This document shows positions 1 through 59,082 of a stretch of DNA of 59,082 nt, one piece after another. How positions within the stretch are numbered: the stretch's first letter is position 1; every line of letters starts with the position of its first letter. The notes beneath the pieces were generated by a model. The model did not search any database and had not been told where the DNA came from. It saw only the letters and a list, made by a program, of their open reading frames with translations. The stretch covers positions 1-59,082 of the forward strand of contig JAUYOW010000102.1 of NCBI GenBank assembly GCA_030697825.1, read 5' to 3'. This DNA comes from Gemmatimonadales bacterium (GTDB lineage: Bacteria; Gemmatimonadota; Gemmatimonadetes; Gemmatimonadales; JACORV01). A program made the position numbers and the translations under genes.

Positions 1-283
1 CCGAGAGGCCGAGCGCGCCGAGCATGGCGGCGAAATGGATGGTCCAGCGGAGGCCGTCGCTGGCGCCTCCGTTGTTCGCCATGGCCGCTTCCACGGCCGC
101 GCGGCCGGCGTACTCCGCCTCCACGAACCCCTCGACCGGCAACGCGTGGTCGGTAGCGCGTTCTACGATGGCAGCGACGCGGGCATGGTCAATGTGGACG
201 AGCGTACCGCCGGCGTCGAACAGGATGGCCCTCGGTGACGCCGTCCCGCCGTGCCGCCGTGCCCCCGTGCCACCTTTTTTCAC
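1..283 (-). CDS. HAD-superfamily hydrolase, 5' part only (runs off the window)
   Basis: About 94 codons read leftwards from a GTG at 283 and are cut by the window edge. Residues 21-28 read LFDAGGTL, the HAD motif I: the nucleophilic Asp (D23) is present, while the second Asp of the usual DxDxT is Gly, a known variant in HAD-IA-like proteins. The GTG shares a GTGA with the stop of the release-factor-like gene upstream, so the pair is probably translationally coupled. Codons 4-14 are made of the window's 8-bp repeat unit, so the HAD domain itself begins near residue 18. The substrate cannot be told. Confidence 0.75.
   Translation of the reverse strand, partial: MKKGGTGARRHGGTASPRAILFDAGGTLVHIDHARVAAIVERATDHALPVEGFVEAEYAGRAAVEAAMANNGGASDGLRWTIHFAAMLGALGLS
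243..274 (+). repeat. Four-unit patch of the 8-bp GTGCSCCY repeat
   Basis: Four consecutive 8-bp units (GTCCCGCC, GTGCCGCC, GTGCCCCC, GTGCCACC). The patch lies inside the first 15 codons of the minus-strand HAD gene, where it is translated as a TGARRHGG-like stretch. It has the same unit and the same 32-bp length as the patches in meaB and ybeY. Confidence 0.75.
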
Positions 284-1626
284 TTCCCCGCCCTGAACCG
301 CAGTATGGCGGCCAGCCGGTCCAAGCGCCGCGCCGGCGAGCCACGCACCACCGCGACCCGCGCCCGCTGGCGGAGCGCGTCCTCGATCGCGTCGTCGAGC
401 AGGTCCGCGATGGGGAGCGGCTCGCCTTCCCCGCGCGCGGAGGCGGCATCCTGGGTTAGCCGGCCGCTGCCTGAGCACCGGAAGCCCGGCAACTCGGCGT
501 CGTGATCCACCAGCAGCGTGCCCACTTGTCCCCGCGCCAGCGCCTTCAGCGTGGGCTCCACCCCGTTGGCCGCCCAGCCGGTGCCCGCGGCCGTGAGGTA
601 GGCCTCGACGTCCCGTTCCGCGCGGCTCCGGGCCCGGTCGTCGAGGTAGTCGGTGACGCGCTCACGGACTTCTGCGGCCGTCACGTGCTTGGGCGTGAGG
701 GTGATGGTCGCCACGGCGCGACGATCGGTGATGGATGGATGGAGATGGCGGATGAGGGCGCCGGGCTCGGCGCCGATCCCGCCTACCAGTAGTCCGGCGA
801 ACAGCTCGCTCCGGAGCCGCTGCGAGACTACCTCCGCTACGTGCGCCAGATGACGGTGCTTCTCCTCGCGGATCCGGTTGTGGAACCGGAACTCGCCGAC
901 GCCGGGCGCCGCACCGCGGTCCGGGTGGAACCTTCCCCCCCGCGTCGCGTCCGGCGCAACCAGGCCGTCAAGCTCCTGCGCACCTTCCAGCCCGCAGTCG
1001 AAGAGACGCGCCGACCGCCGGTCGGCCACGACCACCAGCACTCTGGTGCCGGACTCGGCCAGCGCGACCAGCTCGCCGACCACGGGCGTGCGGTCCACCA
1101 GCACGCGGCTCCGCAGAACGTAGGGGAGCCGGACCACTCGGAAGAAGCCCTTCGCCGCGAACACGGCCACGCCCCGCCCGCCCTCGAGGTTGGACGAGGA
1201 CCGGAAGAACTCCTCGATCCGCGCCAGGGCTGCCCCGACGCTCTCGCGGTCGGCGTGCGAGAAGCCCGGGATGTCGAGTCGTAGGGCGGCCCGGCGGAGC
1301 CGGTTCTTGAGCTTGATGCGGTACTTGTCGCCGGCGCGGTCGCCCGTCTCGAGCTTCTGGTAACACGAGACGACCCAACCTGCCTGGTTGTCGAGCGCCA
1401 GCAGCTCGGCGAGCGCGCCATGAAGCTCCGTCGCTTTCGCCGTGCGCCCGTGCGCCGGTGCGCCCGTGCCCCCGTGCGCCCGTGCCCCTGTGCCCCCGTG
1501 CGCCCGTGCCCCTGTGCCCCCGTGCGCCTGCGCGTCTGTGCCCCCGTGCGCCTGTGCCTCTGTGCGCCCGTGCCCCCGTGCCCCTGTTCCGCCCCTAGAA
1601 AAAGACCGGCTCTCGGTACGCACCAT
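280..1626 (-). CDS. BaeRF-type (bacterial eRF1-like) protein with repeat-encoded N-terminal tail
   Basis: The 448-aa frame resembles the bacterial archaeo-eukaryotic release factor family (BaeRF, probably family 10), relatives of eRF1/pelota of unproven role, perhaps in ribosome rescue. Supporting stretches are the hydrophobic strand [17 protein letters not shown], the [11 protein letters not shown] helix, and a C-terminal [12 protein letters not shown] segment. The conserved domain starts near residue 67. Residues ~12-62 are an 8-residue TGARAHGG-type repeat encoded by the array at 1442-1593. The first start (1626) overlaps the mutase gene by 32 bp; a later GTG or TTG start would remove part of the tail, and the sequence does not decide between them. 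It is coupled to the HAD gene by GTGA. Confidence 0.65.
1442..1593 (+). repeat. 19-unit array of an 8-bp repeat (GTGCSCCY) with 24-bp higher-order period
   Basis: Nineteen units of 8 bp abut the mutase stop codon. Most are GTGCCCCC, GTGCGCCC or GTGCCCCT, and they often follow one another in that order, giving a 24-bp super-unit. No unit makes a stop codon in any of the six frames, so spurious long frames run through the array on both strands. On the minus strand it is translated as an 8-residue TGARAHGG repeat. It resembles slippage-prone microsatellite DNA and has no spacers of the CRISPR kind. Confidence 0.9.
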
Positions 1627-3313
1627 AAACTCCTTCCAATGCCTCGCGGATCTCGAACAGCGTGCAGTACGAGCGCGCGCAGTCGAGCATCGCGGGGATC
1701 ACGTTCTGGTTGTGGCGAGCGGCGTCGGCCAGCGTGTCGAGTTGCCGGCGGCACCGGTCGTTGTCGCGGGCGGAGCGCAGCTTGCGCATCCGCTCGGTCT
1801 GCTCCCGCTCTACCTCCTCGCCGATCTTGAGGAGCGGGATCCCTACCTCGGGCTCCTCCAAAACGAACTCGTTCACCCCGACGATGACCCGGCGGTTCTC
1901 TTCCGCGTCGCGCTGCTGCTTGGCCGCCGAGAGGGCGATATTGCGCTGGAACCAGCCCATCTCGATCCCCCGCACCACTCCGCCGATCTTGTCTATCTCG
2001 GCGAAGATGGCTTCTGCTTCCGACTCGAGCTTGTCGGTGAGCGCCTCGACGTAGTAGGAGCCGCCCATCGGGTCGGCGACGTTAGGCACGCCGGTCTCGT
2101 ACGCCAGGATCTGCTGGGTGCGCAGCGCCAGCAGTACCGCCTCCTCGGTGGGGAGGGCGAGGGTTTCGTCCATGGAATTGGTGTGCAGCGACTGGGTACC
2201 GCCCAGCACCGCGGCGAGGGCCTGGTACGCGACGCGCACCACGTTGTTCATCGGCTGCTGCGCGGTGAGCGACACGCCGGCGGTCTGGGAATGGAAGCGC
2301 ATGGTCCAGGAGCGGGGGCTCTTCGCTCCGTAGCGCTCGCGCATGTGACGCGCCCAGATGCGGCGCGCGGCGCGAAGCTTGGCGACCTCCTCGAAGAGGT
2401 CGTTGTGGATGTCCCAGAAGAAGCTGAGCCGCGGCGCGAAGGCGTCCACGTCGAGCCCTCGCGCGATGCCGTGCTCGACGTAGCAGAACCCGTTGGCGAG
2501 GGTGAAGGCCAGCTCCTGCGCCGCCGTCGCCCCTGCCTCGCGGATGTGGTAGCCGGAGATGGAGATGGTGTTCCACCGCGGCGTGTGTACCGCGCCCCAC
2601 TCGAACATGTCCACGATGATCTTGAGCGCCGGCTCCGCCGGGTAGATCCAGGCGTGCTGGGCCATGTACTCCTTCAGCATGTCGTTCTGCACCGTGCCGC
2701 GCAGCTGCTCGCTCTTCACTCCCTGCCGCTCCGCCGCCGCGACGTAGAAGCAGAAGAGCATCGCCGCGGGCCCGTTGATCGTCATCGAGGTCGAGACCTG
2801 GTCGAGCGGGATCCCGTCGAACAGCGTCTCCATGTCGGCGAGGCTCGAGATGGCCACGCCGCACTTCCCCACCTCGCCGAGCGACCGCGGGTGATCCGAG
2901 TCGTAGCCCATCAGCGTGGGGAAGTCGAAGGCGACGGAGAGGCCGGTCTGGCCGCGGCCCAGCAGGAACTTGTAGCGCTCGTTGGTCTCTCGCGCGCCGC
3001 CGAAGCCGGCGAACTGCCGCATCGTCCAGAGGCGGCCGCGGTACCCGGTGGCGTGGATCCCGCGGGTGAACGGGTACTCGCCCGGCAGGCCGAGGCTGTT
3101 CGCGTGGTCGAGGTCCGCGACATCCAGGGGCGTGTACACCGGTTCGACGTCCCGTCCGGACACGCCGGTGAAATCGGCGTCGCGCAGCTCGGCGCGGGCG
3201 TACTTCTCGCGCCAGGCAGCCAGCTCGCGGCGCAGCGCCTCGAGCTCGCGCTCGCGCTCCTCCAAGCGGTCCGCGAGGTGTTTGGCCGCGAGATCGGTCT
3301 CCAGAACGCTCAT
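1595..3313 (-). CDS. Methylmalonyl-CoA mutase, large (catalytic) subunit without the B12-binding domain
   Basis: Converts (R)-methylmalonyl-CoA to succinyl-CoA with adenosylcobalamin, linking propionate and odd-chain catabolism to the TCA cycle. The 572-aa protein starts with a charged coiled helix (residues ~1-45), then the TIM-barrel acyl-CoA mutase domain. Key stretches are [20 protein letters not shown] (CoA channel), [10 protein letters not shown] with the conserved catalytic His, and [10 protein letters not shown]. The C-terminal cobalamin domain (DxHxxG) is absent, as in two-polypeptide mutases, so a separate B12-binding subunit must be encoded elsewhere. Its ATG overlaps the meaB stop by ATGA. 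An isobutyryl- or ethylmalonyl-CoA mutase is a less likely alternative. Confidence 0.9.
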
Positions 3314-4371
3314 GTCAGGCTCCCTTGCACTCGCGCGAGGATCCCTTGCGCAGCTTGGTACGGGCTCACCCGGCCTGCGGATACGTCATCCAGCGCCGAC
3401 TCCACGTCCCGCTTCGGACCGGCATCCGACCAGACCCACCGTTTGAGCGCGCGGTCCACGACCTCGCGGGTGCGTAACTCGCGGCGGCGCTTCCGGCGAG
3501 CCGCCAGCGTTCCCGCGGCCTCGAGGTGCGCGTAGTGCCGGTCGAGCGCGTCCACCAGTTCGGCGACGCCGGTGTTATCGGCGGCGACCGTCGCGAGCAC
3601 CGGCGGCTCCCACGCGGCTGGGCTCACGGCCGCAGCCTCGGACCCCTGGGCGCCGGTGCCCCCGTGCCCCTGTGCCCCTTTCTTGAGGCCCGCCCCGTGA
3701 TGCGCTCGCACATGCCGATACGCCTGCCCGCTCCGCATCCCCATCGCGACTTCGAGTTCCTGCCGCAGCCCGTCCGCGCCGGGCCGGTCCGCCTTGTTCA
3801 CCACGAAGACATCGGCGATCTCCATCAATCCGGCTTTCATGACCTGGATGCCATCGCCGGACTCGGGGACCAGCATGACCACGGTGGTGTCCGCCGCGGC
3901 TGCCACGTCCAGCTCCGACTGCCCGACCCCGACCGTCTCGATAAGGATACGGTCGAAGCCGTAGGCGTCCATGACGTCGGCCACTTCGCCGGTCGTGGTC
4001 GCCATGCCGCCCTGAGACCCGCGCGTGGCCATGGACCGGATGAACACGCCGGGATCGAGGGAGGCGCGTTCCATCCGGATGCGGTCGCCGAGGAGCGCAC
4101 CGCCGGTGAAGGGGCTGGAGGGATCCACCGCGATGACGGCTACTGTGAGCCCGCGCGACCTATAGGAAGCTACGAGCCGCTCGATCAGGGTGCTCTTGCC
4201 GGCGCCTGGTGGGCCGGTGATGCCGATCCGGCGGGAGCGGCCGAGCTTGCCGTGGAGGCCGGCGAGCAGCTCCTCGAAGCCGGGGGCGCCATTCTCCACC
4301 AGTGAAATGGCACGGGCGAGGGCGGCGGTCGTCCGCCCGGCGAGGCCATCTAGGAGTGGTTGAATGGACAC
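3310..4371 (-). CDS. meaB: Methylmalonyl-CoA mutase-associated GTPase MeaB (ArgK family)
   Basis: A G3E-family GTPase that protects and reloads B12-dependent mutases. The 353 aa show Walker [10 protein letters not shown] at residues 53-61, the ETVGVGQSE switch region and the NKAD guanine-specificity motif. It lies directly upstream of, and overlaps, the mutase gene, the usual partnership. Residues ~231-241 are the 8-bp repeat translated in frame, inserted between the GTPase core and the C-terminal dimerisation arm, where the family is otherwise conserved in length. Start is GTG at 4371, only a few bases from a likely promoter. Confidence 0.92.
3648..3679 (+). repeat. Four-unit 8-bp repeat patch inside meaB
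   Basis: Units GGGCGCCG, GTGCCCCC, GTGCCCCT, GTGCCCCT, read in phase with the array at 1442. On the coding strand they give a [11 protein letters not shown]-like stretch in MeaB. The reading frame is kept on both sides. Confidence 0.8.
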
Positions 4372-4377
4372 GACCTA

Positions 4378-4406
4378 AATCAAAGCCAGACTTGGGAATA
4401 GGTCAA
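4378..4406 (-). promoter_or_regulatory. Putative sigma70-type promoter of meaB-mutase-baeRF-HAD
   Basis: On the minus strand, -35 TTGACC (4401-4406), a 17-bp spacer and -10 TTGATT (4378-4383). The expected start point falls at or within a few bases of the GTG of meaB (4371), which suggests a leaderless transcript. The -10 is only a moderate match. Confidence 0.4.
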
Positions 4407-4692
4407 GATTGGGGGGGGCATCCTGGGGGTAGCTTCAATCTGGCGCGCGGAAGGCGGGGCGCGAGGCCGATACCATTGACGAGGCCCAACCCTGGCGTAG
4501 CTTGGCGCCAAGGAACTGGAGGACCACGCCGGATGAACAAACGTGAGTTCGTGCGCACCCGCCGGATGCACTTAGCGCCGGTTGACCATGCGTCGCCGCT
4601 CGGAACGGGATCGCGGCCGCCTGGGCATCCACGATCTTCTGCTGCATGACGGCGACATATCGTCCTTCCATGGAGGACAAATTGCTATTGTC

Positions 4693-4714
4693 TTGTCCTT
4701 AGTGCCAAGGACAA
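4693..4714 (-). terminator. Hairpin just after the nucleotidyltransferase stop (terminator or operator)
   Basis: An inverted repeat TTGTCCTT / AAGGACAA with a 6-nt loop lies immediately 3' of the minus-strand stop codon. There is no good U-tract, so it may be a DNA-binding site rather than an intrinsic terminator; another GGACAA sits 12 bp farther on. Confidence 0.4.
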
Positions 4715-5203
4715 TTAGCGGCCGCGGGCGGCGCGCAGGCGCTTGATCTGCTCGAGGGCTTCGACGTCCGCGATATCGAGCGGCCGGCCGCTTCGCTTGC
4801 TGGCGATGAGGTCGTCGATCCCGACGAGCGGAACCTCCACCCCGTCAACATCCACGCGTGAGGCGCCCGGCAGGGCGGTGCGGTAGTTGATGCTCCACGC
4901 GCCCAGGAAGATGTCCACCCCCGGGTCGTCGCCGATGACCGTGATGGGGCGCGCCAGGATCTCGGCGGCCGTGAGCTCGCGGGCGAAGCCGTAGCCGACG
5001 GTCGCGAGCGCCTCGAGCACCCGTTCCGCGTTCTCGCGGGTGGGCTCGATGAGGATGTCCACGTCCGTGGTGGCGCGGACGTAGCCGTGGAGCACGCACG
5101 CTGCTCCGCCGATCACCAGGTACTTCGCATCGCAGCCGTTGAGCGCGGCGCAGACCTGGATGATGCGACTCCTCACCCGCCGATTCGTTGCGCCGTCTTC
5201 CAC
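4715..5203 (-). CDS. MNT/AbiEii-like nucleotidyltransferase, possible toxin
   Basis: A small (162 aa) protein of the DNA polymerase beta-like nucleotidyltransferase fold: VIGGAACVLHGYVRATTDVD carries the GG...TTDVD signature with two metal-binding Asp, and a third acidic position follows in GVDIFLG. Such stand-alone proteins occur as type IV/type VII-like toxins or antitoxins acting on tRNA or on a partner. It follows the ribbon-helix-helix gene. Two starts are possible: GTG at 5203 (31-bp overlap) or GTG at 5176, which gives a GTGA overlap with the upstream stop. I slightly favour 5176. The target is unknown. Confidence 0.7.
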   Translation of the reverse strand: MEDGATNRRVRSRIIQVCAALNGCDAKYLVIGGAACVLHGYVRATTDVDILIEPTRENAERVLEALATVGYGFARELTAAEILARPITVIGDDPGVDIFLGAWSINYRTALPGASRVDVDGVEVPLVGIDDLIASKRSGRPLDIADVEALEQIKRLRAARGR

Positions 5204-5583
5204 AGGTCGTAGTCGTCCCAGGATTCGAAGCCGATCACTTGGTGGCGCCGGCCGCGGCGCTGCCGCGAGCGGGCCAGACGACCCAGCTCCTCGGCGCGCT
5301 CGAGTCGTGCGGCCGGGGTCAGCGCCAACTCGGCCTCGAGGTGGCGGAGCCGCGCGCGCTCGACGTCGGCGGCGGGTGCCGCGTACGGCGCCGGCGCGTC
5401 TTCGCGCACCAGGGCCGGCGCGCGCGCGCCCCTCCCGGCATCGTCGCGAACGGCGCCGGCGAGGAAGCCTCGCAGCGCCTCGGCCACCACCCAGCTGCGG
5501 GAGCGCTGGAGGGCGCTGGCGCGGCGATCGGCCTCCTTGAGGAGGCGGGCCGGCACGGTCACCGTAACGCGGGCGAGAGCCAC
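5173..5583 (-). CDS. Ribbon-helix-helix protein, likely antitoxin partner of the nucleotidyltransferase
   Basis: 136 aa. The first ~45 residues (ARVTVTVPARLLKEADRRA ... RSWVVAEALRGFL) look like a CopG/Arc-type ribbon-helix-helix DNA-binding domain with strand and two helices. The middle is Ala/Arg rich, and the C-terminus (FESWDDYDLW) is acidic and aromatic, a plausible partner-binding tail. RHH proteins commonly dimerise, bind their own promoter and neutralise the following gene product. Position, order and overlap with the nucleotidyltransferase fit a toxin-antitoxin operon, but this pairing is inferred. Confidence 0.65.
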   Translation of the reverse strand: MALARVTVTVPARLLKEADRRASALQRSRSWVVAEALRGFLAGAVRDDAGRGARAPALVREDAPAPYAAPAADVERARLRHLEAELALTPAARLERAEELGRLARSRQRRGRRHQVIGFESWDDYDLWKTAQRIGG

Positions 5584-5907
5584 GGAATCATACTACGTAT
5601 GAGTGACTCATATCGCAAGGCCCGCGCCCGTCCGGCCGCCCTTGCGCGCCGCGGGAGGCCGAGGATATCATCGGAGTGCGTGCGAAGCCACTGCGGCGCA
5701 GGTGCGCCGCGCGGAGAGGGCCGGGGCGATTGTCCCGGCCTTCATGTTTTCCGGTTACGGGCCCGCGTGCCTGGGTCAGCGAGCGCGCAGGACGGCCTGC
5801 CGGCCACAGATGGCGAGGCCGCTCGCTGGCTGCGGAGAACGCTCGAGAGCATGGCGACGCCGTGCTCCGTGAAGGCGTACCGTCGGGCCCGGCGCGCACC
5901 GCCCCAA

Positions 5908-5934
5908 CTTGAAGTCACAGATTGTGACTTCAAG
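5908..5934. repeat. 27-bp palindrome in ORF6N sequence, copy 1
   Basis: Perfect 12-bp arms CTTGAAGTCACA and TGTGACTTCAAG around GAT. It codes for LKSQSVTS on the minus strand of the broken ORF6N gene. Confidence 0.9.
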
Positions 5935-5977
5935 ATGCGGCAAAGCGTACGGAGGATACCGACTCCCGCCCCATGAC

Positions 5978-6004
5978 CTTGAGGTGCCAGACTGGCTCCT
6001 CAAG
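5978..6004. repeat. 27-bp palindrome in ORF6N sequence, copy 2 (diverged)
   Basis: Arms CTTGAGGTGCCA and TGGCTCCTCAAG around GAC, with one mismatched pair. It codes for LRSQSGTS in the N-terminal part of the same broken gene. The bases have changed but the pairing is largely kept. Confidence 0.85.
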
Positions 6005-6306
6005 TTCCGGAACTCTTCCGCAGAAAGGCGAAACATGAAATCTGGAGGAAAGCGCTGGATGTTGCGTCTTACCGCGCGCATGAGAGCTTTCGTCTCCACT
6101 CCGTACATCTCGGCCAGCACGGCATCGAGCAGGACCTTGTGACCGCGCAAGAGCATGATGGCGCTTGTGATGCGCTCAAAGGGCACAAGGCTCGCTTCCG
6201 ACATTGGATCATCGTAGCTGAATCAGATCACCACCGAATTACCAAGCGAGGACCTAGGGTAGTCTGCCGCGGAAGACCCATGTCATCGTTTCCTCCCGTT
6301 TCAGGA

Positions 6307-6495
6307 TCATGGCAACGCACCGCCTGCTCGCCGGCGCTGGATGTGCACCACCTTGCCGCTCGCGCCGGAGCCTCTCACCAGCTTCTCCACGGCGGCTCGC
6401 GCCTCGGCTTCGGTCCGGCCGTGGAGGTCTAGCGTCACGGCGGGGCGCGCGTCGAGAAGTGCGCCATGCGAAGAGTACCGCGGCTGGCGAGGCAT
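6307..6495 (-). pseudogene. Truncated second copy of the Smr-domain gene
   Basis: From the ATG at 6495, ~52 codons match the intact Smr gene 1114 bp farther right almost exactly: MPRQPRYSSHGALLDARPAV and LDLHGRTEAEARAAVEKL, up to GKVVHI. The match then stops abruptly and the TGKGKSSRGS motif and the rest of the domain are missing. The frame ends in unrelated residues at 6307. With the active core incomplete, it should not fold as an Smr domain. Confidence 0.85.
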
Positions 6496-6498
6496 CAG
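6340..6498. repeat. 159-bp direct repeat, left copy (partner at 7454-7612)
   Basis: Direct repeat with an offset of exactly 1114 bp, no gaps and 6 differences (about 96% identity). It spans the Smr gene from just before its start codon to the VVHI codons. The sequences diverge at once on both sides. Confidence 0.95.
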
Positions 6499-6517
6499 GC
6501 CGCGCCGACGGCGCGCG

Positions 6518-7120
6518 CTACATACTCCCGATACGGTGCCGGCCCGGAGCAAACCGGATCGGCCGCCGAGGTGGATGTCGGGCATGGATGATTCTACGGT
6601 GGCGATGGGTCGGGCCGCGAGTCGCCGAACCGATCCGCTTCCGACGGGGCACGACGGGCACCATGAGGTCGCGGATCGCCCGGAATACGACCCGAAGCTG
6701 GCTATCGTAGCGGCGCTCGAGATCCTCCAGTTTTCGCGCCAGTTCGGCGTTCGAAGCCAGCATGAGCCGAATTCTCACGAAGGCACGCACGATCTGTACG
6801 CTTGTTTCGACCGCCGTTGGGCTGTTCAAGATGCTGGCAAGCATGACCGCACCGTGTTCCGTGAATACGTTCGGCAGTTTCCGGCGTCCGCCCCAGTCGG
6901 CACTTGAAGTCGCAAATTGCGACTTCAAGGTCGCGGCTTCATCAGCCGTGAGCCGGAACATGAAATCCTCTGGAAACCGCGCCAGATTGCGCTTGACTTG
7001 CTCGTTCAGGCGCTTGGTCGTAACCCCGTAGAGGACCGCGAGGTCAGCGTCCAGCATGACCCGCTGACCCCGCACAACGTGGATGGCGGACTCGATACGC
7101 TCGGCTGGAACAATGGCCAT
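6518..7120 (-). CDS. ORF6N domain-containing protein
   Basis: 200 aa. Residues ~5-95 are a full ORF6N domain: RIESAIHVVRGQRVMLDADL, YGVTTKRLNEQVKRN, FPEDFMFRLTADE, LKSQFATSS, WGGRR and NVFTEHGAVMLASILNS. A helical segment follows (VQIVRAFVRIRLML, then a LARKLEDLERRYDSQ coiled coil). The family is found in phages and accessory islands and probably binds DNA; the role is unproven. Family members usually end soon after RRKxIGF. Here the frame reads IGSATRG and runs on for ~35 unrelated residues; removing one base near 6645 would restore IGF and a stop 11 codons later, so a late frameshift is possible. It is only ~50-55% identical to the broken copy at 5742-6204. Confidence 0.8.
   Translation of the reverse strand: MAIVPAERIESAIHVVRGQRVMLDADLAVLYGVTTKRLNEQVKRNLARFPEDFMFRLTADEAATLKSQFATSSADWGGRRKLPNVFTEHGAVMLASILNSPTAVETSVQIVRAFVRIRLMLASNAELARKLEDLERRYDSQLRVVFRAIRDLMVPVVPRRKRIGSATRGPTHRHRRIIHARHPPRRPIRFAPGRHRIGSM
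6903..6929. repeat. 27-bp palindrome in ORF6N sequence, copy 3 (perfect)
   Basis: Perfect 12-bp arms CTTGAAGTCGCA and TGCGACTTCAAG around AAT, inside the intact ORF6N gene. It encodes LKSQFATS. Confidence 0.95.
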
Positions 7121-7309
7121 GGCCCAAGATGGAGCCCTCGGCGACGCACGCCCAACCGGAAACGCGCGTCGCGGATCAATTCATTGCATCAAGGCAGCCC
7201 GGCGTTAAGACTCGTCCCTGACCCGCCGCGTGCGCTCCGGGTAGCTCAGCTTGTCCTCGTGCATGGCGCGGCGCGCGGGCGGCGCGTGACTCGCTTCCGG
7301 TGAGGAACT

Positions 7310-7609
7310 TCAGCGAACGAGGACACGGTAGCCGCCCTCGCCGTCGTCGAGGTCCCATTCGCGGACCAAGGGCGCCAGCGACCCCTTGAGCATGCCGCGA
7401 ACCAGGTTCTTCAGCACCGGCGAGCCGCGGGAGCTTTTCCCCTTCCCCGTGATGATGTGCACCACCTTGCCGCTCGCGCCGGAGCCTCTCACCAGCTTCT
7501 CCACGGCGGCTCGCGCCTCGGCTTCGGTGCGGCCGTGGAGGTCGAGCGTCACGGCGGGCCGCGCGTCGAGCAGTGCGTCATGAGAAGAGTACCGCGGCTG
7601 GCGAGGCAT
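7310..7609 (-). CDS. Smr-domain protein (small MutS-related)
   Basis: About 99 aa from the ATG at 7609; an upstream TTG at 7624 would add five residues. The Smr signature is complete: LDLHGRT (the LDxH motif) and TGKGKSSRGS (the TGxG motif), ending in GEGGYRVLVR. Smr domains nick or cut DNA or RNA and occur alone or at the C-terminus of MutS2; recent work ties some to ribosome-associated mRNA cleavage. This is the full-length partner of the truncated copy at 6307-6495. Confidence 0.88.
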   Translation of the reverse strand: MPRQPRYSSHDALLDARPAVTLDLHGRTEAEARAAVEKLVRGSGASGKVVHIITGKGKSSRGSPVLKNLVRGMLKGSLAPLVREWDLDDGEGGYRVLVR

Positions 7610-7612
7610 CAG
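7454..7612. repeat. 159-bp direct repeat, right copy (partner at 6340-6498)
   Basis: The copy that lies in the intact Smr gene; see the left copy for extent and identity. The two copies bracket the intact ORF6N gene. Confidence 0.95.
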
Positions 7613-7718
7613 CGGCGCCTCCAAGTTGAGGTTCGTGGCCTCACCAGTCTAGGCGTCGCCTCGCCGGCGGCAAGTGATGCGACGGCGCTCGCGGCCTGCG
7701 CGGTGTAGCTTGGGGGCG

Positions 7719-7988
7719 ATGCAGCGGTATCGTCTACTCGCGGCCGATGGGTCATTCCGGGATAGCGTGGTGCCCGGCCAGCTCGCGGGCAACCGGCGGA
7801 GCCGGATCTATGGGCGGCTGGATTGTCCGTCGGCGATCCGGGTGTTGCAGAAGGGTTACGCGAAGTGGCGGGTGTTCTTTGCGGATGAGGCGGCGGCTGT
7901 GGCGGTGTGGTATCGGCCGTGTGGCAGGTGCCTGCCGATTGAGTATCGGGCCTGGAAACTCACTTGCTCGGACCCGAGGAGAGGATGA
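7719..7988 (+). CDS. Ada-type metal-binding domain protein
   Basis: 89 aa from an ATG at 7719. It resembles the N-terminal zinc domain of the Ada methyl-phosphotriester repair protein: RIYGRLDCPSAIR, KWRVFFADEAAAVAVWYRPC and GRCLP. One Cys in DCPS and two in RPCGRC are visible; the fourth ligand of Ada is not obvious, so zinc binding may be altered. In Ada this Cys cluster accepts a methyl group from DNA phosphates. Stand-alone copies of the domain are common in bacteria. Its stop overlaps the next gene by ATGA. Confidence 0.78.
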   Translation: MQRYRLLAADGSFRDSVVPGQLAGNRRSRIYGRLDCPSAIRVLQKGYAKWRVFFADEAAAVAVWYRPCGRCLPIEYRAWKLTCSDPRRG

Positions 7989-8503
7989 CCCGACTGGACC
8001 AAGACGATGTTTGGAGCCTCTACGCGTCAAGTCTGAAGCGGGCGAAAGAAAAGCTCGCCGAGCTCAGCGTGTTTTCTGGGAAAGAGCCGCATTTCTCCGG
8101 CCTGAGCGGTTGGGTGTTCGAGCAGACAGTCCAGCACTGCATTCGAAAGGAACTCAAGGCCAAAAGGGTAAGGGCGGAGGTGACAGAACAGGTGAGCCTT
8201 GGAGGAAGAGCCAAGGCGGATCTCGTTGTCGGGACCGTGGCGATTGAGATCAAGACGAGCGGACTCTTCAGCTTGAAGGATGCCACCAAGTACAAGCGGT
8301 ACAGGAAGGCAGCCGAGGCGAGGGGCCTTCGGTACGTGTATCTGACATGGGAGGAGAGCTTCCTGCCCTACAAGCGCGCGCTTGATAGGGCGCTCGGAAA
8401 GAAGAACGTTTTCTACCTGAACGACGATGGGGAATGGCAGCGGTTCATTGCGTTCCTTGCTGGGTCAAGCAGCGTCCGTGCCGGAAGCCAACGTGCGGAA
8501 TAG
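7985..8503 (+). CDS. Putative PD-(D/E)XK-fold nuclease
   Basis: 172 aa from the ATG at 7985. The segment KADLVVGTVAIEIKTSGLFS has the D...(9-10)...ExK spacing of a PD-(D/E)XK nuclease core (D in KADL, then EIK). It is preceded by a helical region with FEQTVQHCIRKEL, which could provide the first acidic residue. The rest is basic (KYKRYRKAAEARG). No family name is recognised. It is coupled by ATGA to the Ada-type zinc gene, which suggests a joint role in damage recognition and cleavage; this is inference. Confidence 0.55.
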   Translation: MTRLDQDDVWSLYASSLKRAKEKLAELSVFSGKEPHFSGLSGWVFEQTVQHCIRKELKAKRVRAEVTEQVSLGGRAKADLVVGTVAIEIKTSGLFSLKDATKYKRYRKAAEARGLRYVYLTWEESFLPYKRALDRALGKKNVFYLNDDGEWQRFIAFLAGSSSVRAGSQRAE

Positions 8504-8572
8504 CGGGAGTTGACAGGAGAAGACGATTGCGGACCGTCGCGAGAATCCCGACGCGGGGCACGAACGCCGGGC

Positions 8573-9103
8573 CTATCTGCTCCAATCCGGGATGGCGGAA
8601 CCGGCCTCGAACATCTGTACGTGTTTGTCGCCGACCGCGTACAAATCTAGCACCAACTTCCGGCTCAGCGCGGCCGGGATCTTGCGAAGCTGACGAATCC
8701 ACTCAGGAGCGTCCGGAACCGCGAGCCCGTATCGAACGCGGGGGCTCTCGAGCTTCATTGACAGCAGCAGCTGCCCAACTGCTGAGTACATGGCTTGCTC
8801 GCGCTGCCTTGAAGAATCAGCCTCAACCTCGATTAGGCGCGTACCGAGCCTTACGTGCTCCGCGACCACGTCCACGGACCCGAACAGCGCGTGCTTTCCG
8901 AGGACGGCACCGAGCCTCTGAAGGCCTGCAAGTGCCTCCGCAGCACGTCCAGCCTTGTCGGGATGATGCTTGCCGCCCTTCGCCCGTTCCATCGGGTCAA
9001 CGTCGACGGTTACAGCCCATCCATTCGCTGGGTGAAAGCAAAGCTGGACCAGCGCGCGCTTCACTTCAAGCTGGTACATGTCTCGTCTCGCGGCACTGGA
9101 CAT
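8573..9103 (-). CDS. Uncharacterised protein, possible PD-(D/E)XK-like fold
   Basis: 176 aa (or 168 from a second ATG at 9079). I do not recognise a family. The segment SVDVVAEHVRLGTRLIEVEA followed by a Gln/Arg-rich helix (SRQREQAMYSAVGQLLLSM) has the D...ExE layout of some nuclease-fold proteins. The region before it, DPMERAKGGKHHPDKAGRAA, is charged and probably flexible. It is the last of four minus-strand genes with short gaps (15 bp to the MazG-like gene), so it is probably co-transcribed with two HNH nucleases and a MazG-like protein. Confidence 0.55.
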   Translation of the reverse strand: MSSAARRDMYQLEVKRALVQLCFHPANGWAVTVDVDPMERAKGGKHHPDKAGRAAEALAGLQRLGAVLGKHALFGSVDVVAEHVRLGTRLIEVEADSSRQREQAMYSAVGQLLLSMKLESPRVRYGLAVPDAPEWIRQLRKIPAALSRKLVLDLYAVGDKHVQMFEAGSAIPDWSR

Positions 9104-9118
9104 CCGACATCCGCAAGG

Positions 9119-9475
9119 TCAACGGCCAAGGGGTCGCGAGTGCTGACCCCTCGCCTCCTCCGCAGGGTAGTTGGCGTGGTTGATCTGGATCTTTTCGTTC
9201 ATTGCCCCGACAAAGTCAATGCCCACGCGCTCGCACAGCAACAGAAGCGCGATGCCCACGTCCGCCGCTTCCATCGCCACACGCTGGCAGTTGTCTGGCT
9301 CCTTCGACCACGCGTCCGCCTCGGCATTCGCGATCCAGCGGTATTCTGCCAACAGCTCCCCCGCCTCTGACGCCACCGCGATCGCGAGGTTCTTCGGGTC
9401 GTGGAACTGCTCCCACTCCCTCTCGGCCACGAATGCGCGCAGCCGGACTACCACGTCTTCAAGTCGATCGGCCAT
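9119..9475 (-). CDS. MazG-like nucleotide pyrophosphohydrolase
   Basis: 118 aa from the ATG at 9475, which follows a GGAGCG ribosome site; the longer frame to 9514 would overlap the HNH gene. It matches the all-alpha NTP pyrophosphatase family: FHDPKNLAIAVASEAGELL with the conserved EAGEL acidic helix, then EAADVGIALLLLCERVG with the ExxD metal site. These enzymes hydrolyse (d)NTPs to monophosphates, sanitising the pool or starving phages. It sits 8 bp after an HNH gene. Confidence 0.82.
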   Translation of the reverse strand: MADRLEDVVVRLRAFVAEREWEQFHDPKNLAIAVASEAGELLAEYRWIANAEADAWSKEPDNCQRVAMEAADVGIALLLLCERVGIDFVGAMNEKIQINHANYPAEEARGQHSRPLGR

Positions 9476-9483
9476 GCTCGCTC

Positions 9484-10413
9484 CTAGCCCCGGTACACCG
9501 TATCCACGTGCCACTCGAGGAATTCGCGCGCGGGACGTTCAAGCTCGCGATGGGGGAGATGTATCTCCGCGCCCGCCAGAGGCAAGTACGGCTCACCGTT
9601 GTCGAAGTCGTCCTTCAGTTTGCGGCTCACCAACACCTTTCGCTCGGGAGTGACCGAGATGTAGCCCCGGTCGAAGAGCGTGTGCACGTCCGAGCGCAGC
9701 AACAACCCGTTGTCGAGCCGGTGCTGGCCGCCCTCAGCCACGGGCTTGATGTGCGCCGCCTGGAGTACCGGCAGGGCCTTCTCACCCGAGATGGCGCACC
9801 GCCGGTTATACGCATCCGTCACCATGACCCGGAATGCGCCCTGGCGGAGTCGCATACGCCCACGCTGACCCTCGCCGTACATCGAACCGCCGATCTCGAC
9901 GGGCCGCTCCGCACCGGCGTGCAGTGTCAGCGCCCGTGCCTCAAGTACTTGGTCCCACAGCGCACGACCCTCGCCAGCGCCGAGATCGTACCCTTTCCCT
10001 TGCACCACGCTCTTGGCGAAGTCGGTCGGAGCCGGGATCCATCGGTCTCGCGGGAGGAAAAACGGTTCCTGGAGCACGATGCAGCCGATCTCGTAGTCCT
10101 CGCGCGCACTGGGCGGGATCGCGCGCCGCCTCTCGATCAGCTGGCGCATCCGTGTGTAGGATGGCGCCCCGTTCTTGATGCCGAAAGTGTCCCAGACGAT
10201 GCTCACGGGCAGCCGCGTGAAGGACGCGAAGAACCCGCCGCCGGCAATGAAGTTCAACGGCCAATGGAGCTTGAACAGCAACGGCCCGCCGTCGGAGAGC
10301 TGCCTGAAGTCGCGCCCCCCGCTGGGCTGCCAGAAGTTGACCTCGTCGATGCCCTCCTGCGCCGCGAGGAATTCGAACCAGTCGTTGTCGGTCACGGCGA
10401 CGAAGGCCTTCAC
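9484..10413 (-). CDS. HNH endonuclease (first of two, HNH_2 type)
   Basis: 309 aa. The N-terminal half (residues 1-150; AFVAVTDNDWFEFLAAQ, VNFWQPSGG) is a recognisable conserved domain of putative restriction endonucleases, probably a target- or modification-reading module. The C-terminal half is the nuclease: CAISGEKALPVLQAAHIKP, GGQHRLDNGLLLRSDVHTLF and RGYISV supply the His-Asn-His ions. Such genes are typical of restriction or phage-defence neighbourhoods. It is separated by 51 bp from the second HNH gene upstream. Confidence 0.82.
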   Translation of the reverse strand: MKAFVAVTDNDWFEFLAAQEGIDEVNFWQPSGGRDFRQLSDGGPLLFKLHWPLNFIAGGGFFASFTRLPVSIVWDTFGIKNGAPSYTRMRQLIERRRAIPPSAREDYEIGCIVLQEPFFLPRDRWIPAPTDFAKSVVQGKGYDLGAGEGRALWDQVLEARALTLHAGAERPVEIGGSMYGEGQRGRMRLRQGAFRVMVTDAYNRRCAISGEKALPVLQAAHIKPVAEGGQHRLDNGLLLRSDVHTLFDRGYISVTPERKVLVSRKLKDDFDNGEPYLPLAGAEIHLPHRELERPAREFLEWHVDTVYRG

Positions 10414-10464
10414 AGCGCCATAATAACCGCCAGGCAGGCCACGCGGAACAGGCTTGAACTTCTG

Positions 10465-11394
10465 CTAGGCCGCCAGGAACCGCTCGTACCGCTCCGCAAG
10501 GTAGTCCCGGTTCGGCCTGAGCTCCGTCCGCCGCGGCAGTTGGATCAACGCCCCGTGCATCTCCTTGAGCCCGTGCTGGAGCATCGGGCCGTCGCGTTCA
10601 TCCAGTACGTCGTGCCGGATCGTGATCAGACAGTCCGGCGAAATGCCGAGGATGTCCACGTCGAAGGCGGCGTGGTGGATCTTGCATAACGCCAGCCCGT
10701 TTGGCACCTCGGGCCGGCCCCGCTCGTCCCGGTCCGGCAGGATGTGAGCCGCGTCGAGCAGCTCACCATGCCGGAGATGGCACACCGCGCACGAAGTGTG
10801 ATACGCCCGTACCACCAGCTCGCGGAACCGGTGTTGGTGGAGGCGTTTCTTCACTGACACGGTCTGGTACCCGCGCTGCGCCGCGAACTGCGTCGGATCG
10901 ATCCCGGGCGCGATCGGCGCATAGCCGAGGACGTCGGCCGCAACGTGGAACGTCAGATCCGCCGGGTCGTCACCCACCACGTACACCGGATAGACCGCTT
11001 CGTACAGGCCTGGCTCGATCCCGTAGAAGTAGATGAGCGGGCGTTGCACCTCCATCGCCCGCCGCACCGCCCGGTTGGTCCACAGGTCCGGATCCTCGCC
11101 CTGATAGCGATACACAAACCACCCGTCCTCGGACGCCACCTGATCGTCGTAAGGCGGCGTCTTACCCGCCCGCGGCGGCGTGGTGGTGATTGACAGCGCC
11201 GGCCCCTCGGCGCCTAACTGCTTCGGCCGCCAGATGCCGCGATACCGATTGAATAGGGGGATGCGCTCGCCGCGGAACTCGAACCCCGCCTCGAGATCGG
11301 CGAGCGAGACCAGGCCGCCCGACCGGTCGCGCAGCCGGCTGAGGTGATCGAACGCCGCGAGTCGGAGCTCCCAGTCCGCGTCCACGCCACTCAC
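10465..11394 (-). CDS. HNH endonuclease (second of two)
   Basis: 309 aa, the same length as its neighbour but clearly a different lineage. The C-terminal nuclease reads FRELVVRAYHTSCAVCHLRH, LLDAAHILPDRD, NGLALCKIHHAAFD: a zinc-type CxxC plus the HNH residues. The first ~190 residues have the FNRYRGIWRPKQLG and PPYDDQ features seen in McrA-like or YDJ2-like restriction proteins and may bind DNA. It is the first gene of the four-gene minus-strand cassette; upstream lies a 92-bp gap shared with the divergent esterase gene. Confidence 0.82.
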   Translation of the reverse strand: MSGVDADWELRLAAFDHLSRLRDRSGGLVSLADLEAGFEFRGERIPLFNRYRGIWRPKQLGAEGPALSITTTPPRAGKTPPYDDQVASEDGWFVYRYQGEDPDLWTNRAVRRAMEVQRPLIYFYGIEPGLYEAVYPVYVVGDDPADLTFHVAADVLGYAPIAPGIDPTQFAAQRGYQTVSVKKRLHQHRFRELVVRAYHTSCAVCHLRHGELLDAAHILPDRDERGRPEVPNGLALCKIHHAAFDVDILGISPDCLITIRHDVLDERDGPMLQHGLKEMHGALIQLPRRTELRPNRDYLAERYERFLAA

Positions 11395-11486
11395 GATGCG
11401 CCCGTTCAGCCCAGAGCGCTAGGCAGGCCGGCGCGTCTCCGACACAAGGTTGACCTCACCCCTTTGCCACCCTCATCCTCTCCCCC

Positions 11487-12310
11487 ATGCGCCATCCCTT
11501 GACCGCCGCCTTCGCGGCCTTGCTCCTAACGCCCGCCGAGCCCGTGTGAAAACGCCACTTTGGCAGCAGTGGCAGCGTTGTAAATCAACAACTTAGGGGT
11601 GCTCAGAACGGTGTTTTCGCACAGGCTCCGCCCTGGCCGCTGCCCAGTCCACCGCGCCGCCCCCGCCCCCGGCTGCCGCCAGAGCGGCCACCACGCCACC
11701 CGCGCCCGGGCGCGTCGTGCTCCCCGCGTCCTTCGACTCGGCGCGCACCTATCCGGTCATCGTCATGTTCCCCGCCTCGAGCGGCACCGCCCTGTCGCTC
11801 TTCGAGAGCTACCAGCCGCCGGAAGGCGCGATCGTGGTCCTCAGCGCAGGCCAGGGTTCGCCCGACCTCCGCACCGGCTACGTTTGGACCCGCACCATCG
11901 CGCGCTACGACCAGCAGCTGCGCGCCGACCTCGCCGCGCTCGCGCGGGAGCGCCGCGCGGACACCACCCGCGTCGTGCTCGCCGGCTTCTCCATGGGCGG
12001 CGACCTCGCCTGGGCCCTCGCGCTCCGGAACCCCCAGCGCGTCCGCGGCGCCGTCGTCATGAGCAGCCGCGCCCGCTACCGCGCCCGCGCCACCGACATG
12101 CGCACCCTGGCCGCGAACGGCGCCCGGTTCTTCCTCACCATCGGCGGCGCTGAGGATCCCACCCGCCGCGCCGGCGCCCTCGCCGCCGCCCGCCTCCTCG
12201 ACTCGCTCCAGATCGCCAACCGCTTCCGCGAGATCTCCGGCGCCGGCCACGCCCGGGCGCCGGCGGAGATCTGGGAGGAGGCGCTGGCCTACGTGCTCCG
12301 GCGGGATTGA
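11487..12310 (+). pseudogene. Secreted alpha/beta hydrolase (esterase-like) gene split by an ~86-bp insertion
   Basis: The main frame (11717-12310, GTG start, 197 aa) is an alpha/beta hydrolase: VLAGFSMGG nucleophile elbow (GxSxG) and a C-terminal GAGHA His. The signal peptide is missing from it, but ATG 11487 opens MRHPLTAAFAALLLTPAE, then meets a stop. Deleting 11541-11626 joins this in frame to SALAAAQST and a Pro/Ala linker, rebuilding a complete signal peptide with an AAA-Q cleavage site. So the ancestral protein was exported. Any product made now from 11717 would stay in the cytoplasm. Confidence 0.8.
11541..11626. mobile_element. ~86-bp MITE-like element with 17-bp terminal inverted repeats
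   Basis: The ends GCCCGTGTGAAAACGCC (11540-11556) and the complement of 11610-11626 (GCCTGTGCGAAAACACC) match at 14 of 17 positions. There is no coding capacity; the interior holds a smaller inverted repeat (GCCACT/AGTGGC). Its length of 86 bp (not a multiple of three) explains the frame change across the esterase signal peptide. It is probably a non-autonomous derivative or end-fragment of an insertion sequence; no target duplication is clear. Confidence 0.7.
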
Positions 12311-12325
12311 TTCTCCCAACCTCAA

Positions 12326-12395
12326 CGTGAGGTCGCGAATTGCGACTTCACCGCAGCGAACTGGGCGACACGACCGAAGTTCCCGCCCCGATGAC
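12326..12395 (+). pseudogene. ORF6N fossil with palindrome copy 4
   Basis: A 27-bp site (12326-12352) keeps the layout of the ORF6N palindrome: centre AAT and 9 of 12 arm pairs intact. On plus it reads VRSRIATS, and after a frame change AANWATRPKFPP, matching the LKSQFATS..(A)DWGGRRKLP order of the intact gene. Nothing else of an ORF6N gene is found on either side. It lies 15 bp after the esterase stop. Confidence 0.6.
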
Positions 12396-12445
12396 CCTTT
12401 GGTGATATCAGCCCGCCACATTGCCCGAGCCGACCACGACCACTG

Positions 12446-12474
12446 TTGACGGCGACTCTCCAATCGCCTAGTTT
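12446..12474 (+). promoter_or_regulatory. Promoter of the MqsRA-like pair
   Basis: -35 TTGACG, a 17-bp spacer and -10 TAGTTT, about 25 bp before the toxin start. Confidence 0.5.
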
Positions 12475-12492
12475 CACCATATGGTTATGGTG
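12475..12492. promoter_or_regulatory. Likely operator of the MqsRA-like pair
   Basis: Inverted repeat CACCATA / TATGGTG with a 4-bp centre, directly after the -10 box and over the expected transcription start. This is where an MqsA-type antitoxin would repress its own operon. Confidence 0.5.
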
Positions 12493-12499
12493 CTTCAGT

Positions 12500-12823
12500 A
12501 TGCCGCGATGGGCCTCCAGGGCCGTGAAACGGATCCGCCACCTCGCGGTCCTCGGTCGGGTACGGTTGACCCACAAGGCGCGTCTCGAGCTCGCGGAGCT
12601 CGCCATCGGCCTGGGCGCCAGCGACGTGCCGGCGCTGCTCGCTGGGCTCGATACGGGCAACGCGGCGTCGCGCTACCGTTCCTCGCTCACCGGCGAGTGG
12701 CTGCATGTCTTCCATCCGGTCGCCGCCGGTGTCCGCCTGTACATCAAGGTCGTGCTGCGCCATCACTGCGTCGTCGTCTCCTTCCATGAAGACGAAAGCA
12801 CCGAGGAGAGCCATGAGGGCTGA
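12500..12823 (+). CDS. MqsR-family toxin
   Basis: 107 aa from the ATG at 12500. The order LTHKARLELAELAIGL, GEWLHVFHPV, LYIKVVLRHHCVVVSFHEDE fits the MqsR-like branch of RelE-fold mRNA interferases; the VVVSFHEDE end is typical. The acidic tail overlaps the next gene by 11 bp. The toxin-first order matches mqsRA. The toxin would cut mRNA when the antitoxin is degraded. Activity is inferred from the family and context. Confidence 0.75.
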   Translation: MPRWASRAVKRIRHLAVLGRVRLTHKARLELAELAIGLGASDVPALLAGLDTGNAASRYRSSLTGEWLHVFHPVAAGVRLYIKVVLRHHCVVVSFHEDESTEESHEG

Positions 12824-13274
12824 TCGCACCCGCGCCGGAGCGCACCCTCGCCGCACAACCGTCCTCCCCGACGACGCGTGCCCCACCTGCGGCACGATGA
12901 TGGTCGAGCGCCGCGCCGCGCTCACGCTCCCGGTGAACAGCGAGGTGATGCGGGTGCCGGACTGCTCCCACCTCCGCTGCCCCAGGTGCGGTGAGATCGT
13001 CCTGCGCCTGGACGAGGCGCGGGCCCTCGATCGCGGGGCGTTCGACCGGTACCGGACCAAATACGGCCTGCTCTCCAGCACCGAGATCCGGGCCATCCGG
13101 CAGCGCCACGGCCTCACCCAAGGCCAGCTGGCGCACCTGCTCAGGCTCGGCAGCAATACCGTTTCGCGCTGGGAAGCCGGCCGCAACGTGCAGTCGGCGG
13201 CGATGGACGTGTTGCTCAGGCTCGTTCGCGACGTGCCTGAGAGTCTGAACTACCTGCGAACCCACCCAGCGTAG
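12813..13274 (+). CDS. MqsA/YgiT-family antitoxin (zinc finger plus HTH)
   Basis: 153 aa. The N-terminal half has two CxxC pairs (CPTCGT and CPRCGE) forming a YgiT-type zinc domain that binds the toxin. The C-terminal half is an Xre-like helix-turn-helix (IRAIRQRHGLTQGQLAHLL, NTVSRWEAGRN) that would bind the operator upstream of the toxin gene. Start is the ATG at 12813 inside the toxin's last codons; the longer open frame upstream is toxin sequence in another frame. Confidence 0.85.
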   Translation: MRADRTRAGAHPRRTTVLPDDACPTCGTMMVERRAALTLPVNSEVMRVPDCSHLRCPRCGEIVLRLDEARALDRGAFDRYRTKYGLLSSTEIRAIRQRHGLTQGQLAHLLRLGSNTVSRWEAGRNVQSAAMDVLLRLVRDVPESLNYLRTHPA

Positions 13275-13344
13275 CGGGTGCCCATCGGCTTCGCCCCTCT
13301 CGCGGGCGCCGGGAGTGGGGGGAGTGACGGCATGAGGGCGTCGT

Positions 13345-13752
13345 TCACACTACCGCGAAGTTGAACTCGGCGGCAGCCTCGGCAACCACCGACGTCATCG
13401 CGGCGTCGGCCAGGGCGCGGTGGAACACCGGCCGGGCCGGCAGCGCATCGGCGCGTTCGTACAGCGCCACGGCCGGCTGGTTGCCGTCCATGCTCGAGGC
13501 GGAGAGCAGCCCCTCGAGCGCCGGGTACGCGTCGTAAATCGCCCGCGACCAGCGCCGCGCCCTGGCGCGCGGGCCGGAGTTAATCGCCATGGATGCACGG
13601 GCCTTGGTGGGCCACGAGCCGGTGAGATCCAGCAACGTCACCGGAAGGGCCAGATCGAACGCCACCAGCCAGGGCTCGCGCCGGCTACAATCAATGGTGC
13701 GGTCCTCGGAATCGTGGGAGCGGGCGCTCCCGGCGCCCTGCCGGTCGCTCAA
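13345..13752 (-). pseudogene. RES-domain toxin remnant (C-terminal part)
   Basis: 135 aa with the C-terminal half of a RES domain, the NAD-consuming toxin fold: WLVAFDLALPVTLLDLTG, AIYDAYPALEGLL, SSMDGNQPAVALYERA and a FHRALAD end. The N-terminal half with the conserved Arg is missing; instead the frame begins within a few codons of the corC-like gene (ATGA overlap). No Xre-type antitoxin gene lies next to it. Most likely a decayed RES/Xre system whose front was lost. Confidence 0.65.
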
Positions 13753-14966
13753 CTCGTCGCTCCCCCCCCCCCGCCCGGCCGGGGCTGGGCCGCGGGCGCG
13801 GCGCCGGCTCGCCGGATCACCAGGCGGCCGAGCCGGCTCGGCGTTCCCTCCAGGACATCGAACTCGAGCCCGCCGAGTAACAGGCGCTCGCCGAGCTGCG
13901 GGATGCGGCCCGCGCCCCAGGCCAGGTAACCGCCGGCGGTCTCAACCTTGGGCGGGGGGACGATCTTGGTCCCGAAGTGCTCATTCATGAGGGCGAGCGG
14001 GTAGCTCGAGTCCACGACCAGCACCCCCGGCGAGGCGGGCGCGGCCGGCTGGGCCGGGGCGTCGTCGAGCTCGTCGAAGATCTCGCCGACCAGCTCCTCC
14101 AGCAGGTCCTCCATGGTGATGAGCCCCGCCGTGCCCCCGAACTCGTCCAGGACGATGGCGAGGTGCCGGCCCTCCCGCTTGAGGTCGAGCAGCGCGTCGG
14201 CGCAACGGCGCGAGGCGGGGATGGCGGCGACCGGACGCACCCGCACCGGGCCGTCCGGCCCCGCCTTGATGAGGTCGAAGGCGTGGACCATCCCGACGAT
14301 CTCATCCAGCGTGGCGCGGTACAGCGGCATCCGCGTGTAGCCGGAGGTCGCGACCAGCTCGGCCAGCTCGGCGACGCTCGAGGCCTCGGGCGCGGCGACG
14401 ATCCGGATGCGCGGCGTCATCACCTCGTGGACCACGCGGTCCACAAATGCCATCACGCCGGTCACGATCTCCAGCTCGTCCTCGCGCGCGAGGCCGGCGC
14501 TGGTGCTGTCGCGGAAGAGCGCCTCCACTTCGCCGCGCTCGGTGGCGGCGCGGCCGCGGATGATGCGCCCGACCAGCCCGGTGGCGAGGCGGAGTCGCGG
14601 CACCAGGGCTCGCACCAGCGTTTCCGGCCAGCGGCGCCCGACGGCCCGCGGAAGGAAGTAGACGACGAGGCTGACCAGCGGTAGCCCGAACCCGAGCTCC
14701 AGGGCGAGCGTTCGCGCGTCGCCGGCGTCGCGCAGCGCCCATGGCGCCGCCACGCCCGCTATGGTCACCCCGATCGCGACCAGAGCGTTCGCCACGGAGG
14801 CGATGTCGCCGGGACGGGAGAGGAGCGTGGCCGCCGCGTCGGCGCCCGCCAATCTTCGAGCGACCCAGCGGGTCAGCTCGAGGCGGCTGGTCGCGACGGT
14901 GGCGACAGCCGTGGTGGCGCCCAGGGCGGCCAATGCGAGGCCGAGGAGCACGACGATGGCGCTCAC
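13749..14966 (-). CDS. CorC/HlyC-family membrane protein (CBS pair plus transporter-associated domain)
   Basis: 405 aa. Residues 1-150 have about four hydrophobic segments (DUF21-like, weakly conserved). The CBS pair is anchored by FVDRVVHEVMTPR and HLAIVLDEFGGTAGLITMED; the CorC_HlyC domain follows with GGYLAWGAGRIPQLGE. Related proteins mediate Mg2+/Co2+ efflux or membrane-stress resistance. It overlaps by ATGA the homologous gene upstream, so the two are a tandem pair. It ends in a Pro/Gly tail. Confidence 0.85.
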   Translation of the reverse strand: MSAIVVLLGLALAALGATTAVATVATSRLELTRWVARRLAGADAAATLLSRPGDIASVANALVAIGVTIAGVAAPWALRDAGDARTLALELGFGLPLVSLVVYFLPRAVGRRWPETLVRALVPRLRLATGLVGRIIRGRAATERGEVEALFRDSTSAGLAREDELEIVTGVMAFVDRVVHEVMTPRIRIVAAPEASSVAELAELVATSGYTRMPLYRATLDEIVGMVHAFDLIKAGPDGPVRVRPVAAIPASRRCADALLDLKREGRHLAIVLDEFGGTAGLITMEDLLEELVGEIFDELDDAPAQPAAPASPGVLVVDSSYPLALMNEHFGTKIVPPPKVETAGGYLAWGAGRIPQLGERLLLGGLEFDVLEGTPSRLGRLVIRRAGAAPAAQPRPGGGGGATS

Positions 14967-16162
14967 CCTGGCTCACCGCCAACCGCGGGAGGGGCGAGCC
15001 GCTCGAACCGCAGCCGCGAGATGCTGCGCTTCTCGACCCGCTCCACCGTGACGCGATAGCCGGGGATCTCGGTCGTTTCGCCGTTCTCCGGGACGTGGCC
15101 GAGGGCCGCGTACACGAAGCCGCCCGCGGTCGTCACCTCTTCGTGCTCGAGCGGCACCCCGAGTGCGGCGGAGAGATCGTCCACCGGCGCGCGCCCATCC
15201 ACCACGAACGTCCCCGGCGCGGTCTCGACGATGGGCTGGCCTTCGGGCGCGTCATACTCGTCGCGGATCTCGCCGACGATCTCCTCCAGCACGTCTTCGA
15301 GGGTGACGATGCCCGCCGTGCCGCCGAACTCGTCCACCACCACCGCCAGGTGGCTCGGCCCGCGCTGGAAGTCGCGCAGCTGGGTGTCGAGCGTCTTCAC
15401 CTCGGGCACCATCTCAACGGGCCGGACCAGCTTGCGCCAGTCGGCCTCCGCGTCCGGCCGGGCGAATCGCGCCGGCAGGAGGTCCTTGGCGTACAGCACG
15501 CCCACGATGTGGTCGAGGTCTCCGTCCATGACCGGGAGCCGGGCGTGCTCGGCCGCCGCCACCCGGCGGACCGCTTCGTCGAAGGGCGCGCGCAGGTCCA
15601 CGCCCAGTACGTCCACGCGCGGCGTCATCACTTCGCTCACCATGGTGTCCGCGAGCACGAATACGCCGAGGAGCATGTCGCGCTGGGCCTTGCCGACCGT
15701 CGGGTGCTTCGCGGTCGAGACGCCGAAGAGGCGGGAGAAAGCGCGATCGAGGATGCCGGCGGCGATGAACAGCGGCACCAGGAGGCCGAGCGAGGCGGTG
15801 GTGACGCGCACCGCCCAAACGCCGAGGTGCGCGGCGCGCCAGAATCCGACGGTGCGCGGCGCGAGGTCGCCGAGGATCGCGAGGACGGCGACGATCACCG
15901 CCAGCGAGAGCACCGCGGCGGGCAGGCTCGCGTTCCACCAGCGCAGCGCGCCGGAGAGCGCTATCGCGGCGAGGGTGAGGAAGACGATCCGGCCCAGCGA
16001 AAGGGCGCGGCGCAGGCGCTCCGGCTTCTCGGCGTACGCGCGGGGGAGCGCGGCCTCGGCGAGCTTGGGCTCGGCGGCGAGCGCGCCCTCAGCGAGGGCT
16101 AACAGCGCGGCCCAGACCACGGCGAGCGCGGCGCCGAGCACGGCCGGGAGGGTCTCGGTCAT
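14963..16162 (-). CDS. CorC/HlyC-family membrane protein, second copy
   Basis: 399 aa from the ATG at 16162, which overlaps the ybeY stop by ATGA. N-terminal hydrophobic segments include VLGAALAVVWAALLALAEGA and IVFLTLAAIALSGAL. The CBS core has VSEVMTPRVDVLG and HLAVVVDEFGGTAGIVTLED, then the CorC_HlyC domain (GGFVYAALGHVPENGE). It follows phoH-pgpH-ybeY as in many bacteria, where a CBS hemolysin-like gene closes this cluster. Confidence 0.87.
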   Translation of the reverse strand: MTETLPAVLGAALAVVWAALLALAEGALAAEPKLAEAALPRAYAEKPERLRRALSLGRIVFLTLAAIALSGALRWWNASLPAAVLSLAVIVAVLAILGDLAPRTVGFWRAAHLGVWAVRVTTASLGLLVPLFIAAGILDRAFSRLFGVSTAKHPTVGKAQRDMLLGVFVLADTMVSEVMTPRVDVLGVDLRAPFDEAVRRVAAAEHARLPVMDGDLDHIVGVLYAKDLLPARFARPDAEADWRKLVRPVEMVPEVKTLDTQLRDFQRGPSHLAVVVDEFGGTAGIVTLEDVLEEIVGEIRDEYDAPEGQPIVETAPGTFVVDGRAPVDDLSAALGVPLEHEEVTTAGGFVYAALGHVPENGETTEIPGYRVTVERVEKRSISRLRFERLAPPAVGGEPG

Positions 16163-16602
16163 CGCGCCAGCCGCGCGAACCGCCGCAGGTAGCGTTCCTG
16201 CCGCTGCCACATCGAGCCCTTGGTCCGGCCCTCGCCCTCGGGATGGTCGTAGCCGAGCACGTGCAGGACGCCGTGGACGACCAAGCGGCGCGCCTCGTTC
16301 CTGACCGTGGTGGCGAAGCGGCGCGCCTGCACCGCGGCGACCGGCGGGCACACGTACACGTCGCCGAACACCGTGCGCCCGTGCGCCCCTGCGCCCGTGC
16401 CCTCTGACAAGCGGAAGGCGATCACGTCGGTCTCGCGGTCCCGGCCAAGGTAGGTGCGGTTCATGGTGCGGATGCGGCGCCGGCCGACGAAGGTGACGGA
16501 GAGCGCGGCCCGGCGCACGCGTTCGGCGCGCAGCACCGCCGTCGCAAGGCGCGCCACGCCCGCCGCCGACAAGGGGCACCGCGCCAGAGCCCGGACCCGC
16601 AC
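16159..16602 (-). CDS. ybeY: Endoribonuclease YbeY (rRNA maturation factor)
   Basis: A metal-dependent RNase for 16S rRNA 3' maturation and ribosome quality control. The zinc motif HGVLHVLGYDH is complete, preceded by VTFVGRRRIRTMNRTYLGRD and DVIAFRLSEG. I chose the GTG at 16602, which starts one base after the pgpH stop; the frame extends to 16650 inside pgpH. In the loop between DVIAFRLSEG and FGDVYVC the protein holds a TGAGAHGRT stretch encoded by the 8-bp repeat, which lengthens a loop that is variable in the family. Confidence 0.92.
   Translation of the reverse strand: MRVRALARCPLSAAGVARLATAVLRAERVRRAALSVTFVGRRRIRTMNRTYLGRDRETDVIAFRLSEGTGAGAHGRTVFGDVYVCPPVAAVQARRFATTVRNEARRLVVHGVLHVLGYDHPEGEGRTKGSMWQRQERYLRRFARLAR
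16373..16404 (+). repeat. Four-unit 8-bp repeat patch inside ybeY
   Basis: Units GTGCGCCC, GTGCGCCC, CTGCGCCC, GTGCCCTC. It has the same phase and length as the patches at 243 and 3648. It is translated in frame on the minus strand, next to conserved YbeY residues. Confidence 0.8.
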
Positions 16603-16603
16603 G

Positions 16604-18235
16604 TCAATTGGCGCGGCCGCTCTCCCAGTCGGCGGTGAGCCCCCCGGCATCCTCGGGGTACTCGACCCGGTTGTGGTACATCCCCGACAGCACCCGGACG
16701 AACTCCCGCTGCACGATGTCCACCTGCCGCAGGGTGAGCGGGGCCTCCCGCAGCTGGCCGGCCTCGATCCGGTTCCTCACCAGGTGATCGATGGCGTCCT
16801 CGATCTTCTCCGGCGTGGGTTCGTCGAGGACCCGCAGCGCCGCCTCCACCGAGTCCGCCAGCATTGCCACCGCCGTCTCCGCCGATTGCGGGAGCGGGCC
16901 CGGATAGTGGAAATCCTCTTCCCTTAGCGACGACGTCGGGTTGAGGTCCCTGGCGCGCTCGAGGAAGAACGAGATCGGCGAAGTGCCGTGGTGCTCGGGG
17001 ATGAAGCGCGCGATGACCTCGGGGAGGTGATGCTCCTCCGCGAGCGCCAGGCCGTCCTCAACGTGACGGCGGATCACCGCGCCCGACTGGGCCGGCGTCA
17101 GATGCTCGTGCGGGTTGCGGGCGTGTCCCTGGTTCTCCACGAAGTACTGAGGGTGCTTGAGCTTCCCGACGTCGTGGTAGTAACACCCGACGCGGGCGAG
17201 CAGGCCGTTCGCGCCGATGGCGTTGCACGCCGCCTCGCACAGGTTGGCCATCGCCACCGAATGGGCGTAGGTGCCCGGGGCCTCGGTGGCCAGCCGTCGC
17301 AACAGCGGCCGGTCGGGGTCGCTCAGCTCCAGGAGCCGGAGGTCCGTGGTGCTGTGCGTGACCGCTTCGGCGAGCGGCAGGACCAGCATGGCGAGGGCGG
17401 CGCTCCCCAGCGCGTTGACGCCGCCGTACATCGCGGACGCGCCGATCGCGCGGAGGGATTCCTCGCCCGCCGCGCCCGAGAGCGCGGCCGCGCCGGCGTA
17501 CAGCGCCGCCACCACGCCGATCGCCGCGTACACCTGAGTGCGATGGCGGATGCGCCGCATGGATAGCGTCGCGCCCACGCCGCCCACGAAACAGAAGACC
17601 AGGGCGTCCGATCCGCGCAGGACGGGCTGGGCGCCTATCAGCGCGGCGATGGTCATGGCGGCTACGGCGGCCACGCGCGCGTCGAAGAGCACGGCGAGCA
17701 GGATGGCCGGCAGCGCCACGGGGATCAGCTCGACCCGGCCGGGGGCGTACCGGGTCAGCAAGCCGGCGGAGACCGCCACGAACGCGAAGGCGCCGGCGAA
17801 GAACGCCACCTGGCGCATCGAGCGGTAGATGTCAGGACGGTAGAAGAGGCAGATGACGCCGAACAGCGTCACGATCAGCGCATCGAGCCCGAGCGCACCC
17901 AGGGTTGTGATACCGCCGCGCACCGGGTCCCTTCCACGCCTCCCGAGGATCTCGCGCAGGGCATCGATCCTGGCCGCGGCCTCGTCGGTCACCACCTCGT
18001 GCTCGCCGACGATCTTCTCGCCGGAGAGCACGACGGTCGTGAAGGAATCCACCGTCGCTCGGAAGGTGAAGCGGAAGGGAGCGATGACGTCGGAGGGCGC
18101 GATGCTCCCCACCTCGACGCGCTCCGGCCCGCCGGCGGCGGCGCTTGGAAACGCGCCCCAAGTGAGCACCGCCACGAGCGGCACCAGCCCGAAGCGTTGA
18201 AGATGGAAGAGGAACCGGCGGCGCGACGCGCTCAT
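16604..18235 (-). CDS. 7TM-HD family phosphohydrolase (PgpH/YqfF type)
   Basis: 543 aa. The N-terminal helix is followed by an extracytoplasmic segment (~40-115), then about seven transmembrane helices (LDALIVTLFGVICLFY onwards). The cytoplasmic HD domain reads GTYAHSVAMANLCEAACNAI, GCYYHDVGKLKHPQYF and FIPEHHGT, with the HD metal ligands. Related proteins degrade c-di-AMP. It lies between phoH and ybeY with near-zero spacing, a conserved cluster. It is shorter than Bacillus PgpH (~710 aa) because the extracytoplasmic region is small. Confidence 0.88.
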   Translation of the reverse strand: MSASRRRFLFHLQRFGLVPLVAVLTWGAFPSAAAGGPERVEVGSIAPSDVIAPFRFTFRATVDSFTTVVLSGEKIVGEHEVVTDEAAARIDALREILGRRGRDPVRGGITTLGALGLDALIVTLFGVICLFYRPDIYRSMRQVAFFAGAFAFVAVSAGLLTRYAPGRVELIPVALPAILLAVLFDARVAAVAAMTIAALIGAQPVLRGSDALVFCFVGGVGATLSMRRIRHRTQVYAAIGVVAALYAGAAALSGAAGEESLRAIGASAMYGGVNALGSAALAMLVLPLAEAVTHSTTDLRLLELSDPDRPLLRRLATEAPGTYAHSVAMANLCEAACNAIGANGLLARVGCYYHDVGKLKHPQYFVENQGHARNPHEHLTPAQSGAVIRRHVEDGLALAEEHHLPEVIARFIPEHHGTSPISFFLERARDLNPTSSLREEDFHYPGPLPQSAETAVAMLADSVEAALRVLDEPTPEKIEDAIDHLVRNRIEAGQLREAPLTLRQVDIVQREFVRVLSGMYHNRVEYPEDAGGLTADWESGRAN

Positions 18236-18236
18236 C

Positions 18237-19199
18237 TCAGCCGGTGGCGTCCTCTTGGTACGCCTTGATGATCTCGCGCACCAGCCGGTGGCGGACCACG
18301 TCCCCGTCCTCGAGATAGCAGAAGGCGACGCCGTCTATCCCGGGCAGCACTCGCTCCACCTGGAGGATCCCCGACTCCTCGCGCACCGGCAGGTCTATCT
18401 GGGTCTTGTCCGCCGTGACCACGGCGCGCGAGTTCACGCCGAGCCGGGTGAGGAACATCTTCATCTGCATCCCGGTGGTGTTCTGGGCCTCGTCCAGGAT
18501 CACGAACGCGTCGGCGAGGGTGCGGCCGCGCATGTAGGCGAGCGGCGCGATCTCGATGGTCCGGGTTTCGAGGGCGCGCTGCACCTTCTCGTGCGGCATC
18601 ATGTCCTCGAGCGCGTCGTAGAGCGGCCGGAGGTACGGGTCCACCTTGGCCTGGAGGTCGCCGGGGAGGAAGCCCAAACGCTCGCCGGCTTCGACGGCGG
18701 GGCGCGCCAGGATGATCCGCTTCACCCGCTTCTTCTGGAGCATGTCCACCGCAACGGCTACCGCGAGGTAGGTCTTGCCCGTGCCCGCGGGGCCGATGGA
18801 CACGACGATCTCGCTGTCGTACATCGCCTGGAGGTAGGCGCGCTGGCCCGCGGTCTTGGGAGCGACTACCCGCCGGAGCCCCGGCAGCACGACCTTGAGG
18901 TCGCCGTTCCTTCCCAGGTCGCCGCGGCCCTTCCCCACGTCGTCCGCCAGGAGGCGCACGTCCTCCGCGCTCATCGCGTCGCCCAGGCGCGCCAGCTGGA
19001 TCATCCCCGCCGCGATCGGCGTCGCGCGCTCCACCGCCTCCAGCGACCCCGCGATGGAGAGCTGGTCGCCGCGCAGCGAGACCCGCACGCCGGCCAGCCG
19101 CGCCAGCTCCTGGAGGTTGGCGTCGTTGACGCCGGAGAGCGCGAGCGGGTCCGCGCCCTCGACGTTGATCCGGTGTACGACGTCGTCGGGGTTCGTCAC
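18237..19199 (-). CDS. phoH: PhoH-family ATPase
   Basis: 320 aa. An N-terminal KH-like region (residues ~1-80) precedes the PhoH ATPase: Walker A GPAGTGKTYLAV, Walker B AFVILDEAQNTT, and the RPAVEAGERLGFLPGDL and KTQIDLP motifs. PhoH proteins are probable RNA helicase or nuclease partners, working with YbeY in rRNA processing. It starts at GTG 19199 with a GTGA overlap to the aspS stop, and is followed after one base by pgpH. Confidence 0.93.
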   Translation of the reverse strand: MTNPDDVVHRINVEGADPLALSGVNDANLQELARLAGVRVSLRGDQLSIAGSLEAVERATPIAAGMIQLARLGDAMSAEDVRLLADDVGKGRGDLGRNGDLKVVLPGLRRVVAPKTAGQRAYLQAMYDSEIVVSIGPAGTGKTYLAVAVAVDMLQKKRVKRIILARPAVEAGERLGFLPGDLQAKVDPYLRPLYDALEDMMPHEKVQRALETRTIEIAPLAYMRGRTLADAFVILDEAQNTTGMQMKMFLTRLGVNSRAVVTADKTQIDLPVREESGILQVERVLPGIDGVAFCYLEDGDVVRHRLVREIIKAYQEDATG

Positions 19200-20965
19200 G
19201 TCACGACCTTGAGGCGCAACACGTAGAGGTCCTCCTTACTCGCCGGCGCGGGCGCGCCCTCGAACAGCGCGCGCGCGGCGGTCGTCTTGGGGAACGCGAT
19301 CACTTCACGCAGCGACTCCGCCCCGGCGAGGAGCATCACGATCCGGTCGAAGCCGAGCGCGATCCCGCCGTGCGGCGGCGCCCCCGCCCTCAGTCCCTCC
19401 AGCAGGAAGCCGAAGCGCGCTTCGACGTCGTCCGGCGCCATGCCGAGCCGGTCGAACACCTGCTGCTGGAGCGCCGGGTCCACGATGCGGATGGATCCGC
19501 TCCCCAGCTCGACTCCGTTGTAGACCGGGTCGTAGTGCATCGAGCGCACCCGCTCCGGCTCGCTCGCCAGCAGGGCGCGGTCGTCGGGGTGCGGCGCCGT
19601 GAACGGGTGGTGCATCGGCGCCAGCGCGCCGCTTCCGGGATCGCGCTCGAACATCGGGAATTGCTCGATCCACACGAAGGCATGCTTCGCCCTGGGCTGG
19701 AGCTTCAGGCGCCTGACGAGTTCCTGGCGCACTCGTCCCAAGGCCGGTGACACGATCGAGTCCACGCCCGCGCACCCGAGCACCGCTTCACCCTCGGCCA
19801 GGCGGAGCGCTTCGACCGCGGCAGGGCCGAGGGCCTTGGCGCCGGGCCCGCTGACGCCGTCGGCGCCGCGCTTCGCCCAGAGCAGGCCGGAGGCGCGCAT
19901 CGTCTTCGCCTCGTCGGTGAGCTGGTCGAAGTCCTTGCGGGAGAGCGCCGCCCCGCCCGGGGCGACGATGGCGCGTACCCGCTCACCGCGCCCCACCGCC
20001 GCGCGCAGGAACTCTCCGCTCTCGGAGCCGATGAGCCCGGTGATGTCGCGGATCTCGAGCGCGAAGCGCAGGTCCGGCTGGTCCGATCCGTATCGTTCCA
20101 TCGCATCGCGGTAGGCCATCCGCGGGAACGGAGCCGCGACCTCGTGCCCCCCCTCCCGCCAGAGCGCCACGAGCACCGTCTCCGTCACGGCGTAGATGTC
20201 CTCCACGCCGATGAACGAGGCCTCGAGGTCTATCTGGGTGAATTCCGGCTGCCGGTCGGCGCGCAGGTCCTCGTCGCGGAAACAGCGCGCCAGCTGGAAG
20301 TATCGGTCGAAACCGGCCACCATCAGCAGTTGCTTGTAGAGCTGCGGCGACTGCGGGAGCGCGTAGAACTCGCCGGGATGGACCCGCGACGGGACGAGGT
20401 AGTCGCGCGCGCCTTCGGGCGTGGGCTTGGTGAGGATGGGGGTCTCTATCTCCAGGAACCCGAGCGCGGTCAGCTCCGCCCGCGCCCGCTGGAGCAGGCG
20501 ATGGCGCAGCTCCAGGTTGGCGTACAGCTCCGGACGGCGGAGGTCGAGGTGCCGGTGCCGCAGCCGCAGTTCCTCCGCGGCCAGCACTTCGCCCTTCCCC
20601 CGCGCCACCGGGATCGCCGGCGTCGCCGCCGGGCCGATCACCTCCACGGCCGCCGCCCGCACTTCCACCTCGCCGGTCGGCAGGTCGGGATTGGCCTGCC
20701 CCGCCGGCCGGGCGGCCACGACGCCGCGCACCGACACGACGGTCTCGGGCGTCAGGCCCGCGGCCACCGCGAGCGCGTCCGGCGCGTCGGGACCGAACGC
20801 CACCTGGGCGATCCCCTCGCGGTCGCGCAGGTCGATGAACACCAGCCCGCCGAGGTCGCGCCGCCGGTGGACCCAGCCACCCAATTGAACGCTCTGCCCG
20901 ATGTGCGCGGCCCTGAGTTCGCCGCACCGGTGGGTGCGCATCGACGTCCGACTCATCGAACCCAT
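19196..20965 (-). CDS. aspS: Aspartyl-tRNA synthetase
   Basis: 589 aa, the usual length of bacterial-type AspRS with GAD insertion. An N-terminal OB-fold anticodon domain (GGWVHRRRDLGGLVFIDLRD) precedes the class II core: FLEIETPILTKPTPEGARD, the ARCFRDEDLRADRQPEFTQ motif 2, and GIALGFDRIVMLLAG motif 3. Start is the ATG at 20965, 8 bp after a strong GGAGGAGG site and overlapping vanZ by 13 bp. Whether it charges only tRNA-Asp or also tRNA-Asn is not decided. Confidence 0.96.
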   Translation of the reverse strand: MGSMSRTSMRTHRCGELRAAHIGQSVQLGGWVHRRRDLGGLVFIDLRDREGIAQVAFGPDAPDALAVAAGLTPETVVSVRGVVAARPAGQANPDLPTGEVEVRAAAVEVIGPAATPAIPVARGKGEVLAAEELRLRHRHLDLRRPELYANLELRHRLLQRARAELTALGFLEIETPILTKPTPEGARDYLVPSRVHPGEFYALPQSPQLYKQLLMVAGFDRYFQLARCFRDEDLRADRQPEFTQIDLEASFIGVEDIYAVTETVLVALWREGGHEVAAPFPRMAYRDAMERYGSDQPDLRFALEIRDITGLIGSESGEFLRAAVGRGERVRAIVAPGGAALSRKDFDQLTDEAKTMRASGLLWAKRGADGVSGPGAKALGPAAVEALRLAEGEAVLGCAGVDSIVSPALGRVRQELVRRLKLQPRAKHAFVWIEQFPMFERDPGSGALAPMHHPFTAPHPDDRALLASEPERVRSMHYDPVYNGVELGSGSIRIVDPALQQQVFDRLGMAPDDVEARFGFLLEGLRAGAPPHGGIALGFDRIVMLLAGAESLREVIAFPKTTAARALFEGAPAPASKEDLYVLRLKVVT

Positions 20966-21330
20966 GCCGCCACCCTCCTCCGCGCGAGCGCCGCCCACAG
21001 CGTGAGCCCCGCGCCGGCGCCCAGCGCATCGAACGTCCAGTCCACCGCGGACGCCTCGCGGCCGGGAATGAGGAGCTGGTGCGTCTCGTCGAGCGCGCCG
21101 ACACCCGCCAGCACCACCCACAGGACGATCGCGCCGGTCCCGGACCGGCCGCGCGCCGCCGCCCGAGCCACCAGCGCGCCGAGGACCAGGTACATCCCGA
21201 AGTGCCCGAGGAAATCGATCGGGTGGCCGAGCCCGCCGGGCAGGACGCTCCCCGGCAACGATGTCGCGGTGAGCTGAATCGCGAGCCATCCCGCCACCTG
21301 CCACCAGGCCCGACGCCGCCCGTCTTCCAC
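20953..21330 (-). CDS. VanZ-like family membrane protein
   Basis: 125 aa with about four hydrophobic segments and the VanZ-like features DFLGHFGMYLVLGALVAR and DETHQLLIPGREASAVDWTF. The ExHQ...R..D pattern is conserved in VanZ-like proteins, which are linked to teicoplanin and lipid-linked substrates. It lies between the ptsN-like gene (1 bp) and aspS (overlap), so it is part of the same transcript. Confidence 0.82.
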   Translation of the reverse strand: MEDGRRRAWWQVAGWLAIQLTATSLPGSVLPGGLGHPIDFLGHFGMYLVLGALVARAAARGRSGTGAIVLWVVLAGVGALDETHQLLIPGREASAVDWTFDALGAGAGLTLWAALARRRVAAWVR

Positions 21331-21331
21331 T

Positions 21332-21787
21332 CTACTGCCCCTCCGATTCCTTGACGACCCGGACGAACTCCTCGGGGGTGGCCGCCCGGAGCAGCCGCTC
21401 CCGCACCGCGTCGCGCCGCACCAGCCGCGCGATGCGGGCCAGGGCCCGCACCTGCACCCCCGCCGCCGACTCCGGCCCCACCAGGAGGAAGATCAGCCGC
21501 ACCGGCTGTCCATCCAGCGCACCGTATTCGATGGGCTCCGTCGCCACCCCGGCGACCATCGTCAGTCCGGCCAGGGTCGGGGTGCGGGCATGCGGGATCG
21601 CGACCCCGTAGCCGAAGCCCGTGGACTGGCACTCTTCACGGTCGCGTACCGAGTGCAGGATGTCGTCGGCGTCCCCGCCCGAAGTGCTCACGAGCAGGTC
21701 GACCAGTTCGCGGAGGACGCTCGACTTGTCCCGGGAAGTGAGGGGGACCGTGACGCGGTCGGGGGCCAGCAGCTGGCTCAGCAACAC
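21332..21787 (-). CDS. PTS EIIA-type (PtsN-like) regulatory protein
   Basis: About 151 aa from a GTG at 21787. A much longer open frame upstream is antisense to the next gene and lacks protein character. EIIA-Fru/Ntr features: LLAPDRVTVPLTSRDKSSVL, ECQSTGFGYGVAIPHART with the phosphorylatable His, and LIFLLVGPESAAGVQVRALA. Such proteins act in nitrogen/potassium regulation rather than sugar transport when no EIIB/C is nearby, as here. First gene of the ptsN-vanZ-aspS-phoH-pgpH-ybeY-corC run. Confidence 0.85.
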   Translation of the reverse strand: MLLSQLLAPDRVTVPLTSRDKSSVLRELVDLLVSTSGGDADDILHSVRDREECQSTGFGYGVAIPHARTPTLAGLTMVAGVATEPIEYGALDGQPVRLIFLLVGPESAAGVQVRALARIARLVRRDAVRERLLRAATPEEFVRVVKESEGQ

Positions 21788-21816
21788 TGCGGCTGGACAA
21801 GCCTCATGATGGGCGG

Positions 21817-21845
21817 AAGTTAATGGCGTTTCAGAACTTGAGCAA
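21817..21845 (-). promoter_or_regulatory. Putative promoter of the ptsN-like to corC-like run
   Basis: Minus-strand -35 TTGCTC (21840-21845), a 17-bp spacer and -10 TAACTT (21817-21822), about 30 bp before the GTG. Confidence 0.4.
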
Positions 21846-21858
21846 GAAAAGCGGTTGC

Positions 21859-21887
21859 TTGACACCTTTCCGGCCGGGGGTGAACCT
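21859..21887 (+). promoter_or_regulatory. Putative promoter of the outer-membrane protein gene
   Basis: A consensus -35 TTGACA (21859-21864). At 17 bp the -10 is GAACCT, a weak match, so the exact -10 is uncertain. Confidence 0.35.
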
Positions 21888-21925
21888 TCGCCGATGAGAA
21901 GCAGGGCGGACGGACCGACGGACGG

Positions 21926-22846
21926 ATGACGATGGTAAGCAGTGCCCGGGTGGCGGTGGTGCTCGCGCTCGCCGCGCCGGCGGTGGCGTCGGCCCAGGTC
22001 GCCGCGATCGCTTCCGACCTCTGGCGGGTGGCAGCGGGCACCCTCGTCGAACCCGACGCCGTCGCATCGGGAGGCGCCGCGCCGCTCTGGACGCCGGCCG
22101 TCGTGCTGGCGGGATCCTCCGCGAGGGTCCGGGTCGGCATCGAGACCATCCACGCGCCGTCGGAGATCGGCGTCAACGGCGGCATCGCCGCGGTCGGCGT
22201 GCGACTCGGCGAGCTCGGCACACTCAATGCCGTCTACGGACGTATCGGTCTCGGCGACCTGGTGCGGACCGAGACCAGTCCCGAAGGGCTTACCGGCTCC
22301 CTTCCAGTCTACGCGCAGGTCCTCTCCCTCGGCGCCGCCCGCCAGGTAAGTCCCGCTCTGGTCGCTGGCGCGGCCTTTCGCCTCCAAAGCGGCCGGCTCG
22401 CCGATCGCGCGCGCACCCAGGTCGGGCTGGACGTGGGCGTCGTATACACCATCATGCCCGGCTTCCGCCTCGGAGTGACTACCAGGTTCTGGGACCCCAC
22501 GCTTCGCCGAGCGGAGAAAGCCTCGAGCTACGCGCTCGGCGGCGAGTACCGGACGCCCGGCTTCCCGATGTGGGGGACGGAGGCCGCCTTCGTGGCGCGC
22601 TACGGCGCGACGCTCCTGCACGGCGAATCACCCCAGCACCTCATCTCGGGCGGGCTCGCGCTCGGAGACGCGCTCGAGCTCGATGCCGGCACCGCATACG
22701 AGGAGGCCGCCGGCGAATCCGTCTGGCGCGCCCGCTTCGGTCTCGCGGTGGGCGCGGGGCGCTACCGCATCGTGGTGGCGCGTGACGGCGGCGTGAACGG
22801 GTTCGGGGCCACCTATCGCTTCGGCCTCGCGGCCTCGTTCCGATGA
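21926..22846 (+). CDS. Predicted outer-membrane beta-barrel protein of unknown function
   Basis: 306 aa with a signal peptide (SARVAVVLALAAPAVASAQ, cut after ASA). The mature part alternates short amphipathic strands ending in aromatic residues (TLNAVYGRIGLGDLV, FRLGVTTRFWDP, GFGATYRFGLAASFR), and the final Phe-Arg matches a barrel C-terminus. It is close in style to the PorV/PQ-like proteins of Bacteroidota and Gemmatimonadota, but I cannot assign the family. The stop overlaps rlmN by ATGA. Confidence 0.65.
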   Translation: MTMVSSARVAVVLALAAPAVASAQVAAIASDLWRVAAGTLVEPDAVASGGAAPLWTPAVVLAGSSARVRVGIETIHAPSEIGVNGGIAAVGVRLGELGTLNAVYGRIGLGDLVRTETSPEGLTGSLPVYAQVLSLGAARQVSPALVAGAAFRLQSGRLADRARTQVGLDVGVVYTIMPGFRLGVTTRFWDPTLRRAEKASSYALGGEYRTPGFPMWGTEAAFVARYGATLLHGESPQHLISGGLALGDALELDAGTAYEEAAGESVWRARFGLAVGAGRYRIVVARDGGVNGFGATYRFGLAASFR

Positions 22847-23955
22847 GCACGATCCTCGACCTCGTGCCGCGCGACGCCGCGAAAGCGCTCGGCGACTGGC
22901 TCGCCGCGCGCGGTGAGCCGGCGTACCGGCTACAGCAGATCCTGCCTCGCTTGTGGCAGCAGCCCGTAGCCCGGTGGGCGGACGCATCCAATCTCCCCGC
23001 ATCGCTCCGCCAAGACCTGGACAACGAGTGGCCGCTGGGCCGGCTCACCCTGGCGGTGCGGCAGGACTCGACCGACGGCACGGCGAAGTTCCTCTGGCGG
23101 CTGCCCGACGGCGAAGCTATCGAGGCGGTGCTGATCCCCGAGGGGGCGCGCCGCACCCTCTGCATCTCGTCGCAGGCGGGCTGCCCGCTCAAGTGCGCCT
23201 TCTGCGCCACCGGGACGATGGGCCTCAACCGCAACCTCGCGGCGTGGGAGATCGCCGCGCAGGTGCGGGAGATGCTGCTGCTGGCCGAGCCGGTGAAGCC
23301 GACCAATGTCGTGTTCATGGGAATGGGTGAGCCGCTGGTCAACTGGGAGGCGGTGGGCCCCGCCCTCACGATCCTCAACGACCCGGAGGGCTTCGGGATC
23401 GGGGCGCGGCACATCACGGTGTCAACGGTGGGTATCCTGCCCGGGCTCGCGGAGCTGGCGAGGCGACCGGAGCAGTTCCGGCTCGCGATCTCGCTGCATG
23501 CGCCGACCAGCGAGACGCGCCTTTCCATCATGCCGATCGAGAAGCGCTACCCGCTGGCCCAGGTGCTGGCCGCGGCGAAGAGGTTCACGCGGCGAGTCAC
23601 CTTCGAGTACGTGCTGATCGGCGACGTGAACGATCGCGACGAGGACCTGGCGGCGCTGGCGATCATCGCGAAGGAGAGCGGCGCGCTGGTGAACCTGCTG
23701 CCGCTCCATCCCGGCGGCGCGCCCGGGCTCAAGCCTTCGCCCACGCGGCGGATGTACTGGTTCGCGTCCGCCCTCAGGCGGCGCGGCGTGGAAGCGGTGC
23801 TGCGCCGGAGCCGCGGGCTTGACATCGACGCGGCGTGCGGCCAGCTACGGATCGCGAGCGGCGGAGACCAGGCCCGCGAAGTCCCGTCCCAGCCGGACGG
23901 TGATGTCCACCAGGCGGCCGGGGTCAGGCGCGGCGCGCACCGCACCCGCGCCTAA
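22843..23955 (+). CDS. rlmN: 23S rRNA/tRNA (adenine-C2)-methyltransferase RlmN
   Basis: A radical-SAM enzyme methylating A2503 of 23S rRNA and A37 of some tRNAs. It has the cluster CxxxCxxC in CPLKCAFCATGTMGLNRN, the GMGEPL motif and the catalytic Cys near the end (DIDAACGQLR). The family usually stops within ~10 residues of GQLR. Here ~33 further residues (DQAREVPSQ... onwards) overlap the 3' end of the convergent LytR_C gene and look non-conserved. Confidence 0.95.
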   Translation: MSTILDLVPRDAAKALGDWLAARGEPAYRLQQILPRLWQQPVARWADASNLPASLRQDLDNEWPLGRLTLAVRQDSTDGTAKFLWRLPDGEAIEAVLIPEGARRTLCISSQAGCPLKCAFCATGTMGLNRNLAAWEIAAQVREMLLLAEPVKPTNVVFMGMGEPLVNWEAVGPALTILNDPEGFGIGARHITVSTVGILPGLAELARRPEQFRLAISLHAPTSETRLSIMPIEKRYPLAQVLAAAKRFTRRVTFEYVLIGDVNDRDEDLAALAIIAKESGALVNLLPLHPGGAPGLKPSPTRRMYWFASALRRRGVEAVLRRSRGLDIDAACGQLRIASGGDQAREVPSQPDGDVHQAAGVRRGAHRTRA

Positions 23956-24291
23956 CGCGCCGACGGCCCGCTCTCCGGCCGACATCGGGCCGCGGCGGAC
24001 CAGGACCAGGGTGCTGTCGATCGCCGCGCCCGTGTCGGACCCGAAGTAGACGACGTCGAGCCCCGCGTCGCGCAGGCGCCGGGTCGCCGCGCGAGCCAGT
24101 CCCACCGCGGGCGTGGTGTTCAGCACCTCGACCACCACGCGTTCCCCCTCGCCCTCACCGGGGATGGCCCGGGCGCGCTCGACCGACGCCCCGTGCTTCG
24201 ACAGGCGGAAGAGGGCGGCCGTGGTGCCCGCGAGGAGCCCGAGCGCGACTATCGCGCCGACGAGGAGTCGCCCGCGACCAGGCTGTTCCAT
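23845..24291 (-). CDS. LytR C-terminal domain protein, membrane-anchored
   Basis: 148 aa from the ATG at 24291. One N-terminal transmembrane helix (LLVGAIVALGLLAGTTAALF) is followed by a LytR_C domain: VVVEVLNTTPAVGLARAATR, LRDAGLDVVYFGSDTGA, STLVLVRRG and VDITVRLGRDF. The domain binds cell-wall components next to LCP-type enzymes, but here no LCP catalytic part exists. The final 111 bp are shared antisense with rlmN. The start overlaps yqeK by 43 bp. Confidence 0.8.
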   Translation of the reverse strand: MEQPGRGRLLVGAIVALGLLAGTTAALFRLSKHGASVERARAIPGEGEGERVVVEVLNTTPAVGLARAATRRLRDAGLDVVYFGSDTGAAIDSTLVLVRRGPMSAGERAVGALGAGAVRAAPDPGRLVDITVRLGRDFAGLVSAARDP

Positions 24292-24815
24292 AGTTCCCAC
24301 GTTTCCTTCCTGATGGGCGTGCCTTCGTGCAGCAGCCACGTCATGCGCCGAGCCACGACCGCGCGCAGAGCCGCGCCCGGATCGCGCGGCACCAGCGCCG
24401 CCAGCGCGTCCAGCGCGGGGCGCTCGGGTTGGCGGCCGGGCTCGAGGTGATCGGCGAGGAACAGCATCCGGCCCGCCTCGTCCCAAGCGGTGTAACCGAC
24501 CGAGTGATAGCGCGCGGCGTCGAGCACTCCGCGGTCGGTCTCGCCTCCCCGCTCCGCCGCCGCGGCCGCCGCGGGCCCGTGCCAGAGCGAGGCCGGCCAC
24601 GATCCCTGCGGCGCGTACCGCGCCAGGACCTCCGTCGGCGCATCGCGCAGCGCGTCGTGCAGTCGCGCCGCCCGGCCCCACCGCTCCGCCTCGCTCGTGC
24701 CCACGCCGCGCTCCTCCGCCCACCGCGCGACCAGCGCCTCCACCCGCGCGATGTGCGCCACCCGCTCCGGGCTCACCACCGCCCACTCCGGCAGCCCTTC
24801 AGTCGGTACCCTCAC
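24249..24815 (-). CDS. YqeK-like HD-domain phosphohydrolase
   Basis: 188 aa with the HD pattern spread over RVAHIARVEALVARWA, RLHDALRD, LWHGPAAA, ARYHSVG and FLADHLEPGR. YqeK enzymes hydrolyse diadenosine tetraphosphate (Ap4A) to ADP. The usual neighbour nadD is absent; instead it is coupled to panC by ATGA and overlaps the LytR_C gene, the partner also seen downstream of yqeK in other phyla. Confidence 0.82.
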   Translation of the reverse strand: MRVPTEGLPEWAVVSPERVAHIARVEALVARWAEERGVGTSEAERWGRAARLHDALRDAPTEVLARYAPQGSWPASLWHGPAAAAAAERGGETDRGVLDAARYHSVGYTAWDEAGRMLFLADHLEPGRQPERPALDALAALVPRDPGAALRAVVARRMTWLLHEGTPIRKETWELWNSLVAGDSSSAR

Positions 24816-25714
24816 GGCCCGACGGTCCGTCCGTCCTGCTTCTCCTCCAGCCGGACATCACCCTCGAGCCCCTCGCCCAGGATGACGTTGTCTATCAGCC
24901 GCGTCCGCCTGACCCGAACGGCGGCGGCCAAGTACGAGCGCGCGGTCGCCGCGTGGTTCGGCAGGAAGGTGTCCGCATCGATGACGTTGATGTACTCCGT
25001 CGTCACGTCCTCGTCCGCGCCGAGCACCTTCCACGCCGCGGCGATCACCGAGCCGGCCCTGCGATCGCCGGCGCGAAAGGCCGCGACGCCCGCGGCGAGC
25101 GCGCGCGGGAGCGCCAGCGCTTTCGCGCGGGCCTCGGCGTCGAGATAGACGTTGCGGGAGCTGAGCGCCAAGCCGTCCGCGTCCCGCACCAGCGGCGCGA
25201 CCGCGATCTCCACCGGGAGATCGAAGTCCCGCGCCATGAAGCGGACCAGCGCCGCCTGCTGCGCGTCCTTCCGTCCGAACACCGCCACCTGAGGCTGCAC
25301 GATCGAAACCAGTTTTAACACGACGGTGAGCACCCCGGCGAAGTGTCCGGGCCGCACCGCGCCTTCGAGGATGGTCCCGACCGGCCCCGGCTGGACGGTG
25401 ACGACCGGCGGCGCGGGGTACACCGCTTCGGGCGGCGGCGTCCAGAGAAGGTCCACTCCCGCCCGTTCCGCCAGAGCCTGGTCGCGCGCGAGGTCGCGTG
25501 GGTATCTGGTGAAGTCTTCGTTGGGCCCGAACTGGAGCGGGTTGACGAAGATGCTCATCACGACGAGGTCGCTCTTGGCGCGCGCCGTGCGCACCAGCGA
25601 GAGATGCCCCTCGTGGAGGTAGCCCATCGTCGGGACGAAGCCCACCCGCCGGCCCGCCCGCAGGGCGGCGGCCGAGGCGTCCCGCATTTCCTCCGGGGTG
25701 ATGACGACGCGCAT
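24812..25714 (-). CDS. panC: Pantothenate synthetase
   Basis: Condenses pantoate and beta-alanine with ATP. 300 aa with PTMGYLHEGHLSLVR (the HIGH-like nucleotide site), MSIFVNPLQFGPNEDF, GRKDAQQAALVRF and ALSSRNVYLD (the KMSKS-like loop reads SSRN). The next gene upstream is panB, 12 bp away, giving a two-step pantothenate unit. Confidence 0.96.
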   Translation of the reverse strand: MRVVITPEEMRDASAAALRAGRRVGFVPTMGYLHEGHLSLVRTARAKSDLVVMSIFVNPLQFGPNEDFTRYPRDLARDQALAERAGVDLLWTPPPEAVYPAPPVVTVQPGPVGTILEGAVRPGHFAGVLTVVLKLVSIVQPQVAVFGRKDAQQAALVRFMARDFDLPVEIAVAPLVRDADGLALSSRNVYLDAEARAKALALPRALAAGVAAFRAGDRRAGSVIAAAWKVLGADEDVTTEYINVIDADTFLPNHAATARSYLAAAVRVRRTRLIDNVILGEGLEGDVRLEEKQDGRTVGP

Positions 25715-25726
25715 TGGTGCCGGCGG

Positions 25727-26548
25727 CTAGAAGGAGTGGTCGGCGTCCGGGTAGACGCCGCGGCGCACCTCGTCGGCGAAGCGGCCGACGGCCCCGCGCA
25801 CGTCGTCGGCCAGGGCGGCATAGCGCTTCAGGAACTTGGGCGAGAAGGTGTCGTTGAGGCCGAGGAGGTCGTGCAGCACCAGGACCTGGCCGTCGCATCC
25901 CGCGCCCGCGCCTATGCCGATGGTGGGGAGCGCGCGCTCCGCGGAGATCGCGGCGGCGACGGTCGCGGGGACCAGCTCCAGCACGACGCTGAAGCACCCG
26001 GCCTGCTCCAGCGCCGCCACGTCCGATGCCATGCGCCCGGCAGCCTCCTCGCCCTTCCCCTGCACCCGGTACCCGCCCAGCGCGTGCACCGACTGCGGCG
26101 TGAGCCCGACGTGCCCCATGACCGGGATGCCGATGTCCACCAGGCCGCGCACCGTCTCGGCGATGGCGGAGCCGCCCTCGAGCTTCACCGCCTGCGCGCC
26201 GGTCTCCTTCATGACCCGCCCGCAGTTCCGCAGCGCGTCGTCGCGGTTCACCTGGTAGCTGAGGAAGGGCATGTCAACGACCAGGAGCGCCCGCTTGACG
26301 CCGCGGCGCACCGCGCGCGCGTGGTAGATCATCTGGTCCACCGTGGCGGAAAGGGTGGACGGCTCGCCGCAGAGCACCTGGTTGAGCGAATCGCCGACCA
26401 GGGCGCAGTCCACTCCCGCCTCGTCCACCAGCCGGCCGAACAGCGCGTCGTACGCGGTGACGGCGACGATCTTCTGCTTCGCCTGCTTCATGGCGAGGAA
26501 GTCGCGGGTGGTGACCGCGGAGTTGTTAGGCGAGCGTGTGGGCGACAT
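25727..26548 (-). CDS. panB: 3-methyl-2-oxobutanoate hydroxymethyltransferase
   Basis: Adds a hydroxymethyl group from methylene-THF to ketoisovalerate. 273 aa with the Mg-binding LVGDSLNQVL, VVDMPFLSYQ, VKLEGG, PVMGHVGLTPQS and IGIGAGAGCDGQVLV. It overlaps folK by 23 bp, so folate and pantothenate genes form one run; PanB uses the folate that folB/folK help to make. Confidence 0.96.
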   Translation of the reverse strand: MSPTRSPNNSAVTTRDFLAMKQAKQKIVAVTAYDALFGRLVDEAGVDCALVGDSLNQVLCGEPSTLSATVDQMIYHARAVRRGVKRALLVVDMPFLSYQVNRDDALRNCGRVMKETGAQAVKLEGGSAIAETVRGLVDIGIPVMGHVGLTPQSVHALGGYRVQGKGEEAAGRMASDVAALEQAGCFSVVLELVPATVAAAISAERALPTIGIGAGAGCDGQVLVLHDLLGLNDTFSPKFLKRYAALADDVRGAVGRFADEVRRGVYPDADHSF

Positions 26549-26951
26549 GCAGTTCGGCCAGTTCTCGCTGCCAGAAGGCGCGGTTGGGGATCTCGGGATG
26601 GGGGATGACGAGGCCGGACTCGTTCACGACGCGATCGCCGAATAGAACGATGTCGCAGTCGAGGGTGCGCGGGCCCCATCGCTCGCCGCGAACCCGGCCG
26701 GCGGCCCGCTCGATCAAGAGGAGCGCTTCGAGGAGGGCTCGCGGTTCCAGCGTGGTCTCGACCAGCAGCATCTGGTTCAGGAACTCGGCCTGCGGCACGG
26801 GACCGAGCGGCTCGGTCTCGAGGACGGCGGAGGCGCGCATGATTCGCGTGCCGGGCAGCCGCGCGATGGCCGCCCGCGCGCCGGCCAGCGCGGCCTCGCG
26901 ATCGCCGAGGTTCGAACCGAGCGCGATGGCGACCGGCTCAGACTTCGTCAC
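26526..26951 (-). CDS. folK: Hydroxymethyldihydropterin pyrophosphokinase
   Basis: 141 aa from a GTG at 26951, 14 bp inside folB. The family motifs are VAIALGSNLGDRE, the ATP/pterin site RWGPRTLDCDIVLFGD and LVIPHPEIPNRAFW. It follows folB directly, as in many folate operons. A longer frame extends upstream but is folB antiphase sequence. Confidence 0.93.
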   Translation of the reverse strand: MTKSEPVAIALGSNLGDREAALAGARAAIARLPGTRIMRASAVLETEPLGPVPQAEFLNQMLLVETTLEPRALLEALLLIERAAGRVRGERWGPRTLDCDIVLFGDRVVNESGLVIPHPEIPNRAFWQRELAELHVAHTLA

Positions 26952-27309
26952 GCGAACGCTCGACCACAACCTCGACGTAATCCACCGGCCCCGGGACCGG
27001 GGCGTGGGGCTTCCGCGCCGCCACGCGCACGCGGGACACGCCGTCGAGCGCCAGCGCCTTGTGGGCGACCTGCTCGCAGAGGGCCTCGAGCAGCTGGTGG
27101 TGGCTGGTGCCCACGGTATCCGCGACGAGCTTGTGCAGGGTCCGGTAGTCGAGGAGCATCCGCGGCGAGTCCGCCTCACCGACTTGGCGCAGCGACAGGT
27201 AGACGGTGACGTCGAGCTCCAGCGGCTGGGGGAACTTCTCCTCGTGCGGAAGGAGGCCCACCAGGGTGTGGAAGCGCATGCCGCGTAGCGTGATGGAGTC
27301 GGAATTCAT
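26938..27309 (-). CDS. folB: Dihydroneopterin aldolase
   Basis: 123 aa with the family's strands and helix: LRGMRFHTLVGLLPHEEKFP with the conserved Glu, LLDYRTLHKLVADTV, QLLEALCEQVAHKAL, and ARKPHAPVPGPVDYVEVVVE near the end (active-site Lys in RKP). It produces 6-hydroxymethyldihydropterin for folK. It has its own start after a 48-bp gap from the hydrolase gene. Confidence 0.93.
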   Translation of the reverse strand: MNSDSITLRGMRFHTLVGLLPHEEKFPQPLELDVTVYLSLRQVGEADSPRMLLDYRTLHKLVADTVGTSHHQLLEALCEQVAHKALALDGVSRVRVAARKPHAPVPGPVDYVEVVVERSRDEV

Positions 27310-27357
27310 AATGATGGAAGGGTATGCGGGTGAACGCGGGGGCGCAATTCGGCGGGA

Positions 27358-27900
27358 CTACGCGCCCAGCACCTTCCGACCGGCCGCGAGAACCTCGTCG
27401 TGGTGCCGCTCGAGCGCCACGTTCGCTCCCCGGCACCCCGCGACGACCTCCGCCGTCCAGTCGAGGTAGGCCACCCGGCGCTCGCGCGACCAGTCCGACG
27501 GCGGCGCGTGCGTCACGTCCTGCACGTTGCAGATCCTGTCGGCGAGCTTGATCAGCCTGGCCTTGGCGGACTGGTGCGCCGCCTGCTGCACCTGGAGTCG
27601 CTTCCGCTCTTCCCTGGGCAGCCGCTTGTCGTCCGTCACTTCCTCCACCAGCGCCCGGACCTCGCGCCCGAACCGCGCTTCCAGCTCCGCCCCGGTCGTA
27701 CCCGTGTCTTCGATGGTGTCGTGCAGGATGGCGGCGAGCAGCGTGTCGAGGTCCGTGACGCCGCCGATGCTCGCCAGGACGTGCGCCACCTCGATGGGGT
27801 GGTTGATGTACGGCGCCTGGCTCGCGCCCTTGCGCCGCTGGTCGCGGTGCCTTTCGGCCGAGAAGTGGAGCGCGCCGAGCAGGCGCGCGGCGTCGCTCAT
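27358..27900 (-). CDS. Small HD-type alarmone hydrolase (MESH1/SpoT-hydrolase-like)
   Basis: 180 aa holding only a (p)ppGpp hydrolase-type HD domain: [47 protein letters not shown] (HDxxED signature), and [16 protein letters not shown]. No synthetase or TGS domain follows, so it is a stand-alone hydrolase. It starts with an ATGA overlap to the chemoreceptor-like gene and lies between the trp block and the folate genes. Confidence 0.82.
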
Positions 27901-29984
27901 GCGTTGGCGAACCGTCGCGCCACGTCGCCCAGATGCGTAGCCACCGCCTCCAGCTCGCGGGTGCTCCGCTCCAGCTCGGCAAACTCGCGCGCCTGGCCCT
28001 CCGCCTGCGAGGCCATGTCCTCCGCCTCGTGGCGGTTCTTTCGCGATATCTCCGCCGAGGAGCGGATGCGCTCGGCCAGCAGCGCCAGCGCCGCGTCCTG
28101 CTCCGCGGCGGTACCGGCGATGCTGCGGGCGTGGCCGGTCGCGTCCGCCGTGGAGCTCACGATCGCCTCCAGCGCGGCAAGCGACCTGCTGGAGACCTCC
28201 TCCACACCGCCCACCGCCTGCTCGCCGCGCCGCATCTGGTCCACCACCCGCGTCATCTGCTTCTGGATCGCCGCCACCAGCTGGCTGACTTCGCCTGCCG
28301 CACGACTGCTCTGGTCGGCGAGCCGCCGCACTTCGTCCGCCACCACGGCGAACCCCCGCCCGTGCGCGCCGGCGCGCGCCGCCTCGATGGCGGCGTTGAG
28401 CGCGAGCAGGTTGGTCTGGTCGGCGATGTCGCGGATCACGCCGATGAAGTCGTTGATGCTGCGCGTCACCTTCTGGAGCGAGAGCACCTTCTGCGACGAG
28501 TCAGCCACGAACGCCTTGAGGTCAACCAGTCGCTGAACCGCTCCGCCGATCGTGTCCCGGCTCTCGGTCGCCGTGTTGCTCGCTTCCACGCTGCGCTCCG
28601 CGGCGTCCCTCCCGTCGGACGCGACGCGGCGGGCCGCCGTGGTCAGCGACTCGGTAGCGCCGAGGTTGGCCTGCACCTCCAGCTCCTGCTGGGCCGCCGC
28701 ACGCTTGATCGTCGCCGCGTGCTCCTGGCTGCGCGCCGACGCCCGCCGCAGCCTCTCGACGGCAGCCGCTACCGCCTTCACCTCCGTGCCGATCCGCTCG
28801 ACGGTCTGCACCAGCGGCTCGCGCAGGTCGGCGATGTGGATGGCGGAGGAAACCTGGGTGGCGAGCGTCGCGACCAACGTGATGGCCTTCGGGCCGTACA
28901 TGTTCCGCTTGGTGTGCTCGATCTCCAGCGTGCCCACCGTGAGGTCACCGAACCGCAGCGGCATCAGCAGGATGCTCTGCGCCGTGGGCCTCTGCTCCGC
29001 GATGCGGGGGTCCAGCCTGGCGTCGCTCACCACCGCGACCTCCCCCGAGGCGACCACGCCGGCGCGGATGGCCTCCAGGTCTTCGCCCGGTTCGCCGCGG
29101 CCAGGAGCCCCATGCGCGCTGCGATAGATGCGGCGGGTCCGGCCTTGCTCCTCCCGGTAGATCCGGAAGTCGGTCCAGTCCACCAGCCGGTTGGCCAACC
29201 GAGCGATGCGGTCGAGCGAGTCCTCGAGCGAGAGGTCCGCGGTGACGGCCATGTCCACCGCGAGCACCTTGATCCGCTCCTCGGCGCCGATCGACTCCTC
29301 GAGGAGACGCTTCACCATCCACCCCGCGAACAACAGCATAGCGCCGATGAACGGCCAACTGCGCGGCTCGAGCGTCGCCACCGCGATGAGCGCGGTCGCG
29401 GTCGACAGCGCGGAGACGAAGTACGCGATGACCTCGTACCTCAGGATGAGCGACTGATCGTCCTCCAGAAGCTTGCCGCGCAACAGCAGCGTGAAGTAGA
29501 ACAGCGCGCGCCCGATGACGAAGTACGAGATCACGAAGAACAGCAGCGCGGGAACCAGGTCGAGCCCGAGGCCGTGGCCCTCGAGCCCGCCGCTATTCAG
29601 CATTCCGGCGTAGACGCCGAAGGCGGCGGCGAGCGTCAGCACCTCGCGCCCGGCGTTGATCGCCGCCGCGCGCCACGGCTTGCGGAGCCAGCCCCAGTCG
29701 CCGGCCAGACAGGCCACGGCCATCGCGAGGAGCGTCGGCACGGCGCCGAAAAGCAGGCTCCCGGTGAGGCCGACGAAGCCGGTAAGGGAAAGGTACGAGT
29801 ACTTGGAGAGCGGTACGGCATAGCGCCTCAGCACCGTCGCCACCGCGACGAGCGACAGCACCGTGGGCCCGGCAGCCAGCGCGCGCGGATCCATCGCGAG
29901 GCCGCCGCCTAGAACCAGCCCGCCCGCCACCGCGAGGGCCACGGGGTAGACGGTGACGATGGTGCCGACACGCAGCCAGGTCAC
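27897..29984 (-). CDS. Membrane chemoreceptor-like protein (TM bundle, GAF, MCP signalling domain)
   Basis: 695 aa from the GTG at 29984, which makes a GTGA overlap with the trpA stop. Residues ~5-215 hold about six hydrophobic segments, with no large periplasmic ligand domain. Residues ~240-390 look like a GAF domain. The rest is an MCP signalling hairpin whose tip reads [34 protein letters not shown]. It would pair with CheA/CheW, none of which lie in this window. Its place in the trp run is unusual. Confidence 0.85.
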
Positions 29985-30790
29985 GCTCGAGCCGCCTGGG
30001 CCGGCCGCGCCACGTCCATCGCGTGCCGCAGCTCCTGGAGCCATGCGCCGGCCGCCATCACCCCACCCGCGCTCATCCGATCCACGACGGCACTCCCCAC
30101 CACGACACCATCGGCCAGCGCCGCGACCTCGGCGGCCTGCGAGGGAGCGGAGATCCCGAACCCCACCGCCACCGGAAGCGCGGTCGCCGCGCGCACCGCG
30201 GCCACCCTCACGCCGATGTCGGATGCGACCGCCCGGCTCGCCCCGGTCACGCCAAGCCGCGCGACTAGGTACACGAATCCCCGGCTCGCCGCCGCGATCC
30301 TGGCGAGGCGCGCCGGGGGAGTCGTCGGCGCCACCAAGCGGACCAGCGGCAGGCTGCCGGCGGCGAGCGCGTTCTCGGTCGCGGGGTCCGCTCCGACCGG
30401 CAGGTCCACCACCAGGACGCCTGCCGCTCCCGCCTCGCGCGCGGCGGCCGCGAACCGGACGGGACCCATGGCGAGCACCGGGTTCAGATAGGTGAAGAGG
30501 ACCACGGGCACGGAAGGCCGTGCCTCACGCAGCAGGTCGAGCACCCCGCGCAGAGTGACTCCTGCGGCGAGCGCGGCGTGGGTGCTCGCCTGGATCACCG
30601 GCCCGTCCGCGACCGGGTCGCTCCACGGCACGCCCAGCTCGACGATGTCGGCGCCGAAGCCGGGCGCACCGGCCAGGAACTCGCGCGTCGCGTCCCAGCC
30701 GGGGTGGCCCGCGGTGATGTAGGGGATGAGCGCCGCGCGGCCGGCGGCACGGAGCCCCGCCCAGCAGTCGGCGAGTTGACCTTCAGGCAA
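29981..30790 (-). CDS. trpA: Tryptophan synthase alpha subunit
   Basis: Cleaves indole-glycerol phosphate to indole. 269 aa: [12 protein letters not shown], the catalytic Glu in [12 protein letters not shown] and the Asp in DPVADGP, then VLVVDLPVG and a phosphate-binding VAVGFGIS. It is separated from trpB by a HEAT gene and an HD-GYP-like gene, both on the same strand with overlaps, so all are probably one transcript. Confidence 0.96.
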
Positions 30791-32252
30791 AATAGTCGGC
30801 GACCCGCACCCCGTACTTGTCGGGGCTGGTGACCTTGATGATGGAGCGGAGGAACGTGCCCGAGGCGTCCTGCTCCACGAGGTCCGCGACGTAGCCGGGG
30901 AAGCTGATCGTCCCCCCCGGGTCGGAGACGATCCGGACCATCGGGCGGTGCACCATCTCCAGGTTGTCGTTGGCCGCGGCCACTATGGCCAGCTCGTAGG
31001 TGTCGAGGATGACCATCGTCCCCACCGGATAGATGCCGATGAGGTTGATGAACGCCTTCACCAGCACCGGATCGAAGCCGCGCTTGGGGTTCTCCCACAT
31101 CTCCTTCAGCACCGCGTCGGGCTGGATTGGCGTCGTCTGGTAGGAGCGGCGCGAAGTCGCGGCGTCGAAAGCGTCGGCCACCGCGATCATGCGCGAGAAG
31201 ATCGACAGATCCCGCTTCCGGATGGACTTCGGGTAGCCGGTGAGGTCCACCTTCATGTGGTGCTCGTACGCGCCGATCATGCTCCGGTACGGGATCTCCC
31301 CGTAGCCGCGCAGCCCGAACAGGGTGAGCACGCCCAGCCACGGGTGCGCCTGCATGATCCGCCACTCCTCCTCGGTCAGGCTCCCGTCCTTGTTCAGCAC
31401 CTCGAGCGGGACCCGCGACTTGCCGACGTCGTGGAAGAGCGCGGCCATGCCGAGGTCGTAGAGCTGGAGCTTGCTGAGGCCGATCTTCCGGCCCAGGGAG
31501 ACCGAGAAGATGCACACGTTCACGGAGTGCGTGAACGTGTAGTCGTCGTAGTCGCGCAGCGTCGTGAGACCGATCAGCGAGCTCTCGTTGGAGAGCACCT
31601 GGTCCACGATCGCCTGCACGGCGCGCTTGACCTTCTTGACGCTCGCCGTGCGGCCCATGCGGACCGAGTTGATGACTTCCTTGGTGACGGCCACCGAGCG
31701 CTGGTAGGTGCGCTTCGACTGCTCATTCTGGCGCTCCTCGTCGTCCTCGCTCTGGTCCGACTCCATCGGCGGCTCGACGCCGATGTGCGCCACGCCGCCG
31801 TCCCGCATTTTGGTGGACAGCTCGAAGTACTTGTTGGTGCTGGCTTCGCGGGAGGCCGTGCTCAGCATCAACGAGAGGAAGGTCGTCCACTCCCGGCGGT
31901 CGGCGCCCTGCTCGGCGCGCACCATCCCGACGCCGACGTTGCGCAGGATGCTCAGCACGTGGGAGAAGGAAGCGTAGTTGTCGAGGTCGAGCCGCAGCCG
32001 GGTCTGGTTGACGAAGATGAACTCGCCCGTGACCCGCAGCTCGATCTCCTCCTCCAGGTCGAGGATGCCCTGCACCGTCGCCGAGAGGTCGTCTAGCGAC
32101 TTCTGTACCTGCATGTTCTCGAACGGGTAGAGCTTGAGGGAGCGCATCGCCGTGTAGAGCATCACCAGGAACTCGCGGCCCGCGGCCCTGATGAACGCGT
32201 CGCTGGTCTGGATGGAATCTACGACCGAGGGCCGGCGTTCCTGTTCGCTCAC
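30783..32252 (-). CDS. HD-GYP-type phosphodiesterase-like protein
   Basis: 489 aa from a GTG at 32252, one base after the HEAT gene. Residues ~1-215 form a long helical N-terminal region with acidic linkers (ESDQSEDDEERQNEQS). The HD-GYP domain reads AALFHDVGKSRVPLEVLN, IMQAHPWLGVLTLFG, YEHHMKVDLTGYP: all main ligands and the GYP are present, in a slightly divergent form. A C-terminal ~90-residue segment (GTMVILDTYELAIV) is common in such proteins. It probably hydrolyses a cyclic dinucleotide. Confidence 0.83.
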   Translation of the reverse strand: MSEQERRPSVVDSIQTSDAFIRAAGREFLVMLYTAMRSLKLYPFENMQVQKSLDDLSATVQGILDLEEEIELRVTGEFIFVNQTRLRLDLDNYASFSHVLSILRNVGVGMVRAEQGADRREWTTFLSLMLSTASREASTNKYFELSTKMRDGGVAHIGVEPPMESDQSEDDEERQNEQSKRTYQRSVAVTKEVINSVRMGRTASVKKVKRAVQAIVDQVLSNESSLIGLTTLRDYDDYTFTHSVNVCIFSVSLGRKIGLSKLQLYDLGMAALFHDVGKSRVPLEVLNKDGSLTEEEWRIMQAHPWLGVLTLFGLRGYGEIPYRSMIGAYEHHMKVDLTGYPKSIRKRDLSIFSRMIAVADAFDAATSRRSYQTTPIQPDAVLKEMWENPKRGFDPVLVKAFINLIGIYPVGTMVILDTYELAIVAAANDNLEMVHRPMVRIVSDPGGTISFPGYVADLVEQDASGTFLRSIIKVTSPDKYGVRVADYFA

Positions 32253-32253
32253 C

Positions 32254-34014
32254 TCACACCCCCGGCGGCGCGAACAGGCTCTGGGTGGCGCGCTCACCAC
32301 GCAGGGCGCGGTTCACCGCGTTGCGCACCAGCGCCTCCTTGTCGGACGACGCCTTCTCTAGCGAGGCGCGCGCGGACGGGGTGCCGATCTTCCCCAACGC
32401 CATCGCCGCGCAGGCCCGCGTCTGCGGGTCCTCCTTGCGCTTGAGGAAACCGCCGCTGTTCAGGATCCCGTTCAGCGACGCCACCCCCGACTCCCCCACC
32501 AGCGAGCCGTAGGCCTCGAAAAAGGCCATCTTCTCGGTGAGGTCCCGCTCGCGCATCGACTTCCCCTGCACGACCTCCGCGATGCGGGGCAGCGCCGAGC
32601 GTGACTGGCGGGCGCCGATGATGCGGATCGACGCCAGCCGGACCTCGCGGTCCGTGTCCTCGAGCCCGCGCTCGAGGGCCTGGATCGCCGCCGGCGACGC
32701 GATCTCGGACAGCGCCTGCACCGTAGCGACGCGGATCGCCGGCTCCACGTGCCCCAGCGCCTGGCCCAGCGCCCCCACCGCCTGCTGAAGCTTGAGCTTC
32801 CCCGAGAGCTTCACCGCCTCGGCCACGACGTTAGCGTCCGCCGACTGCATCGCGCCCACCACGACCGGCGGGTTCGCCGCGGCGAGCCGGCCCGCCGCCG
32901 CCTCGACGATGTCGCGGATCCGCGCGTTGCTCAGCTTCGGCAGCCAGGCGAACAGCGTGGGCAGCGCTTCGCCGCGGAGCTCGCTGAACAGATCTCCCAG
33001 CTCCTCCGCCGCCGGGTGAACCGACGCCTCATCCAGCGATTGGAGGAGCTGCGCCAGGCTCTGCTCCTGCGAGAGCCGGCCCGGCAGGTCCTCGAGCGCC
33101 TTGCGGTGCTCGGGGAGCACCTCGCGCGCCCGCGTCAGGACCGCCTTTGCCTCGCGAAGCACGTAAGCCACCGAGCTGAAGTCCGCGGCCCCCAGGAGGT
33201 ACGGCAGGAAGCTCTCCAGGATCGAGATCAGCTCGGCGCGGACCGTCGGATAGGGCTGCAGCTCGAGTACGTCGAAGAGCATCGCCAGCACGTTGCGGCG
33301 CAGGTCCTGCGCGTACTCGCCCTGCACCGCATCGCGGATGTACCCGATCTCCTTCTCATCCAGGAAATAGAGCGTGGTGTCGAAGTCCTCGGTCTTGACG
33401 ATGCCCGAGCGGGCCGGCGCCGACTCCTGCTCCGTCGCGGCGCCGCCCCGGCTGGCGGTCTCGCCCACCTCGTCGGCCACCGCCCCGGCGACGCCTCCCG
33501 GCATGGTCGCGGGCACCCGCACCTCGCCCGACCCCGGCAGCGACATCCCTCCCACGTCGGACGTGAGGTCCTGGAAGACGTACCGTATCCGCTGGAAGTC
33601 CTTCTCCCAGAGCAGCGTCAGCAGGTCGTCGCTGTCCTCGGACTGGAGGTTGCGCGCCTTGTGCACCACGTCGAGGAGGCCCACGATCTCGTTCTGCTCT
33701 ACGCCCGCCAGCAGGGTGACCGAGCGCACCCCGTCCTTGAAGAACACCCACGCGATGCTCTCGCTCCGGTTGCTGTTGCTGTAGACGACGTTCCCCTCCC
33801 AGCGGAAGTCGCTCTCGGAGACGTCGAACACGAGATCGTCCGTCGCCTCCCAGATCGGCTGGAAGGCCGCGCGCAGGTTCTCGGTCGCCCGCTGGTAGAT
33901 GGGGTTGTTAGGCAGGTAGAACTGATGGGCGCGGAGCGCCTTCGCGAGGGCCTGGAGAAGCTCCTCGACTTGGGCTGGTGGAAGCGCCAGGTCCATGCTT
34001 GCGCCGTCCGTCAC
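32254..34014 (-). CDS. HEAT-repeat protein of unknown function
   Basis: 586 aa from the GTG at 34014 (GTGA overlap with trpB); an ATG at 33996 is also possible. Residues ~1-155 are a helical N-terminal domain ([20 protein letters not shown]), followed by a Gly/Pro-rich linker. The C-terminal half has HEAT/PBS-lyase-like repeats ([60 protein letters not shown]). This looks like a scaffold for protein contacts. It shares N-terminal style (NPIYQRA...FYLPNN) with no known enzyme. Confidence 0.72.
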
Positions 34015-35183
34015 ACCGCCGTCCCCTCGAGCGACGCCACAGTAGCGACGTCCTTGTCGCCCCGGCCGCTCAGATTGATCACGACCAGCTTGCCGCGGGC
34101 CCAGCCGTCCGCCTGGGCAATGACCCATGCCACGGCGTGCGCGCTCTCGAGCGCCGGTATCACGCCCTCCAGCCGTGCCAGGCGGTGGAACGCGTCGAGC
34201 GCCTGCCCGTCGGTCACCGCCACGTACCGCGCCCGTCCCGAGTCCTTGAGCGCGGCGTGCTCAGGGCCGACGCCCGGATAGTCCAGGCCGGCCGAGATCG
34301 AGTGCGCCGGCGCTACCTGGCCGTCGGCGTCCTGCAGAAGATAGCTGTAGCTCCCGTGCAGTACGCCCGGGAGGCCGCGCAGCAGCGAGGCGGCGTGCCG
34401 TCCGCCGTCGAGTCCCTCACCCGCCGCTTCCACTCCCACCAGCTCCACCGCCGCGTCTCCGATGAAGGCGCTGAAGATGCCGATCGCGTTCGACCCGCCC
34501 CCGACGCAAGCTACCACGGCGTCCGGCAGACGGCCGCACGACGCCAGGCATTGGGCGCGGGTCTCCCGGCCTATCACCGCCTGGAAGTCGCGTACCATCC
34601 TGGGATACGGGTCGGGCCCTACCACCGAGCCGATAATATAGTGCGTGGAGTCGACGTTGGTGACCCAGTCCCGCATCGCCTCGTTCGTCGCGTCCTTCAG
34701 CGTGCGCGTCCCTGACCCCACCCCCACCACTTCGGCGCCCAGGAGCCGCATCCGGAAGACGTTGAGCGCCTGGCGGGCCATGTCCTCCTCGCCCATGTAC
34801 ACGACGCAGGTGAGCCCGAAACGCGCGCCCACCGTGGCCGTGGCCACCCCGTGCTGTCCGGCCCCCGTTTCCGCGATGATCCGCCGCTTCCCGAGTCGCA
34901 GTGCCAGCAGCACCTGCCCGATCGTGTTGTTGATCTTGTGGGCGCCGGTGTGATTCAGGTCCTCGCGCTTCAGGTAGACCCTGCCGCCCACCTCCTCGCC
35001 GAGGCGCGGCGCCTCGGATAGCGGAGTCGGCCTCCCGACGTACTCGGCCAGCAGCCGCTCGTACTCGTCCCAGAAGGCCCGGTCCGCGGACACCAGGTCG
35101 TACGCCTGCGCCAGGTCCTCGAGTGCCGGCACCAGAGTCTCCGGCACGTAGCGGCCGCCGTACGGCCCGAAGCGGCCCGTCAC
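34011..35183 (-). CDS. trpB: Tryptophan synthase beta subunit
   Basis: A PLP enzyme joining indole and serine. 390 aa: [17 protein letters not shown] at the start, [19 protein letters not shown] with the PLP lysine, [14 protein letters not shown], and the phosphate loop [11 protein letters not shown] TrpB1-type protein of normal length. It follows trpC with an ATGA overlap. Confidence 0.97.
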
Positions 35184-36001
35184 GCCGTGCCCCGCCGTTC
35201 CACCCGGGGCACTTCGGTCAGCGCGCGCAGCGCCGCCGCCGGGTCAGCGGCGCCCGCCACCGCGGTCCCCACGAGCACGGCGTCTGCGCCGAGGCCGGCG
35301 ACGCGCGACACGTCCCCGCGCGATGAAAGCCCGCTCTCCGCCACGGCGATCACGCCGCGGGGCACCTTGGGAAGGAGCGCCGCCGCCTGCTCCGGCCGCA
35401 TGGCCAAGGTGTCGAGGTCGCGCGCGTTCACCCCGATCGCCGTCGGGCTAACGGCGAGCGCCGCCGCCAGCTCGCCGGCGTCGTGGACCTCCACCAGCGT
35501 AGCGAGCCCGATGTCCCGGGCCAGCCGGGTGAGCTCCGCCAGCCGCTCCGCCGGCAGCACGCGCACGATCAACAGGATCGCGGACGCGCCGACCGCTCGC
35601 GCCTCGTAGATCTGGAGCGGATCGATGATGAAGTCCTTCCGAAGCGTGGGCACCGCCACCGCCGACGCCACCCGAGCCAGGTCGTCCAGAGCGCCACCGA
35701 AGTGCGATGGCTCGGTCAGCACCGAAACGGCGGCGGCGCCCGCTTCCACATAGGCCGCGGCCAGCGCCGCGGCGTCCGCATCCTCACGGATGGGTCCCAT
35801 GGAAGGAGAACGCCGCTTCACCTCCGCGATCACCGTGACCGCCGTTCCCGAGCGAAGCGCCGCTCCGAAGTCCGGGGCGGGACGCGCCCCCGCCGCGCGA
35901 CGCTCCCAGCCAGGCTGCTCCGACCGCCTGGCCGCCACCAGCCGGGCGGTTTCGGCCAGGATGCCCTCGAGTACCCCGGATGCTTGCGGTTCGGCTTTCA
36001 T
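35180..36001 (-). CDS. trpC: Indole-3-glycerol phosphate synthase
   Basis: 273 aa TIM-barrel enzyme: [15 protein letters not shown] (catalytic Lys), [32 protein letters not shown], and the product phosphate site [12 protein letters not shown]. There is no fused TrpF domain. It is the first gene of the trpC-trpB-HEAT-HD/GYP-trpA run, divergent from lexA with 68 bp between the starts. Confidence 0.95.
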
Positions 36002-36069
36002 TCGGCTACCGTTGTTTCGGAGTATCTTCGGGCTTCGCTAGACCAGCCCCGACCACCACGGAGCAAAGC

Positions 36070-36678
36070 GTGCCGCTCACCAGACGACAGCGCGAGATCC
36101 TCGACTACCTCACGCAATACATCGACGAGCACGGGTACGCCCCCAGCTTCGAGGAGATCGCGGCGGCCATGAAGTACGGCTCCCTCGCCACGGTCCACGA
36201 ACACCTCTCCAACCTCGAGCGCAAGGGCGTGATCCGGCGTTCGTTCAACGAGAGCCGGGCCATCGAGGTCCTGAGCCGCGCCCGGCAGCCGGGAGTGGCG
36301 GAGGTGCCCCTGCTCGGCGCCGTCGCCGCCGGAGAGCCGATCGAGGCCATCGAGGAACACGAGACGATCACGCTGCCCGAGGACATGCTGCCGGCGACGG
36401 GCCAGAGCTTCGTGCTACGGGTCCGCGGTGACTCCATGATCGACGAGCAGATCCGCCACGGAGACTACGTCGTGGTGCACAACCGTACCTCCGCCCGCAA
36501 TGGCGAGACCGTCGTCGCCCTGGTCTCCGGTACCCACGCCACCGTGAAGAAGTTCTACCGAGAGAAGGACGGCCGCATCCGGCTCCAGCCCGCCAACGCC
36601 GCGCTCGACCCGATCTTCGTCCGTGAGGACGATGTGGTGGTTCAGGGTGTGGTGGTCGGGGTGTTGAGGAAGTACTAA
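36070..36678 (+). CDS. lexA: LexA repressor
   Basis: 202 aa from a GTG at 36070. The winged HTH (TRRQREILDYLTQYIDEHG, YAPSFEEIAAAMK) is followed by the self-cleavage site Ala-Gly in AVAAGEP, the catalytic Ser in RGDSMID and the Lys in ATVKKFYRE. It controls the SOS response and is cleaved with RecA. No certain LexA box is visible in the 68-bp divergent gap. Its stop overlaps the convergent trpD stop by 4 bp. Confidence 0.96.
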   Translation: MPLTRRQREILDYLTQYIDEHGYAPSFEEIAAAMKYGSLATVHEHLSNLERKGVIRRSFNESRAIEVLSRARQPGVAEVPLLGAVAAGEPIEAIEEHETITLPEDMLPATGQSFVLRVRGDSMIDEQIRHGDYVVVHNRTSARNGETVVALVSGTHATVKKFYREKDGRIRLQPANAALDPIFVREDDVVVQGVVVGVLRKY

Positions 36679-37706
36679 CGCCTTTCCTTCTTCAACTCCT
36701 CCAACACCCCCGCGGCGCGGCCCGACGCCACCGACTCCCTCGCCGCCGCCACGCCGTCCTCGAAACGAGTCAACACACCCGCCGCCACCAGCGCTGCGGC
36801 CGCGTTGATCACGACCGCCGCGAACCGCACGCTCCCGGCGTCCTCCCCGCTCACGACCCGCTCCACGATTCGCGCGTTGTCCTCGGGGGAGCCGCCTGCC
36901 AGCTCGGCGAGATCCCCCGACGGAAGTCCGAAGGCGTCGGGCTCCAGGACCCACGTCCGCACGCCACCGCGGTCGACCTCCCAGACGTCGGTCGGTCCTA
37001 CGGGCGAGATCTCGTCCATCCCGGCGCGCGCGTGTACCACGAACGCGCGTTCGCAATCAAGGCGCGCTAGCGCGGCAGCCATGAGCGGCGCCCGCGACAC
37101 TTCGGGCACGCCCACGAGCTGGCGGCGCACGCCGGCCGGGTTCGCGAGCGGGCCGAGCAGGTTCATGATCGTAGTCAGGCCCAGCTCGCGGCGCACCGGA
37201 CCGACGTGCCGCATGGCGGGGTGGAAGAGCGGCGCGAAGAGGAACGTCATGCCGCACCGTTCGAGCATCGACGTCGCCGAAGGCGCGTCCTGAGGGATCG
37301 GCACGCCGAGGGCCTCGAGTACGTCCGCACTCCCCGAGCGCGAGGTGAATGAGCGGTTGCCGTGCTTCGCGACCCTGGCGCCCGCGCCAGCGGCGACGAG
37401 CGTAGCGGCGGTCGAGATGTTGAACGTTCCGAGGCAACCGCCGCCGGTGCCGCACGTGTCTATCAGCCCTTCGAGGGAGGCGGGCGTGACGCGCACCATC
37501 TCGGCACGGAGCGCGACGGCCGCTCCCACCACCTCGTCCGCCGTTTCGCCCTTCGCTCGCAGCCCCATGAGCAGCGCCGCCGTCTGCACCGGCGTGGCCT
37601 CGCCGGCCATGACCTGCGCGAAGGCGTCCTCCGCCAGGTCGGACGGGAGGTCGTGGCGGTCGGCGAGCGCCAGGATGGCGCGTGAAACCGGGTCGGTCAG
37701 GGGCAT
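36675..37706 (-). CDS. trpD: Anthranilate phosphoribosyltransferase
   Basis: 343 aa: LIDTCGTGGGCLGTFNIST is the PRPP-binding CGTGG motif, followed by VAKHGNRSFTSRSGSADVLE and FLFAPLFHPAMRHV. trpE/trpG and trpF are not in the window, so the pathway is split. Its own promoter lies upstream, and its 3' end meets lexA. Confidence 0.96.
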   Translation of the reverse strand: MPLTDPVSRAILALADRHDLPSDLAEDAFAQVMAGEATPVQTAALLMGLRAKGETADEVVGAAVALRAEMVRVTPASLEGLIDTCGTGGGCLGTFNISTAATLVAAGAGARVAKHGNRSFTSRSGSADVLEALGVPIPQDAPSATSMLERCGMTFLFAPLFHPAMRHVGPVRRELGLTTIMNLLGPLANPAGVRRQLVGVPEVSRAPLMAAALARLDCERAFVVHARAGMDEISPVGPTDVWEVDRGGVRTWVLEPDAFGLPSGDLAELAGGSPEDNARIVERVVSGEDAGSVRFAAVVINAAAALVAAGVLTRFEDGVAAARESVASGRAAGVLEELKKERR

Positions 37707-37732
37707 CCGGCGATGTAGGACGGGGCGGGCGA

Positions 37733-37762
37733 ACAGTAGTCGCGGCGATCACGCTTTGTCAA
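37733..37762 (-). promoter_or_regulatory. Putative promoter of trpD
   Basis: Minus-strand -35 TTGACA (37757-37762), an 18-bp spacer and -10 TACTGT (37733-37738). The trpD start lies 27 bp on. Confidence 0.5.
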
Positions 37763-37784
37763 ATGCCGCAAGCACTTGCGTCGC

Positions 37785-37813
37785 TTGACCACCCCCCCGG
37801 CGACCACTAGGTT
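37785..37813 (+). promoter_or_regulatory. Putative promoter of truA-htrA-pur operon
   Basis: -35 TTGACC (37785-37790), a 17-bp spacer and -10 TAGGTT (37808-37813). The ATG of truA starts 9 bp after the -10, so the transcript would be leaderless or nearly so. Confidence 0.5.
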
Positions 37814-37821
37814 TCGCGCCC

Positions 37822-38595
37822 ATGGCGGCTCGCCCGACGCTACTCGTGCTGCATTACGACGGGGGCGCGTTCGCAGGGTGGCAGAGGCAGAAGGCCGCGC
37901 GCACCGTGCAGGCGGACCTCGAGTCTGCCCTGGAGCGTTTGGTGGGACGTCGAGCCGCGGTGATCGGCGCCGGCCGCACCGACACCGGGGTGCATGCGGT
38001 GGGACAGGCTGCGGCTGCGACCGTCCCCGAGCGATGGACGCCGGCAGAGCTCGTACGGGCCCTGAACGCGCTGCTTCCTCCCGACGTGTGGGTCGCGTCG
38101 GCCAGCCGCATGAAGGCGGGCTTCAACCCGAGACGCGACGCGGCCGAGCGCACCTACTGTTATCGCATCGGCCTCGATCCCGGCGCCCGCTCGCCGTTCC
38201 GGCGGCGCTACGAATGGGCACTCGGCGCACCCCTCGACGATGAGCTGCTCGCGCGCGCCGCCGCGGAGATCCGCGGGGTGCACGGCTTCCAGGCGCTCTC
38301 CACCGTTGGACCTGAGCGCCCGCACTACCAGTGCCGGGTGATGGAGGCCATGTGGCAACGCCGCGATGACGCACACGGCTACGAGTTCTGGGTCACGGCC
38401 GACCGCTTCCTCCACCGGATGGTCCGGTTCCTGGTCGGTGTGATGGTGGACGTGGCACGCGGGCGGCGCCCGCTGTCCGACCTGGGCGAGCTCCTGAACG
38501 GCACGGACAACCGTAGGGCATCGCCGCCCGCCCCGCCCCAGGGACTCTTCCTGGTCGGCGTGCGCTACCCCGCTCACCTTTACGCGGACGCGTGA
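37822..38595 (+). CDS. truA: tRNA pseudouridine(38-40) synthase
   Basis: 257 aa: LHYDGGAFAGWQRQ near the start, the catalytic Asp in GAGRTDTGVHA, RTYCYRI, and the LVGVMVDVARGR end. Modifies positions 38-40 of the tRNA anticodon stem. Its stop overlaps the htrA start. No leader or ribosome site is evident before the ATG. Confidence 0.96.
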   Translation: MAARPTLLVLHYDGGAFAGWQRQKAARTVQADLESALERLVGRRAAVIGAGRTDTGVHAVGQAAAATVPERWTPAELVRALNALLPPDVWVASASRMKAGFNPRRDAAERTYCYRIGLDPGARSPFRRRYEWALGAPLDDELLARAAAEIRGVHGFQALSTVGPERPHYQCRVMEAMWQRRDDAHGYEFWVTADRFLHRMVRFLVGVMVDVARGRRPLSDLGELLNGTDNRRASPPAPPQGLFLVGVRYPAHLYADA

Positions 38596-39956
38596 TGAGG
38601 AACGGCATCGTTGCGGCACTGGCCGCCTTCACCGCGGTCACGCCCGCCCACGCGCAGCGCCCCGACCCCATCGGCGGCGAACGCCGCTCCGTCATCGGCG
38701 CGGCGGCCGCGCGGGTCGCGCCCGCCGTCGTCAGCGTGAACGTGGTGCGCCGCGAGCGCACCCTGCCCCGCACGACGTTCGAGGCGTTCGCGCTTCCCCG
38801 CGGATACGAGCAGCTGGTCGAGGGCCTCGGCACCGGGTTCCTGGTGACGAGCGACGGGATGATCGTCACCAACCAGCACGTGGTGACGGGAGCCGAGCAG
38901 ATCGTCGTCACGCTGCGGGACGGACGCGACTTCCCCGCCCGGCTGCTCGGCGAGGACGCCCGCACCGACATCGCGGTGGTGAAGATCGACACCACGGGCC
39001 TGCCGGTCGCGCCTATCGGCCGCACCGCCACCCTCCAGACCGGTGACTGGGTCGTCGCCATCGGCAATCCGTACGGCTACCTCCTTGGCAATACCGAGCC
39101 CTCGGTCACGGCGGGCGTGGTGAGCGGCACCGGCCGCGACATCCTGCCCTCCGGCGACCGCAGCGGGCTCTACGTGGATATGATCCAGACCGACGCCTCC
39201 ATCAACCCCGGCAACTCGGGCGGTCCGCTGGTGAACTCGGCGGGCGAAGTCGTGGGCGTGAACGCGTTCATCCTCACCCAGTCCGGCGGCAATGTGGGTC
39301 TCGGCTTCGCGATCCCCATCGAGCGCGCGATGCGGGTGGCGCGCGACCTTCGCGCGCAGGGGCGCGTGCGGCGCGGGTGGATCGGCGTCGAGATCGCCGA
39401 GCCGCCGCAGCGCTCCGGAAGCTGGCGGCGCCAGCCCGGCGTTCCCGTCCGGCGAGTCGCCACCGGCGGCCCCGGCGAGCGCGCGGGCCTCAAGCCGGGC
39501 GACATCGTGGATCGCGTCAACGGCCAGCTCATCCGCAACTTCCTGAACTGGGAGAAGGCGCTCCTCGATCTCGGCATCGGCGATACGCTGCGCGTCACGC
39601 TGCGACGCGGCGAGGAGTCGCAGGACATTTCGATCGCGGCCGTCGAGGTGCCGTCGGAAAGCGCGACCCGTGTCACCTTCTCCGACCTCTCGCTGGTGAC
39701 GGTCACGCCCGCCATCCAGGCGGAGCGCCGCCTCACGCGGCAGCAGGGCGCGCTCGTGGTCTCCGCGGGCCCCGAATCGCAGCGCACGCTGGGGCTCCAG
39801 CCGGGCGACGTCATCCTGCAAGTGAACAACGTCGCGGTCACCTCGGCGGAGCAGTTCAACCAGCTGATCGCGTACTACCGGGGCCGCGGCGCGCTCCGGC
39901 TCTTCTTCGAGCGGCAGGGCCAGATCGCCTACGCCGACTTCTGGGGTGGCAGGTGA
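38592..39956 (+). CDS. HtrA/DegP-type periplasmic serine protease with two PDZ domains
   Basis: 454 aa with a signal peptide (cut after AHA-QR). The trypsin-like domain has His in VTNQHVV, Asp in ARTDIAVVKID and Ser in NPGNSGGPL. Two PDZ domains follow (GWIGVEIAE... and QAERRLTRQQGALVV...), the second short. It degrades or refolds misfolded envelope proteins. GTG 38592 gives a GTGA overlap with truA; ATG 38595 is the alternative. It is followed by purB. Confidence 0.92.
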   Translation: MMRNGIVAALAAFTAVTPAHAQRPDPIGGERRSVIGAAAARVAPAVVSVNVVRRERTLPRTTFEAFALPRGYEQLVEGLGTGFLVTSDGMIVTNQHVVTGAEQIVVTLRDGRDFPARLLGEDARTDIAVVKIDTTGLPVAPIGRTATLQTGDWVVAIGNPYGYLLGNTEPSVTAGVVSGTGRDILPSGDRSGLYVDMIQTDASINPGNSGGPLVNSAGEVVGVNAFILTQSGGNVGLGFAIPIERAMRVARDLRAQGRVRRGWIGVEIAEPPQRSGSWRRQPGVPVRRVATGGPGERAGLKPGDIVDRVNGQLIRNFLNWEKALLDLGIGDTLRVTLRRGEESQDISIAAVEVPSESATRVTFSDLSLVTVTPAIQAERRLTRQQGALVVSAGPESQRTLGLQPGDVILQVNNVAVTSAEQFNQLIAYYRGRGALRLFFERQGQIAYADFWGGR

Positions 39957-41386
39957 CCGACTTCGAGCGCTACTCCTCGCCGCTCGGCACCCGATATGCC
40001 TCGGCGGCGATGCAGCGGCTGTTCAGTCCGCGCACCCGGATCGGGTTGTGGCGGCGGCTGTGGATCGCGCTGGCGGAGGCCGAACGCGAGGTCGGCATCG
40101 CGATCCCCGACGCGGCGATCGCGGAGATGCGGCAGCGCGCCGAGGAGATCGACTTCGCCCGCGCCGAGGAGTACGAGGCGCGGTTCCGCCACGATGTCAT
40201 GGCGCACGTGCACGCCTTCGGTGACGCCGCGCCCGCCGCGCGGCCCTTCATCCACCTCGGCGCCACGTCCGCGTACGTCACCGACAACGCCGACCTGCTC
40301 ATCATGCGCGAAGCGCTCCGACTCGTCGAAGCCAGGCTCGGCGCGGCGCTCGAAGCCCTGCGCGCTTTCGCCGCGCGCTACCGCGCCATGCCCACGCTGG
40401 CGTACACGCACCTCCAGCCCGCCCAGCTCACCACCGTCGGCAAGCGCGCCGCGCTCTGGATGCAGGCCTTCGTCTGGGACCTCGATGAGGTAGCGCACCG
40501 GTTGCGCACCCTGAGCTTCCTCGGCTGCAAGGGCACCACGGGGACGCAGGCCTCCTTCCTCGACCTCCTGAACGGCGATCATGCCAAGGTCCGCCGGCTC
40601 GACGCGCTGGTGGCGGAGAAGCTCGGCTTCGAACGGGTGGTGCCGGTGAGCGGCCAGACCTACCCGCGCAAGACCGACGCGCAGCTGCTGTCCACCCTCG
40701 CCGGCGTGGCGCAGTCGGCGGCCAAGCTGGCGGCGGACCTGAGGCTGCTCCAGCACCTCGGCGAGATCCTGGAGCCGTTCGGCGCCGAGCAGATCGGCTC
40801 ATCCGCGATGGCGTACAAGCGCAACCCGATGCAGGCCGAGCGAATCACGTCGCTGGCCCGGTTCGTGATGCACCTCCCGGCCAACGCGGAGGAGACCGCG
40901 GCGCAGCAGTGGTTCGAGCGGACGCTCGACGACAGCGCCAACCGGAGGCTGGTGCTGCCCGAGGCGTTCCTCGCGACGGACGCCATCCTCGTGCTCCTGG
41001 CGAGCGTGGCGTCGGGGCTGGAAGTGCGCGATGCCGTCGTGCGGCGGCACGTGATGACGGAGCTGCCCTTCATGGCGACGGAGCGGTGCCTGATGCTCGG
41101 CGTGAAGGCGGGTGGCGACCGGCAGGCGCTGCACGAGGTGATCCGGCGCCACAGCATGGAGGTCGCGCGCGCGGTCGCGGAGGACGGTGCGCCCAACGAC
41201 CTTCTCTCGCGGCTCGCGGCCGACCCGTCCTTCCGCGCCGCGCCGATCGCCGAAGTGGCGCGCGATCTCGATCCCACCCACTTCGTGGGGCGCGCGCCCG
41301 AGCAGGTGGACGAGTTCCTCCGCGATGTCGTGGACCCGTTGCTGGCGCGACTCCCCGGAGCGCCGCCTGCCGAGGTGCGGGTATGA
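39953..41386 (+). CDS. purB: Adenylosuccinate lyase
   Basis: 477 aa from the GTG at 39953 (GTGA overlap with htrA). It has [33 protein letters not shown] and the fumarase/aspartase signature [14 protein letters not shown]. It acts twice in purine synthesis, making AICAR and AMP. The long open frame upstream is htrA sequence in another phase. Confidence 0.96.
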
Positions 41387-42300
41387 CCGGCGTCATGCGG
41401 AGCGAACTCCCCCTGCCCCTGGTCCGTCGCGGCAAGGTTCGTGAAGTCTACCGGATCGACGACGACCGCCTGCTGCTGGTCGCCAGCGACCGGATCAGCG
41501 CCTTCGACGTGGTGATGAACGAGGCGGTGCCCCACAAGGGCGCGGTTCTCACCCAGATAAGCGCGTTCTGGTTCTCCCATCTGGCGGCGGCCACGCCGCA
41601 CCACTGCCTGAGCGCGGACGTCGACGAGATCGTCGCCGCCTGCCCGGACCTCGCCGGCCACCGCGACGCGATCGCCGGCCGGGCGATGCTGGTGTCGCGC
41701 ACCGAGCCGGCCGCGTTCGAGTGCGTGGTGCGCGGCTATCTCTCCGGTTCCGCCTGGAAGGAGTACCGCGAGCTGGGGACGCTCGCGGGCGAGCGCCTGC
41801 CCCTGGGGCTCGGGGAATCGGACCGGTTCGACCCGCCCGTCTTCTCGCCGGCCACCAAGGCCGACGTCGGCCACGACGAGAACGTGACGTTCGCGCGCAT
41901 GAGCGAGGCGCTCGGCGCGGACCTCGCAACGCAGCTCCGTGACCGCTCGCTCTCCCTCTACCTCGAAGCTCAGGCGTACGCCGCCCATCGCGGGATCATC
42001 ATCGCGGACACCAAGTTCGAGTTCGGGCTCGACGGCCGCGGACGGCTGCTGCTGATCGACGAGGTGCTGACGCCGGACTCCTCGCGCTTCTGGCCCGCGG
42101 ACCGGTACGCCCGGGGCGGAGCGCAACCGAGCTTCGACAAGCAGCCGGTCCGCGATCATCTGGACGCCGTGCGCAAGGCGGGCAGCTGGAACGGAGAAGC
42201 ACCGCCGCCGGCGCTGCCCGACGAGGTGGTGCGCTCCACCAGCGACCGTTATCGGGACATCTACCGCCGCCTCACGGGCCGGCCACTGGAGGCGTCGTGA
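41383..42300 (+). CDS. purC: SAICAR synthetase
   Basis: 305 aa from the ATG at 41383, overlapping purB by ATGA. It has the yeast/long-type features: [57 protein letters not shown] and [13 protein letters not shown]. Ligates aspartate to CAIR. Confidence 0.96.
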
Positions 42301-42947
42301 TCCGCATCGTGCCGGAAGGCTGGCCCTTCATCAAGACGGGCTTCGCGCTGGACGCCGCGCTGCTCGCGATCTGGTACGCCTGGCCCGGCTGGATGGTCAT
42401 TCTTCCGGTGATCGGCCTGCTGCTCACCGTCTGGCTGTTCATCTTCTTCCGCGACCCGGTCCGGGACGGGCCGCGCGGCGACCACATCGTCATCTCCCCC
42501 GCCGACGGCCGCATCCGCGGTATCGCCCAGGTGGAGGAGCCGATGTATCTTCACCGCAAGGCCACGCGGGTCTCCATCTTCATGAACGTCTTTGACGTCC
42601 ACGTGAACCGGTACCCCGTGTCGGGCGAGATCGAAGTCGTGCACTACAACCCCGGCGAGTTCCTGGTGGCGAGCGACGACAAGGCCTCGCTGGTGAACGA
42701 ACAAGCGTCGGTCGGCATCGCCTCGTCGAAGGGTCAGGTTCTGGTGAGGCAGATCGCGGGACTCATCGCGCGCCGCATAGTCACCGATGGCGGCCCCGGC
42801 GACCAGGCGGTCCAGGGGGAACGGATGGGTATGATCCGCTTCGGCTCGCGGGTGGACGTCTTCCTGGAGACGTCGGCGTCCGTGAAGGTGTCTCTCGGCG
42901 ACAAGGTCCACGCCGGCCGGACGATCATCGCGGAGCGCGGGGCATGA
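42297..42947 (+). CDS. psd: Phosphatidylserine decarboxylase proenzyme (short archaeal/Psd-B-like type)
   Basis: 216 aa. One or two N-terminal hydrophobic segments ([20 protein letters not shown]) are followed by [16 protein letters not shown] and [13 protein letters not shown]; the Gly-Ser there is the self-cleavage site that forms the pyruvoyl group. Makes phosphatidylethanolamine. It is coupled to purC (GTGA) and to pssA (ATGA). Confidence 0.94.
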
Positions 42948-43807
42948 CGGCGCCGCGCCGCCAGGCGATGCGCCGGGCCATCGTCATCCTCCCCGGCGCG
43001 TTCACCTCCGGGAACCTCTTCTTCGGCATCTGGTCGGTGATCGAGGCGTCGCGGGGGAACTTCACGCACGCCGCCTGGTTCATCGTGGTGGCCGGCTGCA
43101 TGGACATGCTCGACGGGCGTATCGCGCGGATGAGCCGCACCGGCACCGCCTTCGGCGCCGAGCTGGACTCCCTCGTGGACGCGATCAGTTTCGGCGTCGC
43201 GCCGGCGTTGCTCCTCTATTTCCACACCTTCAAGGGCGGCGACTGGTCGTGGCTGCTCTGCTTCCTCTACATCCTCGCCGCGGTCCTGCGCCTGGCGCGC
43301 TTCAACGTCGAGCAGGCGGGCCACGCCAAGTCGCAGTTCTTCGGGCTCCCTTCGCCGGCCGCGGGCATGACGCTCGCCACGTACTATCCCTTCTCGCGGA
43401 CGGACTTCTTCCACCAATACCTGGCCGGGCTCTGGCCCTGGAACACCGCCATCGCCCTGCTGGTCGTCATGGTGTCGCTGCTGATGATGAGCCACGTACC
43501 CTACCCGGCCGTGCCGAAGATGAACTTCCGCACCTGGCGCGGCCTCCTCGGCATCGGGTGGGTGCTGTTGGTGATCGTCGCGGCCCTTTACTTCCCGGCC
43601 TACTTCTTCTTCCCGTTCGGGATCGCGTTCATCGGCTACGGACTCGTGCGGGCCGCCGGCGTCGGCTTCCTCGACCGGCTGCCGGAGCGTGACCCGCTCG
43701 CGGACGACGAGGAGAACGGCGCCCGGCCGGTGGAGGACGACGTAACGCCCAAGTCGCTGCTCCCCTTCCGCCTGGGCAAGCGCCGCCGCCCCGGCGGGGG
43801 CCACTGA
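42944..43807 (+). CDS. pssA: CDP-diacylglycerol-serine O-phosphatidyltransferase
   Basis: 287 aa with 6-7 transmembrane segments. The CDP-alcohol motif is intact: DGRIARMSRTGTAFG, then ELDSLVDAISFG (DG..AR........G...D...D). Supplies phosphatidylserine to Psd next door. The C-terminal ~40 residues are charged and cytoplasmic. The stop shares its last base with the purS ATG. Confidence 0.95.
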   Translation: MTAPRRQAMRRAIVILPGAFTSGNLFFGIWSVIEASRGNFTHAAWFIVVAGCMDMLDGRIARMSRTGTAFGAELDSLVDAISFGVAPALLLYFHTFKGGDWSWLLCFLYILAAVLRLARFNVEQAGHAKSQFFGLPSPAAGMTLATYYPFSRTDFFHQYLAGLWPWNTAIALLVVMVSLLMMSHVPYPAVPKMNFRTWRGLLGIGWVLLVIVAALYFPAYFFFPFGIAFIGYGLVRAAGVGFLDRLPERDPLADDEENGARPVEDDVTPKSLLPFRLGKRRRPGGGH

Positions 43808-44064
43808 TGCGGTTCCGCGGCCGGGTGCGCGTCATGCCGAGGTCGGGCCTGCTGGATCCCCAGGGGCACGCCGTGGAGCAGGCGCTCGGCGCGCTCGGGT
43901 TCGCGACCGTGTCGCAAGTGCGCGTGGGCCGGACGCTCGAGATCGCGCTCGACGCCGATTCCGAGCACCAGGTGCGCGAGCGCCTGCGCGAGATGTGCGA
44001 GCGGCTCGTCGCCAACCCAGTAACCGAGGACTACACGATCGACGCCGTTGAGGCGCTGGCGTGA
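43807..44064 (+). CDS. purS: FGAM synthase subunit PurS
   Basis: 85 aa: RVRVMPRSGLLDPQGHAVEQ, ALGFATVSQVRVGRTLEIAL. The small dimeric bridge between PurL and PurQ in three-part FGAM synthases. It is adjacent to purQ with ATGA overlap. Confidence 0.94.
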   Translation: MRFRGRVRVMPRSGLLDPQGHAVEQALGALGFATVSQVRVGRTLEIALDADSEHQVRERLREMCERLVANPVTEDYTIDAVEALA

Positions 44065-44726
44065 AGGTCGCCGTGGTGCGGTTCCCCGGCTCCAACCGCG
44101 ATCTCGACGCGCACCATACCGCCCTGGCCGCTGGCCACCAGTGTACGCTGGTGTGGCACGGCTCGACCGATCTCGAGGGCGCCGACGTGGTGATCCTGCC
44201 CGGCGGGTTCTCCTACGGCGACTACCTTCGCCCCGGAGCCATCGCGCGGTTCTCGCCGGTGATGCGGGCGGTCGCCGAGCACGCGAAGGCGGGCCGTCCG
44301 GTGCTGGGCATCTGCAACGGCTTCCAGATCCTGTGCGAGGCGCACCTCCTCCCCGGCGCGCTGGTGCGCAACGAACGACTCGCGTTCGTGGCGAAGATGG
44401 TGACGGTGCGCGTCGAGAACGACGCCACGCCGTTCACCTCCGGCTACGCCGTCGGCCGGGAGCTGCGCTTCCCGATCGCGCACGGCGACGGCCGCTACGT
44501 CGCCGACGAAGTTGCGCTCGACCGGCTGGAGCGCGAGGATCGCGTCGTCTTCCGCTACGTGAACGGCAACCCCAACGGGGCCATGCGGGACATCGCGGGG
44601 ATCACGAACGAGGGCCGGAACGTCGTCGGCCTGATGCCGCATCCCGAGAGCGCCGCCGACGCGCTCGTGGGCTCCAACGACGGGGCGGCCATGTTCGCGT
44701 TGGCCGCGGTACCCGCACACGTCTGA
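44061..44726 (+). CDS. purQ: FGAM synthase glutaminase subunit PurQ
   Basis: 221 aa glutamine amidotransferase: VVRFPGSNRD at the start, ILPGGFSYGDYLRPG, nucleophile Cys in GICNGFQILCE, and the His/Glu pair in GLMPHPES. Delivers ammonia to PurL. After its stop an 11-bp gap with GGAGG leads to the next gene. Confidence 0.96.
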   Translation: MKVAVVRFPGSNRDLDAHHTALAAGHQCTLVWHGSTDLEGADVVILPGGFSYGDYLRPGAIARFSPVMRAVAEHAKAGRPVLGICNGFQILCEAHLLPGALVRNERLAFVAKMVTVRVENDATPFTSGYAVGRELRFPIAHGDGRYVADEVALDRLEREDRVVFRYVNGNPNGAMRDIAGITNEGRNVVGLMPHPESAADALVGSNDGAAMFALAAVPAHV

Positions 44727-44737
44727 CGGAGGTAACA

Positions 44738-45151
44738 ATGAAAGAGCGAACCCTTTTCCTCATCGCCGCCGTGGCGGCCATGTGCGCGAGCGAAGCCCGC
44801 GCGCAGGACACGACCAGCGCGGTCCGCCCCGGCATGACCGAGGCCGACGTCCTCAATCGCTGGGGCGAGCCGGTGGCGGTGCGCCGCGTCAACGACTGGA
44901 CGTACCTGTTCTTCCGGAACAATTTCGAGCGGCAGTGGGGCTACTACGACACGGTCTTCCTCCAGAACGGCCAGGTCGTTGATGCGATCGTGCGCGCCCC
45001 CGAGCACGTGTACCTCGGACCGAGCAGCTCGCCCCCGGACCGGGCGCCTTTCTTCACGCCGCCGGCGACGCCACGGCCCGACACCGCGGCCGGCACCGTG
45101 ACCGGCGTCCGCGTCACCACCCCGACCACCCCACCACGGCCGGAGTTCTGA
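44738..45151 (+). CDS. BamE/SmpA-like secreted protein
   Basis: 137 aa. A signal peptide (LFLIAAVAAMCASEARA-QD) precedes an SmpA/OmlA-type fold: PGMTEADVLNRWGEPVAVRR, DWTYLFFRN, then a Pro/Thr-rich tail. No lipobox Cys at the cleavage site, so it is periplasmic rather than a lipoprotein. BamE helps assemble outer-membrane barrels; membership here is by the GMTEADV..WGEP motif only. Strong GGAGG site 8 bp before the ATG. Confidence 0.72.
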   Translation: MKERTLFLIAAVAAMCASEARAQDTTSAVRPGMTEADVLNRWGEPVAVRRVNDWTYLFFRNNFERQWGYYDTVFLQNGQVVDAIVRAPEHVYLGPSSSPPDRAPFFTPPATPRPDTAAGTVTGVRVTTPTTPPRPEF

Positions 45152-45483
45152 TGGCTGACAAGCCCAGCGGCAACGAAGAGGAGTACTTCCTCAAGCTGGA
45201 GAGGGAGAAGCTCGAGAAGCTCAAGAAGGAGGGGGCGGCGCGCCGCGCGGAGGAGGAGAAGCACGAGCGCCGCAAGCTCCATCACATGCACTGCCCCAAG
45301 TGCGGGCACGATCTGGTCGAGGAGCGCTACCACGGCGTGAACGTGGACCGGTGCACCGCCTGCCGAGGCATCTGGTTCGACGCCGGCGAGGCGGAGGGTC
45401 TGCTCGACAAGGACCCGGGCGCGCTTCAGAGCTTCTTCGGCGACCTCGTCTCGGGCCTCGGCGGAGGAAAGAAGCGCCCGTGA
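45151..45483 (+). CDS. TFIIB-type zinc-ribbon protein
   Basis: 110 aa. A strongly charged helix (residues ~8-45, [13 protein letters not shown]...) is followed by a zinc ribbon, [11 protein letters not shown] and [17 protein letters not shown] (the C-x2-C ... C-x2-C-x-G-x-W-F-D pattern of zf-TFIIB proteins). Function unknown. The ATG overlaps the previous stop, and its stop overlaps purL, so it lies inside the purine operon. Confidence 0.82.
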
Positions 45484-47738
45484 CGGCGCGCCCGCGCCCA
45501 GGCGACCCAGCCATCACGCCGGAGCTGGTCCGCCGGCACGGGCTCACCGCAGCAGAGTTCGACCGCATCCGGGCCATCCTGGGGCGGGATCCCACCTTCG
45601 TAGAGCTCGGCGTCTTCTCCGCCCTGTGGAGCGAGCACTGCTCCTACAAACACTCGAAGCCCGTCCTCCGGACCTTGCCGACCACCGGGTCCCAGGTCCT
45701 CCAGGGTCCCGGTGAGAACGCCGGGGCGGTCCGCATCGGCGAGGGGTGGGCGGTAGCCTTCAAGATGGAATCGCACAACCACCCCTCCGCGGTCGAGCCC
45801 TACCAGGGTGCCGCGACCGGCGTGGGCGGCATCCTGCGCGACATCTTCACCATGGGCGCGCGACCGATCGCGCTGCTCGACTCGCTCCGCTTCGGCTCCC
45901 TCGACTCGCCGCGCCAGCGCTACCTCTTCAAGGGAGTGGTGCACGGCATCAGCGACTACGGAAACTGCGTCGGCGTCCCGACGGTAGCCGGGGACGTCGC
46001 CTTCGAGCCTGCCTACGACGGCAACCCGCTCGTCAACGCGATGTGCGTGGGACTGTTGCGCGAGGATGAGCTGATCCGCGCCATCGCCGCGGGGCCCGGC
46101 AATCCAATCGTCTACGTCGGCGCGCGCACCGGCCGCGACGGCATCCACGGAGCATCGTTCGCGTCCGAGGAACTCTCCGAGAAGAGCGAGGCCCGGCGGC
46201 CGCAGGTGCAGGTCGGCGACCCGTTCACGGAGAAGCTGCTGATCGAGGCCTCGCTCGAGCTCATCGCGTCGGGCCACATCGTTGCGATCCAGGACATGGG
46301 CGCCGCGGGCCTCACCTCGAGCTCGGCGGAGATGGCGGCGCGCGGCGGTGTCGGCGTCGAGATCGACGCCAAGCAGGTCCCGGTGCGCGAGGAAGGCATG
46401 ACGCCGTACGAGGTCCTGCTGTCGGAGTCGCAGGAGCGGATGCTGGTGGTCGCCAAGCGCGGCCTCGAAGACCAGGTCCGGGCGATCGCGCGCAAGTGGG
46501 AGCTCGAGAGCGCGGTGATCGGGCGCGTCACCGACGACGGGCTCTACCGGGTGCGCTGGGGCGAAGACGTGGTCGCCGAGATCCCGGGTGCGCAGCTGGT
46601 CGAGGGTGTGCCCATCCACGAGCCCGACGCTGTGGAGGGCGACGAGGCGAAGGCGCGGCGCACGCGGCCGCTCCCCCCGCCCCGCACCTCCGACCTGGAC
46701 CTGGTGCTCGAACGGCTCCTCGACGTCCCCGCCATCGCCTCGAAACGCTGGGTGTACGAGCAGTATGACACGTCGGTCCAGTCCAACACGGTGATGGGCC
46801 CCGGCGGCGACGCGGCGGTGATCAGGGTCCGCGGCTCGAGCCTCGGCGTCGCGGTGACGAGCGGTTGCCCGGGCCGCTACGTCTGGCTCGACCCGTATGA
46901 GGGCGGCAAGGCGGCCGTCGCCGAGGCAGCGCGCAACATCGCGGTGACGGGGGCGAGGCCCCTCGGCGTAACGGACTGCCTCAATTTCGGGAACCCGGAG
47001 AAGCCCGAGGTCTTCTTCCAGTTCCGCGAGGCGTGCCGGGGCATGGCCGACGCCTGCCGCGCGCTCGATACGCCCATCACCGGCGGCAACGTCTCCTTCT
47101 ACAATGAGAGTCCGACGGGCGCGGTGCTGCCCACTCCGATGGTCGGGATGGTGGGCGTGCTTACGGACGTGACGGCCCGAGTGCCGGCGGCGTTCCGGGA
47201 GACCGGCGACCTGGTCGTGGTGCTGGGCCGGTGCCGGGGCGAGCTGGGCGGCTCGCAGTATCTTTCACTCGAGACCGGCGAAACGTTCGGGATACCGCCG
47301 CGGGTGGATCTCACGGCCGAGCGGGCTCTCATAGATTGCCTGGTAGCGGCCGCGGAACGGCGGCTCCTCCGGTCGGCGCACGACTGCTCGGAGGGCGGCC
47401 TGGCCGTAGCACTGGCGGAGTGTGCGATGGGTGCTGAGCCGCCGCTGGGGGTGGAGGTGGACATGACGAGGTGGGCGGGTGGCGTCGCTCCCGACGCCGC
47501 GCTCTTCGGGGAGGACCAGGGACGCGCGGTCGTGACCGTCGCGGCGGGCGACGTGGAGGCGCTGGCGGCGCTGGCAGCGCGGCACGGCCTCCCCGCGGCG
47601 GCCGTCGGAACGGTGGGGCCGGCGGGCGGGCCGGTGCGCCTCGTGGTGGACGGCGTGACGGTCTCGCGGCAAGTGAAGCGGTTGCGCGAGATCTACGAAG
47701 GCGCGATCCCGCGTCGCCTCGCCCCGGCAGGAGGGTAG
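45480..47738 (+). CDS. purL: FGAM synthase large subunit PurL (PurSQL type)
   Basis: 752 aa from a GTG at 45480, the small-type PurL that needs PurS and PurQ. It has [64 protein letters not shown] and the C-terminal half with [18 protein letters not shown] and [14 protein letters not shown]. Makes FGAM from FGAR. It shares GTGA with the zinc-ribbon gene. Confidence 0.97.
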
Positions 47739-47742
47739 CCAA

Positions 47743-49137
47743 GTGTGCGGCATCTTCGGCATCTCCGGGCATCCCGAAGCCGCGCACCTGGCCTACCTGG
47801 GCCTCTACGCGCTGCAGCACCGCGGCCAGGAGGCGGCCGGCATCGTCTCGGTGGACGACGCGGGCGTGGCACGCGCCCACAAGGGCAACGGGCTCGTCTC
47901 CGATGTATTCAACGAGGAGATCATCCAGAGCCTTGAGGGAGCTACCGCGATCGGCCACACCCGCTACAGCACCGCCGGCGGGAGCGCGGCGGTGAACACG
48001 CAGCCCTTCCTGGTGCGCTACCGCATGGGCACGCTTTCCATAGCGCACAACGGCAACCTCACCAACGCCGGCGAGCTGCGCCGCGAGCTGGTCGAGGCCG
48101 GCAGCCTGCTCCAGTCCACCGCCGACACCGAAGCCCTCATCCATCTGATCGCCCGCTCCGCCAGGCCCACTCCCGACGAGCAGATCCGCGAGGCGGTGAT
48201 GAAGGCCGAAGGTGCGTACTCGCTGCTCGTCACCGTCGGCCGGGTCCTCTACGCCGTGGTGGACCCGCGCGGGTTCCGGCCGCTGATGCTCGGCAAGGTG
48301 GGCGACGCGACGGTGGTGGCTTCCGAGAGCTGCGCGCTCGACATCGTGGGCGCGCGCATCACCTGCGAGCTGGAGCCCGGGAGCGTGGTCCGCATCGAAG
48401 GCGGGCAGGTGGAATACCTGGAGCCGCTGCCGCCCAAGCCGCTCAAGCGCTGCGTGTTCGAGCTGGTGTACTTCTCCCGCCCCGACAGCATGGTCTTCGG
48501 CGAGAGCGTCAACCTGTTCCGCCGCAACCTCGGCCGGGCGCTGGCGCGGGAGCACCCCGCCCCGGGGTCCGACTGCGTCTTCTCCGTGCCCGACTCGTCC
48601 AACGCCGCCGCGCTGGGTTACGCCGAAGCGGCCGGGCTGCCGCTGGAGCACGCGCTGATCCGGAACCACTACGTAGGCCGGACCTTCATCCACCCCGTGC
48701 AGGCGGGCCGCGACGCCAAGGTGAAGATCAAGTACAACGCGGTGCGCGAGATCATCGCGGGCAAGAGCGTCGTAGTGGTGGACGACTCCATCGTCCGCGG
48801 CACGACCAGCCGCGGCCTCGTGGCGATGATCCGGCAGGCCGGCGCGCGCGCGGTGCATTTCCGCGTCGCGTCGCCGCCCACCGTCGGGCCGTGCTACTAC
48901 GGGATCGACACGCCCACCCGCCAGGAGCTGATCGCGTCCAACCACACCGTCGAGGAGATCCGGAAGTACCTCGCCGTGGACTCACTCGGGTACTTGTCGC
49001 TCGACGGGATGGTACACGCGAGCGAGGGAGACGCCGACCGCTTCTGTCACGCCTGTTTCTCCAACCAGTACCCCACCGAGATCCCGGCGGACGCCACGAC
49101 ATCGGGCTATGCCGCGGACCTCGTACGCACTTCATAG
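47743..49137 (+). CDS. purF: Amidophosphoribosyltransferase
   Basis: First step of purine synthesis. 464 aa starting GTG-Cys: the nucleophile Cys2 is followed by GIFGIS, with GLYALQHRGQEAAG and the PRPP loop VVVVDDSIVRGTTSR. Four Cys occupy the [4Fe-4S] positions of the Bacillus-type enzyme (VASESCALD, GPCYYGIDTP, FCHAC). The propeptide that such enzymes usually carry is absent, and no in-frame start lies upstream. It follows purL after 4 bp. Confidence 0.96.
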   Translation: MCGIFGISGHPEAAHLAYLGLYALQHRGQEAAGIVSVDDAGVARAHKGNGLVSDVFNEEIIQSLEGATAIGHTRYSTAGGSAAVNTQPFLVRYRMGTLSIAHNGNLTNAGELRRELVEAGSLLQSTADTEALIHLIARSARPTPDEQIREAVMKAEGAYSLLVTVGRVLYAVVDPRGFRPLMLGKVGDATVVASESCALDIVGARITCELEPGSVVRIEGGQVEYLEPLPPKPLKRCVFELVYFSRPDSMVFGESVNLFRRNLGRALAREHPAPGSDCVFSVPDSSNAAALGYAEAAGLPLEHALIRNHYVGRTFIHPVQAGRDAKVKIKYNAVREIIAGKSVVVVDDSIVRGTTSRGLVAMIRQAGARAVHFRVASPPTVGPCYYGIDTPTRQELIASNHTVEEIRKYLAVDSLGYLSLDGMVHASEGDADRFCHACFSNQYPTEIPADATTSGYAADLVRTS

Positions 49138-49147
49138 GAATACCGGC

Positions 49148-51805
<2,658 letters not shown>

Positions 51806-51892
51806 CCTGGGGCGGCAGGTATTTGCTTCGTTATCCACTTATGCGGGCAGTCCGCGCCGGCACCGCCTGACCCTTAACCCGCTTGCCCTCGC

Positions 51893-52237
51893 CTACAGTT
51901 CGAGGACGGTACGCAGGCCGTCGTCCACCTGTCGGAGGAGACTGGTGGGTAGGTGACCAACCCGCTCGGTCAGCAGCCGGCGGTCAATGGTGAGGACTTG
52001 CGAGACGTTTGCCACTGAGTCACGCGGCAGGCTCGCGGCGCGGGCCGGGAGCAACACATTGCCGGGCGCTTCAACGAGATGCAGGTTGGATGTCAGGACT
52101 ACGACTATCGCCGTGGCCAGCCGACTGCGATTGAATGCATCCCCTTGAACCACGAGCACGGGTCGGCGGTAACCGGGCCCCAAGCCAGCTGCATCCGGCA
52201 GGTTGGCCCACCAGACGTCGCCGCGATTCAACTGCAC
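51893..52237 (-). CDS. MazF/PemK-type endoribonuclease toxin
   Basis: 114 aa from a GTG at 52237, two codons after the antitoxin stop. The PemK fold is clear: LNRGDVWWANLPDAAG, GYRRPVLVVQGDAFNRS, TAIVVVLTSNLHLVEAPGNV, SVANVSQVLTIDR. MazF-family toxins cut single-stranded mRNA at short sites. A longer frame extends left of the antitoxin stop, but the GTG start fits family length. Confidence 0.88.
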   Translation of the reverse strand: MQLNRGDVWWANLPDAAGLGPGYRRPVLVVQGDAFNRSRLATAIVVVLTSNLHLVEAPGNVLLPARAASLPRDSVANVSQVLTIDRRLLTERVGHLPTSLLRQVDDGLRTVLEL

Positions 52238-52238
52238 T

Positions 52239-52475
52239 CTACCACTTCTCGCGCGCCAGCGCTCGTTCTTGGGCGGTTGCGAAGGCAGGGTCCAGCCGAC
52301 TATCCTCGGCGGCGTAAACAGCATTCAGCCGCTTCGTGATCTGATCGGCCTTGTGCTTGGCCAGGTACTCCGCCAGCGCCCGCGCGAAGAGCTCGCTGCG
52401 GCTCACGCCCAGGCGCTTGGCCAGGGCATCGCCGGACCGGAAGAGGCTATCGGGTAGGGAGATCGCCGTTTTCAT
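52239..52475 (-). CDS. Ribbon-helix-helix antitoxin (MazE-like)
   Basis: 78 aa. The N-terminus MKTAISLPDSLFRSGDALAK and LGVSRSELFARALAEYL form a ribbon-helix-helix; the C-terminal acidic tail (AAEDSRLDP...) should wrap the MazF toxin. The ATG at 52475 lies 6 bp after a TATACT box, so the message is probably leaderless. It is upstream of, and near-overlapping with, mazF. The 5' part of the locus cuts into a YCII gene. Confidence 0.85.
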   Translation of the reverse strand: MKTAISLPDSLFRSGDALAKRLGVSRSELFARALAEYLAKHKADQITKRLNAVYAAEDSRLDPAFATAQERALAREKW

Positions 52476-52683
52476 ACCGCAGTATAAACTCGGTGGGCCG
52501 CGGGGGAAAGCGGTCCAACCCTCGCGCGCCCTTCGAGCTCGGGTGGAGCCCCTCGGCCGCGAGCAGGACGCCGGCCTTCACCAGCTCCTCGTTGTACTTC
52601 CCCATGATCTCGAGGTCCTGCGCTGACGGGAGCATGCCCGCTTCCGTGTTCTTGTCGGCCCTGAGCAGCATCATGAATCGCAT
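52447..52683 (-). pseudogene. YCII/DGPF-domain gene truncated by the MazEF locus
   Basis: The first ~53 residues (MRFMMLLRADKNTEAGMLPS, MGKYNEELVKAGVLLAAEGL, HPSSKGAR) are a near-perfect start of a YCII-related (YCII/DGPF) protein, normally ~130-140 aa. After GAR the family sequence (VRFSGGKP, TDGPFAETKE) is gone and the frame runs into the antitoxin gene. So 3' sequence was lost where the toxin-antitoxin locus begins. The remaining part lacks the DGPF motif. Confidence 0.8.
52481..52486 (-). promoter_or_regulatory. -10 box of the MazEF-like operon
   Basis: TATACT on the minus strand ends 5 bp before the antitoxin ATG. At 17 bp the -35 is TTTCCC, a poor match. The expected start point falls on the ATG itself. 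A small ACCG/CGGT dyad spans this box. Confidence 0.4.
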
Positions 52684-52878
52684 GGTTGTGTCTCCGCTTG
52701 GTTAGGAGCCGGGTTTCCGGGCGGTCTCGACCGGGTGTGAACCCTGGCTCTATTGTCACGACGAACGAGGGGCGGCGAAATCGACAGTTTCAGTATCGTT
52801 CCCTCGGACGTATTTGTTAAGTGTCGGCAATGCTATGACTTGATCCGTTCCGCGGTTGGCCGGCGACAGGAGAGCGAC

Positions 52879-53202
52879 ATGTTCACTCTCAGCACGGCAG
52901 ACGACCAGGTGATCCGCGATCCAAGCCCGGAGCAGATCAGTGCCGTGATCGAAGGCCTCGCTCCCGGCGGAGACTCGTTCGCCATACTGGCCACCGACGC
53001 CGACGAGCTCACCTTCATTCAGGCCATAGGAAGCCCTTCAGAAGGCTTTTCGCTGGAGTATCAGGATGGATCTCTGGATCGGCACTTCGAGTGCACCAGC
53101 CAGGACCTCACGCCGGAGCATGTGGTGCTGGCGTTCCGGTCATATCGACGCGGTGAGCCGGCCTGGAAGACGGCTTTCGCCTGGCGGCGACTCGAGCTGT
53201 AA
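52879..53202 (+). CDS. Small uncharacterised protein (Imm1-like)
   Basis: 107 aa from the ATG at 52879, which follows an AGGAGAG ribosome site; the open frame to 52753 has no protein character. The protein has acidic strands (FSLEYQDGSLDRHFEC) and ends in a helix plus strand (LTPEHVVLAFRSYRRGEPAWKTAFAWRRLEL). This layout resembles small immunity-type proteins of the Imm1 group, which are often found alone. The family name is a guess; the coding call is firm. Confidence 0.6.
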   Translation: MFTLSTADDQVIRDPSPEQISAVIEGLAPGGDSFAILATDADELTFIQAIGSPSEGFSLEYQDGSLDRHFECTSQDLTPEHVVLAFRSYRRGEPAWKTAFAWRRLEL

Positions 53203-53319
53203 TGGCACCATGCTTGCCGGTTGTCCTGATTCTCGGACGCGCTGCGGCTGGCGTCCTGCCCGCTGCCGCGCCACATTCGTGTGGGCCGACAACGCAGCGC
53301 AGCCGGAAGGGGGACGAGC

Positions 53320-53565
53320 ATGGAACGACCATCGGGACAACGCCGCCAGGGAGAACGCCGCCGGCTGTTGGACCAGCGTTCGCCGATCGCGCGCCGGCTG
53401 CGGCGCGCCTTCCCGGATGCCCGCGTCGTGGCCATCTCGGGGCGGCCCTCCTACGCGGGAGGCCTGGACCCGCTCGCGGTCGCGCAAGGACTCGGCGCGG
53501 TCCGCACGATCCGGATGCCGATCTCCCGCGACCAGCTGCTGCGGATCGTGGAGGAGGTGCGATGA
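53320..53565 (+). pseudogene. C-terminal fragment of a response-regulator receiver domain
   Basis: 81 aa from the ATG at 53320. The stretch RRAFPDARVVAISGRPSYAG and LAVAQGLGAVRTIRMPISRD matches the second half of a REC domain (strand 4 to helix 5). The phospho-acceptor Asp and the first half are absent, and the usual Lys of the KP motif is Met. It cannot be phosphorylated in the normal way. It overlaps DUF305 by ATGA, so it may still be translated as a leader. Confidence 0.6.
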
Positions 53566-54266
53566 GCGTCAGGCGACGGCGACGGTGCGGATCGTATCCG
53601 CGAATGTTGGCGGCAGTTCTGCTCGCCGTCGTTGCCGTCGCGGCCTGCGGCAGCGCGACCCGGGCGCCGGCGCGCCGCGGCGCAGAGCCCCGCACCGGGG
53701 ATCAGGCCATCCTCACGCCCGCGGCTATGGCGAGGGCCGACAGCGGTCGGCCTCCCTACACCGCGGCGGACGCGCACTTCATGTCCGGCATGATCGGCCA
53801 CCACGCGCAGGCGGTGCTGATGGCCGGCTGGGCGCCCACCCACGGCGCGAGTCAGGCGGTGCGCGCCCTGTGCGAACGGATCGTCGTGGGCCAGCTTGAC
53901 GAGATCGTGGTCATGCAGCGCTGGCTCCGGGAACGGCATGAAACGGTTCCGGACGCGGACGCGTCGTACCACATGATGGCCGGCATGGATCACCCCATGC
54001 TCATGCCCGGGATGTTGACCGCCCAGCAGCTGGCGCAATTGGATCGCGCGAGGGGCCCCGAGTTCGACCGGCTGTTCCTGACCTTCATGATCCAGCACCA
54101 CCGGGGCGCGATCACGATGGTGGAGCGGCTGTTCGGCGCGCAGGGCGCCGCCCAGGACGACACCGTCTTCAAGTTCGCCTCCGACGTGAACGCCGACCAG
54201 ACCACCGAGATCGACCGCATGAACACCATGCTCACGACGATGCCCACTGGAGAGCGCAGCCCATGA
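53562..54266 (+). CDS. DUF305 protein, secreted (ferritin-like metal-binding candidate)
   Basis: 234 aa. A Arg-rich start and hydrophobic signal (LAAVLLAVVAVAACGS) with a lipobox AAC, so probably a lipoprotein. The DUF305 domain has two HH motifs: FMSGMIGHHAQAVLMA and FMIQHHRGAITMVERL, typical of four-helix bundles near copper or metal-resistance genes. A Met-rich stretch (MMAGMDHPMLMPGM) could bind copper. ATGA overlaps link it to the REC fragment and to the LVIVD gene. Confidence 0.85.
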   Translation: MSVRRRRRCGSYPRMLAAVLLAVVAVAACGSATRAPARRGAEPRTGDQAILTPAAMARADSGRPPYTAADAHFMSGMIGHHAQAVLMAGWAPTHGASQAVRALCERIVVGQLDEIVVMQRWLRERHETVPDADASYHMMAGMDHPMLMPGMLTAQQLAQLDRARGPEFDRLFLTFMIQHHRGAITMVERLFGAQGAAQDDTVFKFASDVNADQTTEIDRMNTMLTTMPTGERSP

Positions 54267-56134
54267 GATCCAAGTCTTCGTCCGTTCGCCCGCTCGCGTC
54301 CCTGTCCCTCGGGGCCGTTCTGCTGTCCGCCGCGGCGTGCGCCAGAACGTCGTCCTCGTCGGCCCCCGCCGCCCTGTCGCCCGCGCCCGACTGGTCGGTG
54401 ACGGCGCCCAGCCCCGATCCGCGGGTCGGACTGCGCGCCGGGTGGTTCGACGCCGCCGAAGTGACCTGGAACATGCGCGTGGTCTCGAGGACCCCGCCCT
54501 CGGCGCCGTTCATCAATCGGAGCACTCCGGGCGACTTCCGGCTCATCAACTCGGACCTCTCGTTCGTCGGGCATTACATCATCCAGGGCAACTTCAGCGG
54601 CTATCAGGTCTGGGACATCTCGCAGCCGAGCCACCCCACCCTGCGCACGTCCTACGTCTGCCCCGGTTCGCAGAGTGACGTCTCGGTCTATCGCAGGCTG
54701 ATGTTCGTGTCCGGCGAGGCCATGAACGGCCGCACCGACTGCGGCACGCAGGGCGTCCCCGACACGGTGAGCCACGACCGGCTGCGCGGCATCCGCATCT
54801 TCGACATCACCGATATCGCCCACCCGCGTTACCTGGCCAACGTGCAGACCTGCCGGGGCTCGCACACCCACACGGTGGTGACCGACCCGAACGACACCGC
54901 GAACATCTACATCTACATCTCCGGCTCGGCCCCGGTGCGCTCGCCCAACGAGCTCGCCGGCTGCTCGAACCTGATGCCGGACCGGGACCCCAACAGCGCG
55001 CTGTTCCGTATCGAGGTCATCCGGGTGCCGCTTGCCGCGCCTGAGCAAGCGCGGATCGTGAGCTCGCCGCGGATCTTTAGTGACCTCGCCGCACCGGCCC
55101 GACACCCCGAGCTCCGTGCCGATTCGATCGCCGCCTCCGAACGGGCGGCCGCCGAGCGCCGGCGAACCGGCGCCGCCGCGCCGCCGCCGGAGCCGAGGAC
55201 CGGACCCAACCAGTGCCACGACATCACCGTCTATGCGGCGATCGGCCTCGCCGGCGGCGCGTGCGGCGGCTACGGCCTCCTGCTCGACATCCGCGATCCG
55301 GCCCACCCGCGGCGGATCGGCGCGGTGGCCGACTCGAACTTCTCCTACTGGCACTCCGCGACGTTCAACAACGACGGCACCAAGATCCTGTTCACCGACG
55401 AGTGGGGCGGCGGCTTGCATCCCCGCTGCCGCGTGACGGACAAGTATGAGTGGGGTGCCAACGCGATATTCACCCTGGTCAACAACACGATGACGTTCAC
55501 GAGTTACTACAAGATGCCGGCCCCGCAGACGCCCAATGAGAACTGCGTGGCCCACAACGGGACGCTCATCCCGATCCCCGGGCGCGACATCATGGCCCAG
55601 GGCTGGTATCAGGGTGGCATCTCGGTCTTCGACTGGACCGATCCGGCGCACCCGAGGGAGATCGCCTACTTCGACCGCGGCCCGATGGACTCGACCACAC
55701 TCTACGGCGCCGGGTCGTGGGCCGCCTACTGGTACAACGGATACATCGTGAGCTCCGAGCTCGCACGCGGGCTCGACATCTTCGAGCTGACGCCTAGCGC
55801 GCTCCTCTCGCAGAACGAGATCGACGCGGCGAAGCTGGTGCAGGTGGACTATTTGAACCCGCAGGATCAGCAGAGGCTGGTCTGGCCCCCGAGCTTCGTG
55901 GTACCGCGCGCCTACCTCGACCAGCTCGCGCGGTCGAACGGCCTGGCGGCCGACCGGGTGTCGGCGGTGAGGAATGAGCTGGCCCGCGCCGAGAGGCTTT
56001 CGAGGGCGCAGCGGCGGGACGCGCTGACGCAGCTGGCGACGCAACTGAACGGTGACGAGGAGGGAGCCGCCGACCAGGCCAAGGTGCGGGCGCTGGCCGC
56101 GGCGGTGAGGGACCTGGCCGACGCGCAGCTCTGA
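54263..56134 (+). CDS. LVIVD-repeat lipoprotein
   Basis: 623 aa. The lipobox SAAAC is near residue 26. The body is a beta-propeller of LVIVD-like blades (GYQVWDISQPSHPTLRTSYV, GIRIFDITDIAHPRYLANVQ, GLLLDIRDPAHPRRIGAVAD, GISVFDWTDPAHPREIAYFD). His clusters (SHTHTVV, YWHSATF, VAHNGT) face the propeller. A C-terminal helical region follows (AERLSRAQRRDAL...). Such proteins sit on the cell surface, with unknown partners. It is linked to DUF305 by ATGA, a frequent pair. Confidence 0.85.
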   Translation: MRSKSSSVRPLASLSLGAVLLSAAACARTSSSSAPAALSPAPDWSVTAPSPDPRVGLRAGWFDAAEVTWNMRVVSRTPPSAPFINRSTPGDFRLINSDLSFVGHYIIQGNFSGYQVWDISQPSHPTLRTSYVCPGSQSDVSVYRRLMFVSGEAMNGRTDCGTQGVPDTVSHDRLRGIRIFDITDIAHPRYLANVQTCRGSHTHTVVTDPNDTANIYIYISGSAPVRSPNELAGCSNLMPDRDPNSALFRIEVIRVPLAAPEQARIVSSPRIFSDLAAPARHPELRADSIAASERAAAERRRTGAAAPPPEPRTGPNQCHDITVYAAIGLAGGACGGYGLLLDIRDPAHPRRIGAVADSNFSYWHSATFNNDGTKILFTDEWGGGLHPRCRVTDKYEWGANAIFTLVNNTMTFTSYYKMPAPQTPNENCVAHNGTLIPIPGRDIMAQGWYQGGISVFDWTDPAHPREIAYFDRGPMDSTTLYGAGSWAAYWYNGYIVSSELARGLDIFELTPSALLSQNEIDAAKLVQVDYLNPQDQQRLVWPPSFVVPRAYLDQLARSNGLAADRVSAVRNELARAERLSRAQRRDALTQLATQLNGDEEGAADQAKVRALAAAVRDLADAQL

Positions 56135-56158
56135 TCGCCACGGTCTAGGCCCGCGAGC

Positions 56159-56188
56159 CTTGACGCCGCGCCGCGCGCTGCCATATAT
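56159..56188 (+). promoter_or_regulatory. Putative promoter of the TonB-dependent receptor
   Basis: -35 TTGACG (56159-56164) and -10 TATATG (56183-56188) with an 18-bp spacer. It lies ~50 bp before the start codon in a 104-bp gap. Confidence 0.45.
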
Positions 56189-56238
56189 GAGGCCCGGAAG
56201 GCGCTTTGTCCGTTCTACCCCACCCCGCTGGAGGCCCC

Positions 56239-58989
56239 ATGCGCCGTACCGCCGGCTTCTGTGCCTGCGCTGCTCTCGCCCTCTTCGTACCCCTTCGGAC
56301 ACTTGCCGCCCAGAGCGGCGGTATCCGCGGTCGGGTCGCCGATGCGGGCGGCGCCCCCCTCGCACGCGCCACGGTCAGCGTGGACGGCACGCCCCTCAGG
56401 GCCAGCAGCAACGACCAGGGCGGGTACCTGATAAGTGGAGTCCCGGCCGGCACCCACACGGTCCGCGCCCGCGCCCTCGGTTACGTCGCCCAGTCAGCCC
56501 AGGTCACCGTCGCGGGCGGACAGACCACTACCCGGGATTTCACCCTCCAGCCCCAGCCCATCAGTCTTTCGGCCATAGACGTCACGATCGGTTCGCGCGC
56601 GCGCCACACCGCGGCCGAAGAGCTGGCCGTGCCGGTGGACGTGTACGATGTGCAGGACATCGCCAGTCAGGGAACCAGGGAGACCAGCCAGATCCTGCAG
56701 GCGCTCTCACCCTCGGTCAACTTCCCGCGCCAGAGCGTCACGGACGGTACGGATATCGTCCGGCCGTTCACGCTGCGTGGCTTGAGCCCCGATCACACGC
56801 TGGTGCTCGTCAACGGGTGGCGGCGCCATCAGACCGCGCTGGTCAACACGTTCGCCTACGGCACGGGCGCCGGCTCCAGCGGCGTGGACCTGAATGCGAT
56901 TCCGGCAAGCGCCATCGAGCGGATCGAGGTATTGCGCGACGGCGCCTCCGCCCAGTACGGCTCCGACGCGATCGCGGGGGTCGTCAACATCGTCACTCGG
57001 GAGGGGGTGTTCAGTCCGTTCGTGAGCCTGGACGCCGGACAGCACTTCAGCGCGGACTACCCGAACGACGGCCGGACCTTGAACGTGAACGGCGGCTGGG
57101 GGTTCGGGCTCGGACGGGGGTCGCTCGCGCTCTTCGCCGAGGTGCTGGACCGGCAGCCGACCAATCGAGCCGGAGCCGACCTGTTCGACGACCCCCTGGT
57201 GCCGCAGCCCAACCAGCACTGGGGCGACGGGCTGGAGCGGGACCTGATGACGATGGCAAACCTCCGGATGCCGCTCAACGACGACCGAACCAGTGAGATC
57301 TACGCCTTCGGCGGCTACAGCTTCCGCAGTGGAACGGGGAACGGATACCGGCGCTACGCGGGCAGCGACAGGAACTGGCCGCAGATCTACCCGCTTGGCT
57401 TTCTGCCCGAGTTCAACCCGGACGTCACCGACTTCTCGCTCGCCGGGGGGTACCGGGGTGCCATGCAGGGTTGGTCCGTCGATGCCGGGGCCTCATTGGG
57501 GCACAACGCCTTCGAGTACAACCTTCGCAACACTCTCAACGCGTCGCTGGGGCCGTGTGTCGCTCCCGCTGCGCCGTGCGCGCCGGGCTCCGACGGCATT
57601 CTGGGCAATGCGGACGATCCCGGGATCCCGAACCAGACGTCGTTCTTCGCGGGCCAGTTGCGACGCGAAGAGTTCGCGGCAGGGATCAACGCGGCCAAGC
57701 CGCTGAGCCTGGGGCTCGCGGCGCCGGTGAACGTAGCAGTCGGTGCGACCCTCCGGCGCGAGAGGTACCGGATCACACAGGGGGAGCTGGCGTCGTGGGT
57801 GGACGGCGGAGACACGACGCAGTCTGGCGGCGAGGCGTCGGCCGGTTCCCAGGTGTTCCCCGGCTTCGCTCCCGGCGACGAGGCGGACGCGAGCCGGACC
57901 AACTTCGGAGCCTACGCGGACCTCGAGAGCGATCTCACTCCCGAGTTCCTGGCCAACCTGGCCGCGCGATTCGAGAGCTACAGCGACTTCGGCTCGGTAG
58001 TGACCGGCAAGCTGGCGTTCCGGTACCGGCCCTCGCCCGAGTTGACTTTTCGGGCGGCCAGCAGCACGGGGTTCCGTGCGCCGGGGCTGGGGCAGATCAA
58101 CTTCAGCAAGGTGATCACGAACGTGATCGCCGGCTCCATCGAAGAGATCGGCGTCTTTCCCGTCGGCAACGCCGCCGCCCGCGCCCTCGGATCCAAGCCG
58201 CTCCGCGAGGAGTCGTCGGTCAACTTGAGCGCGGGGTTCGCCTTTAGCCCCGACCCGAACCTGACCTTCACGGCGGACTATTTCCGCATCACGATCAACG
58301 ACCGCATCATCCTCGGTGCGACGTTCGACGACGACACGACGCTGGCGATCCTGGCGGCGGGAGGGTTCAACAACATCGCCGGCGTCCAGTACTTCACCAA
58401 CGGGCTGGACACGCGTACCCAGGGCGTTGACCTCACCGGCAACCTGCGAGTCCCGGCCCTGACGGGCACGCTCAACCTCACGGGCGCAGTCAACTTCACC
58501 AGGAACGAGATCACCCGCGTCGATCCCCTGCCCGCGGTGCTCCAGAACTCGGCCGAGCCGGGCCTGCTCGACACGGTGACCGTGCTGGCCATCGAGGAGG
58601 AACGACCTGATTGGCGGGCGACGGTGACGGCCCAATACTCTACGGGACGGCTCCAGGCGCTGGTCCGCGGATCCTACTTCGGCGGGTTCTCCTCCGCGCA
58701 GCCGGGATACTGCGATCGGTGCCGGGAAACGTACGGGGCAAAGACCCTGTTCGACGCCGAAGTGGGGTATCGCTTCGGCCTGATGAACCTTGCCGTCGGT
58801 GTCCGGAACCTCTTCGACACCTATCCGGACCAGCCGTCGTCGCTGACCCCGACGGACCCGAACGACCCGACCTCGGATCCCGCGAAGCTGTACAACAACA
58901 ACTACGGTACGTTCCCTTGGGCCGCGGCGTCACCGTTCGGGTACAACGGGCGGTATCTGTACGCGAGGGTGGATATGCGGATGCGTTAG
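56239..58989 (+). CDS. TonB-dependent outer-membrane receptor with carboxypeptidase-like N-terminal domain
   Basis: 916 aa from the ATG at 56239 after a GGAGG site. Signal peptide (cut after LAA-QS), then a CarboxypepD_reg-like domain (GGIRGRVADAGGAPLARATV, GGYLISGVPAGTHTVRARAL), a plug domain (RPFTLRGLSPDHTLVLVNGW; VDLNAIPASAIERIEVLRDG, ASAQYGSDAIAGVVNI) and a 22-strand-type barrel ending in RYLYARVDMRMR. The TonB box is not obvious. Substrate unknown; siderophore, vitamin and oligomer importers all look alike. Likely the energy-driven uptake gene next to DUF305/LVIVD. Confidence 0.92.
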   Translation: MRRTAGFCACAALALFVPLRTLAAQSGGIRGRVADAGGAPLARATVSVDGTPLRASSNDQGGYLISGVPAGTHTVRARALGYVAQSAQVTVAGGQTTTRDFTLQPQPISLSAIDVTIGSRARHTAAEELAVPVDVYDVQDIASQGTRETSQILQALSPSVNFPRQSVTDGTDIVRPFTLRGLSPDHTLVLVNGWRRHQTALVNTFAYGTGAGSSGVDLNAIPASAIERIEVLRDGASAQYGSDAIAGVVNIVTREGVFSPFVSLDAGQHFSADYPNDGRTLNVNGGWGFGLGRGSLALFAEVLDRQPTNRAGADLFDDPLVPQPNQHWGDGLERDLMTMANLRMPLNDDRTSEIYAFGGYSFRSGTGNGYRRYAGSDRNWPQIYPLGFLPEFNPDVTDFSLAGGYRGAMQGWSVDAGASLGHNAFEYNLRNTLNASLGPCVAPAAPCAPGSDGILGNADDPGIPNQTSFFAGQLRREEFAAGINAAKPLSLGLAAPVNVAVGATLRRERYRITQGELASWVDGGDTTQSGGEASAGSQVFPGFAPGDEADASRTNFGAYADLESDLTPEFLANLAARFESYSDFGSVVTGKLAFRYRPSPELTFRAASSTGFRAPGLGQINFSKVITNVIAGSIEEIGVFPVGNAAARALGSKPLREESSVNLSAGFAFSPDPNLTFTADYFRITINDRIILGATFDDDTTLAILAAGGFNNIAGVQYFTNGLDTRTQGVDLTGNLRVPALTGTLNLTGAVNFTRNEITRVDPLPAVLQNSAEPGLLDTVTVLAIEEERPDWRATVTAQYSTGRLQALVRGSYFGGFSSAQPGYCDRCRETYGAKTLFDAEVGYRFGLMNLAVGVRNLFDTYPDQPSSLTPTDPNDPTSDPAKLYNNNYGTFPWAAASPFGYNGRYLYARVDMRMR

Positions 58990-59007
58990 GACGGTTGAAG
59001 GGAAAAG

Positions 59008-59056
59008 GGCGTTGAAGAGTTGAGGCACTCGCCACCGACCCTTCAACGCCTTTTTT
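59008..59056 (+). terminator. Rho-independent terminator after the TonB receptor
   Basis: Perfect 10-bp stem GGCGTTGAAG (59008-59017) and CTTCAACGCC (59041-59050), 23-nt loop, then TTTTTT. A-rich sequence precedes the stem, so it could work in both directions. Confidence 0.85.
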
Positions 59057-59082
59057 CTTTTCAACCTTCAACGTCTTTCGTT

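Follow-up and report, generated by a model that had tools for sequence, protein, structure and literature searches.

A predicted modification-dependent endonuclease and a DCTPP1-type pyrophosphatase as a recurring gene pair in Gemmatimonadales and other bacteria

Gene content of the locus

The stretch of DNA analysed here (59,082 nucleotides of contig JAUYOW010000102.1 from a Gemmatimonadales bacterium, hereafter the window) carries four minus-strand open reading frames (ORFs), designated A, B, C, and D, with gaps of 51, 8, and 15 nt between them in the window ORF listing. A reading made earlier from the letters alone (the sequence-only reading) had proposed these four same-strand genes with this spacing, and the ORFs were confirmed. 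The genes and one convergent neighbour are as follows:

10465..11394, minus strand: gene A, 309 aa, GTG start; HNH domain at approximately residues 177-302 plus a distinct N-terminal module (HNH_2, 3.7e-9)
9484..10413, minus strand: gene B (core), 309 aa, GTG start; predicted PUA-superfamily (ASCH/EVE-like) domain at approximately residues 1-150 plus a C-terminal HNH domain (HNH_2, 1.7e-12)
9119..9475, minus strand: gene C (core), 118 aa, ATG start; predicted all-alpha NTP pyrophosphatase of the DCTPP1/RS21-C6 type
8573..9103, minus strand: gene D, 176 aa; orphan with a PD-(D/E)XK-like pattern by eye (VDVV...LIEVEA...GQLLL)
7964..8503, plus strand: gene E, convergent neighbour; PD-(D/E)XK-like by eye (KADLVVGTVAIEIKTSG), with no family match and not shown to be a member of the module

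If C began instead at the GTG further upstream (9514), its 5' end would run into B. G+C content was 0.70 for the window, 0.65 for the cassette, 0.61 for D, and 0.58 for E (the lowest of the region), a fall across the cassette such as would be seen for acquired DNA. The rest of the region holds housekeeping genes, with ORF6N and Smr duplicates adjoining the cassette. The esterase upstream had been called broken; this is plausible, since the divergent ORF beside the cassette has no convincing N-terminus.

Two further features flank the cassette. At 5776-7624, remnants of a local duplication comprise paired ORF6N genes, an Smr-domain segment present twice (159 nt, 96% identity, copies separated by 1114 nt), and 28-nt palindromic repeats; the larger ORF6N protein matched the PADLOC candidate defence family PDC-S05 (7e-54). 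At 12446-13274 on the plus strand, a short RelE-like ORF (by eye) is followed by an MqsA-type antitoxin gene (Pfam 2e-12), a probable toxin-antitoxin pair.

HNH_2 matches above the curated Pfam cut-off were obtained for both A and B, and the two proteins could be aligned over the HNH part alone (~33% identity), in keeping with their earlier description as two unlike 309-aa HNH enzymes. Their C-terminal HNH type is common to the SRA-HNH and SBD-SRA-HNH enzymes (TagI, ScoMcrA). Profile searches of A and B detected no SRA or sulfur-binding domain, and Pfam SRA gave no match in eight members of the A family; the TagI match to A was confined to the HNH domain, and a YDD...G motif in A is SRA-like by eye only. 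Phosphorothioate-dependent restriction was rejected for both proteins for want of a full-length match, as the PT-DNA_restrict profile (NF045808, cut-off 180 bits) scored 70 bits against A and 77 bits against B, each time over the C-terminal part only.

In three genomes from the window's order, relatives of A were found with neither B nor C, and plasmid-borne relatives, likewise lacking both (Allochromatium, Methylibium, Azospirillum, Bradyrhizobium, Actinomyces), were solitary or had type I restriction genes or unrelated genes as neighbours. The notion that the HNH genes would be inseparable from the others thus fails for A, which is a local companion outside the conserved B-C core. Viral contigs searched with A, C, and D yielded no relatives. 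Gene D is an orphan, a local add-on in the window's genome: it matched nothing in Pfam, NCBIfam, PADLOC, or PDB, as expected of the fourth protein described earlier as lacking a recognised family, and no recurring or convincing homologue was found in 250 order genomes, 150 phylum genomes, plasmids, phages, or viral contigs. Three weak database matches to D were dismissed as lying in antisense or unrelated frames or covering a short stretch only, and its single-sequence AF2 model was unusable (pLDDT 38).

Properties of nuclease B and pyrophosphatase C

The HNH motif of B (AAHI...N...H..LFD-type) was conserved in 21 homologues, and a profile of these matched VcaM4I (6yex) at 2.9e-13, over the HNH half. 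The structure of B was modelled with AlphaFold2 from 13 sequences; pLDDT was mostly 75-88 in the N-domain block, with dips to 61-65, and poor in the HNH half. Foldseek searches with the N-domain returned ASCH first (E 1e-5, TM to target 0.60-0.70), followed by EVE, YTH, and the N-domain of McrB, which binds m5C. These matches assign the N-domain of B to the PUA superfamily, with a fold that appears nearer ASCH than EVE; by sequence, Pfam gave no EVE hit for B even with E values as high as 1 allowed. Given this architecture (PUA-superfamily domain plus HNH, with VcaM4I kinship), B is predicted to be a modification-dependent (type IV) restriction endonuclease.

VcaM4I is an EVE-HNH enzyme dependent on 5mC/5hmC, and its EVE domain binds 5mC/5hmC (PMC7897488). 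B is like it in having 309 aa, an N-terminal PUA-superfamily domain, a linker helix, and a C-terminal HNH domain related in sequence, and differs in its N-domain, which is modelled nearer ASCH and has no detectable sequence kinship to that of VcaM4I. Enzymes of the VcaM4I type have been described as 'orphan', without a methyltransferase (PMC7897488), whereas B travels with a predicted dCTP pyrophosphatase.

No methyltransferase was seen among the neighbours of B in the window, and no PF00145 match was found in the window's genome. Across the order, C5-cytosine methyltransferases occurred in 4/13 genomes with B and 48/237 without it (Fisher p 0.48), so there was no depletion, and incompatibility of B with host C5-methyltransferases was rejected as giving no signal. 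If B reads 5mC, some contexts must therefore be tolerated. Two matches to B were obtained in viral contigs, over the HNH part only. Elsewhere, B lies next to a type ISP enzyme in Mesorhizobium, and at 6027-9517 of L119 (genome G023) a B homologue without C is followed by genes for a 274-aa protein, a C5-methyltransferase, and a Vsr-like protein.

The third gene had been called MazG-like, and C does exceed the MazG-like Pfam cut-off, if barely (28.1 vs 27 bits). Its best solved relatives were mouse RS21-C6 and human DCTPP1 (2a3q/6sqw; phmmer 5e-16). The EXXE...EXXD metal ligands of C (E37, E40, E69, and D72) are identical to those of RS21-C6 and conserved in all intact members. Residues W21, H25, W47, K95, N99, and Y103 are likewise identical to W47, H51, W73, K121, N125, and Y129 of RS21-C6, presumably the dCTP-binding pocket, and catalytic and pocket residues are nearly invariant across the C family. 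As judged from these residues, C is a DCTPP1-type dCTP pyrophosphatase with an intact active site and predicted activity. Its 118 aa amount to a catalytic domain alone, and neither a sensor nor an off-switch is visible.

DCTPP1 hydrolyses dCTP as well as 5-methyl, 5-formyl, and 5-halogenated dCTP (PMC7162842), and sanitation enzymes with 5-methyl-dCTP activity have been catalogued (PMC10742078). Because plain dCTP is also hydrolysed by DCTPP1, a preference of C for modified dCTP should not be assumed. All catalytic and pocket residues examined are shared by the two enzymes, yet the mammalian protein is a general nucleotide-pool enzyme, whereas C is bacterial, rare, accessory, nuclease-linked, and in one case fused.

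Recurrence of the pair and other partners of C

C lay immediately downstream of B in 10/13 full-length-B genes from 250 order genomes (one C was truncated). With C placed at random among ~3000 genes per genome, ~0.009 such adjacencies would be expected among 13 (P ~5e-30). The pair was also present in class-level relatives (L185, L186, L187), in Acidobacteriota (L036 and L193), and, in reversed order with C preceding B and no gap, in Nitrospirota (L022). B and C form a single 414-aa ORF in L182 and overlap by ~30 nt in its sister genome L187; because the fused ORF lacks the last residues of B, it may have arisen through a deletion that joined the two genes, or through misassembly at the junction.

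Distances among B and among C proteins were correlated (r 0.78, Mantel p 2e-4). When association with B was mapped onto the C tree, the label required 5 changes compared with 11.7 in shuffles, at least four of them forced by well-supported branches, and the partnership is therefore heritable yet has been swapped several times. Outside the window's phylum ~3/17 B homologues have C. B can thus dispense with C, and the pairing, though strong in certain lineages, is missing from others. None of the other B-C loci examined contained A or D, and a conserved four-gene unit was rejected, the four-gene order having been seen in no other genome. The recurrence count thus overturned the four-gene order proposed by the sequence-only reading while bearing out the adjacency of B and C. 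The anti-phage set it had envisaged survives in reduced form, as the HNH enzyme B with the MazG-like C, for which defence is likely, and without A and D as members. Taken together, B-C is very probably a functional module.

C itself is rare and accessory. Across 249 phylum genomes it had 20 strong places: 11 beside B, three beside an SLFN/DUF2075 helicase, two beside a PUA2 nuclease, and four without such a neighbour. The SLFN helicases were confirmed by Pfam in L188, L193, and L181 and assigned by visible similarity in the others, and 'PUA2' denotes a reading of a shared N-terminal segment rather than a profile result. In Acidobacteriota C was found in 8/247 genomes, with an SLFN helicase and/or B nearby in 5/8. 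Three-gene loci were seen as SLFN-C-B (L185), B-C-SLFN (L193), and SLFN-B-C (G051, which holds the closest relative of the window's B). Among the plasmid and phage C loci inspected, 6/14 had a partner and 8/14 had none; since C is partnerless in these and in 4/20 phylum cases, it has other uses.

Apart from B, C was found beside PUA2-HNH proteins (L181, L132, L215), a PUA2 segment fused to EVE and a NOV_C nuclease (L180), and an MrcB_N-HNH protein (L217). In the partnered plasmid and phage loci, C occurs with PUA2-HNH in Streptomyces and Nocardiopsis (7 nt gap, 4 nt overlap), with MrcB_N-HNH plus DUF2075 in Priestia, with DUF2075 in Halalkalicoccus, and with a convergent EVE-like-PD-(D/E)XK protein in the haloarchaeon Halosegnis (L219). 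In Vibrio phage 10N.286.55.A5_PE003 (L225), an EVE-like-HNH gene overlaps C by 29 nt; its HNH domain matched McrA (6ghc, 1e-4) and its N-terminus weakly matched an EVE/UPF0310 structure (E 0.5), the label 'EVE-like' in the phage and Halosegnis proteins resting largely on inspection. Pairings of C with other reader nucleases or SLFN/DUF2075 thus extend to Actinomycetota, Bacillota, haloarchaea, and a Vibrio phage, and C is a repeated partner of several unrelated nucleases predicted to read modified bases.

Three side observations were made at these loci. Helicases of the SLFN-g3/DUF2075 kind that carry a PD-(D/E)XK-like segment at the N-terminus are paired with C in bacteria and a haloarchaeon (L188, L189, L190, L192-L196, L217, L220), an association of its own. 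The 522-5273 interval of L225 appears to be a defence hotspot within the phage genome: it encodes a HEPN-annotated protein, a GmrSD_N protein, a MazG-like protein, and two HNH proteins, with the MazG-like gene overlapping one of the HNH genes. In L185, another HNH gene lies downstream of SLFN-C-B at 3629-4558, and its N-terminus matched a type IV restriction model (PADLOC PDLC03662, 4e-9).

Possible role of the pair

Our preferred reading, to which we assign a probability of roughly one half (0.48), is that B-C joins a type IV restriction enzyme to a nucleotide-pool partner that removes C5-modified dCTP and so spares host DNA from B. B would read a modified base through its PUA-like domain (C5-modified cytosine being the likeliest, by analogy with VcaM4I), and its HNH domain would cut modified DNA and thereby act on invaders with modified bases. 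C would hydrolyse dCTP-type nucleotides and, we infer, most likely sanitise the pool: 5-modified dCTP, whether released from degraded phage DNA, salvaged, or made by phage-encoded enzymes, would be destroyed before it could be inserted by the host polymerase. Host DNA would thereby be kept from becoming a target of B.

A cell with a modified-DNA cutter must keep such bases out of its own DNA, which a dedicated pyrophosphatase would do. Sanitation would explain why C follows different reader nucleases, and it fits a small, unregulated enzyme that is co-expressed or fused. The SLFN/DUF2075 partners of C, which have no recognised modified-base reader, count against it, as do the undiminished frequency of C5-cytosine methyltransferases in genomes with B and the many B genes that lack C.

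The main rival is a two-pronged attack, in which B would cut modified phage DNA while C would starve replication of dCTP or hydroxymethyl-dCTP, much as dCTP deaminase and dGTPase systems do. Defence by nucleotide depletion is well established, and the dCTPase site of C is intact. In addition, MazG is among the predicted but unvalidated defence domains in the searched text of DefensePredictor, a 2026 machine-learning study (PMC13092281). However, an enzyme lacking a visible sensor or off-switch would act constantly, the B-C fusion and matched evolution fit constant co-expression rather than triggered depletion, and loss of hydroxymethyl-dCTP would also let phage DNA escape B; we regard such an attack as less likely than sanitation. 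The sequence-only reading had likewise suggested that dNTPs would be depleted; this is possible, although the nearest solved relatives of C are dCTP pyrophosphatases, and the activity of such enzymes on C5-modified dCTP points to a more specific role.

It is improbable that A, B, C, and D merely came together by horizontal transfer in an ordinary defence island, each acting independently and with no joint function. A and D do vary freely, C can be solitary, and B often lacks C and shares its island with restriction-modification genes of type I, ISP, or other kinds, yet the 10/13 adjacency, the occurrence of both orders, the fusion, the covariation, and the unrelated reader-nuclease partners exceed island-level clustering. 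Slightly less credible still is that B belongs to the conventional type II enzymes and has either lost its methyltransferase or is encoded away from it, with C as a general stress house-cleaner. The G023 homologue near a C5-methyltransferase and a Vsr-like gene and the Mesorhizobium B beside a type ISP enzyme would suit such an origin; most B loci, however, have no methyltransferase, the window's genome has no C5-methyltransferase, and the N-domain fold is that of modified-base or RNA-modification binders, not of a sequence-specific recognition domain.

PUA-HNH modification-dependent enzymes and DCTPP1-like pyrophosphatases are each already known. No description of a reader nuclease paired with C was found by text searches or in the EVE, CoCoNuT, BREX, and DefensePredictor papers, the last as far as its searched text extends; Burroughs et al. 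2015, on nucleotide-centric systems, lay outside the search and may mention it. The likeness to the DefensePredictor systems is a MazG-type pyrophosphohydrolase predicted for defence, whereas the text searched held no pairing with a modified-base-reader nuclease (PMC13092281) and the present loci have a specific partner and MazG subtype.

Modification-dependent restriction enzymes have so far been described as acting alone. A recurring, once-fused dCTP pyrophosphatase beside predicted modified-base nucleases gives these genes a testable function, and it points to an overlooked problem: a cell armed with a nuclease against modified DNA has to stop modified nucleotides, whether salvaged or made by phage, from entering its own genome. 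More tentatively than for the pair itself, sanitation by C might define a class of restriction in which self and non-self would be kept apart by policing the nucleotide pool, not by DNA methylation, and in which a modified-base nuclease and a dedicated pyrophosphatase would have been assembled repeatedly, with varied reader-nuclease architectures, across bacteria, archaea, and a phage.
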